Shown here: positions 1-40,752 of the stretch, in pieces
Layout of the letters: the number at the start of each line of letters is the position of its first letter
Numbering within the stretch: position 1 is the stretch's first letter
From: a virus
Direction: 5' to 3' (one strand)
Virus record (IMG/VR): IMGVR_UViG_3300012532_000006
Span: 1-40,752 of that record
DNA length: 40,752 nt
Notes under the pieces: generated by a model
The model's database searches: none
What the model was told of the DNA's origin: nothing
Seen by the model: only the letters and a program-made list of their open reading frames with translations
Made by a program: the position numbers and the translations under genes

Positions 1-139
1 GCAGATCAGCACCTCGCAGATCAGCATCTTGCAGATCAGCATCTTGCACTGCTTCCTTAATAGTTTCTTTTTCTGATTCAAACAAAACACTTCCGCTGAA
101 GTAGTTTAGAATCTTGATTGTTGCTTTTACTTTTACCAT
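1..139 (-). CDS. Pentapeptide-repeat protein, N-terminal part only (cut by window start)
   Basis: The start codon at 139 follows a clear AGGAG site. About 46 residues are visible. The first 28 or so (through LFESEKETIKEAV) match the leader seen in phage pentapeptide proteins, followed by QDADL, QDADL and RGADL, the A(D/N)Lxx repeat that folds into a right-handed beta-helix. The repeats are encoded by near-identical 15-bp DNA units. Function of such phage proteins is unknown. The gene is the last visible member of the minus-strand early operon, with its start 1 bp past the previous stop. Confidence 0.8.
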   Translation of the reverse strand, partial: MVKVKATIKILNYFSGSVLFESEKETIKEAVQDADLQDADLRGADL

Positions 140-140
140 A

Positions 141-305
141 TTATTCTCCTTCTTTCGTTAATTCGTTATGTTCCAAAGCTAGTTGGCCTAGCATCTTTCT
201 GGCGTAATTGAGTGCTCTAAGAGCGTCTTGTTCTACTAGTTTCCAATAGGCAGTGGTTTCTTCGTCTGCTTCTTGGGAGGGTGAGGGGTGGTAGAGCTCG
301 GTCAT
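141..305 (-). CDS. Small hypothetical protein, 54 aa
   Basis: I do not recognise this gene. It starts at ATG 305, whose ATGA overlaps the stop of the KGG gene, and it has an AAGAAGG-type ribosome site. The product is acidic at the N terminus (PSQEADEETTAYW) and then predicted helical with a KLVEQDALRALNYARKMLGQ stretch. The tight overlap on both sides, with the pentapeptide start 1 bp downstream, supports a real translated gene in the early operon. Confidence 0.65.
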   Translation of the reverse strand: MTELYHPSPSQEADEETTAYWKLVEQDALRALNYARKMLGQLALEHNELTKEGE

Positions 306-529
306 AGGACCTTCTTATGTTTGCGGGAGATGGCTCCACCTTTTTTACCAGCACACTGAGCCTTGTGGTGTCGGTGAGGTAGAGCATCACAATGACACTC
401 CGTCCTGGCCGCGAACCCACCAGTGTTACTGTTCTTACCGCCTATCGCCCCGATCCTTGCGTAAAAGTTGGGGTCGTTTTCAATATTCTTAGCTGCGGCA
501 CGTAGGCCACCCGCTCTAGTTCCAGCCAT
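302..529 (-). CDS. KGG-motif phage protein with a Cys/His-rich insert, 75 aa
   Basis: The N terminus MAGTRAGG and the motifs IGAIGGKNSNTGGF and AGKKGGAISRK are typical of the short KGG / stress-protein-like family common in phages, which has no settled function. Between the two KGG blocks is an unusual stretch of three Cys and four His (RTECHCDALPHRHHKAQC, residues about 42-59) in place of the usual short Ala-rich linker, so it might bind metal. A strong GGAGAGGAG site precedes ATG 529. Its stop overlaps the next start as ATGA. Confidence 0.75.
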   Translation of the reverse strand: MAGTRAGGLRAAAKNIENDPNFYARIGAIGGKNSNTGGFAARTECHCDALPHRHHKAQCAGKKGGAISRKHKKVL

Positions 530-530
530 G

Positions 531-683
531 TTATCTCCTCTCCATTTTCAGAGGCGGAGGCGTATATTCAATACCCTTCGCTTTACATACTTTTTTAATA
601 AACTCCTCCTTATCGCCCTCACGGCCATGCTTAATCCACAACACAACAAGCTGAAGACGCTGCTTACCAGATAAGCTACCCAT
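531..683 (-). CDS. Small hypothetical protein, 50 aa
   Basis: This is a 50-residue basic protein (MGSLSGKQRLQLVVLWIKHG at the N terminus, KMERR at the end), not recognised. Its ATG at 683 overlaps the end of the DUF1064 gene by 8 bp, and its own terminal codons form the ribosome site of the following KGG gene. The gene fills the gap between those two genes exactly and lies in the same operon. No enzyme motif is visible. Confidence 0.6.
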   Translation of the reverse strand: MGSLSGKQRLQLVVLWIKHGREGDKEEFIKKVCKAKGIEYTPPPLKMERR

Positions 684-1167
684 GATGGCTACCTTGTTTT
701 ACAACCGTGTAAATATGATCCTTATTGAGCGGTAGCCACAGTTCCTCAAGACACTTTCTGCGCCACTTATAGTCGCTAGTCTCAACGCCTTTTGCCTCAA
801 GTAACTCGAAACTTCCATCGTTATGGTGAAGGCGAAAGTCTACCTTATGTTTCACGACGAAAGCTCTTGTTCCGTCGGCACAGTACGCCCAACACTCAAC
901 ACGGTACTGCGTATCGTAGTCTTTAATCTCTTTTGCCCTTTTACGTGTTTCAAGCTCAGTCGCGACAGACGCCTCGAACTTGCTATCGTAGATCTTCCCA
1001 TTGAACTCAGTTCGCTTAGCGCCGTACTTGTTCATCGTCCGACCAATCATGTGACCACAGTCAGAACAGACCAGTTTTCCTTTGCCGAGTATGAGTCGTG
1101 TTGATTTACACTCGGGACATGATGCGCTCTTCATGGTATCCAAGTTTTTTCCTTGTCGATATACCAT
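676..1167 (-). CDS. Zinc-ribbon plus DUF1064 nuclease-like protein, 163 aa
   Basis: Residues 17-37 form a zinc ribbon (CPEC at 17-20, CSDC at 34-37). From residue 45 (MNKYGAKRTEFNGKIYDSKF) the protein matches DUF1064, a phage family with a PDDEXK-like nuclease pattern: E65, D110 in HKVDF and E124-x-K126 in LEAKG. A role in phage DNA recombination or branch resolution is inferred from the fold pattern and from the neighbouring exonuclease and annealing-type genes. ATG 1167 has a GGGGAG site. A start at residue 12 is possible but lacks a site. Confidence 0.8.
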   Translation of the reverse strand: MVYRQGKNLDTMKSASCPECKSTRLILGKGKLVCSDCGHMIGRTMNKYGAKRTEFNGKIYDSKFEASVATELETRKRAKEIKDYDTQYRVECWAYCADGTRAFVVKHKVDFRLHHNDGSFELLEAKGVETSDYKWRRKCLEELWLPLNKDHIYTVVKQGSHHG

Positions 1168-1169
1168 AG

Positions 1170-1463
1170 TTACTCCCCGCAGTCGATAAGTAGTTTTTTG
1201 TCGTTAGGGTCGCGAATAGACCATAATTTAGCAGAGTGGCCTGACCTGTTTTTCCCGAGGCCTTCGACATCAATAACGCCAAACCTTTTCAGCTCTGTAA
1301 CTCTTCCAGTTACCCTGTTAATTGGCCAATTCAAGTGCTCCGAAATCATCTCATTTGTCGCCCTGCCTAGCTCACGAATGGTGTCGAATACAACCATCTG
1401 TTTTGCACCCAACTTATCCTGAATCTTCGTATACGCTTCTTTGCTCGTTTCTGATACTGGCAT
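1170..1463 (-). CDS. Winged-helix DNA-binding protein, 97 aa
   Basis: The segment VVFDTIRELGRATNEMISEH followed by NRVTGRVTELKRFGVIDVEG reads as a helix-turn-helix with a wing, like phage winged-helix replication or regulatory proteins. The C terminus (SGHSAKLWSI) suits the wing strand. It lies directly between the nuclease-like gene and an unknown gene, and a GGAGAG site precedes ATG 1463. It could be a transcriptional regulator or an origin/replication accessory protein. The sequence does not decide between these. Confidence 0.65.
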   Translation of the reverse strand: MPVSETSKEAYTKIQDKLGAKQMVVFDTIRELGRATNEMISEHLNWPINRVTGRVTELKRFGVIDVEGLGKNRSGHSAKLWSIRDPNDKKLLIDCGE

Positions 1464-1464
1464 A

Positions 1465-1818
1465 CTATCTCTCCAATCCGTCTAGATATTGTTGACCTAC
1501 CTTTTCGAGCTGACGTTCATACCACAACTCAAACTCTTCCGGTGCTCCGATCTTCTTTTCTTGGTGGTACACATAAAGCCTTGCTCTAAGGCGCTGTGAT
1601 GGTGACTTTCCGTCTCTCGATGCGTTTCCCTTCGGAACATCATCACTATCAATGGTGTTCTTCTTAAAAACCAAATAACCGAAGTTCTGGTAGAAGTCCA
1701 TTGCTGTCACTATCTCGGGTTTCGATACCTCTTGAGTTACGAAACGCAGCGTTAGCGATCCGTCAACACGAGGAGTTACGCCGTCTAAAATGGCGGCATG
1801 TTTCAATATTTCGCTCAT
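1465..1818 (-). CDS. Hypothetical early protein, 117 aa
   Basis: Not recognised. The N-terminal half looks beta-rich (VDGSLTLRFVTQEV) and the C-terminal half helical with RLRARLYVYHQEKK. ATG 1818 is chosen over GTG 1821 because AGGAGG is then 6 bp away. In phages, genes of this size between an exonuclease and a winged-helix protein are often recombination or replication accessories, but that is only context. Confidence 0.65.
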   Translation of the reverse strand: MSEILKHAAILDGVTPRVDGSLTLRFVTQEVSKPEIVTAMDFYQNFGYLVFKKNTIDSDDVPKGNASRDGKSPSQRLRARLYVYHQEKKIGAPEEFELWYERQLEKVGQQYLDGLER

Positions 1819-1828
1819 CACCTACCTC

Positions 1829-1912
1829 CTATAAAACTGCTATTAAGAAAAAGACGACATATATTCCTGCCGCCCATAAAATCACTTCGAGTATTTGTTT
1901 TAGTTTTTTCAT
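1829..1912 (-). CDS. 27-aa single-membrane-span peptide
   Basis: The ATG at 1912 overlaps the TGA of the exonuclease gene (TGATG), and AAGGA lies a few bases upstream. The peptide begins with the basic MKKLKQ, then a hydrophobic span from about residue 8 to 27 (VILWAAGIYVVFFLIAVL). The coupling, ribosome site and membrane character argue that it is translated. It has no known relative that I recognise. A role at the membrane, such as superinfection exclusion, is speculation. Confidence 0.6.
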   Translation of the reverse strand: MKKLKQILEVILWAAGIYVVFFLIAVL

Positions 1913-2547
1913 CAGTCTTCCTTTTTATAGTTCTCAATAAACGCCACATCTGAATCGACAGACTCCAAAAAGGCTGTCACTTCGGTTTGCAACTGCTTTA
2001 CTTTCGCTTCGTCGCGCCATACCCGTGTACAAAAATATTGTGCATTCGCTGGCATTCTCGGGTCAAAAGAAACAAAGTCACACCATTGGCGTCCTGTAAT
2101 CCATATTTGCCCCATGACTTGCCAGTAATACAGATACGGAACAAGTTCTTTGCGTAGTGTTTCGATATGAGTTGCCGAGTTTGGGCACTTTATCTCGAGT
2201 AGTCCGTCCTCAGCAACAAGACCGTCGGGACTAGCCCCGACCATTAAGTCGTTGTGAGCAAAAAACCCACACTCCTTAACATCGTTTCCTGAGCTCAGCG
2301 CGTACCGCAGCCTTGCGAGTGGTTCAGTTTCGGTTCCCCACGCCATGGCGCTAGACTGAAACGTCTCTTCGCGTATACCAGTCAGCCTTTCAGCGACAAG
2401 TAAAGCCCGGTAGTTCTTCCTACTTGCCGGTTCGCCCGTTTTGATCTTTGCCATAATGTCGCCGAACCGACTGGCTGTAGCGCGACCTAAGCGAGCCTGA
2501 AACCACTCGGGAGCGCCTTGTTCCACATAAATAGGATTACTTAGCAT
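1912..2547 (-). CDS. YqaJ-type 5'-3' exonuclease (lambda Exo-like), 211 aa
   Basis: PDDEXK-fold phage recombination exonuclease that resects dsDNA ends for single-strand annealing. Visible motifs: WGTETEPLAR (E75), GASPDGLV (D108), LLEIKCPN (E118, K120) and YYWQVMGQIW (Q143), in the order and spacing of the YqaJ family. The length is normal. It overlaps the annealing-type gene by 11 bp, the usual exonuclease/annealase pair. Early operon, minus strand. Confidence 0.92.
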   Translation of the reverse strand: MLSNPIYVEQGAPEWFQARLGRATASRFGDIMAKIKTGEPASRKNYRALLVAERLTGIREETFQSSAMAWGTETEPLARLRYALSSGNDVKECGFFAHNDLMVGASPDGLVAEDGLLEIKCPNSATHIETLRKELVPYLYYWQVMGQIWITGRQWCDFVSFDPRMPANAQYFCTRVWRDEAKVKQLQTEVTAFLESVDSDVAFIENYKKED

Positions 2548-3034
2548 CTTTCAGCTCCTGCATACGAGCTTTCACGATCGGGGTAAGCTGTTTTTGCTGC
2601 TCGGCGTTCAGACTTGATAGGATTGCTTCAAAATCGCCTCTCTTCTGAGCGCGCTTTATGGCTTCTCCCGCTTCGTCAACTTTACTCAGCTGATAGGCTT
2701 CAAACTCTTCCATCTCCTCAGTCGTAGCAACCTGACCGTCGTTAAGATAGCCTAGTTTCGCTAACGCTCGGCCAACTGAAATTGTCTCTAGCTTCTCGAG
2801 TGACTTCTGCTTTTTTAGTTCTTCAGCATTATACGTAGCGTGTCCGTCGGCATCAGCAGAAAACTCGTCGGCTTTATCTTTTAAGATGTAGCTAGTAAAT
2901 TCTACCGATCCGTCATCGAAGCGAACGGACTTACTTGTGATTGACGCCCTCGGGTTCGCTTCTCTAAACTTTTTTAATCGTGCGGGGACGAGCGAATAGT
3001 CCTTGTCGCCAAACTTCATACTTTCTTTACTCAT
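2537..3034 (-). CDS. Putative single-strand annealing / recombination protein, 165 aa
   Basis: The N-terminal VPARLKKFREANPRASI with EFTSYILKD, and the later ETISVGRALAKLGY motif, resemble short phage proteins that occupy the annealase position beside YqaJ exonucleases and share the S-x-GRAL-x-x-LG signature with ERF/Sak-like proteins. The C terminus is a charged helical tail (KRAQKRGDFEAILSSL). It is shorter than RecT or full ERF proteins, so the assignment rests on the motif plus pairing with the exonuclease. GGGGAC precedes ATG 3034, and its start overlaps the previous 41-aa gene as ATGA. Confidence 0.65.
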   Translation of the reverse strand: MSKESMKFGDKDYSLVPARLKKFREANPRASITSKSVRFDDGSVEFTSYILKDKADEFSADADGHATYNAEELKKQKSLEKLETISVGRALAKLGYLNDGQVATTEEMEEFEAYQLSKVDEAGEAIKRAQKRGDFEAILSSLNAEQQKQLTPIVKARMQELKDAK

Positions 3035-3156
3035 ACCGTCCCCACTGGAGAAATCCTAACGTCAGTCATACCGTTTTTTAGTGGCGACTTTTTTACTCTG
3101 TAAACTATAACTTTATGAATTGAGGACTTAATTTCTACTTCTATAAATGTGATCAT
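3031..3156 (-). CDS. Small hypothetical protein, 41 aa
   Basis: A short basic, beta-looking peptide (MITFIEVEIKSSIHKVIVYR), not recognised. The ATG at 3156 follows AAAGG, and the stop codon overlaps the annealing-type gene start in an ATGA, so translation is probably coupled. It lies just downstream of a strong stem-loop at 3181-3237, which may modulate its expression. Confidence 0.6.
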   Translation of the reverse strand: MITFIEVEIKSSIHKVIVYRVKKSPLKNGMTDVRISPVGTV

Positions 3157-3180
3157 GTTCTACCTTTCGTAGTTCTTACG

Positions 3181-3237
3181 GGTCGGGAAGGTGGGCAATC
3201 GGCACACTGCGATTACTTGGAGCCCACCTTCCCGACC
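3181..3237. other. Perfect 16-bp inverted repeat (stem-loop) in the early operon
   Basis: Arms GGTCGGGAAGGTGGGC (3181-3196) and its exact complement (3222-3237) surround 25 bp. The loop can itself pair AATCG with CGATT. There is no T-run on either side, so it is not an ordinary intrinsic terminator. It separates the 54-aa leader gene from the 41-aa/annealing/exonuclease genes. Likely choices are a processing or stability hairpin, an attenuator, or a protein-binding site. Confidence 0.8.
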
Positions 3238-3246
3238 AATAAACCT

Positions 3247-3411
3247 TTATTGAGCTGCTTTGCGTTCTTCTATGAGTTCTTTCAGAGAGTAGATAAGATA
3301 GTCAATATCTTTTCCCGTCTCTCTTTGTAGTTCTGCTAATTCAAGCGCAACTTCTAGGCCGTTTATATTACCTATCTGTAACGACTCTTTTATAAGAAAG
3401 TTGTCTTCCAT
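3247..3411 (-). CDS. Small acidic hypothetical protein, 54 aa (first gene of the early operon)
   Basis: ATG 3411 is selected because GGGAGGT lies at good spacing. An upstream in-frame start at 3462 has no site and would run into a hairpin. The product is helical and charged (LEVALELAELQRETGKDIDY), possibly a small coiled dimer. It is not recognised. It is the first minus-strand gene after the structured non-coding kilobase. Confidence 0.65.
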   Translation of the reverse strand: MEDNFLIKESLQIGNINGLEVALELAELQRETGKDIDYLIYSLKELIEERKAAQ

Positions 3412-3444
3412 ACATACCTCCCTTTTTTGATTTAATTTCACGTT

Positions 3445-3473
3445 CCTTACGCACTCTCGCATTGTGCGTAAGG
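3445..3473. other. 10-bp inverted repeat upstream of the early operon
   Basis: CCTTACGCAC (3445-3454) and its exact complement (3464-3473) with a 9-bp loop, 34 bp upstream of the first early gene. No T-run follows, so an operator or the base of a leader hairpin is more likely than a terminator. CCTTAC can alternatively pair with GTAAGG at 3878-3883, next to the long 17-bp stem. Confidence 0.7.
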
Positions 3474-3475
3474 GG

Positions 3476-3876
3476 TTTGTACAGATACATGGCTAGAGCG
3501 TATGGTGCTAGTAGCAAATACCGTGTTCCGTAATGAATGATGAATACGGATTACTTTCAGGGGAATCACCCCACTAGTCTTAATTACTACCAGCACTACT
3601 ACGCTCTAGCTTTGAACTACATAAGAGTCGTTATACTCCCAGATCTTACGGTATAGGTTGTGGCATTACTTATGTAGCCATGTTTGAACATATAAGGCAG
3701 GGATTTGACGAGACGTAGGAACGGAATATAGCCGGTCCATCTTGTCGTAACTCGTATAGTCACCCTGCATGCCCACACATTTGAGTAGTGGGGCGGCGAG
3801 TCCGGTCGGACTTCTCCTAGGCTCATGCATCGCGTCTATCTATTCCGCCACTTATATGTCCATGTATCTGTACAAA
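3476..3876. ncRNA. Candidate large structured RNA, main domain (strand undecided)
   Basis: No credible coding frame, but nested perfect stems. P1, 17 bp: 3476-3492 with 3860-3876. P2, 11 bp: 3492-3502 with 3600-3610, extended by GTGCT/AGCAC and GTAG/CTAC. P3, 9 bp: 3618-3626 with 3669-3677. P4, 9 bp: 3688-3696 with 3851-3859, directly abutting P1. Then GCAGGG/CCCTGC (3697-3702, 3763-3768), ACGAG/CTCGT (3708-3712, 3751-3755), and local hairpins at 3527-3550, 3560-3572, 3772-3792 and 3799-3812. The size and closed multi-branch form recall ornate phage RNAs such as GOLLD and ROOL, but I cannot assign a family. If minus strand, it would be the leader of the early operon. Purine-rich loops slightly favour the plus strand. 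Confidence 0.55.
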
Positions 3877-3932
3877 GTAAGGATGGCTGCACTTCATTTT
3901 CGATGCGACATTAAACGCCTGCAACGGTTTGG

Positions 3933-4129
3933 CGCTCACCACTTACTCACGCTGAATCTCCCAACCAAACCCATCGTCTATCTATAGCTACTGTTAGTTC
4001 ACTATTCCCGCTACACAGGTTCCACCCTGAACAGGTTTGGAAGGTCGAGTTGTAAATGTTCTCCGATTGCTAGTGGCTAGCACCCTACAATATGTGGTGA
4101 GCGGTCGCAATCTCAGGTTTTGTGACCTG
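3933..4129. ncRNA. Candidate structured RNA, second domain
   Basis: A second nested fold follows the first. Outer stem CGCTCACCAC (3933-3942) pairs exactly with 4094-4103. Inside are CCAAACC/GGTTTGG (3965-3971, 4034-4040) and a six-pair hairpin TGCTAG-TGG-CTAGCA (4068-4082). Just outside is CAGGT/ACCTG (4114-4118, 4125-4129). It may belong to the same transcript as 3476-3876. The bases between the two domains (3877-3932) show nothing I can name. Confidence 0.45.
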
Positions 4130-4136
4130 CGGAGGA

Positions 4137-4156
4137 ATCACTTTGTAATTTGACGC
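4137..4156 (+). repeat. 20-bp inverted repeat, left copy, flanking the integrase block
   Basis: The 20 bases here (ATCACTTTGT then AATTTGACGC) recur exactly, in reverse orientation, at 5948-5967. The two copies bracket three terminators, the integrase and the 89-aa gene. Candidate roles are recombination sites, a paired regulatory sequence, or a shared 3'-end element, since each copy sits just upstream of a hairpin. Confidence 0.85.
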
Positions 4157-4170
4157 CCCCGTTGGGTAAC

Positions 4171-4200
4171 AAAAATCCACCTCGTATTAAGAGGTGGATT
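4171..4200 (-). terminator. Intrinsic terminator, minus strand (third of three)
   Basis: Ten-pair perfect stem AATCCACCTC/GAGGTGGATT with a 7-base loop, followed on the minus strand by TTTTTG. It isolates the structured non-coding region from integrase transcription. Confidence 0.75.
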
Positions 4201-4244
4201 ACCAAAGAGATAGCCGCCAGTTGCTACGAGATCGTACAAGGGAA

Positions 4245-4274
4245 CAAAAAATCCCCATTATCTTCATAACAGGG
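4245..4274 (-). terminator. Intrinsic terminator, minus strand (second of three)
   Basis: Nine-pair stem (4253-4261 with 4266-4274). Two pairs are G-U wobbles only on the minus-strand RNA and become mismatches on the plus strand, and six T follow on the minus strand. This fixes the direction. Confidence 0.75.
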
Positions 4275-4303
4275 ACTAAAATACTTGACAGAAACAGATT
4301 TAA

Positions 4304-4330
4304 CTAAAAAACCTGCCTCTGTAGGCAGGT
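4304..4330 (-). terminator. Intrinsic terminator, minus strand (first, integrase end)
   Basis: Eight-pair perfect stem ACCTGCCT/AGGCAGGT with a 4-base loop, followed by TTTTTT on the minus strand. It lies about 125 bp past the integrase stop and is the natural end of that transcript. Confidence 0.85.
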
Positions 4331-4454
4331 ACTTTAGACATATAAGGCTCTCATATATGATCGCCTTATCCTGCGTACAAAGATTGTACATTTTGATGAT
4401 TTCTTTAGGTTCGTTCAGTAGTATTTCGTCTGCTGATACTCTTAATGTAGCACG

Positions 4455-5348
4455 CTATTCCGCTTGTGTCAACAACTTATTTAGGTTGAACCCTTTGGGG
4501 AAATTCTCATCATACACATCTCTCCTGCGCTCAGCTGAAACATGAGTATATATTTGGGTTGTGCGTATATCTGCATGGCCTAAAAACTCCTGGACGAAGC
4601 GTATATCTGCTCCGTTATTATATAGTTCTGTTGCGATTCCGTGTCTATACCAGTGGAACGACGGATATAAACCATGGGGCTTGAGCTTGCGAATGAATCT
4701 ATTTCTCAACCCGCTCACGGAGTACCGCTTCCCCTCTGAGGACCTGAACACCGCACCCGACTTTATGGCATGGTCCAGTATATGGTTTCGTAAGGCTGTG
4801 TGAAGACTTCTGGTGATCGGAACGGGTCGAAATACACCGCCCTTTCCTCTTACAGCAAGCTCACAACCTTCACCTATATCCTTTACGTCCAGAAAGATCA
4901 ACTCACTAATTCTTAAACCAGCCCCGAATAAAGTCGCCACAATTAATTTGTCCTGTTGGTCTGTGAGGAATGCCATCACCTTTTCTACATCGCCAGTAGA
5001 GGCTACCCTCATGGGGATCTTGCCGTAGTCCTTCTTCTGCCGGACCATCGCGAAATCGAATAATACGGGTACCCTCCGATAGTGTTGAAGGTAGTAAAAA
5101 AGACTCCTTACCGTTCGCCTCGCAGTGTTCACAGAGCTTACCTTTAGCCCCCTTGCTTCTTCGTCTCTGAAATACTGAGTAAGTTGCTGAATCTCAATCT
5201 CACTAACTCTTTTGCTTCCGCCCCAACGAACAAGTTTACCTAATTCTCTCTTGTAATTATCGACGGTTTTTGGGGACAAGCCAAGCTCACTCGAACAGTA
5301 GTCGAGAAAGTCAGGCACAACTGAGGACAGGACCGGAACAGGAACCAA
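4455..5348 (-). CDS. int: Tyrosine integrase/recombinase (XerC/D-like), 297 aa
   Basis: Site-specific recombinase for phage integration and excision. Residues about 8-90 are the SAM-like core-binding domain (FLDYCSSELGLSPKTVDNYK). The catalytic domain has R146 (GAGLRISEL), K169 (RGKGG), H232-x-x-R235 (SFHWYRHG), H258 (LGHADIRTT) and nucleophile Y267 (QIYTHV), so all catalytic residues are present. There is no large arm-binding domain, as in the simple Xer-like class. The start is TTG 5348 preceded by AAAGGA. The first ATG would remove the N-terminal domain. It has its own promoter (5381-5408) and three downstream terminators. Confidence 0.93.
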   Translation of the reverse strand: MVPVPVLSSVVPDFLDYCSSELGLSPKTVDNYKRELGKLVRWGGSKRVSEIEIQQLTQYFRDEEARGLKVSSVNTARRTVRSLFYYLQHYRRVPVLFDFAMVRQKKDYGKIPMRVASTGDVEKVMAFLTDQQDKLIVATLFGAGLRISELIFLDVKDIGEGCELAVRGKGGVFRPVPITRSLHTALRNHILDHAIKSGAVFRSSEGKRYSVSGLRNRFIRKLKPHGLYPSFHWYRHGIATELYNNGADIRFVQEFLGHADIRTTQIYTHVSAERRRDVYDENFPKGFNLNKLLTQAE

Positions 5349-5380
5349 ATAGGTCCTTTCTCTACCCTCGCTTATTAGGA

Positions 5381-5408
5381 ATTGTATAGTAAGAAGCTAA
5401 TTATGCAA
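5381..5408 (-). promoter_or_regulatory. Integrase promoter with an overlapping late-motif half-site
   Basis: Minus strand: -35 TTGCAT (5403-5408), 16 bp, -10 TACAAT (5381-5386). The -10 lies inside TTACTATACA, a half-site of the palindrome found at the late promoters, so the same factor could repress or tune int. The start is about 30 bp ahead of the TTG codon. Confidence 0.55.
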
Positions 5409-5486
5409 TATACGCATCGTGTGTACAAATCATCAGAGGTAAGTGTGAGGCAAATCACACCATCTTGCCGCTTTAAAAGCTGAACG

Positions 5487-5756
5487 TTATTTTATCAAGT
5501 ATACAAACAGCTTTTGACGATTATCTCCGTGTTTCATAGCGCGGTCAGCAATTTTAACAAACTCTTTTCTGCCGAGCGCTCTCAGCCGGTTCACGCACCA
5601 ACCACGGTAGTTTTCAGAAATCAATTCTGGATACGAGTCGAGGACTTGATCCTCTTCACGCTTGCTTAGTCTTTCTATAGCTATAGAAGGTCTTTTAGAC
5701 CTTTTTCTATTGCCATAGCTATAGAAGGGGTGGGCGATAGAGCTGACATGTTGCAT
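5487..5756 (-). CDS. Hypothetical basic protein beside integrase, 89 aa
   Basis: Not recognised. It is rich in Arg/Lys (SYGNRKRSKRPSIAIERLSK) with a helical C-terminal half (YRGWCVNRLRALGRKEFVKI). It lies 138 bp upstream of the integrase on the same strand, where an excisionase or control protein would sit, but no MerR- or Xis-like motif is evident. GGAGG precedes ATG 5756. The gene contains a 13-bp direct repeat TAGCTATAGAAGG. Confidence 0.65.
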   Translation of the reverse strand: MQHVSSIAHPFYSYGNRKRSKRPSIAIERLSKREEDQVLDSYPELISENYRGWCVNRLRALGRKEFVKIADRAMKHGDNRQKLFVYLIK

Positions 5757-5794
5757 TTAACCTCCATTTTTGAATACCCTTAATAGAACTGATT

Positions 5795-5803
5795 TTTATA
5801 CCA
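5795..5803 (-). promoter_or_regulatory. Extended -10 promoter for the 89-aa gene
   Basis: Minus strand TGGTATAAA, an extended -10, lies about 40 bp before ATG 5756. No good -35 is seen. The region 5757-6003 otherwise holds only the late terminator and one copy of the 20-bp repeat. Confidence 0.45.
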
Positions 5804-5869
5804 GCCTAAACCTATTTCATTGTTGACATGCCGAAAACTCTATAGCGTTTTTAAGCAATCCACGACGGT

Positions 5870-5912
5870 AAAACAAAAGACTCCCCTACCCACGAATGGG
5901 TTGAGAGGAGTC
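5870..5912 (-). terminator. Terminator of the late operon, minus strand
   Basis: Stem GACTCC (5879-5884) with GGAGTC (5907-5912), inside which ACCCA-CGAA-TGGGT forms a second stem. TCTTTTGTTTT follows on the minus strand. Upstream is a further CTCTCG/CGAGAG hairpin. It ends transcription after the holin gene. Confidence 0.85.
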
Positions 5913-5947
5913 GTATTGTTTCCTCTCGTTGGCCGAAACCTTCGAGA

Positions 5948-5967
5948 GCGTCAAATTACAAAGTGAT
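5948..5967 (-). repeat. 20-bp inverted repeat, right copy
   Basis: Exact reverse complement of 4137-4156. It sits between the holin stop and the late terminator hairpins. See the left copy for possible roles. Confidence 0.85.
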
Positions 5968-6003
5968 ATTCATATATTAGCACACAAATTGTAGATCTGC
6001 AAC

Positions 6004-6189
6004 TTACTTCTTGCTCGTGTCTACATTAAATGCAGCAACTGCCGCTGCAACTGCCACTTCAGCTGACCAAAGGGTTACCTCAAGCTCGCCAACATACTTC
6101 TTGGCAAACAGGTAAGCAACTACAGGGGTACCTACTACAGTTAGCAGGTAAAGCACAATTCGTACTTTAGGTGGTAAATTTAATGTCAT
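6004..6189 (-). CDS. Holin-like protein with two membrane spans, 61 aa
   Basis: Small membrane protein next to the lysin. The N terminus MTLNLPPKVRIVLYLLTVVG leads into one span (about residues 10-27), and a second hydrophobic segment covers about 38-55 (LWSAEVAVAAAVAAF), with a short charged tail DTSKK. This fits phage holins that form membrane holes releasing the lysin. AGGAGAATA precedes the start. It is the last gene of the late operon. Confidence 0.7.
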   Translation of the reverse strand: MTLNLPPKVRIVLYLLTVVGTPVVAYLFAKKYVGELEVTLWSAEVAVAAAVAAFNVDTSKK

Positions 6190-6200
6190 ATTATTCTCCT

Positions 6201-6845
6201 TTATTTAACTCCTAGCAGTGATGCTAGTTGCTGCCATTTTTTGGCATCTTCGTTTGGTGCTCCTGCGGCTTGCGCCTGAGAATGTGCTTCTTTGAGTCGA
6301 TCGGACGTATATCGGAGTAGGTCACCGTTCAGTGTTCCCCAGTCTCTCGCCACATAATAGTTTTGCTGTTGCTCAGTTGGGTCTTGACCAATAAACGTCC
6401 TGAACTGGCTTAGAACCTCATCGTAAGTTGGTTTACTCACTTGCTCCTCCTTTACCCTAAAATATCCAATAAAGCCTGGGGTGAAAATTGCGTTCTTGCT
6501 CACCACTCGGCTTCCGTTAAAATTCTGGTTCATCATGAGCCCCGGGGCATCGTAAAGAGCTGTGTGACCTTCTGGCCCCGTCCAGGTACCGGAATCGTCG
6601 CCCCAGAACATCAGGTCACCTGGTATAGGGAGCGCAACTTGCTGGTAGTACTGTCGAAAGGTCGGGTGGAGTGGAATTTGTGCAGCGTCTCCCAGGGGTG
6701 CAGCGAAGGGAACACCATCTACTTCAACGGCCTTTGTGAGTGTGTAACTGACACACTCACCCGCAAAGTCGAACGGAGGGAAGGGCTTGGCGACAGAACT
6801 TCCAGCTGGGTATTTTCTTTTAAAATCTTCGTAAGTTTCTGTCAT
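6201..6845 (-). CDS. CHAP-domain endolysin, 214 aa
   Basis: Peptidoglycan-cleaving amidase or endopeptidase. The CHAP signature is present: catalytic Cys in GECVSYT (C31), then PIPGDLMFWG (about 74-82) and catalytic His in GHTALYD (H94). The domain covers about residues 15-130. The C-terminal 80 residues (YDEVLSQFRTFIGQDP and following helices) look like a wall-binding or spacer region. There is no signal peptide, so it needs a holin, and holin-like genes lie on both sides. A virion-borne role is a less likely alternative. Confidence 0.82.
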   Translation of the reverse strand: MTETYEDFKRKYPAGSSVAKPFPPFDFAGECVSYTLTKAVEVDGVPFAAPLGDAAQIPLHPTFRQYYQQVALPIPGDLMFWGDDSGTWTGPEGHTALYDAPGLMMNQNFNGSRVVSKNAIFTPGFIGYFRVKEEQVSKPTYDEVLSQFRTFIGQDPTEQQQNYYVARDWGTLNGDLLRYTSDRLKEAHSQAQAAGAPNEDAKKWQQLASLLGVK

Positions 6846-6866
6846 ATTTCCTCCATGATATTCTCT

Positions 6867-7121
6867 TCAGCTGCTCTTGATACTCTCAGTGAGTGCTTTC
6901 AGCCCGGCGCTGACTTCGACCCACATTTTCGAGTCTCTGCCATTTCGCTCACGAAGGTACTTATCGTTTGATTCTGTAGCTCGGGTGTTCTTCTCTATAG
7001 ACTTATCCATCTTTTCAAGAAGGGGCAGGATTTTATCGAACATGTATTTTATAACCCATATGAGAGCTCCTACTGTGGTAGCGAGAATGGCAACGATAGC
7101 GAGGATGACTTGTTCGCTCAC
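6867..7121 (-). CDS. Second holin-like / membrane-anchored coiled-coil protein, 84 aa
   Basis: One N-terminal membrane span (VILAIVAILATTVGALIWVI, residues about 5-24), followed by a charged helical region (ILPLLEKMDKSIEKNTRATE) that looks like a coiled coil. This architecture matches small phage holin or antiholin proteins. It lies directly upstream of the endolysin, so a lysis-timing role is likely. It might be the holin, with 6004-6189 the partner. Confidence 0.6.
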   Translation of the reverse strand: MSEQVILAIVAILATTVGALIWVIKYMFDKILPLLEKMDKSIEKNTRATESNDKYLRERNGRDSKMWVEVSAGLKALTESIKSS

Positions 7122-7122
7122 A

Positions 7123-7917
7123 CTACGTCCCTATCGCCAGGAAGGATATTTTGGCTGTACCGCTTCCCGTTGAGTTTATGTAAGGTGTGATGTTGGTCGT
7201 TCCCAGCGCTAAGTCGTTGACTGAACAGTACTGCGTGGCAACACCAGTCATAGCAAAGGTCTGAGCGGTGGCGAATTGTACGGTCGTAAAGAACGATGTC
7301 GGGTAGGTGATGACAGATGTCGTAGAACCGCTTGATGTCGTTACTGCTGCCGTTGTTCCGAAGAAGAGCTTAATCCCTCCGATATTGCCGTAGAAGAAAG
7401 AGTTTGTACCACCGGCTGAGCCTGGGTTCGAATAAGTCGTAAGTTGCCCACTAAAGATAGTTGATAACAGCTTTACGAAAGTTACATTACCGTCTAGTAT
7501 TTTTGCGGTGGTGACCACATTACTTGCGAGTACGCCCGCTCCATCCACAGCACCAGCCTTTAGTGTTCCGTCTTGGTCGGAGTGGATAAGGATGCCCTTA
7601 CTGACCATTGCTATGTGAGTGGCGGTAGCATAGTCAACCACCGTTGCCCCACCTGTATGTGTTTGGTTTGTACCAGCTGTCCATACTACGTTTGTGACTT
7701 GGACGCCGGACGTATCAATAATTCCTGTGAAAGTTTGCTTTTTTGTTACATCTGATGGATCCACCACAAATACCGCTGGCAAACCGTTCGTGTAACCGGC
7801 TACTGAGTTTAAGGGGACAGTAGTGGCGCCGGAAGCGATCGTTGAAGCAAGAGTGGTGGTAAAACCATTCTCAGCATCCGGAAAGTGCGATACGACACTA
7901 CTTACATTTGTTGACAT
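7123..7917 (-). CDS. Tail fibre / receptor-binding-type virion protein, 264 aa
   Basis: Ser/Thr/Gly-rich, beta-structured protein with an N-terminal FTTTLASTIASGATTVPLNS motif and phrases such as GAVDGAGVLASNVVTTAKI that recur in phage tail-fibre N-terminal and shaft regions. The C terminus (FFTTVQFATAQTFAMTGVAT) looks like a compact beta domain. It lies right after the nozzle gene and before lysis, a common place for the receptor-binding protein in short-tailed phages. The fibre role is inferred. Confidence 0.6.
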   Translation of the reverse strand: MSTNVSSVVSHFPDAENGFTTTLASTIASGATTVPLNSVAGYTNGLPAVFVVDPSDVTKKQTFTGIIDTSGVQVTNVVWTAGTNQTHTGGATVVDYATATHIAMVSKGILIHSDQDGTLKAGAVDGAGVLASNVVTTAKILDGNVTFVKLLSTIFSGQLTTYSNPGSAGGTNSFFYGNIGGIKLFFGTTAAVTTSSGSTTSVITYPTSFFTTVQFATAQTFAMTGVATQYCSVNDLALGTTNITPYINSTGSGTAKISFLAIGT

Positions 7918-7942
7918 TTTATTACCTCTCTTTTAGTTTTCA

Positions 7943-9931
7943 TTAGTTGAGCCTCTCTTGGCGCGGGAATCCTGCCTGCGTTTGCGTTCCCCATGTCTGT
8001 AGAGTTCGAAGGATATACGATGCGTCTAGCGCATTAGTTGTGATATGCCACTGCACGGCGCGAAGTTCCTTCTGTACGGTGAAGTAGCGCCACACCGAAG
8101 ACTCGGAAAACGGATCTTGGACAAGCGTGGTATCGTCCCACAAAGTGGTATCCCATGAGAACGAGTCCCAGCCGTACGGTGTCCCGCCAGCTTGTACGGT
8201 GGCTGTTTTTGTCGAAGCAAACCCTTGGGAGCGTTCTGTTCCCAACAGTTCAACGGATATTGAACCTTGCGGGTTAGAAAGCTCGAACTCGGCCTGTTCG
8301 GTAAACTGGAACTCCGCCCTATTTTTTGTTGTTGAGTAAAGTCCCGTAGTAACAGAGGTCATAAAAGCTACACCGTAATCTCCTTGGATACCGCTGTTTA
8401 TCTCACTTAGCCTTTTATCACCAGGTTTCGTGGCAAGTAGCCGTTGCACCCCGTTTGTGTCGGTATAGCGGAGGAACTTATTGAATCCGAGTGTGAAGGC
8501 AGACGGGAGCCACGCTTTTCTTTCGGTGTCGTAAATCATCGTGAAGTTATTGGTTGACGATCCTCGAGGTACCGAAAAGTATACTTTGGCGTCGAAGTAC
8601 ACGGAGGCAATGGCGCTCTCAGCGCTTGAGGTTATCTGTTTTACGGTTGGGCGGATATTGGCAGAAACTTCGTCCGTCGAGAGGAGGTTCAGGAACTGTG
8701 CGCGTGAGCCAAGGTTGTAGATTGCTTGTGAGTTATAGAAGAAGTAATCGTTAAGCACGTTTACGACGCTTCCAGGAGATGGTGTTCCGCGTGATCCAGG
8801 TAACTTATAGGCTGACGGAACGGTTATGGAAACATCCCCCACGGTTAGCGTATCGAGGGAGATTTGGATGATTGCACCCTGACCATCAGCACTATTTAGC
8901 CAAACTGTCGCTAAAGGCGTACCTTTTCCATCGCGGTAATCCTCAACACGGACCGGGCGATACTTACCGCCTGGCTGCCAGTCTATATAACCACCGTCAA
9001 ATGCGCTCGAAAACGCTCCGAGAGGGGCCGTTCCGGAGGTAAACCAGATCCTGTAAGGGTTTTCGGAGTCTTGCACTCCATACATGCGAGAGCCCACATT
9101 CACAAGCTGCTTTACTTTCGGTCCGGTAGCAGTAGAGGCGACAGGGGCAGTGGTGGAAGGAACGATGATCGCCGATCCGTTATCTACATACGTCGTGGTG
9201 GCTGTGGAAGCGAGATAGTAAAAGTTAACGTTATCAGTACTTACGTAAATATCTGTTCGAAGTTGTGTGGCGGCAAGAGCCGGAACTGTAATTGTTGCAA
9301 AGTTGGTTGTAGAATCCCACACTTCTCTTGCAAGCGACGACTCTACGACCGTTGAGGCTACGGACGCCGCCGAGAATCCAATTGAGTTCACCCTGGCACA
9401 CTTGTAGTAATACTGGTTTCCAGTTCCCGCCAAGCCCGTTTCCGCTATGGTTGGGGCAGCGGGCGTCGCAAGGGATACGTACTGCGTCAGGACGGTTGTC
9501 CCGTCGTAAATTATCGGGGCATCAGTGCCGTTTGTTATGTATAGCAACGAATTGTACTGATTCATACTGACAGAGTTTCCAACGGTATATGTCACGCCAG
9601 TACACGCCGTCCAGTTCAGGCCGTCATCGACAGAACGGTATATAGTACCTCCCGCAGCCAATACGATATGAATGGTCCCTGATGTATCGAAATAATCAAA
9701 CCCATCAACACCTAGCCCATTTGGAGATTCGGAGCCATACCAGCCAACTCCTGGTCGTGGTGAAGGCTGCCCATCTTCTACAAGAAAAACGTTCTCGGCC
9801 TCTTCGAGCGCATCCCGGGGTAGCTTTGACTTGTCGATAAGGGAGATAACCCCTCGTTTAAAGCTACTTAGTGTAAGATACTCAGGCTTTGGAAAAGTCG
9901 TTGGCAGGTCATTTGTCTCAATATAAGGCAT
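7943..9931 (-). CDS. Tail nozzle / tail tubular protein B-like, 662 aa
   Basis: The N-terminal SSFKRGVISLIDKSKLPRDA and QPSPRPGVGWYG resemble the start of short-tail nozzle or stabilisation proteins (T7 gp12 or P22 gp10 class), which form the distal tail tube. The body is beta-rich with repeated propeller-like strands (IYRSVDDGLNWT, LLYITNGTDAPIIYDG). It abuts the adaptor gene without a gap, the same pair order as in podoviruses. It is a structural protein with no enzyme motif. Confidence 0.7.
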   Translation of the reverse strand: MPYIETNDLPTTFPKPEYLTLSSFKRGVISLIDKSKLPRDALEEAENVFLVEDGQPSPRPGVGWYGSESPNGLGVDGFDYFDTSGTIHIVLAAGGTIYRSVDDGLNWTACTGVTYTVGNSVSMNQYNSLLYITNGTDAPIIYDGTTVLTQYVSLATPAAPTIAETGLAGTGNQYYYKCARVNSIGFSAASVASTVVESSLAREVWDSTTNFATITVPALAATQLRTDIYVSTDNVNFYYLASTATTTYVDNGSAIIVPSTTAPVASTATGPKVKQLVNVGSRMYGVQDSENPYRIWFTSGTAPLGAFSSAFDGGYIDWQPGGKYRPVRVEDYRDGKGTPLATVWLNSADGQGAIIQISLDTLTVGDVSITVPSAYKLPGSRGTPSPGSVVNVLNDYFFYNSQAIYNLGSRAQFLNLLSTDEVSANIRPTVKQITSSAESAIASVYFDAKVYFSVPRGSSTNNFTMIYDTERKAWLPSAFTLGFNKFLRYTDTNGVQRLLATKPGDKRLSEINSGIQGDYGVAFMTSVTTGLYSTTKNRAEFQFTEQAEFELSNPQGSISVELLGTERSQGFASTKTATVQAGGTPYGWDSFSWDTTLWDDTTLVQDPFSESSVWRYFTVQKELRAVQWHITTNALDASYILRTLQTWGTQTQAGFPRQERLN

Positions 9932-10822
9932 TTACGATCCCCAATCACTCCCACTATTGTCAGCAAGCTTCCAAGGGTCAGCCCACGAACCGGAATTGTT
10001 GTCGAATTGCATTACTTTCAAAGCTTCTTCAGCATCTTTAAAAGCCGAAGAATAGTACGGATTCCTAGAAGCCCTAAAACGTTGAGCCAACATACGATGA
10101 ACAACAAAGTAGGGATCAGGTATTTCGGATCTGGATGAACCTGATGTGTAGAGGGTTGGTTTTTTATAATAGACATAATCTATACGCATTCCGTTTATTG
10201 AACTATCAGGTGCGGGGTTAACATTGAGCGTGAAACCCTTCGTTAAAATCCGGTAAGCCGAAGAGCTTACAGTCCGCGACACGCTTACAGTAAGACTTGT
10301 CGTGCTTGTAAAAGCAGTAATCGTCGCACTCTCACCCGTCACGAATACAAACTGCATACCGATCATCGCGGATGTCCAAGTAGTACCGACACCTGTGATC
10401 GTTGCTCCGCTTTGTGATGCAGTTCCGGTGCTGTAGTAAAGGGGGCTGTTCGTGAAGTAGCAGTACGTGCTACTGTCGCTCCTAAACTGCGCTTCTTCTG
10501 GCTGGATAATTTGATATGTGCGGACGGTATTACCAAGGCTGTTCTTTATCTTGATGAGTCCGCCAGCTTCTCGCATATTCGTAGGAGCCGAGTATTTAGT
10601 CGTGCCCGTTGCGATAGTTTGAGACCCACTACCATCGTTTAAGTTGGTATCGAAAAGTTCCTTCCAATACACACCGTCATAGTTAGCCCAACGAGAAAGC
10701 GCCTCGTTGGCAAAACTCATCCCAATCGTGTACTCATCGTCTGTGGATGCAGGAACAGTTGCCTCTGCGCGGTACAAACGGTAAAACGATGAGAATATGT
10801 CGTCGTAATTTTCAGAAGTCAT
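9932..10822 (-). CDS. Tail adaptor / tail tubular protein A-like, 296 aa
   Basis: The N-terminal helical segment (IFSSFYRLYRAEA, FANEALSRWANY) followed by PDPYFVVHRMLAQRFRA and AFKDAEEALKVMQ matches the helical bundle of head-to-tail adaptor proteins of short-tailed phages. A beta insertion (TGTASQSGATITGVGTTW) lies in the middle. It begins a transcription unit: the palindromic promoter at 10852-10885 is about 30 bp upstream. The annotation rests on gene order and pattern rather than a firm family match. Confidence 0.65.
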   Translation of the reverse strand: MTSENYDDIFSSFYRLYRAEATVPASTDDEYTIGMSFANEALSRWANYDGVYWKELFDTNLNDGSGSQTIATGTTKYSAPTNMREAGGLIKIKNSLGNTVRTYQIIQPEEAQFRSDSSTYCYFTNSPLYYSTGTASQSGATITGVGTTWTSAMIGMQFVFVTGESATITAFTSTTSLTVSVSRTVSSSAYRILTKGFTLNVNPAPDSSINGMRIDYVYYKKPTLYTSGSSRSEIPDPYFVVHRMLAQRFRASRNPYYSSAFKDAEEALKVMQFDNNSGSWADPWKLADNSGSDWGS

Positions 10823-10851
10823 TTTTACGTCCCATTTTTATTTCTACCCCG

Positions 10852-10885
10852 ATTGTACCGTTTTTACTATACTTTGTATAGTAAA
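10852..10885 (-). promoter_or_regulatory. Late promoter with 23-bp palindrome (adaptor unit)
   Basis: The palindrome TTTACTATAC-3-GTATAGTAAA occupies 10863-10885. Minus strand: TTTACTATACA (10875-10885), 17 bp, then TACAAT (10852-10857). The leader to ATG 10822 would be about 23 nt and includes GGGAC. The same arrangement recurs at 16110, 25745 and 28422. Confidence 0.75.
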
Positions 10886-10888
10886 CTG

Positions 10889-13800
10889 CTACACGTTGCT
10901 CTTCTTTAGGGCAACAGTGGGCTTTGAAGCTTTGCCAGAAGCAATCTTTATAGGGGTTATTTTCCTATTCTTTCCGCTGGGCTTTTTATGCTCTCCTCCA
11001 GTCTTCAAAGAGACGGCATAAGCGTAGTTGGACTTGCCTAAGCCGGACCCCTTACCACCTCTACCACCACGTGATGTACTGCTCCCCGTGGTTTGTGCGC
11101 CACTCGTAGGTTCTAACCCTCTTTTTTCACGCTGTTTATTCTGCCAGTCATCAACTTTGGCAAATTGGTTCTGCATTGCACTCCAAGCTGTAGGATTCGC
11201 CTTTATCCATGCTGAACGTGATCCGTTCCCTTTCGGGAGGCTCGAGTAGGAGTTCATTGCGTTTTGTACATCTGAAGAAGCAGTCGGGTATGGGTTTGAA
11301 GAAGAGCTAAACTTGTCCATCGACGCAGTTATTGAGTCAACTTTCTTCGTATCACCCGTAGCTCGTGCAGTAGCAAGGTCTTTAGCCTGGTTATCCTGAA
11401 TCGCTTTGAAGAAGCCGCTTTTCTTAACAGCATAGTCTGAGTACCATTCCTGTTTGTATAAATTACTTAACTCGGGGTCTTTTGTCCCTGGTGGGAGGTT
11501 GTCTTTTTCGAGAACCTTTTTTACTTGTGCAGGGTTCAGGTCGAAAAGTGGGTTACCTGGCTTTCCTAAGTCACGGTTGTTCTTATCTAGTTGCTTGTCT
11601 GCCTCGAATACTTTCGGGAAGCGGTTATATATATCTAATCTTGCCGCTGGATTATATGTGGAGTCAGCTTCGTAAACTTGTTCACCGAGGAAGTTCTTTG
11701 TAGTAGGGTGAAGGGAAGTAAAGGCAGCTTTTTCGTTCTGATTGAGGCTAGCAGTGGCCTTCGCAACGTTATCAAAGTGTTTTGCTCCCTCACTCTTGTT
11801 GGCGTTATCAATGCCCTGAGCAGACCCAAAACTCTTTCTAAGCCCTTCTTGTATAGATTGGCCCCCCACCTGGTCTTTAGGAATAACCCCAGCACCCGCT
11901 AACGTGCTATCGACGGCGTTCAGTGCTTGCAGACCAACCGTACCCGCAGTATCTTTTACGAACTTTTCAACTCGTATGGGTGAGACACCTAAGGCCGAGC
12001 CAATACCACGAGCTGTGCCCGACGAGTGGGTAGTTGCCTTTTGAGCCTCTGGTACTGGGTTTCCCTCAGCGTCAGTTGCCTGGTTTATATAATCGGGAAC
12101 GATGGTTTTTCCGCTAAATAAGTCTTTATTGGCATATTGTTGCACAAAGGGTTTAGCCGCTTGAGGGAGAAACGAACCACCAAAAGCCTCTGGAGATTGA
12201 ACAGAAACTGGACCGCTAACAGTCTGAAGGATGTCTTGGGCCATTTGCCCGTATTCGGCTGGTTTGTCGTGAGCGTATGCCTCCATCGCCCTTCTAATAG
12301 GCATGAATGCATCTTTCCATCCTGGAGCGAGAGGAATTTTTACCACGTCGTAGGACCCATCCTGGTTTTGTTGAGTTCCAGGAGGCACAAGAATGAGATT
12401 ATTCTCTTTTTCATATTCAGGAATATTGTCGTAAATAGCGGCTGTATCGGGGCTCGAGAGGTTCCACGCCGTGGCGGCTGCCAGAGGCACACCAACAAGC
12501 GCAGTCGCTGTAAGTGAAGATTTAATTGGATGTTTCGTAAGGGTTCTTGCCATCTGACGAACACCTTGTGTTGCGGGGTTCCAGTAAGGAACGACTGTAT
12601 TAATCGCTCTACCCCATGTTCCAGCACGGCTAAAGTCTACTGAGTTCTGCCAAGCAGCCATTGCGGCCCTTTCGCTTGCTTGTTCTGGCGGTAGGCCTTT
12701 GCTGATAGCGTCTTTATAAGCTCCTCTATAGTTCTGGAAGCGAGTAGACTTTTCGGTTATTGAGGCGACATTTTCAGCCGTACGAATAGGTGACTTCAGG
12801 GCCTGACCTACACCGACCAGCTTGCCACCACGAATGCGATTTATAACTTGCTGGGTATCTTTTATATTCCTGGTAAGGTCGTAACTCGTCGTGTCGCCGT
12901 AATGCTTGAGGAAATCTTGGTAGAGCGGGTCGTGGTTTGCTCCTAGCGCATCTTTTGTGGCGTTAAAGAGTCCACTAAAAAACGATACTGGGTTATGAGT
13001 CCTCGCTAATTGTTCGGAGTTGATCGCTGTGCCTACCTGGTCCTTTAGGAGGTTCCTTGCAATAAATATAGGGTTAAGACCCGTGACACCAGCCCGTAAC
13101 ACACGCCCAGGAGCTGCGAGTATCTGCATAACGGCGTTCATCTGGTATGGGTTTATGTTATCAATCGCCTGTTTCATATCTGGCGACACTTTATAGTACT
13201 CAGTTTTACCGTCGCGGATTAGCTTTGACGTGTTCTGGTGTCTTGCAGCGGCGGCGCTATCTAGTTTCTGCGCGAGGCCGTGTTGCGATAATGTATCAAG
13301 CAACTGCGTGCTCGTCTTATTTTTAGCAGCCTCTTTGTAAATCTGTTGTGTGTAGTTCGCAGCTGTTTCACCGGCAGGGAGTACATCACGTGAAGAACCT
13401 TTACGTTTCTGGTTCAGGACGGTACTGCCAAGAGAGTAGCTATTTCCTTTACCGAAACTATCAGGCAACAGATCACCCATATCTCTCTGGATACGGATGT
13501 AGTTATTATCAGCTTTATATCTATTGAGCGTTTCGCTACTAATAAGGCCGTTCTGGTGGGCGTAGTCAGCTAGATCTTTGTAATGCTGGTTGAGTGCGTC
13601 GAAGCGAGGACCGTGAGCCTCCTGGCCGTTATCAATAATTGTTTTCAGTTCTTCGGGTGTTTTGCTTAAACTAGTCCCAGGTTGGGCACTCCCTAATTCC
13701 GTTCGAGCGTTGGCGTAATCGCTAAACGCCTTGTAGTCCTTCTTGCTCAGCCCACCGATAGCGTTTTGTATATTTTCGGATGTTTGCAGGTTAACATTCG

Positions 13801-15031
13801 CCGTAGCATTAGATGCACGTTGCATATTCGAGTTGTACATAAACTTATCAACAAGACCCTTTTGACCCGTTTGTTTTTCGACATTGCGAAGTTCGTCAAG
13901 AATCACTTGGTCACTGTCTACGAGGCCTTGCTTCACCTGTTGAGCAATACCATTCTTTGCGGGGGTAACCCCATCGGATTTAAGTGCTACCTTCGGCTTG
14001 TCAGGACCTGTTTTTATAAATCCAGACTCCGGGTTGAAACCTGGCTGAGAGTGAATGTCTTGAGCTCGTTTTACGACCGCTTTTCCACCTCCACTCACGA
14101 GATCACCAGCCAAGCCCGTACCTAGCGTGAGTGCCCCCGCCTGGAGACCTGCAGCTGCTGCTTGGCCAGGGTCAAAAGAATGAAAGCCGCTATCAATCCC
14201 TTGTTCGAGAGCATTCAACCCTGCAAACGTAGGAGCCGCTACAGCTGAACTAGCTACATTCTTCGCAAGTCCACCAACACCTGCTTTTACTACGCTATTA
14301 CCAATATTCTCAGCCACCTTTGCACCAAACTTCTCAGGCAGAGCTCCGCCACCAGGAAGAACGTACGGGGCAAGGTGTATGCCCGTTTTTGCAATCTCAC
14401 CCGCAAACTGGACAGGCGTTGCCTTACCAGAGGCTACATCTTGTGATACGAATGAATCCTTAACGTTTTGGTCTACTTGAGCCTTAGTGGCATTTAGTAT
14501 ATCCTGGTAGTTTTTACCACCGTTAAAAGCCTTGTCAGCGAAGGCCATACCAACGCCTGTCGCCCCAGCAATTGGCGCAGCCACAGTGTTATACGCTTTA
14601 CTAGCGTCCTGTACCGCAGGTCTCACCACGTTGTCGTTAACAAAACTGCTAGCACTATTAACGGCCCTCTGGATGGGTGCCCCACCGGCTTGTTGCTGAA
14701 CGCGCCTCAAAAGAGCGTCTTTCACCTGCTGATCACTTGGTTGTCCGGGTGCTACGCGATCAGCTGGATTTGCGGATAGCATGCTACCAGAAGGTACGGG
14801 GCTACCTGTACGGGTTATATAATCCTGAGCGGTTTGAATAGGCTGTCCTACCGTGGAGGGCCTTACAGGCTGAGCCGCAGGTGCTCTGAGTGGAGCTGAG
14901 CCGCCTGTACCAAAAGTAGCCCCAGGTCGCTGAGGCTGTTGAGGTTGTGGTTGGACTGGCTGATCTTCGCGCTTTTTACGATTAAACCCGAAAATATCGC
15001 CAATCGTCCGGCCGATATTCTCTAGGAACAT
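10889..15031 (-). CDS. Giant internal virion / ejection protein with an LPD38-like region, 1,380 aa
   Basis: The N terminus is low-complexity and Pro/Gln-rich (QPVQPQPQQPQRPGATFG). Residues about 150-350 contain Ala/Gly-rich helices that could insert in membranes. The middle (about 750-850) has WQNSVDFSRAGTWGRAINTV and PYWNPATQGVRQMARTLTKH, characteristic of the LPD38-type domain of large polyvalent phage proteins. The C terminus is basic and ends LKKSNV. No lysozyme or protease motif is evident. Length, position before the adaptor and domain type indicate a protein ejected with the DNA. The stop lies 4 bp from the adaptor promoter palindrome. Confidence 0.75.
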   Translation of the reverse strand: MFLENIGRTIGDIFGFNRKKREDQPVQPQPQQPQRPGATFGTGGSAPLRAPAAQPVRPSTVGQPIQTAQDYITRTGSPVPSGSMLSANPADRVAPGQPSDQQVKDALLRRVQQQAGGAPIQRAVNSASSFVNDNVVRPAVQDASKAYNTVAAPIAGATGVGMAFADKAFNGGKNYQDILNATKAQVDQNVKDSFVSQDVASGKATPVQFAGEIAKTGIHLAPYVLPGGGALPEKFGAKVAENIGNSVVKAGVGGLAKNVASSAVAAPTFAGLNALEQGIDSGFHSFDPGQAAAAGLQAGALTLGTGLAGDLVSGGGKAVVKRAQDIHSQPGFNPESGFIKTGPDKPKVALKSDGVTPAKNGIAQQVKQGLVDSDQVILDELRNVEKQTGQKGLVDKFMYNSNMQRASNATANVNLQTSENIQNAIGGLSKKDYKAFSDYANARTELGSAQPGTSLSKTPEELKTIIDNGQEAHGPRFDALNQHYKDLADYAHQNGLISSETLNRYKADNNYIRIQRDMGDLLPDSFGKGNSYSLGSTVLNQKRKGSSRDVLPAGETAANYTQQIYKEAAKNKTSTQLLDTLSQHGLAQKLDSAAAARHQNTSKLIRDGKTEYYKVSPDMKQAIDNINPYQMNAVMQILAAPGRVLRAGVTGLNPIFIARNLLKDQVGTAINSEQLARTHNPVSFFSGLFNATKDALGANHDPLYQDFLKHYGDTTSYDLTRNIKDTQQVINRIRGGKLVGVGQALKSPIRTAENVASITEKSTRFQNYRGAYKDAISKGLPPEQASERAAMAAWQNSVDFSRAGTWGRAINTVVPYWNPATQGVRQMARTLTKHPIKSSLTATALVGVPLAAATAWNLSSPDTAAIYDNIPEYEKENNLILVPPGTQQNQDGSYDVVKIPLAPGWKDAFMPIRRAMEAYAHDKPAEYGQMAQDILQTVSGPVSVQSPEAFGGSFLPQAAKPFVQQYANKDLFSGKTIVPDYINQATDAEGNPVPEAQKATTHSSGTARGIGSALGVSPIRVEKFVKDTAGTVGLQALNAVDSTLAGAGVIPKDQVGGQSIQEGLRKSFGSAQGIDNANKSEGAKHFDNVAKATASLNQNEKAAFTSLHPTTKNFLGEQVYEADSTYNPAARLDIYNRFPKVFEADKQLDKNNRDLGKPGNPLFDLNPAQVKKVLEKDNLPPGTKDPELSNLYKQEWYSDYAVKKSGFFKAIQDNQAKDLATARATGDTKKVDSITASMDKFSSSSNPYPTASSDVQNAMNSYSSLPKGNGSRSAWIKANPTAWSAMQNQFAKVDDWQNKQREKRGLEPTSGAQTTGSSTSRGGRGGKGSGLGKSNYAYAVSLKTGGEHKKPSGKNRKITPIKIASGKASKPTVALKKSNV

Positions 15032-15033
15032 GG

Positions 15034-16065
15034 CTACGCTGCCTGTCTTCGGCCTCTAGGGAACGTGAAGATAGGAAGATTACCGCCGGCTGGCCCTGGT
15101 CCTTGGAATCCTACTGGGTTATCTGTACTATAGTCAAACTGTCCCGCAGGAGCTTGACCCATGTTTGCAAGTTCAACTGCCTTAGAGCGGTTTTGCTCAG
15201 AAGTTGTAGCTTGTGCAGAGCCTATCTCACTCGCAAGCATCGCATCGAACTTAGATAACTCGGCTCTTGCGGCGTCACGGATCTTATTCTTTTCACCTTC
15301 GATTGCAATTCTATCTGGTAAAGAGGCGCCTCTTAGTGCCGTGTCGAGCTCGGCTAGTTGGCTTTGGGCTGCACTGACGATTGAACCAACAATTTGTTCT
15401 TTGTTGTTCTGGAAGACCGTATTTTTGTATAAGTCTTGTGACTCTTTTAGGGCCTGCTGTTCTTGATTAATTCCCTGGTTAGCGAGTTCGTACTGATTTC
15501 CCACCTTAGACATTTCACGTTGGCCAATATTTCCGTAGGCTCTTGCGATCTCACCTGAGGCGCTCGATGTGCCTGCGTTCTTGTTAGCGAGGATGCGTCC
15601 ACCAGATTCGATACCACGGCCTACCATGCCAAGAATATCCTGTTGGCCAGAGCGTCGGGACGCTTCGTTTTGGATACCTTTTTGGTTAATAGCGGCTTGT
15701 GCTTGGCGTTGCTGAAGACCATATTGCTTGATTCCGGTATCAATTCCAAGGCCAGCATTGCGAGCCGCATCAGTAGAGGAATTGAAAATCGTGCCAAGTT
15801 GGCCAGGAAGAGCGCTTATGAGAGAAATTCTCTGTTGCTGTGCTTGATCTACGTAAGAGTAGCCTCCCCCTCCACCACCTGTTGCAGCACTAGGTGCAGG
15901 ATCGTTTCCAACGGAGTGTCCTGACCCCTGTACGTCCATCCCGTAAGTAGGTGTGCTTTGAATCTCGCTCTGTGTCATTGGCCGGGTGTTCGTTAACGTG
16001 TTAAAAACGCCCTGTAGCCCTTGTCCTACGTTCCACCCTGGTATTATGTCTACTCCCCATGGCAT
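15034..16065 (-). CDS. Putative internal core / ejection protein, 343 aa
   Basis: Helical, Gln/Ala-rich protein with long coiled stretches (QYGLQQRQAQAAINQKGIQN, ELANQGINQEQQALKESQDL) and a Gly-rich linker (TGGGGGGYSY) near residue 60. This resembles the smaller internal core proteins that precede the giant ejection protein in T7-like phages. It ends 2 bp before the 1,380-aa gene and is the first gene after promoter 16110-16143. Confidence 0.6.
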   Translation of the reverse strand: MPWGVDIIPGWNVGQGLQGVFNTLTNTRPMTQSEIQSTPTYGMDVQGSGHSVGNDPAPSAATGGGGGGYSYVDQAQQQRISLISALPGQLGTIFNSSTDAARNAGLGIDTGIKQYGLQQRQAQAAINQKGIQNEASRRSGQQDILGMVGRGIESGGRILANKNAGTSSASGEIARAYGNIGQREMSKVGNQYELANQGINQEQQALKESQDLYKNTVFQNNKEQIVGSIVSAAQSQLAELDTALRGASLPDRIAIEGEKNKIRDAARAELSKFDAMLASEIGSAQATTSEQNRSKAVELANMGQAPAGQFDYSTDNPVGFQGPGPAGGNLPIFTFPRGRRQAA

Positions 16066-16109
16066 ATTGTTTTTTCCTTTTGTTTTTATTTATCCACAGT
16101 CTTTTTTAA

Positions 16110-16143
16110 ATCATAGCAAATTTGCTATACATTGTATAGCAAA
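16110..16143 (-). promoter_or_regulatory. Late promoter with 23-bp palindrome (internal protein unit)
   Basis: Palindrome TTTGCTATAC-3-GTATAGCAAA at 16121-16143. Minus strand: TTTGCTATACA (16133-16143), 17 bp, then TATGAT (16110-16115). A second overlapping palindrome, ATAGCAAA-TTTGCTAT (16113-16128), covers the -10 side. Confidence 0.75.
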
Positions 16144-16567
16144 AAGAGTATTGTAAGGGAGACTATTTATTCTTGAAATGAATAGGGAGTACTGACTACA
16201 AAAGGAAAGACGCTATTGGATATAGCGCCGTTATTTCCTTTGATGAACTGGAAGTACTATACAAAGTATAGCAAACTACCCAGGTTAGTGCAAGTAATTA
16301 CAATCGAACAGTTTGCAGCCTGTGGAAAACTGTATGGTACTATTCGGTCGTTTATAGAATTTCCCGCTCTGTTTATCCTAACAACGGGAGACCTGCTAAG
16401 CGCCTGAGTAGTAAAGTGTACACAGCGTAACGAGTGGCGATACTAATGCCGGGCAACGTAACCATCCGAGCCGAGCAAGCATGGGGCCTACGCTTGAAGC
16501 AAGATTGTATGATGGCGCGAGTAGCTGGTGCTTATAGCAGGGGTAAGAGGAAGTAGTGTCTCACAAA
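16144..16567. other. Non-coding spacer with an extra palindrome and a hairpin
   Basis: No convincing gene is seen. At 16253-16275 is a near-complete copy of the late palindrome (ACTATAC-AAA-GTATAGCAAA) without a -10 at the usual distance on either strand. At about 16200-16240 AAAGGAAA pairs with TTTCCTTT around an inner CGCTAT/ATAGCG. The remaining 290 bp, roughly 16276-16567, show only weak local pairing. A 63-codon plus-strand frame lacks a ribosome site. Confidence 0.6.
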
Positions 16568-17119
16568 CTATAGCTCACAGAAGTGCTCCACTAAGCCCGT
16601 AGAGGTAATACCGAAACCGGTAGCATTATACTTAGGATCGATCATCGCCGCGTAGTGGGGAGGGCTGTGTATCCACGCAGACATATCTGCTTCTAAAATA
16701 TTGTCACTCTCAACTTTACTATCCTGAATATTTTCACTCGCGCTTGTACACGTATCAGGGGCATACTCACGGATATACATGTAACCATGCTTTCCATCCG
16801 GGTCTACATGACCAAAATAGTTCCTGGCTTTCATATCTTGAGCTTTTGTCTGGGCAGACTTATTTAGTCTTTCATCTATCGCCAAGGGTGCAACACCCAC
16901 CTTTGCACGCTCTTGGTTCACCGCTTTTAACAAATTATCAACGCTGGGCTTTGTGCCGGTAACAACACTTATAGTAGGCTTCGATTTTACGGACGTATAA
17001 GAAGCAGAACTAAGCTGAACTACTCCCCATATCAGGATCAAGTAAACGAAGAGGCTTACTAGTGTTGAGAGAGAGATTATAGAGAAAAATAGTATTTTCC
17101 TTACCATATTACTTTTCAT
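16568..17119 (-). CDS. Membrane-anchored CAP (SCP/PR-1-like) domain protein, 183 aa
   Basis: N-terminal span at residues about 9-34 (FFSIISLSTLVSLFVYLILI), a Ser/Thr/Lys linker, then a CAP domain from about 61: NLLKAVNQERAKVGVAPLAI, NYFGHVDPDG (H104), ASENI (E129), and WIHSPPHYAAMIDPKYNATG (H155). The cavity His/Glu residues of the family are present. The domain should face outside the cell. CAP proteins are rare in phages and common on bacterial surfaces, so this may be lysogenic-conversion cargo or a surface modifier. It has its own promoter, and its start codon is 6 bp past the -10, so the mRNA is probably leaderless. Confidence 0.85.
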   Translation of the reverse strand: MKSNMVRKILFFSIISLSTLVSLFVYLILIWGVVQLSSASYTSVKSKPTISVVTGTKPSVDNLLKAVNQERAKVGVAPLAIDERLNKSAQTKAQDMKARNYFGHVDPDGKHGYMYIREYAPDTCTSASENIQDSKVESDNILEADMSAWIHSPPHYAAMIDPKYNATGFGITSTGLVEHFCEL

Positions 17120-17125
17120 GCTTTA

Positions 17126-17154
17126 GATATATCACATTGATGTAATAAAGTCAA
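17126..17154 (-). promoter_or_regulatory. CAP gene promoter giving a leaderless mRNA
   Basis: Minus strand: -35 TTGACT (17149-17154), 17 bp, -10 TATATC (17126-17131). ATG 17119 begins 6 bp after the -10, and no ribosome site is present. It is a near-consensus housekeeping promoter, unlike the palindromic late type. Confidence 0.7.
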
Positions 17155-17387
17155 TGCTTGGGTTTGCTGAAGATTAGGCGTCCGAGGTGAACAATACCAA
17201 CTACAAAGCCAGTAACAAGAGACAAGAGACCGAAGAGACTTACTCCCCCCACTAAAATGCCAAGCACGAACGAGTCCTGAGTTGGTATGTGTCCCATCAC
17301 TGCCATAACTACTATACCTGTTACTATCCAGGCCCACCACGGCATTAAGTCATACCATTTCTTCTTTTCGGTCAATTCTTTACTCAT
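17151..17387 (-). CDS. Small two-span membrane protein, 78 aa
   Basis: Cytoplasmic N terminus with charged ELTEKKKW, then two hydrophobic spans at about 18-35 (WAWIVTGIVVMAVMG) and 41-70 (VLGILVGGVSLFGLLSLVTG), and a short basic tail FSKPKH. The family is unrecognised. It lies just upstream of the CAP gene and its own promoter leaves no leader before ATG 17387. Candidate roles are superinfection exclusion or a partner of the CAP protein; both are inference. Confidence 0.65.
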   Translation of the reverse strand: MSKELTEKKKWYDLMPWWAWIVTGIVVMAVMGHIPTQDSFVLGILVGGVSLFGLLSLVTGFVVGIVHLGRLIFSKPKH

Positions 17388-17393
17388 GGCGCG

Positions 17394-17422
17394 ATTGTAT
17401 CACACCTTCTCAACCAGACCAA
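17394..17422 (-). promoter_or_regulatory. Promoter for the small membrane protein, leaderless arrangement
   Basis: Minus strand: -35 TTGGTC (17417-17422), 17 bp, -10 TACAAT (17394-17399), then exactly 6 bp to ATG 17387. The -35 lies inside the preceding tail gene. The spacing equals that of the CAP promoter. Confidence 0.55.
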
Positions 17423-18440
17423 GCTCCTGGTTTATAACCCAGTAAATGTTAGCATCAGAATCAATGTAGTATTTCCTCGCGGGAACCGAGTGGTTCACGG
17501 TAGGCCTATAGACTGTAAGGGTCAGGGCTTTAGTCGGAGGAAATGCATAAGCATCAGTAGTGGCGGTGACGGTTGGAGTAAATAAAGTCGTCGTCAAGTC
17601 TTTCGTACCCGGCTCCACGATACGCGATATGCTAGGCGAAGGGGCAAAAGTAGTCAGGTTGAAACTCAACACATCCGGGGTGACAGAGACGTTACTCGAT
17701 ACGGCTACTGTAGGCGCGTAAGCAGAAAGCGTTAATGGCGAGCTCGGAACTATGATGCCTAGGTTAGTTTGAGGTGCGAAAACACTGATAGTAAGAGAAG
17801 CCGTATCAGGTGTTACGGATACGGGGAGTAGTATATCTGGCGTAAAGGTAGTCAGCGTAAGGGGTAGAATCGAAGGAGTGACAGTATTTGGGGTGACTAT
17901 CGTAGGACCGAATGTCGATATAACGAGCATTAGAGTATCTGGCACTACTTGAATGCCGATTGTCACGCTAGGCGAAAGTGAAGATAATGTCAGCGAAGCC
18001 GTCGGTGGAGTTACTAATTGATTGTCACTCGTCGAGATCGTCGGAGCAAGTCCTGTCGTCGTAAGGGCTGCGGTATCGGGTGTGACTGTTCGATCTATGG
18101 CGATTATTGGAGCAAAGGCCGAAGTCGTAAGCGCTCCAGTCGATGGAGTGAGTAGTATATTGCTACTTACCGTAACAGCTGGAGCGAACGTAGATATGGT
18201 CAGCGAAGCCGTCGATGGCGTAACAGACTGGTTATCGCTTACAGATACGGTGGGTGCAAAGGTAGAAAGTGCCAGAGTAAGCAACCCTACGGTAACAAGC
18301 TGCGGAAGTAAGATTGTCGGGATAAAGCCAGCAGTCGAAAGGTTCGCCACATCGGGAGTGACGGTGACATTAGTCGGAGTGACATCCGGTGTAGCAAGAA
18401 CGTTATTAATTCTTGGGCTGCGAAGCTGGAAGAATGACAT
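17400..18440 (-). CDS. Tandem-repeat virion (tail/fibre-like) protein, 346 aa
   Basis: About 13 tandem units of 22-24 residues with consensus VTPxTxxLTxSxFAPTV cover residues 20-315, then a different C-terminal end RKYYIDSDANIYWVINQELG that looks like a capping element. Such beta repeats are seen in phage decoration or fibre shafts. Neighbours are other Ser/Thr-rich virion proteins. The DNA repeats are diverged, so the array is old rather than a recent slippage. The start ATG 18440 overlaps the previous stop. Confidence 0.65.
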   Translation of the reverse strand: MSFFQLRSPRINNVLATPDVTPTNVTVTPDVANLSTAGFIPTILLPQLVTVGLLTLALSTFAPTVSVSDNQSVTPSTASLTISTFAPAVTVSSNILLTPSTGALTTSAFAPIIAIDRTVTPDTAALTTTGLAPTISTSDNQLVTPPTASLTLSSLSPSVTIGIQVVPDTLMLVISTFGPTIVTPNTVTPSILPLTLTTFTPDILLPVSVTPDTASLTISVFAPQTNLGIIVPSSPLTLSAYAPTVAVSSNVSVTPDVLSFNLTTFAPSPSISRIVEPGTKDLTTTLFTPTVTATTDAYAFPPTKALTLTVYRPTVNHSVPARKYYIDSDANIYWVINQELGLVEKV

Positions 18441-19141
18441 TACCTTGCCAATCCTGGGCTAAATGGGCGTGGTCGCAGTCTTGCCCCAAGGCTCTTATTG
18501 TTGTCCTGAGCTATCAGGGCAACCATCGAGCAGACCCAACTCACCCCTACGAGAGAGGTAAAACCACCGTTATATGTACCGACCGCGCTCACGGCTTGGC
18601 TGCATACACCGATATTACTAAACGTTGTTGACGTCTGGGTGAAGTTCGTATAGCCAGATTGAGCAGTAAGATCGTTGGCCCCCACAGCTTCGGCGCCGGC
18701 AACCCACAGTAGATCATTAGGGCGGAGCGTCGTCACGTTTCCAGATGTTAGTGGCGAAAGGTTCCCTGTATTACTATTAGAGCCATCTAGCGATGTGACA
18801 AAGTTAACACCTGACCACTCTTCAATAATGAGAGTTCCGTCGGCGCCACCAAGTGTGTCTGTCACTGTTACTGCATTGCTTGTCTGTGCCTTAATGTTAT
18901 ACGCAACCCATATTTCTAGATCAAATGACCCCGAATTAATGGCACTCGTAAGCCGCCTGTAAGTATTCCCGGCAGTATCTGTCGGAGTGTTTGCTTTGTT
19001 TGTGGCTGTTGCGGAGTCTCCCTCCCAAGCCAAAAGAATAATATTACCCGTACTATTAGGGCTTGAAAATGTTGCTGTTACCGAACTGGCAAATGTTGTA
19101 TCCACCCCGGAGGCAGCTTGAACTCTCGTCGGGATGGCCAT
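18440..19141 (-). CDS. Putative virion surface protein, 233 aa
   Basis: Ser/Thr/Asn-rich beta protein (SSVTATFSSPNSTGNIILLA, DTLGGADGTLIIEEWSGV). The start ATG 19141 is chosen because it overlaps the previous TAA (TAATG). An upstream frame start would extend into the preceding gene. It resembles its upstream neighbour 19141-19779 in length and composition, so the two may be related tail or decoration proteins. No enzyme motif is seen. Confidence 0.55.
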   Translation of the reverse strand: MAIPTRVQAASGVDTTFASSVTATFSSPNSTGNIILLAWEGDSATATNKANTPTDTAGNTYRRLTSAINSGSFDLEIWVAYNIKAQTSNAVTVTDTLGGADGTLIIEEWSGVNFVTSLDGSNSNTGNLSPLTSGNVTTLRPNDLLWVAGAEAVGANDLTAQSGYTNFTQTSTTFSNIGVCSQAVSAVGTYNGGFTSLVGVSWVCSMVALIAQDNNKSLGARLRPRPFSPGLAR

Positions 19142-19779
19142 TACTTTATTTTCTCCCCAACACTCATACCATCCCCAACGCTTATGCCCATGTAGTTTTG
19201 GTTTCGGTTCTGCCACTCTCGCCTAAGTTCGACTGATCCACCACCGCTAACTGCCGAGGCGCCGTTAGTTGAGGTTAACTGGGAGGCCGAGGTAATACCG
19301 GCGTTGAAGTCAAACAATACGCCCATGCTCGCTCCTGCCGTATGGGAAGCTCTCAACGTCCAACCCGCAGGGGTAGACATGGAAGTTGTTTGGACCGAGC
19401 CACCCCAGGCTAAGCGCCACGACGAACCTGTAGCTATTTGTGGGGTAAAACCTGACATCTCAGTACTCGTGTCGGCTGCTGAGGTCGTGCTACCGGCAGC
19501 TCCAGTTGCAGAAATATTGCGGTAGATGACTACGATCACAAAGTCAGCATTCGTCCAAGTGCCAGTGACGGTATCCCCGGCTACCAATACCCTAGAGCCA
19601 ACCCTAAAACTATTACTGTTAGCGGACTGCGTGGAGACGTTCACCCAACCTGTCGGAAGTGAGGGGGCTGTCAAAGCGGCCCTAAAGGAAAAAACGTAGG
19701 CGGTGTCGTTAGGAAGGAACTCCGGCAGAGTACATGAAGTGGAAGAGGCCGAGTTTTTACCAATAAATGGGCTTGACAT
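19141..19779 (-). CDS. Putative virion surface protein, 212 aa
   Basis: Beta-rich, Ser/Thr-rich protein (MSSPFIGKNSASSTSCTLPE, FVIVVIYRNISATGAAGSTT, SSWRLAWGGSVQTTSM) of the type encoded in phage tail clusters. The pattern VIYRN...TxxS..W.L.....T...P.GWTLR is shared in outline with the next gene, suggesting a duplication. A GGAGGT ribosome site precedes ATG 19779. Confidence 0.55.
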   Translation of the reverse strand: MSSPFIGKNSASSTSCTLPEFLPNDTAYVFSFRAALTAPSLPTGWVNVSTQSANSNSFRVGSRVLVAGDTVTGTWTNADFVIVVIYRNISATGAAGSTTSAADTSTEMSGFTPQIATGSSWRLAWGGSVQTTSMSTPAGWTLRASHTAGASMGVLFDFNAGITSASQLTSTNGASAVSGGGSVELRREWQNRNQNYMGISVGDGMSVGEKIK

Positions 19780-19788
19780 CGCGACCTC

Positions 19789-20367
19789 CTAGTTCATTGC
19801 TTCAATCGTGTAAGAAAGACCCTGGATATTGTTAGCAGCGTTCGAGGTGCCCCAAGTAGCAGTCAAAGAAAGAGCGGTGTCAGCTGTAAGATCGGCCGTT
19901 ACGGCAACTGGCGTTGTGCCACCAGTCGAACCAGAGGCCAGCACAAATGGTAATCCGTAGTTTGTCACTGTACCTGAAGTTGGGTTAGCTGAATTGAATA
20001 GTGTTCCGGCGCCATTAGTCATAAGTGTTCCGGCTGAGCCGTTAGAGCGCACCTGAATAAATGCTTCAAGCTCCCATAAAGCAGTCATTGATGCACCACC
20101 ACCAGTGGCAGAAGTTGTTGTCACCGTGGACGACTTCGAAAGTACCGTACCTGATACGCCGCCCCAGCGTATTGTAAAGATAAGTGTCGGCGTAGAAGTT
20201 GTTCCATACGCACCAAATGCGCGTAACCGTAAACAGCGCCCATCTTGTAAGTAATTTGCGGGAACGGTGACGTTTGGAAACAGAATCGTTTCCGTAGTTG
20301 ATGTGTTGATGGCCGTACCTGAGGAAGTAGCCCAGGTGAGTGTTTCTGCCCAAAATTGTCTGCTCAT
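19789..20367 (-). CDS. Putative virion protein, 192 aa
   Basis: Short N terminus with FWAETLTWATSSGTAINTST, then beta strands (LIFTIRWGGVSGTVLSKSST, ALWELEAFIQVRS) and a closing GLSYTIEAMN. The TIRWGG and W-E-A-x-I-x-V-R pattern is common in small phage virion proteins of unknown position. It is in the run of structural genes with 10-20 bp spacing and an AAGGAAAAC site. Confidence 0.55.
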   Translation of the reverse strand: MSRQFWAETLTWATSSGTAINTSTTETILFPNVTVPANYLQDGRCLRLRAFGAYGTTSTPTLIFTIRWGGVSGTVLSKSSTVTTTSATGGGASMTALWELEAFIQVRSNGSAGTLMTNGAGTLFNSANPTSGTVTNYGLPFVLASGSTGGTTPVAVTADLTADTALSLTATWGTSNAANNIQGLSYTIEAMN

Positions 20368-20378
20368 AGTTTTCCTTC

Positions 20379-20801
20379 CTACGCCAAGGTAAATATACCA
20401 GAGGCATTAATTGCTACGGTTAATGTGTTGCCGGTTGTAGCGGTGACGTCCGCCGGTGTTGAGTCGAGGAGACAATAACAAAGTACGTTTCCGGCCGACT
20501 CGTAGATAACAGCGAACCTAGCCACGATAGAGCCACCAGATGCCGTCCACACTTGGTCGTCACAGTCTACTGTCACCGTAGTAGTTCCGGAAAGCGCCAT
20601 CGTGAGCGTTTTGCCGCCAGTGGTGTATCCGTTGGCGTTGGCGTGTTCGTTAGTTAGTCCCGCGTACGTCGTGCTCGCCGCGCCAATATTTGATGTAGAG
20701 AGGAAGAGCGCCATTTTAAAGGTGTCCGTATCAATATCGAACGTACCATCTAGTAGCTTAGTTCGTCCTCCGTTTGTAAATGTCCATGCTCCTGCTGCCA
20801 T
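20379..20801 (-). CDS. Putative small virion protein, 140 aa
   Basis: The opening WTFTNGGRTKLLDGTFDIDT and later FKMALFLSTSN, TYAGLTNEHANANGYTTGG and FAVIYESAGNVLCYCLLD match a widespread small phage virion protein pattern (an early KLLDG segment, FKMALF strand and later AVIYE), often near the head-tail genes. The exact location in the particle is unknown. An AAGGAG site precedes ATG 20801. Confidence 0.6.
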   Translation of the reverse strand: MAAGAWTFTNGGRTKLLDGTFDIDTDTFKMALFLSTSNIGAASTTYAGLTNEHANANGYTTGGKTLTMALSGTTTVTVDCDDQVWTASGGSIVARFAVIYESAGNVLCYCLLDSTPADVTATTGNTLTVAINASGIFTLA

Positions 20802-20817
20802 AATTAATTTCTCCTTT

Positions 20818-21636
20818 TTATGTGTATGTTATTGTTGTCGCACGATCGTCCCACACATTGCTATACGAGGCGCTACCAACAGCCCACGTCTTCACGAGAC
20901 CTGAACTGGTATCGAGCTTCGCTATTTGCCACACAGGTAGACCCGGTGTTGAGCCTATAGAGGCCTTCCCTATGTAAGTGGTGTCAGCTGTTGTTACATC
21001 ATCTATACGCACAGCAAGCGTAGGCTCCACGTTGCCGATACCTGAGCCGTCCGGATTAGTTACCTTCATCGTAAGTGGGAACTGCGGCTTCATCCGGCTA
21101 GCAGTGTCAATGGACCCGAGTTGTTCCGACATTTGAGTCAGTAAGTTTTCGAGGGATGAGAAGTCAGTTTCTGGCGTTGCAGGAATTAAACTCATCGCTT
21201 CCCTGAACGCTTTAGGAATATCGCTTCTGAGAACTTCCTTAACACCGCTCATATCTACTTCGGGCGAGTTAACACTCACGATCGGTGCATCCACTCGTAC
21301 GTTGGGCTTAAACTCCGGCTTGAAATCGACTTTCCCTACCGCAGTTACAAATGCACTTTCTAACTTCTGCAAGCCGGCCAGGACTGGTTTAGAGAAATTA
21401 GGCATGTCCGGCGTCTCTTTATTCTTGATCGCCATGAGTGACTCTCTCATATCAACAAGCACAGCCCCCATTTCTTTCGTGGCGGTATCATCAGGTTTCT
21501 CAGACAGCACATCCAATACGCCTTGCGTCATCGAGGCAATATCCTCTAGAGCCCTGACTGATCTGTTCTCGGGTTTATTAGCCTCCCACTTTAGAAGCTT
21601 TTTCTGAAGATCATCGGGTAAGTCAGATGCAGCCAT
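20818..21636 (-). CDS. Hypothetical virion-associated protein with helical N-terminal half, 272 aa
   Basis: ATG 21636 is used, 1 bp past the previous stop; GTG 21657 is an alternative. Residues 1-120 are helical and acidic (DLPDDLQKKLLKWEANKPEN, MGAVLVDMRESLMAIKN). The C-terminal 90 residues (TYIGKASIGSTPGLPVWQIA, ATTITYT end) are a beta domain with the TYIGKA pattern found in phage virion proteins. It is possibly an anchor for the small virion proteins that follow. Confidence 0.55.
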   Translation of the reverse strand: MAASDLPDDLQKKLLKWEANKPENRSVRALEDIASMTQGVLDVLSEKPDDTATKEMGAVLVDMRESLMAIKNKETPDMPNFSKPVLAGLQKLESAFVTAVGKVDFKPEFKPNVRVDAPIVSVNSPEVDMSGVKEVLRSDIPKAFREAMSLIPATPETDFSSLENLLTQMSEQLGSIDTASRMKPQFPLTMKVTNPDGSGIGNVEPTLAVRIDDVTTADTTYIGKASIGSTPGLPVWQIAKLDTSSGLVKTWAVGSASYSNVWDDRATTITYT

Positions 21637-21637
21637 G

Positions 21638-21895
21638 TTAAACCCAACGAATCGCACGCATTACTTGTTCAGCATCGAGCAGAACCTCTTTGTCATCGAC
21701 AGTAAGACGAAATATCATATCTTGGTTGGCTTCTTCGTTTAAATCGCGAAAGACATGGACCCGGTGCTTTAAAGAGTAGTCGCGCAACTGATAATGCGTA
21801 GCCTCATGCTGATTGCGTGTATTGTCACTTTCGCGCATCACGCTCATATCTTTAGCCGTTACTTCACCAGCTTTTACTTTCGACACACGGCTCAT
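21638..21895 (-). CDS. Hypothetical protein, 85 aa
   Basis: Charged protein (KVKAGEVTAKDMSVMRESDN, FRLTVDDKEVLLDAEQVMRA), not recognised. ATG 21895 overlaps the stop of the GroES-like gene in an ATGA, so the longer frame start at 21928 is rejected. The C-terminal segment reads as a small alpha/beta fold. Its place between the co-chaperonin and virion genes suggests a role in assembly, but nothing proves it. Confidence 0.6.
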   Translation of the reverse strand: MSRVSKVKAGEVTAKDMSVMRESDNTRNQHEATHYQLRDYSLKHRVHVFRDLNEEANQDMIFRLTVDDKEVLLDAEQVMRAIRWV

Positions 21896-22137
21896 TCTAG
21901 TACCGCCAACACGTGAGATTCCTGGCAAAGCCGCTCGTCTTTCTCAAGAATTACAGAGGCATAGCGTTCAAATAAGACCCTTTCGCCAACTTTGACATCC
22001 CTAACAAGTGGTCCTACGGCAAGGACTTCGCCTGTTTGCGGAAGCGTTTTCCACTCTTCCACGATAAACAGACCTGAGTCTGTCTTCTCCCTAGGTTTGT
22101 CAGCCCTGATAAGAACGATGTCTCTTTTGGGTTTCAT
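21892..22137 (-). CDS. GroES-like co-chaperonin, 81 aa
   Basis: Cpn10 fold: MKPKRDIVLIRADKPREKTD at the start, the mobile-loop region SGLFIVEEWK (about 21-30) with hydrophobic L23-F24-I25 for GroEL binding, then TGEVLAVGP (35-43), VKVGERVLFERYA (48-60) and the C-terminal HVLAVLE. It is somewhat shorter than bacterial GroES (about 97). It would cap host GroEL to fold the phage coat, as T4 gp31 does. It is the first gene of its unit, with a palindrome at 22160-22182 upstream. Confidence 0.85.
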   Translation of the reverse strand: MKPKRDIVLIRADKPREKTDSGLFIVEEWKTLPQTGEVLAVGPLVRDVKVGERVLFERYASVILEKDERLCQESHVLAVLE

Positions 22138-22159
22138 AAGTTGTTTCTCCTACCTTCAT

Positions 22160-22182
22160 TTTACTATACAAAGTATAGTAAA
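22160..22182. promoter_or_regulatory. 23-bp palindrome upstream of the GroES unit
   Basis: TTTACTATAC-AAA-GTATAGTAAA, perfect arms. Unlike the other copies, no TATAAT-like hexamer is found 17 bp downstream on the minus strand, so this copy may act as operator only or use a different promoter. It follows the terminator of the coat operon. Confidence 0.7.
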
Positions 22183-22186
22183 TCTA

Positions 22187-22220
22187 TAAAATAACCTCCC
22201 ATTTTTCAGGGAGGCTATTA
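22187..22220 (-). terminator. Terminator of the coat-protein operon, minus strand
   Basis: Stem AATAACCTCCC (22190-22200) with GGGAGGCTATT (22209-22219), one wobble pair, 8-base loop. On the minus strand it is followed by TTATTTTATAG. It lies 1 bp past the stop of the 45-aa gene. Confidence 0.75.
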
Positions 22221-22358
22221 TTAGTCATCGAGTGAAGGCAATGCCTTCGTCTCAGGCCGATTACGAGGATCGTTTGGGTCACGGTCAAAGTGTTCTACTG
22301 TGTGAGGTACAACCGGATCAACCTCAACTTCTTCGACATCGTTTTTTACTTTTTTCAC
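22221..22358 (-). CDS. Small acidic protein, 45 aa
   Basis: GTG start at 22358 with AGGAG 6 bp away. The sequence is highly acidic and proline-rich (VEEVEVDPVVPHTVEHFDRD, ending LPSLDD). It is not recognised. It lies between the 317-aa virion gene and the operon terminator. The length, charge and position are like small head-completion or scaffold-tail peptides, but this is inference. Confidence 0.6.
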   Translation of the reverse strand: MKKVKNDVEEVEVDPVVPHTVEHFDRDPNDPRNRPETKALPSLDD

Positions 22359-22367
22359 TTTTTACTC

Positions 22368-23321
22368 CTAAACTAGGTTTTTATCACCAGACACACCAGC
22401 GCTACCAGCGTAAGTGGTCGTATTTGCAGCGATTACACCACGAACACCTGAGGCCAGCGTCGCAGCCCCCCAGGCTATATTTCCGCTTCCCGTGGCAGTT
22501 GTTCCGATACTTGCATTGTCAAACGCGGAGTTCCTCGAGGCAACTGTTTGGGCAGTGTTCGTATTGGTTGTTGCTGTTACCTGTCCGTGAGCTTTCGTTC
22601 CGTCAGAGTAGTCTGTTCCCACAGTACCCGTAACTGTTGTTCCGTTGATTGCGTCCTTAAGGACATCCAAAGTGACGGCTGCGCTCACTTGAATCTTAAT
22701 CTCGTCGAGAACGTTAGCAACACCACCAGAAAGAGTTGTTCCTGTCCACGACCCTGTAGCACATGTTTCTGACGTGGTAAGAGCATTCGGAGCTGTACCA
22801 TACTGGCGAGCCTCGACTACCTGGGTAGTGTTGGTGTTGGTAGTCGCCGTCACGTCAGAGTGGGCTACCGTGCCAACTGAATACTCTGTGCCTTCGGTAC
22901 CACCAGTGGCATTAACGGCAATCTTAAAGTTATCAAGAGAAGCCGCAACGTTCGCACCGATCAGGACCTCGTTGGCCTGTGCAGGACTCGAGAGAGTAGT
23001 TTTAAATGTATATTGCTTGTTGCTAATCGTGACCGTTTCACCGTCCGTAAACGATGTCGCGTTGGTAAGCGTCGAGGTTGCTTTTACACCCGTAAGCGTC
23101 GTAACGAACGTGTAAGTACGGTTTCCGATAGTCACAGTATCACCGGCAGTAACGTCAGCACCAGCCGTTGTTGCTACCCCTGTTCCTAGCGTTTCAGTAT
23201 AAGCTGTTCCGTTTTTCTCTAGGTAGAGAATTTTCTGTTCAAATTTAGAGTCATTCGGGTAGTTGCTAGCCGTTAGACCAACTGCGTTACCACGTATAAC
23301 AAGTTCATTTCGTGAAGGCAT
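22368..23321 (-). CDS. Repeat-containing virion protein, 317 aa
   Basis: The N terminus MPSRNELVIRGNAVGLTASN is followed by repeats of a phage beta-module: TVTIGNRTYTFVTTLTGV, TVTISNKQYTFKTTL, NEVLIGANVAASLDNFKIAV, AHSDVTATTNTNTTQVVEAR and again AHGQVTATTNTNTAQTVASR. The module is widespread in phage structural proteins near the capsid genes. The two ~100-residue copies show internal duplication. The role (decoration or early tail protein) is inferred from position in the coat operon. Confidence 0.6.
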   Translation of the reverse strand: MPSRNELVIRGNAVGLTASNYPNDSKFEQKILYLEKNGTAYTETLGTGVATTAGADVTAGDTVTIGNRTYTFVTTLTGVKATSTLTNATSFTDGETVTISNKQYTFKTTLSSPAQANEVLIGANVAASLDNFKIAVNATGGTEGTEYSVGTVAHSDVTATTNTNTTQVVEARQYGTAPNALTTSETCATGSWTGTTLSGGVANVLDEIKIQVSAAVTLDVLKDAINGTTVTGTVGTDYSDGTKAHGQVTATTNTNTAQTVASRNSAFDNASIGTTATGSGNIAWGAATLASGVRGVIAANTTTYAGSAGVSGDKNLV

Positions 23322-23362
23322 GATGTTCCTTTATTTTATTGCTTGATGAGCCGATACTCGGA

Positions 23363-23384
23363 CTCCCGACCCAATTGCCGGGAG
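23363..23384. other. GC-rich hairpin between coat-operon genes
   Basis: CTCCCG (23363-23368) pairs with CGGGAG (23379-23384), then CTTTT on the plus strand only. On the transcribed minus strand there is no T-run, so it is more likely an RNA-stability or processing hairpin than a terminator. Confidence 0.4.
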
Positions 23385-23404
23385 CTTTTCTCTCAAGGAG
23401 TTTA

Positions 23405-23929
23405 CTAAGCGATTTCTGGAATTTCTTCCCAGACAATACTCCAAACGCCGGAGATGGCAGTTGTGAGCGAGTTGATAGAAACTGCACAGCCAGGGGCGAC
23501 CTGAAGAGATCCTTCTAGGTCATCAACAATTTGTGGCTGGCTTACTGAACCAGTAGCAACTGGACCACCAAGTGGACGAACAACCACTGGAGCTGCTGGT
23601 AGGGTAACTGCTGAGGCTGCGAGGCCAACAGCTGCTTTACCGTTACCAAGGTTAGCTGAACGAACCGTTAGTGGGGTTGTCTGTGTTACTGCTGCCGCCG
23701 TAGGTACGACGTTTGCTGCAAGTACCACTGTTGCGATAGCTGCTGGGGCGGTTGTGAGTGCTCCCCTTACTTGGAGGAGAACCAGCGTTTTACCTGAACC
23801 AAACGGGTTAGTAAGGGTAAAACCTGTCTGTGTTGTCGAAAGAGCTGTCGATGTCGCTACACCAGCTTGGGTGCTTGCGACAAAAAGATTTCGAGCGCCA
23901 TCTTGTACGTATGTTGCGCGTGATGCCAT
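23405..23929 (-). CDS. Putative capsid decoration/head protein, 174 aa
   Basis: Ala/Thr/Val-rich small protein (LTTAPAAIATVVLAANVVPT, AAVGLAASAVTLPAAPVVVR) with ARNLFVASTQAG at the start and a closing VWSIVWEEIPEIA. The composition and place directly after the coat gene are typical of head-decoration or stabilising proteins. No motif decides its role. Confidence 0.6.
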   Translation of the reverse strand: MASRATYVQDGARNLFVASTQAGVATSTALSTTQTGFTLTNPFGSGKTLVLLQVRGALTTAPAAIATVVLAANVVPTAAAVTQTTPLTVRSANLGNGKAAVGLAASAVTLPAAPVVVRPLGGPVATGSVSQPQIVDDLEGSLQVAPGCAVSINSLTTAISGVWSIVWEEIPEIA

Positions 23930-23973
23930 TTTATTTTCCTTCGGTTATGTTTGATTTTAAAGGTGGCTACCTA

Positions 23974-24843
23974 TTAAGGTGCAGTAGTACGAGTAAGTTC
24001 TACGACGCTAGCAGCACGCTCAACACCAATTCCGTAAACGGTGTGAAGAGCAGTGTTCCAACCGAGGTCACGAACTACGTATTGAGTTTCAAGCTTTGGT
24101 TTTTGCTGAACAGCTTTTGTAATAGCCTTTTTATGGAAGAAGAGGTTACGTCCGGTTGTTGAAGTAGGGACGTTACCACTGTGGTAAATATCCATACCAT
24201 AAACATTACCAACGAGACCGTCTGTTCCGTCAACAGCTTTTCCAGTCTTTCCAGTTTGGTCGTAAGCAGTGTATTTATTGACACCAAGTAGGTCGGCCTT
24301 TGTGTTGTTACCAACAACGCCGCGAATACCACCCATGCTTGAAGGAGTGTTCGAGTTGTCAAAGGCTGTCACGACAGCGATGATGTCTGCATCATCGACA
24401 GCAGCACCACCAGATACTGAAGTACCTGCAGACGCGTAAAGTGCCATCAAGTCAGTGTCGATTTGTCGAGCAAGAGCTTCGCTCATTCGCTCGAAGAAGG
24501 CCTGCTTAAGGTCGTAGTTGCTCTGGATTTTTGCGATGTCTTCGATAAGAACACCAACGTAGTAGTGTTTGTCGATGTTGATTGCGATTGGGGCGCCTTC
24601 AGGTGAATCGAAGGTCAACTGTGTGCTTGCTGCTTTTGCACGAGCATCAACACCAGCTGTGAATGGTACACGGATAACATCACCACCATCAGCAATAAGT
24701 CCTGAGCGATCTTGTACTAACTTTGCGATTTGAAGTACTTTATCGAAAGGCTGCTCGATTTCACGGGTCCAAACTTCTTGCACATATTGTGCAGTTTGTG
24801 CAATAGAACGCGTAACATTTGAGTTAGTCGTTGGGTTTGCCAT
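23974..24843 (-). CDS. Major capsid protein, 289 aa
   Basis: The N-terminal helix (NVTRSIAQTAQYVQEVWTRE), ADGGDVIRVPFTAG, IAINIDKHYYVGVLIEDIAK and ALARQIDTDLMALYASAGTS follow the pattern of HK97-fold coat proteins: N-arm, E-loop, spine helix. The C-terminal YGIGVERAASVVEL is an A-domain-like end. Size, location after the scaffold gene and codon quality support coat. GroES-like co-chaperonin is encoded 2 kb downstream. Confidence 0.8.
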   Translation of the reverse strand: MANPTTNSNVTRSIAQTAQYVQEVWTREIEQPFDKVLQIAKLVQDRSGLIADGGDVIRVPFTAGVDARAKAASTQLTFDSPEGAPIAINIDKHYYVGVLIEDIAKIQSNYDLKQAFFERMSEALARQIDTDLMALYASAGTSVSGGAAVDDADIIAVVTAFDNSNTPSSMGGIRGVVGNNTKADLLGVNKYTAYDQTGKTGKAVDGTDGLVGNVYGMDIYHSGNVPTSTTGRNLFFHKKAITKAVQQKPKLETQYVVRDLGWNTALHTVYGIGVERAASVVELTRTTAP

Positions 24844-24870
24844 TTTATTTTCCTTTGTTTTAAGTTTCGT

Positions 24871-25623
24871 TTAGCGGTGTTTTACGGTCGCTAGCCCTAT
24901 TTGTTTTCCATAAGCCGCAAGCTCTTCGTCGCTCATACTCTCAACGGGTTGGTTAAGATTTAGCCGTTTAGACGAACTACCATCCGGCCTAATGCCTGTT
25001 GTGGCAGCCTGCCTTGCAATATTCTTAGCCGTGGTCTGAACCTTCTGCCCGGCAATCTCGTTACCGAGTTCGAAAATACTATCAACAAACTCCGAGTAGC
25101 GAACATTTGAGTTAGTCGCGATACCCGTGCTAAAGTCGAATCCGGCTGTCGATAGGTACATCATGCTTATGGCATCAGCTAGGTGAGGATTAAAGTGCTC
25201 TTTGTCTTCTGGATTAAGTTGTGAATACTTGGCTACCACTTTTGGAGCATCAATCTCTAGACGAGTGTGGAACTGAATTGACTGCGCTTGCTGAAGCCCT
25301 TGGTTATATGACTGGTCGGCATATGCCTTGCGGTCTGCCTCGAGTTGCTTAACCACTTCCGGGTCGGCGTCTAGCGCTTCGCCATAGTTCAATCCCTGAT
25401 GCTGAGGTGGGGTATTCTGCCTCTGAGGATCTTTTAACTTCTCAATAAGCTTCTGAATACGGAGACTTTCACGGCGGGAGGGCTGTTCTGGTTCCTCTAC
25501 GGGATCATCGGGCTCCTCTTCGATTGGTTCCTCTTCAACCTCTTCTGGTTCTACGGATGGCTGATCGACAACCTCCTCGACTTCCTCAATTGGCTGTTCG
25601 TTAGGGTTTTTGTCGTCTTCCAT
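24871..25623 (-). CDS. Scaffolding protein, 250 aa
   Basis: Residues 1-50 are almost all Glu/Asp/Pro/Val (EEVEEEPIEEEPDDPVEEPE), followed by a basic helical part (RRESLRIQKLIEKLKDPQRQ) and a Gln-rich coil (ADRKAYADQSYNQGLQQAQS). The C terminus again is helical and basic (SSKRLNLNQPVESMSDEELA). This is the standard make-up of phage scaffolds, placed directly before the coat gene. GGAG precedes ATG 25623. Confidence 0.78.
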   Translation of the reverse strand: MEDDKNPNEQPIEEVEEVVDQPSVEPEEVEEEPIEEEPDDPVEEPEQPSRRESLRIQKLIEKLKDPQRQNTPPQHQGLNYGEALDADPEVVKQLEADRKAYADQSYNQGLQQAQSIQFHTRLEIDAPKVVAKYSQLNPEDKEHFNPHLADAISMMYLSTAGFDFSTGIATNSNVRYSEFVDSIFELGNEIAGQKVQTTAKNIARQAATTGIRPDGSSSKRLNLNQPVESMSDEELAAYGKQIGLATVKHR

Positions 25624-25636
25624 CTCAACTCCTTCA

Positions 25637-25730
25637 GCCCTCGTTCGGTTTCCTTTGTGGATTCCTGGCTCATGGCGACGCCGTTATTTGTTTTACTGCC
25701 CTCGTTCGACATACTGTCAAGCTCATGGCG
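25637..25730. repeat. Imperfect duplication in the scaffold leader
   Basis: GCCCTCGTTCG occurs at 25637-25647 and 25698-25708, and GCTCATGGCG at 25668-25677 and 25721-25730. Two partly degenerate copies of a roughly 50-bp segment make up the 130-bp leader between the promoter and the scaffold gene. No gene is seen in it. Confidence 0.5.
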
Positions 25731-25744
25731 GCGCTTATGCAGAC

Positions 25745-25778
25745 ATTATATATTTTTTACTATACTTTGTATAGTAAA
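25745..25778 (-). promoter_or_regulatory. Late promoter with 23-bp palindrome (scaffold/coat unit)
   Basis: Palindrome at 25756-25778. Minus strand: TTTACTATACA (25768-25778), 17 bp, then consensus TATAAT (25745-25750). This is the best -10 of the family and precedes the most highly needed genes. The palindrome overlaps the stop codon of the preceding gene. Confidence 0.8.
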
Positions 25779-26029
25779 TCTATCTTCTTTAATATGGGTA
25801 ATCCGTTCTCTGTTCCGTCTAAAATATAGTTAGGGGGAATATATTGGACTAACTTGCCGTTATTTGTGTCGCAGGTAAGTTTATTGCCTTCAAGCTGCCA
25901 GTTGGTGCACTGGAGTTTCTCGAGTCTTTCGCTCGCAGGATGTTCCCATGTATCTTCGCCGTGATCGGCGTGTATGGGTCGCTGTTTTCCGTGACGGTCG
26001 TAAAAACTAAGCTCTTTCTCGCTGAACAT
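25760..26029 (-). CDS. Hypothetical head-region protein, 89 aa
   Basis: Short protein (ERLEKLQCTNWQLEGNKLTC, then LVQYIPPNYILDGTENGLPI). The IPPNYILDGT segment is frequent in small phage proteins near portal genes. Function unknown. It overlaps the upstream gene by 23 bp. Its stop codon lies in the scaffold promoter palindrome. Confidence 0.6.
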   Translation of the reverse strand: MFSEKELSFYDRHGKQRPIHADHGEDTWEHPASERLEKLQCTNWQLEGNKLTCDTNNGKLVQYIPPNYILDGTENGLPILKKIDLLYKV

Positions 26030-26336
26030 TCTCTTCTACAACCTCCCTTGCTAGTTTGTATATCTCAAGTACCGCATTAAATTCGTTAATAATAGCGTTG
26101 GCTATGACCCAGTCATTGACATTTACCGGACTCGTTTGCACATCGTCACCATTCGGAAGATGGGTTTGATAAAACTTAATCCGTTCGTCGAAGTGCTCTT
26201 TGAGTTTCTTAAACTCTTCACTTTTGGAAAATCTTGCCATGTTTTTTTCAGCGGTAAGATCCTGCTCGGGGACCCTCATCTCCGGCAAGTCGGTACCAAA
26301 GTCTTCACCTACAATTGCGTTTTTTGGACCGGTCAT
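26007..26336 (-). CDS. Hypothetical helical protein after portal, 109 aa
   Basis: Helical, charged protein (SKSEEFKKLKEHFDERIKFY, EFNAVLEIYKLAREVVEENV), no recognised family. An AGGAGG site precedes ATG 26336, 8 bp after the portal stop. Position suggests a head-assembly accessory, not shown by sequence. Confidence 0.6.
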   Translation of the reverse strand: MTGPKNAIVGEDFGTDLPEMRVPEQDLTAEKNMARFSKSEEFKKLKEHFDERIKFYQTHLPNGDDVQTSPVNVNDWVIANAIINEFNAVLEIYKLAREVVEENVQRERA

Positions 26337-26344
26337 TTATCCTC

Positions 26345-28411
26345 CTATAACTTCCCTAAGTGTTCTGCCGCTTTCGCCACCAGTGGATCTTTTATCATTT
26401 CACCACCAACAAAGTTCGGCATCTGCGGTTCCGTGCCTTGCTGTGCCTGCATACCGACGGGGCTCATCTCGTTTGACGGTTGCATACCAGCCTGTCCCTC
26501 AATCTGGCGCTTAATATCTTCGGGAGCGTCCTTATAGTTCAAACTCTCGCTGACAGGTTTTGTTTTTGCGGCGACGTTCTGGTCCGAGGCTTGTTGCTGT
26601 TGCTCAAGTTTCATTTGGTGCTCTTCTTTGGCTTGTTGCTGCTGTTGTTCCTGTGGAGATGGAGCACCAGGAATGGCGGTAACAAACTTACTGGCGTTCG
26701 GAATATCAGATAAGGCAGCGAAAGCCTTTCCGATTTCATCAGGATGGAGTTCGTACCGTGGATCGTCCTTGAACATGTTTTGGAACTTTCCCAGGTTGTC
26801 AACTAGCCGTTCCAGGCTAGCGAGCATATTTTCTTTGTTTTCCTTAGCGGTAGAGCCAGGCTTGATGTTAAAACGATACTCGACACCCTTAAGAGCCGCA
26901 GGGTTTACTGTTAGCTGTCCGCCTGTAAATGTACTGTTTGGCTTGAAAGTCTCACTCGATAGCGGAACTCCCGTCTGATCAACGAAGATGCCAAAAATAT
27001 CCGTGAGGCCGGACTCGGCAATAGATTCAATATCCTTAGAAAATAGCGCAACGGGGATGTCTTCAGTCCCAATATTCACAACCAGAGACATGAACCCATC
27101 GGTTAATTCTTCAACAGCACTTTCAAGATATGTTCTTTCTTGGCCATCTCTAGTAGCTTCTTTATCGCTGTAAAGCCCAATCGCGGCAGGGGTTTTCCCT
27201 TGAGAAGGGTTAAGCGTGTCGGCCCCTGGAGAAGAAGCATTTTGCGTACCGAATAACGATAGTAAAGAGCCAGTAAGGTTCGTCTGTGCAGCCTGGTAGG
27301 TCGCTAGCCCGGCATTGGAAGTCTCGAGACGGCGGATAGAGTTCGGAAGAGTCTCAAGCATAACGGCACCCTCGCGGTAATCGAGAGTATGCTTAATAAC
27401 ACCATTGGCATTCGCGATAATCGGTGGAATGAGGTTCATCTTTATGCCCTTAAAGTAGAAGTTCGTAAGGCCATCACGCGCAAACTGGAGTGGTTTAGCC
27501 CGCTGGAAGTCGCCTAATCCGTAAAACGAGTCAAACAAAGGCTGCGAGTATTTAATAACAAAAGGAATTTTCCCGTTTTTGTGTGGGTTAGGGAGGTTCC
27601 GAATCTCAATACAACTGTGGTCAGGGGCAAATGAAATCCACTTTCCGTCGTCTCCTGCCTCGTAACGTGTCGCTATACATATGCCTTTTTTCTTGCCCTG
27701 AGGGGTGCGATTACGGTCAACAACCGTGTCTCTATTAGGGTCGTTATCGGTCACTTCTTTATCAGCGAGGTCAATTAGCTGTTTGATCGCATCTCTATCC
27801 CAGCCGTCGTCAATGGGCTTACCGGTTGTATCGTCGGTTTCTGGAGGGGTATCTAGAATATTTTGGAGAGCTTTTTTATTTAGCCACGTTAAAGCGGTGA
27901 CGTAATCCATGTCCGCAATAGAAACCTTTCCCTGTTGAGGAACGAGATTGCGTGGATTCCATAACCAACAATCTGGCCCAACGTACCCACTTGGGGATAC
28001 GTTCCAGTCGTAAAACATCGGCATATACCCATAAACACTTGAGTAAAGTTGCCATAATCTAAATTTTGTATCGAGGTTATGCTGGGAATTTGCGTTAGGA
28101 TAAATCCACTTCTGGCGGAGAATGTCCATAAAAGCTGCTTTTCCCTGATCTGCCAGGGCAACGGATTCTGTGACACCTTCGGGAAGTTTGCCCACAACCC
28201 GCGCAGCACGCTCTATCGCAAGAGTCGCCGCATAACTATCGGTGATTTTGCTGCCATCAACTGAAGCAGATACCGAATCGTACACCATCCCGATAAGCAT
28301 TGCTTCGTAAGAATCAAAGGTGTTTACGTACTTTAGGTGTATTTCCCAATCGCTCTCGTAATCAGATTTGTAGGAGTATTCGTGGTTTTTTTCGTTTTTG
28401 TTATCGGTCAT
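26345..28411 (-). CDS. Portal protein, 688 aa
   Basis: Dodecameric DNA-entry channel at the capsid vertex. Recognisable portal features: the N-terminal LIGMVYDSVSASVDGSKI, helical wing with MDILRQKWIYPNANSQHNLD, ARDGLTNFYFKGIKMNLIPP (stem-clip region) and PGADTLNPSQGKTPAAIGLY, and a long Gln-rich C-terminal crown (EEHQMKLEQQQQASDQN). The length fits large podoviral portals. It is divergent from TerL, with both promoters at 28422-28465. GGGGACC precedes ATG 28411. Confidence 0.82.
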   Translation of the reverse strand: MTDNKNEKNHEYSYKSDYESDWEIHLKYVNTFDSYEAMLIGMVYDSVSASVDGSKITDSYAATLAIERAARVVGKLPEGVTESVALADQGKAAFMDILRQKWIYPNANSQHNLDTKFRLWQLYSSVYGYMPMFYDWNVSPSGYVGPDCWLWNPRNLVPQQGKVSIADMDYVTALTWLNKKALQNILDTPPETDDTTGKPIDDGWDRDAIKQLIDLADKEVTDNDPNRDTVVDRNRTPQGKKKGICIATRYEAGDDGKWISFAPDHSCIEIRNLPNPHKNGKIPFVIKYSQPLFDSFYGLGDFQRAKPLQFARDGLTNFYFKGIKMNLIPPIIANANGVIKHTLDYREGAVMLETLPNSIRRLETSNAGLATYQAAQTNLTGSLLSLFGTQNASSPGADTLNPSQGKTPAAIGLYSDKEATRDGQERTYLESAVEELTDGFMSLVVNIGTEDIPVALFSKDIESIAESGLTDIFGIFVDQTGVPLSSETFKPNSTFTGGQLTVNPAALKGVEYRFNIKPGSTAKENKENMLASLERLVDNLGKFQNMFKDDPRYELHPDEIGKAFAALSDIPNASKFVTAIPGAPSPQEQQQQQAKEEHQMKLEQQQQASDQNVAAKTKPVSESLNYKDAPEDIKRQIEGQAGMQPSNEMSPVGMQAQQGTEPQMPNFVGGEMIKDPLVAKAAEHLGKL

Positions 28412-28421
28412 ACGGTCCCCA

Positions 28422-28455
28422 TTTGCTATACATTGTATAGTAAATTATATATACT
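28422..28455 (+). promoter_or_regulatory. Late promoter toward TerL, with 23-bp palindrome
   Basis: The palindrome covers 28422-28444. Plus strand: TTTGCTATACA (28422-28432), 17 bp, then TATACT (28450-28455). The leader to ATG 28511 is about 50 nt and ends with GAGGGA. Confidence 0.7.
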
Positions 28456-28465
28456 GCATAGCAAA
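28432..28465 (-). promoter_or_regulatory. Late promoter toward portal, overlapping the divergent one
   Basis: Minus strand: TTTGCTATGCA (28455-28465), 17 bp, then TACAAT (28432-28437), which lies in the palindrome used by the plus-strand promoter. The two promoters share about 24 bp, so their activities are probably linked. Confidence 0.65.
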
Positions 28466-28510
28466 TAGATACTCTTAAAACAAACCCCATAAATTAACAA
28501 GCGAGGGAAT

Positions 28511-29290
28511 ATGACACGAAAACCAATGTCAGAAGGACAAAAAAAAGCAGAAAGCGAGCGGATGAAAGCAATGTGGGCGAAGAAGAAAACGGATGACCCT
28601 GTAAAAGAGGTTGAGCAGCCGGACTTTTCAGAACAGCCGGTTGAAACAGTATCAGATCCGAAATACGATGACCTGCAACGACAAATCCAAGAACTCAAGT
28701 CAATGCTACAGGTGCCACAGTATCAGCAACCTCCTCAAATTAACCACGCTGGACGCCTCGTTGGACGAGTAGACAGATATATTATCGACCCCGCAAATTA
28801 CCCAGATCCCTGCGTAAGGCTCTCTCAGGAGCCTCGCTTACAGAGATTCGCCTTCCCTATTAACTACGAACTCGAATTTACCGTTTCCTCGACTCAATAC
28901 CAGAACCAAGAGGGCGTAAACATGCGCGAGCCAAAGTTCACCCTTGAGTTACACCGTGTCGTCATAGACGAAGAAACTGGCGAGCCGACATCAGGAAGGT
29001 ACGTAGTCTGCCGTTCGATATTCCACGAAGACCCCGAGGCTGCGCTTGTTATTGCAAGAGATAACGGCTATGAAGTCGATCAAACAAACGAAAAACTATT
29101 CTTAGACGAAATGCGCTACCTCCGTATGAGAGATTGGCTACTTGAGGCTTTTTACCCCAGAGCTGCACAGCCAACTCGCCAGAAAAAGGAAGTTGTTGTT
29201 GGGGGGAAACTTGTGGAGTTCTTCACAGTAAACTCGGAAACAGCCCAGTCTCCTTTCGCAGAGATGAATTCAACCACTAAGAAGTTGTAA
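28511..29290 (+). CDS. Hypothetical protein preceding TerL, 259 aa
   Basis: Basic N terminus (MTRKPMSEGQKKAESERMKA), a helix likely coiled (DDLQRQIQELKSMLQ), then a domain with HAGRLVGRVDRYIIDPANYP, FPINYELEFTVSSTQYQN, KFTLELHRVVIDEETGEP and MRYLRMRDWLLEAF. It has no TerS-like HTH that I can point to. TAATG overlap with TerL suggests a packaging partner, possibly an unusual small terminase or a connector, but this is inference. Confidence 0.65.
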   Translation: MTRKPMSEGQKKAESERMKAMWAKKKTDDPVKEVEQPDFSEQPVETVSDPKYDDLQRQIQELKSMLQVPQYQQPPQINHAGRLVGRVDRYIIDPANYPDPCVRLSQEPRLQRFAFPINYELEFTVSSTQYQNQEGVNMREPKFTLELHRVVIDEETGEPTSGRYVVCRSIFHEDPEAALVIARDNGYEVDQTNEKLFLDEMRYLRMRDWLLEAFYPRAAQPTRQKKEVVVGGKLVEFFTVNSETAQSPFAEMNSTTKKL

Positions 29291-30642
29291 TGGGTTACGC
29301 GGCCCATAAAAAACAAGCCCTTGCCCACAAGGCTATGATGCAAGATGGCTTTAAGCGAGTTGTTTTGATGATGGGCCGCCAATCCGGTAAAACGTACTTC
29401 GCGGTAAATCACGGTTGGATCTCTGGGGTTCTTGAGCAGGGAAGGTATTTCATTGTTTTTAAGACATACAAGCAAGCCCACGAAGTTGTATGGCGACAGT
29501 ACATTCCGTTGATCCCGAAGGAACTCATCTATAAAAAGAACGAGCAAGACCTTTTAATAGAATTAAACTACATAAAAGATACCGAGATTATTCTTCCAAC
29601 CGGTGAAAAGATAATCGTTAACCACGATACGGATAAGCCCCGCTCCACAATTCAACTGTTAGGAAGCGACCAGGCCGACTCCCACCGTGGGTTTAAGGCA
29701 AACGGAATAATCTTTGACGAGTATGCCGATCAAGACCCTAATAACTGGGACGCCGTTTATAAGCATTTCTTTACAACCACCGATGGATGGGCGTGTTTCA
29801 TGGGAACACCCCGTGGTTACAATCACTTTTATGACCTTGTTCAATATGCCCAAAAAGACGCCCGCTGGTTTTACCTCGAGGCAACGTGGAGAGATTCACC
29901 ATACGTAAAAAAGGATTTCATTATGGAAGAACGAAAAGAAGCCGAAAAACAAGGGAAGCTTTCAACCTTTTTACAAGAAGTTGAGTTGGAATTTAGAGCT
30001 GTTCAAGGAGCCGTCTACCCGCAATTCGACAGAAAGATCCACGTTGTTAAACCCTCAGAGGTCCCGCCCCTACATGAGATGACCGTCTACTCAGGAATTG
30101 ACTTCGGATGGCACACAACCGCCGTTCCGCTCGTAGGGATAGATAAAGATCAGAACTGGTGGGTGTTTGATGAGGTTTACGGAAGAGAACAGATACTAAA
30201 AGATGTTATGCCCCGCGTAAGAGATAAGATCGCGGATTTGAGATTAACGTTGATGGTTGGGGATTCGCAGGCTAAAGACGCGATTGAGACTTTACTAACG
30301 GAAGGATGGCCAATTGTTCCTGTAGTAAAACGAGCCGACTCAATTATCCATGGGATTGATCTGATAAGGCAGAAGCTCAAACCGAGGATTCAGTTAATCG
30401 GAGAGCCGAAACCTACTTTATTTTTCTCGTCGGTGTGTACGAACATCATAAAAGAGATGGAAGCGTACAAATATCCCGAGGACAAACCCGATAGGAACCC
30501 TTCTGAGCTACCGATGAAAGAGGACGACCACGGGCCAGATGCTTTGCGTTATCTTGTTCTGCATTTAAAATACGGATTAAAGAATGACGAAAAGATTCCC
30601 AAGTCTAGTATGGTCAAGGAGTTAAATTCTTACGGATTATAA
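29290..30642 (+). CDS. terL: Terminase large subunit, 450 aa
   Basis: ATP-driven DNA packaging motor with nuclease. The ATPase has Walker A GRQSGKT (29-35), Walker B GIIFDEYAD (139-147) and coupling motif MGTPRG (171-176). The RNase H-like nuclease has GIDFGW (D271), VGDSQAKD (D325) and DDHGPDALRYL (D412, D413, D417). The length is typical. It is on the plus strand with only one partner gene, divergent from the head genes. Its 3' end overlaps the HxlR gene tail to tail by 13 bp. Confidence 0.93.
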   Translation: MGYAAHKKQALAHKAMMQDGFKRVVLMMGRQSGKTYFAVNHGWISGVLEQGRYFIVFKTYKQAHEVVWRQYIPLIPKELIYKKNEQDLLIELNYIKDTEIILPTGEKIIVNHDTDKPRSTIQLLGSDQADSHRGFKANGIIFDEYADQDPNNWDAVYKHFFTTTDGWACFMGTPRGYNHFYDLVQYAQKDARWFYLEATWRDSPYVKKDFIMEERKEAEKQGKLSTFLQEVELEFRAVQGAVYPQFDRKIHVVKPSEVPPLHEMTVYSGIDFGWHTTAVPLVGIDKDQNWWVFDEVYGREQILKDVMPRVRDKIADLRLTLMVGDSQAKDAIETLLTEGWPIVPVVKRADSIIHGIDLIRQKLKPRIQLIGEPKPTLFFSSVCTNIIKEMEAYKYPEDKPDRNPSELPMKEDDHGPDALRYLVLHLKYGLKNDEKIPKSSMVKELNSYGL

Positions 30643-30998
30643 TACTTCTCGCTCCAGACTTCCATTTCTCTCAGTATATGGTATAGGTCTTTTCCCTTTT
30701 GCGTGAGGTGGTATTCACAGTGGGAATTTGGATGGGGGTAGGATTTTAGGATGATTCCGTCTTTTTCTAGAGCGAGGAGACGGGCTGAGAGAGTACGGGG
30801 GTTTATCTTTAATTTCTCCTGTAATGGAGTGAAGCGGGATGTCCCTGAGAAGAAGGCGCTTAGTAAATGAGGAGTCCACTTGTCTCCTAGTATTTCGGTC
30901 GCAGGTTTTACAAGATCCGCCAGTATCATGTGCTTAGCATAGACTGTTTGAGGGGTGGGGTCAAGTTTAGACGGGGTTTGGGAGAGGGGTGAAGACAC
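30630..30998 (-). CDS. HxlR-family winged-helix regulator, 122 aa
   Basis: MarR-like helix-turn-helix with the HxlR signature: LADLVKPATEILGDKWTPHL (27-46), SRFTPLQEKLKINPRTLSAR (recognition helix), LLALEKDGIIL wing, and YHLTQKGKDLYHIL. HxlR proteins bind short inverted repeats as dimers. The first 25 residues are Pro/Ser/Thr-rich and could be non-native: a GTG start at 30998 is assumed, and a start at 30929 is possible. Neither has a ribosome site. It is the only clear dimeric repressor-type protein here and so a candidate ligand for the late palindromes. Confidence 0.8.
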   Translation of the reverse strand: MSSPLSQTPSKLDPTPQTVYAKHMILADLVKPATEILGDKWTPHLLSAFFSGTSRFTPLQEKLKINPRTLSARLLALEKDGIILKSYPHPNSHCEYHLTQKGKDLYHILREMEVWSEKYYNP

Positions 30999-31311
30999 TA
31001 CCGTTTATATTTATATATACAGATTGGCGGAGTAGCTTCGAAAGGCAAGAGTCATGGGGGGTGGGTCGAGCAGGAAGATTATTTCTCTGTGTGTACTTTT
31101 ATATATGCCATACGCAAACAACCACACAGCGTGTGGTATACCATACATGAGTTAATTGTAGTCAGTATCGAGAACTGTCACCGGCTTTCAAGTAGTAGTC
31201 TGCGTGTTAAGTAGATACTGTCTCCAGTCTACCCCTGTTAGCGTGGTGTGTCAAGAGTTATACGTCGCACAATATACATTTCCAGACACATAACTTTCTT
31301 GAGCAAGATGA
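30999..31311. other. Non-coding spacer with promoter and hairpin
   Basis: On the minus strand TTCGAA-17-TATATA lies upstream of the HxlR gene, leaving a leader of only about 10 nt. At 31121-31137 ACCACAC-AGC-GTGTGGT is followed on the minus strand by TGTTTG, a plausible weak terminator for the 40.7-31.3 kb operon. The rest (31138-31311) shows no gene. A packaging site next to the small terminase gene would be possible but cannot be seen. Confidence 0.5.
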
Positions 31312-31734
31312 CTACGAGTCCAGCTCTTTCGTTTCAGGGGCCTTAGAAGCGACTACAGCGCCTCCTGTGAGATCTATGGACATGCTAACAGAGGTAGAAT
31401 TGACCTCTACCATTTGTTTAGCCTTGCCGTGAACCCGGTCCTGGATGTCTTTTGCTGCATCCAACGCCAACCGCTTATCATCTCTCTGATTCATCATTTC
31501 CACGATAGTCTGTTGTGCCTCTTCCTCGTGGTCAGCGAGATAAGCCTGGATGCGTGGTTTTGCGAAGTTTTCTGCTGCCATGCTCCTAGCACTGACGTAA
31601 TTAGCATTTGGGTAGGCTTCCATAACAGCTTTTACCTTGGAGATCTTCTTTCCTGAATTAAGAAATGCATCTGCCATGATCTTTTCCTTGGCTGTAAGAG
31701 GCTTAAGAGGAGAGACTGTTGATTTCTTTGTCAT
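31312..31734 (-). CDS. TerS-like small terminase protein, 140 aa
   Basis: The N-terminal LTAKEKIMADAFLNSGKKIS and AVMEAYPNANYVSARSMAAE fit the HTH region of Terminase_2-type small subunits. AKPRIQAYLADHEEEAQQTI, the central helix RLALDAAKDIQDRVHGKAKQ and the tail SVSMSIDLTGG are typical of that family. TerS recognises viral DNA and stimulates TerL. Oddly it sits about 0.7 kb beyond TerL, on the opposite strand, at the end of the early operon. Confidence 0.72.
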   Translation of the reverse strand: MTKKSTVSPLKPLTAKEKIMADAFLNSGKKISKVKAVMEAYPNANYVSARSMAAENFAKPRIQAYLADHEEEAQQTIVEMMNQRDDKRLALDAAKDIQDRVHGKAKQMVEVNSTSVSMSIDLTGGAVVASKAPETKELDS

Positions 31735-31737
31735 ATT

Positions 31738-32073
31738 CTAGTCCTTCACCCACCAGTCAGGTTTACCGCCGTTCCCTTTACGCTCCATATCGTCTGCTAG
31801 AGTAGTACTAACAATCTGTGATTTAGTTGCTTTACCAATGTAGCAATCGCCACCCCCGTAGGCATCTGCTATTTCAACATCGAACACTTGAGTATCAGCC
31901 GGGTTCTCAAATAGATCGTCGTTAAACCCTCCTTCACGATATACTTGCCACGTATTCCATGCTTCTTCACTCGAGTCCTTTAGGAAAGGCATATAAACGT
32001 CGACCGTACCGTTATAAATCCCATGTTTGATAGTCCCATCAGGAAACTTCACCTGTGCATTAGCCCTGCTCAC
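31738..32073 (-). CDS. Hypothetical protein, 111 aa
   Basis: Not recognised. Segments VKFPDGTIKHGIYNGTVDVY and DVEIADAYGGGDCYIGKATK read as beta strands with a Gly-rich turn, and the end is basic (WWVKD). The GTG start at 32073 overlaps the upstream stop as GTGTGA. It is in the operon of short early genes. Confidence 0.55.
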   Translation of the reverse strand: MSRANAQVKFPDGTIKHGIYNGTVDVYMPFLKDSSEEAWNTWQVYREGGFNDDLFENPADTQVFDVEIADAYGGGDCYIGKATKSQIVSTTLADDMERKGNGGKPDWWVKD

Positions 32074-32291
32074 ACTTCCAGCTTTCTGACATCAGACTCA
32101 TATTCCCTTGCCTGTACTTCCATTTCGTTTGCTATATCTGTTACATTACCAATAATCTTAGTATATCTGCTCATCATATCACCTTTGTGGGACATTCCTG
32201 TTCTTATGGCGTCTCTGAGTTTACCTGACCAGTGTTTCTGATTGGCTGCACGCTCTTCTAGTTTAATCTTTGTTACGAAGGTGTCAGTCAT
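32070..32291 (-). CDS. Hypothetical helical protein, 73 aa
   Basis: All-helical, charged (VTKIKLEERAANQKHWSGKL, GNVTDIANEMEVQAREYESD), likely a small coiled-coil. Not recognised. Its ATGA overlaps the upstream stop. Confidence 0.55.
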   Translation of the reverse strand: MTDTFVTKIKLEERAANQKHWSGKLRDAIRTGMSHKGDMMSRYTKIIGNVTDIANEMEVQAREYESDVRKLEV

Positions 32292-32509
32292 CTGGTTGCC
32301 TTCTTTATACCGTGATGCTCCATATAGTCTAATATTTCAACCAAATCTTTATCTGGTGGAGTCAGCACAATGTATTTGTCTAGTGAGCTAAAACCTCGCA
32401 CATCTTCTAGGCTGTTGATACGCTTCGTGTTGTTCAGCTTAAGGCCGTTCTCCTCGATATAATGCCGGTAAGCCGACCAAAGACTTGTGACTATTAACAA
32501 TTTACTCAT
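32288..32509 (-). CDS. Hypothetical protein, 73 aa
   Basis: The N terminus MSKLLIVTSLWSAYRHYIEE resembles the first strand-helix of a nucleotide- or metal-binding alpha/beta fold, and DKYIVLTPPDKDLVEILDYM suits a second. It is too short to assign. ATG 32509 is preferred to GTG 32512 because AGGAG is 6 bp away. Confidence 0.55.
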   Translation of the reverse strand: MSKLLIVTSLWSAYRHYIEENGLKLNNTKRINSLEDVRGFSSLDKYIVLTPPDKDLVEILDYMEHHGIKKATR

Positions 32510-32843
32510 CACTTACTCCTGTTAGTTCAGATAGCTTTTGGCGTTGCTCTTTGCGAAGGTCATTTCTATACGACTCGGTTAGGTCGATGGAAGGATAGCC
32601 TTGAGGGCGCATATGTCCGTGGACTTTACCATCTTCTCCTATAGCTTCCATACCGATCCTGTGAGCTTCGGAGAGGAGTAGACGCCTTAGTGCTTCTTGA
32701 GTGTCCCCAATCGGGTCAGAAGAAGAACCCAAGTCCCTTCGCTTACTGGCAGGCAGATGCGCCTCTAGGCCGTCGACATACAAGTTGTTTGTTATTCGTT
32801 TTAGTTCTTTATCCAGTTCTTGGTTATCTAGTGGGGTCAACAT
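32502..32843 (-). CDS. Hypothetical protein, 113 aa
   Basis: Starts at ATG 32843 (GGAG 5 bp away), which overlaps the previous gene. Helical segment NQELDKELKRITNNLYVDGL, then SEAHRIGMEAIGEDGKVHGH and a basic C terminus. It has no recognised domain. Early-operon protein. Confidence 0.55.
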   Translation of the reverse strand: MLTPLDNQELDKELKRITNNLYVDGLEAHLPASKRRDLGSSSDPIGDTQEALRRLLLSEAHRIGMEAIGEDGKVHGHMRPQGYPSIDLTESYRNDLRKEQRQKLSELTGVSDE

Positions 32844-33064
32844 ATAACTACTCCACCTGGAAACTGAGGCCAAGGGCTGGGAGTTATCGTTGGAAGTGGA
32901 GAAATAGGTATGTTCTTCGGTAGGTCGTGGGTATGAGCGCTGTTTCGTAGCTTTATGTAGCAGTCGATACAGTAAGCGGTTCCTTTGTCCTCAAAGTAGG
33001 TTATCGTGCCACAGAATATACACCCGTACTCACTTCCGTTGGCTTGTTTTATAGTTTTACTCAC
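32837..33064 (-). CDS. Small zinc-finger protein, 75 aa
   Basis: CIFC at residues 15-18 and CIDC at 32-35 form a treble-clef or ribbon-type zinc site (GSEYGCIFCGTITYFEDKGT, YCIDCYIKLRN). The C-terminal tail is Pro-rich (ISPLPTITPSPWPQFPGG). The start is GTG 33064 with AGGAG. It is probably a nucleic-acid or protein adaptor. Function unknown. Confidence 0.65.
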   Translation of the reverse strand: MSKTIKQANGSEYGCIFCGTITYFEDKGTAYCIDCYIKLRNSAHTHDLPKNIPISPLPTITPSPWPQFPGGVVIC

Positions 33065-33299
33065 TCTTAGTCTCCTTATTAGATGATTCCAGCAAGCGTA
33101 GGACCTCCTTGTGGTATTGTCGTCGTCCTAGCTCAAACGCTAGCTGGGGTTGATTGCCCTGCCAACTGTCGGGGTATTCGGGTGGTAAGGCGTCTATAAC
33201 CGTTTTCTTGATAGCAGCCACAATATCAACAAGGTCTTCGTGGTATTCTTTGCCACTAACAAGATCCATTAGGGCTTCGTCCAACTTGCTACGAGTCAT
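33057..33299 (-). CDS. Hypothetical protein, 80 aa
   Basis: Helical charged protein (LMDLVSGKEYHEDLVDIVAA, QLAFELGRRQYHKEVLRLLE), not recognised. ATG 33299 overlaps the upstream TAA (TAATG), so translation is coupled. Confidence 0.55.
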   Translation of the reverse strand: MTRSKLDEALMDLVSGKEYHEDLVDIVAAIKKTVIDALPPEYPDSWQGNQPQLAFELGRRQYHKEVLRLLESSNKETKSE

Positions 33300-33727
33300 T
33301 ACTCTATACCTGCTGCTTTCTTGGCGGCATGTCTGACACTATCTATTTTTACTAAATGGAGCGGATTTGGTACGGGATATACCGCTAGATCTCTGTATGC
33401 TTCGTCGAATCTGTCGTACCATTCTTGACCTGTCATGTAGTTACTGGGAGCTAGGTTTGACATGTGTACCCATCCGTCTTTAATAGCCTTTGCTTCCCAT
33501 CCTGATTGAGTTAGAACCTCTTTACCATTTACCGTGTACAGTGTCGGTGTGATGGCATCTGGGTGATGTTCAAGCTCTACCTGGGGTATTCGTACCCATC
33601 CATCATCTATAAAGGCTTGTTTAACCTCCCCGACGATACCATCAAACGTGAAGAACACCTTATCTGTGCCTTCAGCGGCAAACGTGCCTTTTTTAAGTAT
33701 CTCTTCTAGCTTCTTATCTAAATCCAT
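33299..33727 (-). CDS. Hypothetical protein, 142 aa
   Basis: Alpha/beta-looking protein with FTFDGIVGEVKQAFIDDGWV and YDRFDEAYRDLAVYPVPNPL. It has the shape of a small phage early protein, family unknown. ATG 33727 overlaps the previous TGA (TGATG). Confidence 0.55.
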   Translation of the reverse strand: MDLDKKLEEILKKGTFAAEGTDKVFFTFDGIVGEVKQAFIDDGWVRIPQVELEHHPDAITPTLYTVNGKEVLTQSGWEAKAIKDGWVHMSNLAPSNYMTGQEWYDRFDEAYRDLAVYPVPNPLHLVKIDSVRHAAKKAAGIE

Positions 33728-33948
33728 CACCTTGACCCCTGTTTATTGACTAATTCATCCATTTTGATACGCATCCTGTTCACTGGTTTCCTTAGAGAAG
33801 GGATATTGTTTGACCCCTTGATAGCTTTCCATGCCACTTGCTGTTCGTGCGTCAGGACGACACCTCTTTTTTGTAGTATTTCCAAATAGTAGCTCACACA
33901 CACCTCGCCGGCATCTCTTTGAAATGCATTTCTTTTAGTTCGTGACAC
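33727..33948 (-). CDS. Hypothetical protein, 73 aa
   Basis: Starts at GTG 33948 with GGTGAG. Helical and basic (SYYLEILQKRGVVLTHEQQV, RKPVNRMRIKMDELVNKQG). It overlaps the 55-aa membrane gene by 55 bp in another frame, an unusually long overlap, so one start may lie elsewhere. Confidence 0.5.
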   Translation of the reverse strand: MSRTKRNAFQRDAGEVCVSYYLEILQKRGVVLTHEQQVAWKAIKGSNNIPSLRKPVNRMRIKMDELVNKQGSR

Positions 33949-34061
33949 GATACGCTCACCCTTGTGTCCATCCAGGATGTAAACAGCATTGTGGAGATAA
34001 TGACCAAACCAGCCAAAATAAGGAGTGTTGCCCCTAGAACTGTTTCAATGTTTAGCTTCAT
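33894..34061 (-). CDS. Single-span membrane protein, 55 aa
   Basis: Strong AAGGAG before ATG 34061. A hydrophobic span about residues 7-28 (VLGATLLILAGLVIISTMLF), then a tail with WMDTRVSVSCHELKEMHFKE and a final Cys. It opens the operon that runs to 31312 and lies just after the structured spacer. Role unknown; a small membrane effector is possible. Confidence 0.6.
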   Translation of the reverse strand: MKLNIETVLGATLLILAGLVIISTMLFTSWMDTRVSVSCHELKEMHFKEMPARCV

Positions 34062-34086
34062 TCTATCTCCTTCCTGTTTTAGTAAG

Positions 34087-34254
34087 ACTCCAGGTAAGGG
34101 TGGGCATCACCTGAAGTCGTATCAAGACACGAATATGGAGACAAGACAAGGATGGGTCGGGAGATATGCCCAGACTTACTAACTACTCCCCAGGCTGGCT
34201 GTCTACTATGCCCCATCGGTAAGCTTTTCTAGAATCTTGCCCACTTGTCTCCAT
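34087..34254. other. Structured non-coding leader before the 34.06-31.3 kb operon
   Basis: Non-coding region 34062-34425 with nested pairs: 34087-34095 with 34109-34117 (one mismatch or wobble), ATGGAGACAAG (34135-34145) with its exact complement (34244-34254), and inside it GATGGG/CCCATC (34151-34156, 34212-34217). The stretch 34255-34425 has no gene. Like 3476-4129, it precedes an early minus-strand gene block, so it may be a regulatory leader or small RNA. Confidence 0.45.
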
Positions 34255-34404
34255 GTAAACGTTTGAATACTCGTAGGGAGACAACGTGGAAAATAGTAAC
34301 CTGCACTCTCTCAAGTGTGTACGTTACGTCCGTTGTGCTGCCCTATGATGCCCTAAACTGGCGGAATAGGACACCCTATAAGTATTCAAACTAAAAGCCG
34401 ATTA

Positions 34405-34438
34405 ATTAGTTCCAAGTAATTACCTTTAGTATAGCACA
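34405..34438 (-). promoter_or_regulatory. Possible early promoter resembling the late motif
   Basis: Minus strand: TGTGCTATACT (34428-34438), 17 bp, then ACTAAT (34405-34410). It is a weaker copy of the TTTRCTATACA-17-TATAAT arrangement, and would transcribe the structured leader and following operon. Confidence 0.35.
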
Positions 34439-34581
34439 ACAGATAGAGATGTGCAATATGCTATCCATTTTATAGCTTCTTTTTCACTATCTAGTAAAGG
34501 ACTCTCTATCCTTGCTCCTTTTATGTACGCTATGGCCATAAATTGGTTCCCTACCTTGAATATGCCTGCTTTTGTGATCAT
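34426..34581 (-). CDS. Small hypothetical protein, 51 aa
   Basis: AGGAGGT sits 5 bp before ATG 34581, one of the best ribosome sites in the window. The product (MITKAGIFKVGNQFMAIAYI, LDSEKEAIKWIAYCTSL) is a compact alpha/beta-looking peptide without a known family. It stands alone between the CCA terminator and the structured leader. Confidence 0.65.
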   Translation of the reverse strand: MITKAGIFKVGNQFMAIAYIKGARIESPLLDSEKEAIKWIAYCTSLSVVLY

Positions 34582-34609
34582 AATCACCTCCTACAACTTA
34601 TTGTGAGGG

Positions 34610-34645
34610 AATATGCGTATTTTTATCGGATCTCTGTATAGCAAA
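34610..34645 (-). promoter_or_regulatory. Possible promoter for the 51-aa gene, late-motif half-site
   Basis: TTTGCTATACA (minus strand, 34635-34645) matches the late -35-like motif exactly. A possible -10 CATATT lies at 34610-34615, 19 bp away rather than 17. The half-site overlaps the CCA terminator stem. Confidence 0.35.
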
Positions 34646-34672
34646 TAACTCCCTTAACGGGGAGTTATTTGC
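34641..34672. terminator. Bidirectional terminator after the CCA gene
   Basis: Perfect 13-bp stem GCAAATAACTCCC (34641-34653) with its complement (34660-34672) and a 6-base loop. T/A-rich stem ends (TTATTTGC) give a T-rich 3' side on both strands. Confidence 0.7.
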
Positions 34673-34718
34673 TTGTGTCCAAATTCAAACTTTCGTTTGA
34701 CTGATCTTATTATACCAC

Positions 34719-35708
34719 TTACTGGAGTTTGCTTTTGCTTGAGTTATCGGCCTGCCGCAATGGACTTGCATCATCTAAGTGGTAACCAACTAGCTCCTTC
34801 ACAATCCTCAAGCGCTCATTTGACCACTTGAGGCGTTTTCCTATGCCGTAAATCAGCTCTGCACCAATAGCATCATGGAATACGTAGTTGCTTGAGCCGC
34901 GCTTGTTATCCGTCCTTACAAAGGGTTTACCAATATCATGTAGTAGTGCAGCCCACCGCAAGTTTAGTATTTTTGGTACTTTTCCGACTGTGGCGATTGT
35001 ATGCTCAAGTAGAGTTAGTTCGTGCCAGTCGCTATTTTGATCGTATCCCACTTGTAGGCGTAGTTCAGGTAGCAGGAACTTTAATAGATCAGTCTCGGCT
35101 AGCACTCTAAGCCCATCTGCTACATGATCTCCAAGTAACAGCTTGTCTAGTTCCTGTATCCAGCGCTCTTTACTCACACCTAGTATTTTGTGAGCGCTCT
35201 TTTTGATAGAGGCAAACGTCTTAGGCTCGATAGCAAAGCCAAGTTGTGCGACAAATCGTGCGGCACGTAGCATACGCAGAGGATCTTCATTAAAGCGTTC
35301 TGATGGGTTACCTACGGCTTTAATGATCTTAGCCTTAATGTCTTTTCTACCATCAAAGGGATCTATGTATCTAGTTCCTCGCAAAGCGATGGCATTGATA
35401 GTGAAGTCTCGGCGTGACAAGTCTTCGTTTATAGAGGTGACAAACTGCACCTCTGGTTTACGGGTCTTACCATACTGTTCAGATCTGAATGTGGTAACCT
35501 CTATGAACTTACCCTCGTGATTAAACCCGATTGTGCCGAAGCGCTTACCGATGCCATAGGCTCGTTTTCCGGCGGCCTTAACTTTGCTTTCTATTTCGTC
35601 AGGGAGCAGTGGCGTTGCGTAATCATGGTCATGAGGTTCACGGCCAAGCAGCGTATCACGTACTGAACCGCCAACCAAGTATACTGGGGATATTATTTCT
35701 TCGATCAT
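34719..35708 (-). CDS. CCA tRNA nucleotidyltransferase-type enzyme, 329 aa
   Basis: Class II CCA-adding / poly(A) polymerase-family enzyme that builds or repairs tRNA 3' CCA. The head domain has YLVGGSVRDTLLGR (10-23), HDHDYAT (D27/D29) and SRRDFTINAIAL (98-109, base-selection motif). The neck ERFNEDPLRMLRAARFVAQL (138-157) and an HD domain with LLHDIGKP (255-262) follow. It is shorter than most bacterial HD-fused enzymes. The end after YHLDD is brief, so the C-terminal region may be trimmed. Phage copies are uncommon, and here it shares a region with RNA-end-repair genes. Confidence 0.9.
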   Translation of the reverse strand: MIEEIISPVYLVGGSVRDTLLGREPHDHDYATPLLPDEIESKVKAAGKRAYGIGKRFGTIGFNHEGKFIEVTTFRSEQYGKTRKPEVQFVTSINEDLSRRDFTINAIALRGTRYIDPFDGRKDIKAKIIKAVGNPSERFNEDPLRMLRAARFVAQLGFAIEPKTFASIKKSAHKILGVSKERWIQELDKLLLGDHVADGLRVLAETDLLKFLLPELRLQVGYDQNSDWHELTLLEHTIATVGKVPKILNLRWAALLHDIGKPFVRTDNKRGSSNYVFHDAIGAELIYGIGKRLKWSNERLRIVKELVGYHLDDASPLRQADNSSKSKLQ

Positions 35709-35748
35709 AGATTCCTTTTCTTATATTGCTAGGCTGCTGGGGCATTGG

Positions 35749-35925
35749 CTAGCCATATATTGATGTTTTAAATCTCCTGACTACTTCTTTTCCACACTTC
35801 TCGCACTGCTGCTGAATGATTCTATGGATAGATATGGGTAAGTCAGTGCCATCGCTGTCGGGTGCGTAAGTCCTTGATATACTAACGTCAACTGTTTTCC
35901 ACTTATGGCAAAAGGGGAGGCACAT
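35749..35925 (-). CDS. Small Cys/His zinc-ribbon protein, 58 aa
   Basis: ATG 35925 (GGAGGA 6 bp away). CLPFCHKW near the start and CEKCGKEV near residue 42-46 form the metal-binding knuckles. It is related in layout to 39239-39400 (CKLGLHKW ... CTGCGRW). Function unknown, probably a phage nucleic-acid-binding adaptor. Confidence 0.65.
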   Translation of the reverse strand: MCLPFCHKWKTVDVSISRTYAPDSDGTDLPISIHRIIQQQCEKCGKEVVRRFKTSIYG

Positions 35926-35926
35926 G

Positions 35927-36055
35927 TTATTCCTCCTCACCTGATTTTTCACGTAAGTAGTCTTTCAGCATGCTAATCAGGTCTTTAATTGCGTTAGTAT
36001 CCATCGAGTCATCATTGGTGATGTCACGATAGTAGAGGTGAGTTATTGTTCCCAT
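35927..36055 (-). CDS. Small hypothetical protein, 42 aa
   Basis: Acidic, helical (TNDDSMDTNAIKDLISMLKD, ending EKSGEEE). AAAGGA precedes ATG 36055, and the start overlaps the previous gene by 13 bp. Its last codons form the ribosome site of the next gene. Confidence 0.6.
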   Translation of the reverse strand: MGTITHLYYRDITNDDSMDTNAIKDLISMLKDYLREKSGEEE

Positions 36056-36360
36056 TGCTTTCCTTTCTGTTCTTGTTTAAGGGTAGCTATACTCAGATAC
36101 TCGGCCTGTTTGTCCACAACATACTTCTCTCCCGTATCGTCCCATACAATGAAACTTCCATAGTCGGAGTGTCCGTGAATGGCTAAGAAGTCATCAAGTG
36201 AGGGCCATACGGCGGTGCTATGGTTGAGCGTCAGCCATCGGACGGCAACTGAGCCATCCGAAAAGACGCACCCCTCAAGCGGGCTTATTTCAGCATCGAG
36301 ATAGCTAATGCCATCAGCCTCTTTATATGGTCGGTACAAGTGGAATGTTCTAGTCTTCAT
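36043..36360 (-). CDS. Hypothetical protein, 105 aa
   Basis: Beta-looking protein (HLYRPYKEADGISYLDAEIS, VAVRWLTLNHSTAVWPSLDD, SFIVWDDTGEKYVVDKQAEY). Start ATG 36360 by its GAGGTG site; GTG 36366 is less likely. Family unknown. Confidence 0.55.
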   Translation of the reverse strand: MKTRTFHLYRPYKEADGISYLDAEISPLEGCVFSDGSVAVRWLTLNHSTAVWPSLDDFLAIHGHSDYGSFIVWDDTGEKYVVDKQAEYLSIATLKQEQKGKQWEQ

Positions 36361-36670
36361 ATTCACCTCTTTCCTCTACTAAACTTAGGAACTTCTTGCG
36401 TACATACCTACCGATCTGCTCGTTGTCGGTTTCGTACATACCTGGAGCCAACTTCACCTTTCCAGCCTGAACGAACTCTTGTGCCAGTTTGAAGCGTACA
36501 GCCAAGGCTATTTGGTGGTCGCGGGACTTGATGAGGTCAAACACGATTTCAGTTGCCCTACCTAACTCTTCTTCGGGGTCACCGGATACAGCAAGCTCAC
36601 AGAAGTGCATCAAGGCACTCTCGACTTCTTCTCGGATCTCTTCATCATTCATAGGGCTATTCTGTTTCAT
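36350..36670 (-). CDS. Hypothetical helical protein, 106 aa
   Basis: Start ATG 36670 (GAGGAG). Helical: EVESALMHFCELAVSGDPEE, TEIVFDLIKSRDHQIALAVR, then RYVRKKFLSLVEERGE. No known domain. Overlaps the next gene start by 11 bp. Confidence 0.55.
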   Translation of the reverse strand: MKQNSPMNDEEIREEVESALMHFCELAVSGDPEEELGRATEIVFDLIKSRDHQIALAVRFKLAQEFVQAGKVKLAPGMYETDNEQIGRYVRKKFLSLVEERGEYED

Positions 36671-36672
36671 AT

Positions 36673-36843
36673 TTACTCCTCTACGTTCCAAAAGAATTTA
36701 ATTCGTATGCTATATGACTCCCAGGACTCGTCCCATATAGTTGGGAACCGAATTACTTTCCATAGCATAAATCTTCCAAGTACCTCGCATGGGTATTTCT
36801 GTTTACCAAAGAACGAACCTTTGTAAAATACAGCCCTACTCAT
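36673..36843 (-). CDS. Small aromatic-rich protein, 56 aa
   Basis: MSRAVFYKGSFFGKQKYPCE then FMLWKVIRFPTIWDESWESY. It is rich in Phe, Trp and Tyr and overlaps both neighbours at its start, where ATG 36843 lies inside the upstream gene. No family is recognised. Confidence 0.55.
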   Translation of the reverse strand: MSRAVFYKGSFFGKQKYPCEVLGRFMLWKVIRFPTIWDESWESYSIRIKFFWNVEE

Positions 36844-37231
36844 ATTTACTCTTTTCTGCTTCGACCTTAGATTTGAATATATACGAGGTGTTGCCTTGAT
36901 CGAACGAGGTTTCTAGAAGCCTATCCAGTACTTGTACTACTTCTGAGTTGACGAGTTTCATTACCTCATCAAGAGACATCTCGTCAGTAAGTATTTTATA
37001 AGGAGAAAACGAATCGTCACATATACACTCATATTGCCCATCGCATCGTTCTCCAAATCTGCCAAGTTCGTCATGTTCGACAATCCTTGAAAGCTTTTCT
37101 CTTAGTTCGCTATTCTGTGTGGTCGGTTGAACCTTTCTTTCTGTGCGTACTTTTTCGCTCGGCTGAGAATCCAGCTGTTTCATGAGCTGTTCTGTTGACT
37201 CGGGGGTGCCATTTGCAAAGAATCTGGTCAT
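36836..37231 (-). CDS. Hypothetical protein with Cys motif, 131 aa
   Basis: Start ATG 37231 (GGAGAG 4-5 bp away); an in-frame ATG 37243 lacks a site. Basic region in the first 40 residues, then LREKLSRIVEHDELGRFGER and ERCDGQYECICDD with three Cys. The C-terminal half is helical (SLDEVMKLVNSEVVQVLDRL). Not assigned. Confidence 0.55.
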   Translation of the reverse strand: MTRFFANGTPESTEQLMKQLDSQPSEKVRTERKVQPTTQNSELREKLSRIVEHDELGRFGERCDGQYECICDDSFSPYKILTDEMSLDEVMKLVNSEVVQVLDRLLETSFDQGNTSYIFKSKVEAEKSKYE

Positions 37232-37500
37232 TGTTCTCTCCATTCTTTAGCTCGTTGACGGGCGTGAAATTTTGCATCATTATATCCAGCAGCAAGTATT
37301 GCGTCTTTGCTATCTTCGGCGAAGTTACTGATATTGATGTCGTCACCGATTATGTACGCATCTCTCTTGGTGTCACGCTCTGAGATGAGTTGCATGATGT
37401 CATCTTCGAGATCTATGAGATGCTTCTCACCTCCTCCTGGTTCTGTAAAGAAGTCGAGCAACTTGTTTAAGTTGGTACGTAGGTCTTTATCACTATTCAT
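37228..37500 (-). CDS. Hypothetical protein, 90 aa
   Basis: Acidic helical protein (NLNKLLDFFTEPGGGEKHLI, EDDIMQLISERDTKRDAYII, AILAAGYNDAKFHARQRAKE). AAGGAG precedes ATG 37500, and its end overlaps the next start as ATGA. Function unknown. Confidence 0.55.
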   Translation of the reverse strand: MNSDKDLRTNLNKLLDFFTEPGGGEKHLIDLEDDIMQLISERDTKRDAYIIGDDINISNFAEDSKDAILAAGYNDAKFHARQRAKEWREQ

Positions 37501-37840
37501 GAGATAGCTCCTTGGAGTCGTCTAGGGCTATTACTAGGTTTAGGAGGGCTTTTAACGGAGTATCGGCTCTTTCTGTAAAAAACTGACTATAGGATGCCGA
37601 CCAACCGCTAGTATTGTGCCTTACGTTGAGTTGCGATGAGGAGACATTTCCCATACGCTGTGGCAACCTGTCCAATAGATAGTCACTCGTATATCTTGGA
37701 ATATTGTATAATTTGGCTTTACCTATTTCGTAAAAGTCTATACTGTTAGACTCAAACACCTCCTTCGTTTGCCAACTTGTTCTCGTAACTACCTCCTTAC
37801 AAAGCTCGAATAGCTCTTTATCTATTGATTCAGTACTCAT
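37493..37840 (-). CDS. Hypothetical protein, 115 aa
   Basis: Alpha/beta protein (ELCKEVVTRTSWQTKEVFES, YTSDYLLDRLPQRMGNVSSS, TPLKALLNLVIALDDSKELS). The C-terminal helix resembles that of many small phage early proteins with a final LxALxxLxIxL pattern. GGAG precedes ATG 37840, which overlaps the upstream stop. Confidence 0.55.
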   Translation of the reverse strand: MSTESIDKELFELCKEVVTRTSWQTKEVFESNSIDFYEIGKAKLYNIPRYTSDYLLDRLPQRMGNVSSSQLNVRHNTSGWSASYSQFFTERADTPLKALLNLVIALDDSKELSHE

Positions 37841-38187
37841 GACTTCTTCTCCTTATTGGTGGTTAGGGATAGCCTTTTCACGTCACGGTTGAAGTAGGAT
37901 GGGCTATATATTTTGTGAGCTAATACGGCTTCGTCGTAGTCCAATTGTTCGACATCACCCTGCGGGATATTACGGCCAGCTAAAAAGCCCGCTACGAAAC
38001 CGTCTTCATGTGCTTGCACTTCACGTTGTTTGATAAACGACTTCAGGTCGAGTCTTGCTAAAAGAGCGCCACAAGAACATCCTTGCGGATCTGGCATCAG
38101 CGTACAGGTTTCGTCGTGAAGTAGAAGCTTTTCCAGGTGTTGGGTTAGCTTGCTGTCTTCTAGTGCTTGTTGTGTAGATTTACTCAT
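37837..38187 (-). CDS. Hypothetical Cys/His protein, 116 aa
   Basis: ATG 38187 is chosen over ATG 38196 because GGAAGG then has correct spacing. CSCGALLARLD, with an upstream Cys (DETCTLMPDPQG), and a helical EVQAHEDGFVAGFLAGRNIP segment. It may bind metal. Family unknown. Confidence 0.55.
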   Translation of the reverse strand: MSKSTQQALEDSKLTQHLEKLLLHDETCTLMPDPQGCSCGALLARLDLKSFIKQREVQAHEDGFVAGFLAGRNIPQGDVEQLDYDEAVLAHKIYSPSYFNRDVKRLSLTTNKEKKS

Positions 38188-38438
38188 AACATCCATCCTT
38201 CCTTACTAGGGCGTTCTATTTTATCTATTATTACTTCGGGGTGGCTTACTGACTCTTCAGTGTCCTTTTTCCAACGCTTAGCTTTCTCTTCACTACTAAA
38301 GACGAAGATGCACTCTGTATCTGGGTTGACGTGAGATACGACTATACAACGGTGATAGTAGCGTTTGCCTGTGTTTTTAGGGATCCATTTTGGGGGTTGG
38401 AACTTGAGGTCTTTTAATATGGATTTAAGATTGAACAT
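38184..38438 (-). CDS. Hypothetical protein, 84 aa
   Basis: Mixed alpha/beta basic protein (LKDLKFQPPKWIPKNTGKRY, VVSHVNPDTECIFVFSSEEK, ERPSKEGWML). Overlaps the YopX gene by 14 bp. Not recognised. Confidence 0.55.
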   Translation of the reverse strand: MFNLKSILKDLKFQPPKWIPKNTGKRYYHRCIVVSHVNPDTECIFVFSSEEKAKRWKKDTEESVSHPEVIIDKIERPSKEGWML

Positions 38439-38844
38439 TAGAGTCTTTCAGCAACTCAGGGTTCTCGTAGATGTTGCCTACAATTTCAAGTTCTTCTGCT
38501 CTATAGTCAAACGTGTATCCATATGATTCCTGATAATCTCCGTGGACAGGTAGCATAGAGTACGCAACGATCTGTGGGGCGTTGCGAGCGTTAGTAGTGT
38601 GATCCGAGCTTAATAAGTCCCCTTCATATATTTCCACCCCGTTCTTGTCTTTGAGGCCGGTGTACTGCATGAGATGAATATCTTCCAGGTACTCGCTACT
38701 CTTTGACTCCTCGCCATGTAGGGCCAAGAATGCTTCGCCTCCGCCGTTGGCTGGATAGAAAGCGATGTCCGACACTTCATACATGCCAGGCTTACGATGC
38801 AGTGATCTAAACGGTTGCCACGCTCTAAACTTGATCTCTCTCAT
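38425..38844 (-). CDS. YopX family protein, 139 aa
   Basis: The conserved ends of the family are visible: MREIKFRAWQP at the start, the central HLMQYTGLKDKNGVEIYEGD and the C-terminal EELEIVGNIYENPELL. YopX proteins are common in phages with no known activity. ATG 38844 (GAGG) is taken; a longer frame from 38880 would start inside the previous gene. Confidence 0.9.
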   Translation of the reverse strand: MREIKFRAWQPFRSLHRKPGMYEVSDIAFYPANGGGEAFLALHGEESKSSEYLEDIHLMQYTGLKDKNGVEIYEGDLLSSDHTTNARNAPQIVAYSMLPVHGDYQESYGYTFDYRAEELEIVGNIYENPELLKDSNVQS

Positions 38845-39001
38845 ACCTCTTACTCCTCTCTTTCTCGCGTATGTGCTCAATTAGCTCGTTGCCAACTATC
38901 ATCAACGCAACAGATGGGCCAACATACCAGTCGGTCGCAAGCGATATGAAGAATGACCCCGCAAGTACAAGTAGCCATCCCAGTATTTTAAAGTCGTTCA
39001 T
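38825..39001 (-). CDS. Small membrane protein, 58 aa
   Basis: Hydrophobic from residue 6 to 37 (LGWLLVLAGSFFISLATDWY, PSVALMIVGNEL), then a very basic tail IREKEKERS-type (EKERSKRYERDQV). One or two spans. AAGGAG 6-7 bp before ATG 39001. It overlaps the start of the YopX gene. Role unknown. Confidence 0.6.
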   Translation of the reverse strand: MNDFKILGWLLVLAGSFFISLATDWYVGPSVALMIVGNELIEHIREKERSKRYERDQV

Positions 39002-39003
39002 AT

Positions 39004-39066
39004 TTACTCCTTTATATGTAACCTAGTCCACTCTGTTTTGAACCAGGAGGTTAGTTTATTTAGCAT
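39004..39066 (-). CDS. Tiny basic peptide, 20 aa (tentative)
   Basis: ATG 39066, with AAGGA about 6 bp upstream, opens inside the preceding gene and stops 2 bp before the 58-aa membrane gene, so it covers an otherwise empty gap. The sequence starts MLNKLTSWFKTEW. It may be only a translational coupler. Confidence 0.35.
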   Translation of the reverse strand: MLNKLTSWFKTEWTRLHIKE

Positions 39067-39220
39067 CTTGATCCTTGAAGTACGCCTGGAGAGCCACCAT
39101 AAGAGCAGCTCCGGCTAACATTGCGAGAAGATCGAGTTTACCTACTATCGCTAGGTAAACTCCGAGGCATAGAGCGAATATTGTTATGTAGCTCAGATAT
39201 ATTTTAAGTTGCTGGTTCAT
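39056..39220 (-). CDS. Small membrane protein, 54 aa
   Basis: Two hydrophobic segments (YLSYITIFALCLGVYLAIVG and LLAMLAGAALMVALQAY) with a short charged tail FKDQDAK. AAGGAAA precedes ATG 39220. It is another of the several tiny membrane proteins in this early region. Confidence 0.6.
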   Translation of the reverse strand: MNQQLKIYLSYITIFALCLGVYLAIVGKLDLLAMLAGAALMVALQAYFKDQDAK

Positions 39221-39238
39221 AGTTTCCTTCATTTGTGG

Positions 39239-39400
39239 TTAGCGTTCAGGTGCTATGTTTCTTCGCCACCTGCCACACCCGGTGCAGACGAAAAACTTCT
39301 TATAAAACTCGCTAGTACTGTGATGACGACTCCACTTATGTAAACCGAGTTTACACAGCAGAGGTTTCTTGCGTTCTTGGGTGGGTACTATGCTTTCCAT
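39239..39400 (-). CDS. Small zinc-ribbon protein, 53 aa
   Basis: Cys16 and His21 in LLCKLGLHKWSR and C39/C42 in VCTGCGRWRR make a zinc-ribbon-like unit. The C terminus is basic. The layout is shared with 35749-35925, suggesting paralogues. AAAGGAAA precedes ATG 39400. Confidence 0.65.
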   Translation of the reverse strand: MESIVPTQERKKPLLCKLGLHKWSRHHSTSEFYKKFFVCTGCGRWRRNIAPER

Positions 39401-39434
39401 ATATTTCCTTTCTGGCTCCTATTGAGCCTGTGGG

Positions 39435-39875
39435 TTAAAAGTTTCCGTCTGCTACTTGTAGGCATATAAGGCCTAAGTCATTGCGCCACATCTCAACAAC
39501 GCGGTTACGGTCGTCAATAGTACATACAACCTGATAGTTGTCTCTTATGTAGGTATCGTAAATCTCGCGCTTAATAATGGCGTCGTTTACTCTGTTGCCT
39601 TTTTCATCAACTCGGGTGGGGTCACGCATATAGAGGTGCTTGTAGCTAACACCGTGGTCATACAGCCACCGTTCGGTTACATCGCGGTACTCTTCAGATC
39701 TGCCACTAACGATGATGCGGGTTTCTCCGTGTGATGTTAGGAGGCTAAACAACTTATGCACAAAGTGGTCTTTGGTGTCTTCGTTGTAGCGTGTGGGGTC
39801 GTAAGGACTGCGGCCATTCATGTGAGCAAGCGTGCCATCTATATCGCATATGACTGCTTTAGGAAGTGTAGGCAT
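39435..39875 (-). CDS. Pnkp-type HAD phosphatase, 146 aa
   Basis: Resembles the 3'-phosphatase half of T4 polynucleotide kinase: VICDIDGTLAHMNGRSPYDP (nucleophile D11, acid D13), ETRIIVSGRSEEYRDVTERW (motif II S57, GR59), DAIIKREIY (K102) and VVCTIDDRNRVVEMW (motif III D121/D122). It would remove 3' or 2',3'-cyclic phosphate from broken RNA or DNA. The kinase half is absent here. ATG 39875 is used since ATG 39893 leaves the GAGGAG site inside the protein. It overlaps the RlaP-like gene by 17 bp. Confidence 0.85.
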   Translation of the reverse strand: MPTLPKAVICDIDGTLAHMNGRSPYDPTRYNEDTKDHFVHKLFSLLTSHGETRIIVSGRSEEYRDVTERWLYDHGVSYKHLYMRDPTRVDEKGNRVNDAIIKREIYDTYIRDNYQVVCTIDDRNRVVEMWRNDLGLICLQVADGNF

Positions 39876-40554
39876 TGTAGATAAACTCCTCAATCCATTT
39901 AATATCTGGTTTCATATCCATAAACTTGCTGTCTGCCATAGCCACTGATACACGACGATCCATTTCGCCCATTGCTGCGACAACCTCTGGCACGAGCGGC
40001 TTAATCTCTTGGACGGACAATGGCTTGATTTTTTTAAGCAGTGGGTATAGATCAGATTCTTCAAGGTTACATTTAAACTCACCATGGAGAAGGAACTGTT
40101 CACACTGCCACATTACCCTTAGGAATGCGACGGCAAACTTAGCGGTGCGGTGCTGGCCATTGCCGCCAACATCTTCAAAGTTATAGAACTTGTTCCATTG
40201 GTTGTGGGCGTACCCACGAGAGGCGTTCACAAAGTTCTTCGTGTCCATGAATTTCTGCCAGTTGGCACGCATTTCGTCGGCAATAGGTGAAGAACCGATA
40301 ATTTGATCACTAAAGAACACTTCGAGGATCGTGGCGTTTCCGTGGATAGCTTGCTTGCAGAAATCGGCTAGCTCATAGCTTGTATCGTCAACTTCGCCTT
40401 CTATCCATGATGTATTCTTGAGAGTCTGAAAAGGGCTTAGAACGTCTTTCAGACTATTAATATGAATGCCACGGTAGTCGTAGTCTGACTGTTCCGTATG
40501 GAGGCCATGCAGTCGTGACCCGACGAGAACTTTGGTAATTATCCTTTCGCTCAT
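39859..40554 (-). CDS. RlaP-type predicted nucleotidyltransferase, 231 aa
   Basis: VLVGSRLHGLHTEQSDYDYR (9-28) is the GSxxxG...SDxDxRG signature of the RNA-ligase-associated predicted nucleotidyltransferase family (RlaP, Pfam PF10127). The long helical remainder (QWNKFYNFEDVGGNGQHRTA, FLRVMWQCEQFLLHGEF) fits. The reaction is thought to involve RNA end repair but is not settled. It overlaps the Pnkp-type phosphatase gene. GAGGAA precedes ATG 40554. Confidence 0.82.
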   Translation of the reverse strand: MSERIITKVLVGSRLHGLHTEQSDYDYRGIHINSLKDVLSPFQTLKNTSWIEGEVDDTSYELADFCKQAIHGNATILEVFFSDQIIGSSPIADEMRANWQKFMDTKNFVNASRGYAHNQWNKFYNFEDVGGNGQHRTAKFAVAFLRVMWQCEQFLLHGEFKCNLEESDLYPLLKKIKPLSVQEIKPLVPEVVAAMGEMDRRVSVAMADSKFMDMKPDIKWIEEFIYNAYTS

Positions 40555-40595
40555 GTTTCCTCTTTTCTTGGATGATGTATCCCGGTTAAATTAGT

Positions 40596-40752
40596 TTAGT
40601 CGCAGTATGATTTATTACAGTGTGGGCAGCCAGTTACTAACTTCTTTGACTCCTCTACATCAACGCCTGTTTCATATTCGTGATCGGCTTGTGTGCCCGG
40701 TTTGTCAAAACCTCCCCAGTACTTAACGTCGTATATTTGTCGCGAACATGAC
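40596..40752 (-). CDS. C-terminal end of a zinc-motif protein (cut by window end)
   Basis: A frame open from the window end to TAA 40598-40596, about 52 codons. The visible part begins SCSRQIYDVKYWGGF and ends with TGCPHCNKSYC, where CPHC and a final C suggest a metal-binding end. The N terminus is missing, so the family cannot be named. Confidence 0.55.
   Translation of the reverse strand, partial: SCSRQIYDVKYWGGFDKPGTQADHEYETGVDVEESKKLVTGCPHCNKSYCD

Follow-up and report, generated by a model that had tools for sequence, protein, structure and literature searches.

The window analysed here is the whole of a 40,752-base virus record carrying genes for a terminase, capsid, portal, exonuclease and tyrosine integrase. 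Genes near 3.5 kb lie on the minus strand, and a structured stretch is found 3' of the integrase gene, past a run of minus-strand terminator-like hairpins. Four such hairpins, overlapping or consecutive, were located between the integrase and the RNA (4174-4330, minus strand). No credible gene had been recognized in the stretch when it was read from sequence alone, and this was upheld: the only overlapping ORFs encode 69 aa and 72 aa, neither of them credible. For the small gene that follows the RNA (3247-3462, minus strand), a start near 3412, preceded by GGGAGG, is more likely than one at 3462, which would place the RNA just upstream of a ribosome-binding site.

The sequence-only reading had reported stems of 17, 11, 10, 9 and 9 bp, with the 17-bp stem stacked on one of the 9-bp stems. 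All five were located in the sequence (Table 1), and the stacking was borne out, the 9-bp partner being the acceptor-like helix. An additional 9-bp pairing (3487-3495/3675-3683) and the 17-bp stem are competing, mutually exclusive structures. Positions 3440-4160 folded at -246.4 kcal/mol (z -6.0) on the minus strand and -238.1 kcal/mol (z -5.2) on the plus strand, and none of 20 shuffles folded as well for either strand, in keeping with the earlier judgement that chance pairing was very unlikely. Few non-coding gaps in this genome or in those of its relatives are as structured. The RNA was assigned to the minus strand because of the sense of its tRNA-like part and the orientation of the neighbouring genes. 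Its best-supported unit is 3476-3876, and it probably extends over 3445-4160. In the minus-strand fold the closing helix (P1) is stacked on the acceptor-like helix, and inside it lie the tRNA-like domain and hairpins B and C. The whole forms a 0.4-kb junction of 17-bp P1, tRNA-like domain and two hairpins. Positions 3880-4160 are structured, and the homologue search found no counterpart for them.

Table 1. Features of the structured RNA in the window.
Feature	Position	Strand	Basis or remark
RNA unit: junction of P1, tRNA-like domain and hairpins B and C	3476-3876	-	One closed junction predicted; same in L076 and L117
17-bp stem (P1)	3476-3492/3860-3876		Perfect inverted repeat
P1 5' strand, 17-bp closing helix	3860-3876	-	Perfect inverted repeat; different 17/18-bp helix in L076
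P1 3' strand	3476-3492	-	Perfect inverted repeat; replaced in L076
tRNA-Leu-like domain	3688-3859	-	Acceptor helix, D-arm and T-arm; no anticodon arm, no CCA
Acceptor-like helix (9 bp), 5' strand	3851-3859	-	R1 match 109 bits; covariation
Acceptor-like helix (9 bp), 3' strand, no CCA after	3688-3696	-	R1 match; covariation
D-arm TGGCGGAATAGATAGACGC, tRNA-Leu type	3832-3850	-	Identical in most family copies
Variable domain replacing anticodon arm, 61 nt	3771-3831	-	Unalignable among copies
T-stem 5' strand GCAGGG	3763-3768	-	100% paired in 42 copies
T-loop inserted helix GACTATACGAG...CTCG with variable tip	3709-3761	-	Insert helix covaries
T-loop remainder TCAAAT and T-stem 3' strand CCCTGC	3697-3708	-	Family copies; covariation
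Hairpin B, 9-bp base CTACATAAG/CTTATGTAG	3617-3677	-	Two compensatory changes in L076
9-bp stem	3617-3625/3669-3677		
Hairpin C with second module GTAGTGCTGGTAGTAA (within 3584-3608)/TTGCTACTAGCACCAT (within 3493-3517)	3492-3610	-	Module also in L074, L076, L112 and L117
11-bp stem	3492-3502/3600-3610		
5' structured domain, RNA membership uncertain	3880-4160	-	Inside z -6 fold; no homologue found
10-bp hairpin 3' of RNA, without T-run	3445-3473	-	Possible 3' boundary
10-bp stem	3445-3454/3464-3473		

TerL, capsid and tail proteins led to relatives of the phage; the integrase protein used as bait returned none. Among these relatives only G034 showed collinear short matches to the window RNA; the RNA was absent from the others. 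Read on the minus strand, the G034 matches comprised a tRNA-Leu D-arm TGGCGGAATAGGTAGACGC, from which the window differs by one base, and an interrupted T-arm, GCAGGG T GACTATACGAG...CTCG TCAAAT CCCTGC. A search pattern built on this gapped T-arm (pattern 1) matched 14 viral stretches; with the outer T-stem left free (pattern 2), 39 viral stretches and 4 GTDB contigs were matched, against an estimated chance expectation of <1 for pattern 2 in the viral set. Most pattern matches had a clear tRNA-Leu-type D-arm ~65-175 nt upstream; in a few it was degenerate or none was recognized. A covariance model, R1, was built from 42 copies. Together, the motif scan and R1 yielded about 60 copies, that of the window among them, from 51 records that are mostly phages (as tallied from the R1 table, with a few copies from near-identical records). 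R1 matched 50 of the 51 records, and several carried two to three copies. Beyond the window, the core was thus carried by about 50 phages, mostly unrelated, and many copies were stand-alone RNAs of ~150-250 nt set tightly between genes. By blastn, deposited phages yielded no match to the whole RNA. The single convincing match among 50,697 deposited phage records was one metagenome-assembled genome; deposited cultured phages gave none. Long, well-folding non-coding regions without the tRNA-like core were also seen in relatives of the window phage (L023:1-1622 and G017:17062-18172, the latter being L042).

Across 42 distinct copies and 23 pairs, 93.5% of cells were standard pairs, and pairing fell to 39-47% when partner columns were slid by 1-3. 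Two-sided changes occupied 223 cells, compared with a shuffled mean of 69.4 (0 of 500 shuffles as high). The acceptor helix had been left out of the search pattern, and nine of its ten pairs carried two-sided changes; one pair occurred as GC 13, AU 11, CG 9 and UA 6 times. Variation in the outer T-stem and the D-stem kept pairing, and variants of the inserted helix stayed paired: CGAG/CTCG, CTAG/CTAG, CAGG/CCTG and CTCG/CGAG. Conservation of the inner T-arm was partly built in by the search pattern. Copies found only by the model deviated from the motif: GTCGAATCC in L117, GGCAAATCC in L111 and another insert in L120. The proposal of a large structured RNA is supported by this covariation, and the copies very probably constitute a new family of covarying structured RNA.

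In each of four bacterial genomes searched, R1 also gave weaker matches of ~87-93 nt; the four that were examined, one per genome, were tRNA-Leu genes with CAA or CAG anticodons. The element shares with bacterial tRNA-Leu a nearly identical D-arm, the T-loop part TCAAAT, the T-stem and the overall order, and so carries both a Leu-type D-arm and a T-arm. It differs from tRNA-Leu in lacking an anticodon arm and CCA, in its longer acceptor and in the helix within its T-loop, which in the window copy is split accordingly (GGTGACTATACGAG...CTCGTCAAATCC). The anticodon-arm site held 26-147 nt of variable sequence in family copies, the acceptor helix was often >7 bp, and no anticodon stem-loop, 7-nt T-loop or CCA-ready 3' acceptor was present in the element. 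Neither ARAGORN nor the Rfam tRNA model recognized it. These comparisons show that the core of the element is derived from tRNA-Leu. Without an anticodon arm, with a long acceptor and without CCA, the element cannot decode, and aminoacylation as it stands is unlikely; the acceptor of >7 bp and missing CCA likewise make ordinary charging by LeuRS unlikely.

The RNAs of two related phages, L076 and L117, were predicted to form the same type of junction as the window, with fold z-scores of -12.5 and -4.6, respectively. P1 in both was very different in sequence from that of the window, and its changes were compensatory, 17 of 18 pairs being kept in L076. The second module, GTAGTGCTGGTAGTAA/TTGCTACTAGCACCAT, is part of hairpin C in the window, whereas in L074, L076 and L117 it precedes the tRNA-like domain; the order of modules is therefore variable. 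Searched alone in the viral collection, the module pattern matched L074, L076 and L112 only, and the module is therefore not a general part of the family. Two copies of it were seen in L112, and it sits just upstream of a lysozyme-like (SLT) gene in L112:610-1023 and in L074 near 11000-11473; no tRNA-like core was found in the L112 contig. At L117 (G036:3300-8000), a block of 1952 bp or more that contains the entire RNA recurs unchanged 2749 bp away, as a tandem duplication or an assembly artefact.

L076 and L117 were 94-97% identical across the flanks and most helix bases, whereas alignment failed, and lengths were unequal, at the T-loop insert, at the domain replacing the anticodon arm and at three hairpin tips (those of the upstream hairpin and of hairpins B and C). 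At a second locus of these phages (L118/L120; G036 and G049), identity was 98.7% over 860 nt up to the D-arm, followed by total replacement and then 89.7% identity starting at the 3' T-stem. The case for arm replacement thus comprises one phage pair, two loci and several arms, with flanks 94-99% identical. T-inserts of one type also occurred in otherwise unrelated phages whose neighbouring domains were different (L080/L097, 91%; L117/L119, 78%), the latter pair showing by eye a change from GGAG/CTCC to GGGG/CCCC. Another related pair, L103/L107, diverged evenly, and arm replacement is therefore not universal. Comparison of the arms with other DNA in the fetched loci gave nothing convincing beyond the family, and with the genomes carrying L107/L109 or phages G049/G036 only weak matches. 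The alignments show a conserved scaffold with hypervariable arms that undergo cassette-like replacement.

Family copies lay on the majority strand of nearby ORFs in 41 of 48 cases. No neighbouring gene was constant among the homologues, HNH/endonuclease VII being just slightly recurrent. The suggestion of a leader of the recombination operon is not supported, given this and the position of the RNA, which is 3' of the integrase beyond the terminator-like hairpins. A gene for a CCA-adding enzyme was present in just 2 of 44 records. A CCA-adding enzyme-like tRNA nucleotidyltransferase (phrog_2244, 3e-72) is encoded in the window at 34719-35708 (minus strand), although ARAGORN found no tRNA genes there. 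The adjacent 988-nt non-coding gap (33731-34718; minus-strand fold z about -5) is perhaps a further structured RNA; R1 and Rfam gave nothing above noise in it. A 15-base tandem repeat (GCAGATCAGCATCTT, 3.2 copies) occupies positions 1-48, at the end of the record.

Within the 5' part of the RNA domain, positions 4137-4156 form a perfect 20-nt inverted repeat (ATCACTTTGTAATTTGACGC) with a site upstream of the integrase, against a chance expectation of 0.0008. That second site (5865-5970, minus strand) looks like the 5' end of a putative ~100-nt small RNA with its own terminator. Pairing between this small RNA and the 5' hairpin of the large RNA would be feasible (duplex -40.2 kcal/mol). Possible roles of the repeat are as antisense partner, operator or integrase arm sites. 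Used as a probe, it gave no matches.

As an account of the whole, we put at about even the chances of a trans-acting phage non-coding RNA in which tRNA-Leu has been rebuilt as a scaffold with a docking corner and variable tips. The minus strand of 3476-3876 (probably 3445-4160) would specify this RNA. The D-arm and T-arm are retained, and presumably the tRNA elbow with them; the acceptor stem has turned into a longer helix running into P1. The variable domain takes the place of the anticodon arm, a helix has entered the T-loop between the equivalents of positions 54 and 55, and further helices surround the tRNA corner, with arm ends wholly different between close relatives. Whereas this anatomy, the covarying family, the tRNA-Leu origin and the cassette-like arm replacement are shown by the sequences, we infer that the molecule acts in trans as a stable RNA, that its corner docks on a host reader of tRNA-Leu, either LeuRS or some other protein that binds the elbow, and there probably serves as decoy or anchor, and that its variable tips meet a partner subject to diversifying selection, be it host defence, a competing phage or self-recognition.

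Docking on a tRNA-reading factor, taken by itself, is plausible at somewhat less than even chances. LeuRS reads the core of tRNA-Leu, not the anticodon, and the D-arm stays close to tRNA-Leu in phages with little else in common; for these two reasons a factor that reads tRNA-Leu is the leading guess. One point against docking is that the helix within the T-loop may obstruct normal elbow contacts. GOLLD/ROOL-like assembly and then a cis processing signal come after docking as guesses. More tentatively, the exchangeable hypervariable arms on a tRNA-Leu chassis might be the RNA counterpart of variable receptor or effector domains, serving in conflicts between phage and host or among phages (as decoy, immunity type or self-recognition) and exchanged as cassettes between otherwise unrelated phages.

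A self-assembling ornate RNA, in which the elbow is a rigid corner and the arms are oligomer contacts or cage filling, would need no host tRNA factor; this is a lesser but real possibility. It would suit a large multi-helix phage RNA with unfixed module order and variable loops, and GOLLD and ROOL, phage RNAs of unknown function, do assemble and often adjoin tRNA genes (PMC12286853). The many stand-alone copies of ~150-250 nt are small for a cage, however, and a D-arm that stays near tRNA-Leu also speaks against assembly. It is rather improbable that the tRNA-like fold acts in cis on phage mRNAs, as an element for their processing or stability that is cut by RNase P or a similar enzyme. Phage tRNAs in operons are cut likewise, copies lie between closely packed co-directional genes and one copy comes after a tRNA-Gln gene, but arm replacement, the T-loop helix and the 0.4-kb junction of the window would be left unexplained. 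Very little probability attaches to a piece of host tRNA-Leu serving as attP without RNA function: tRNA genes often serve as attB, and the element adjoins a tyrosine integrase in the window and in L103, but both tRNA halves covary, phages carry several copies, most copies have no integrase beside them and no other near-identical copy of the L107 element is present in G081, its genome. Chance folds of single sequences do occur and tRNA relics are found in phages, yet a functionless fold or decaying tRNA is refuted by the compensatory changes, within the limits of the 42-copy alignment, and is at odds with z -6 and with the same odd T-loop insert across otherwise unrelated phages.

With this family, phage tRNA mimicry reaches a split T-loop and a non-decoding core common to otherwise unrelated phages. 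R1, with its 42 copies, provides a model for tracing the RNA family, which may account for part of the unannotated intergenic RNA in uncultivated phages. Through arm replacement amid 94-99% identical neighbourhoods, diversifying selection on RNA structure can be put to the test.

The earlier failure to match any family was confirmed by cmscan with Rfam 15, which gave nothing at gathering thresholds in the window stretch and sub-threshold noise alone at E<=10; elements in 14 homologous loci likewise had no match at gathering thresholds. Catalytic-core models of group I and group II introns had no Rfam match, and a normal tRNA was rejected on the lack of an ARAGORN call and the missing anticodon arm and CCA. 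A tmRNA was called by neither ARAGORN nor Rfam; tmRNA and the element share tRNA-like ends flanking a non-tRNA insert, but the element has a full D-stem and no tag ORF was identified in it. Bacterial Y RNAs (YrlA type, with Ro60) have a tRNA-like domain in which other stems replace the anticodon arm. The element has such a domain too, and differs from YrlA in its split T-loop, in having no Rfam match and in lacking a Ro60 gene alongside: a Ro60 (TROVE) gene was found in 0 of 44 records, in a search confined to these and with the Deinobacterium control positive; a Ro60 supplied by the host is conceivable. The proposed GOLLD/ROOL kind stands loosely, in that the element is an ornate phage RNA, large and elaborate. 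Identity with either is rejected, as neither covariance model matched the window stretch at gathering thresholds or at E<=10; the core is tRNA-derived and most family copies are far smaller. No description of this RNA was found in the literature, where coverage was thin for subscription journals and bioRxiv. We rate the RNA family as new; tRNA mimicry and ornate phage RNA, on which it draws, are already known.
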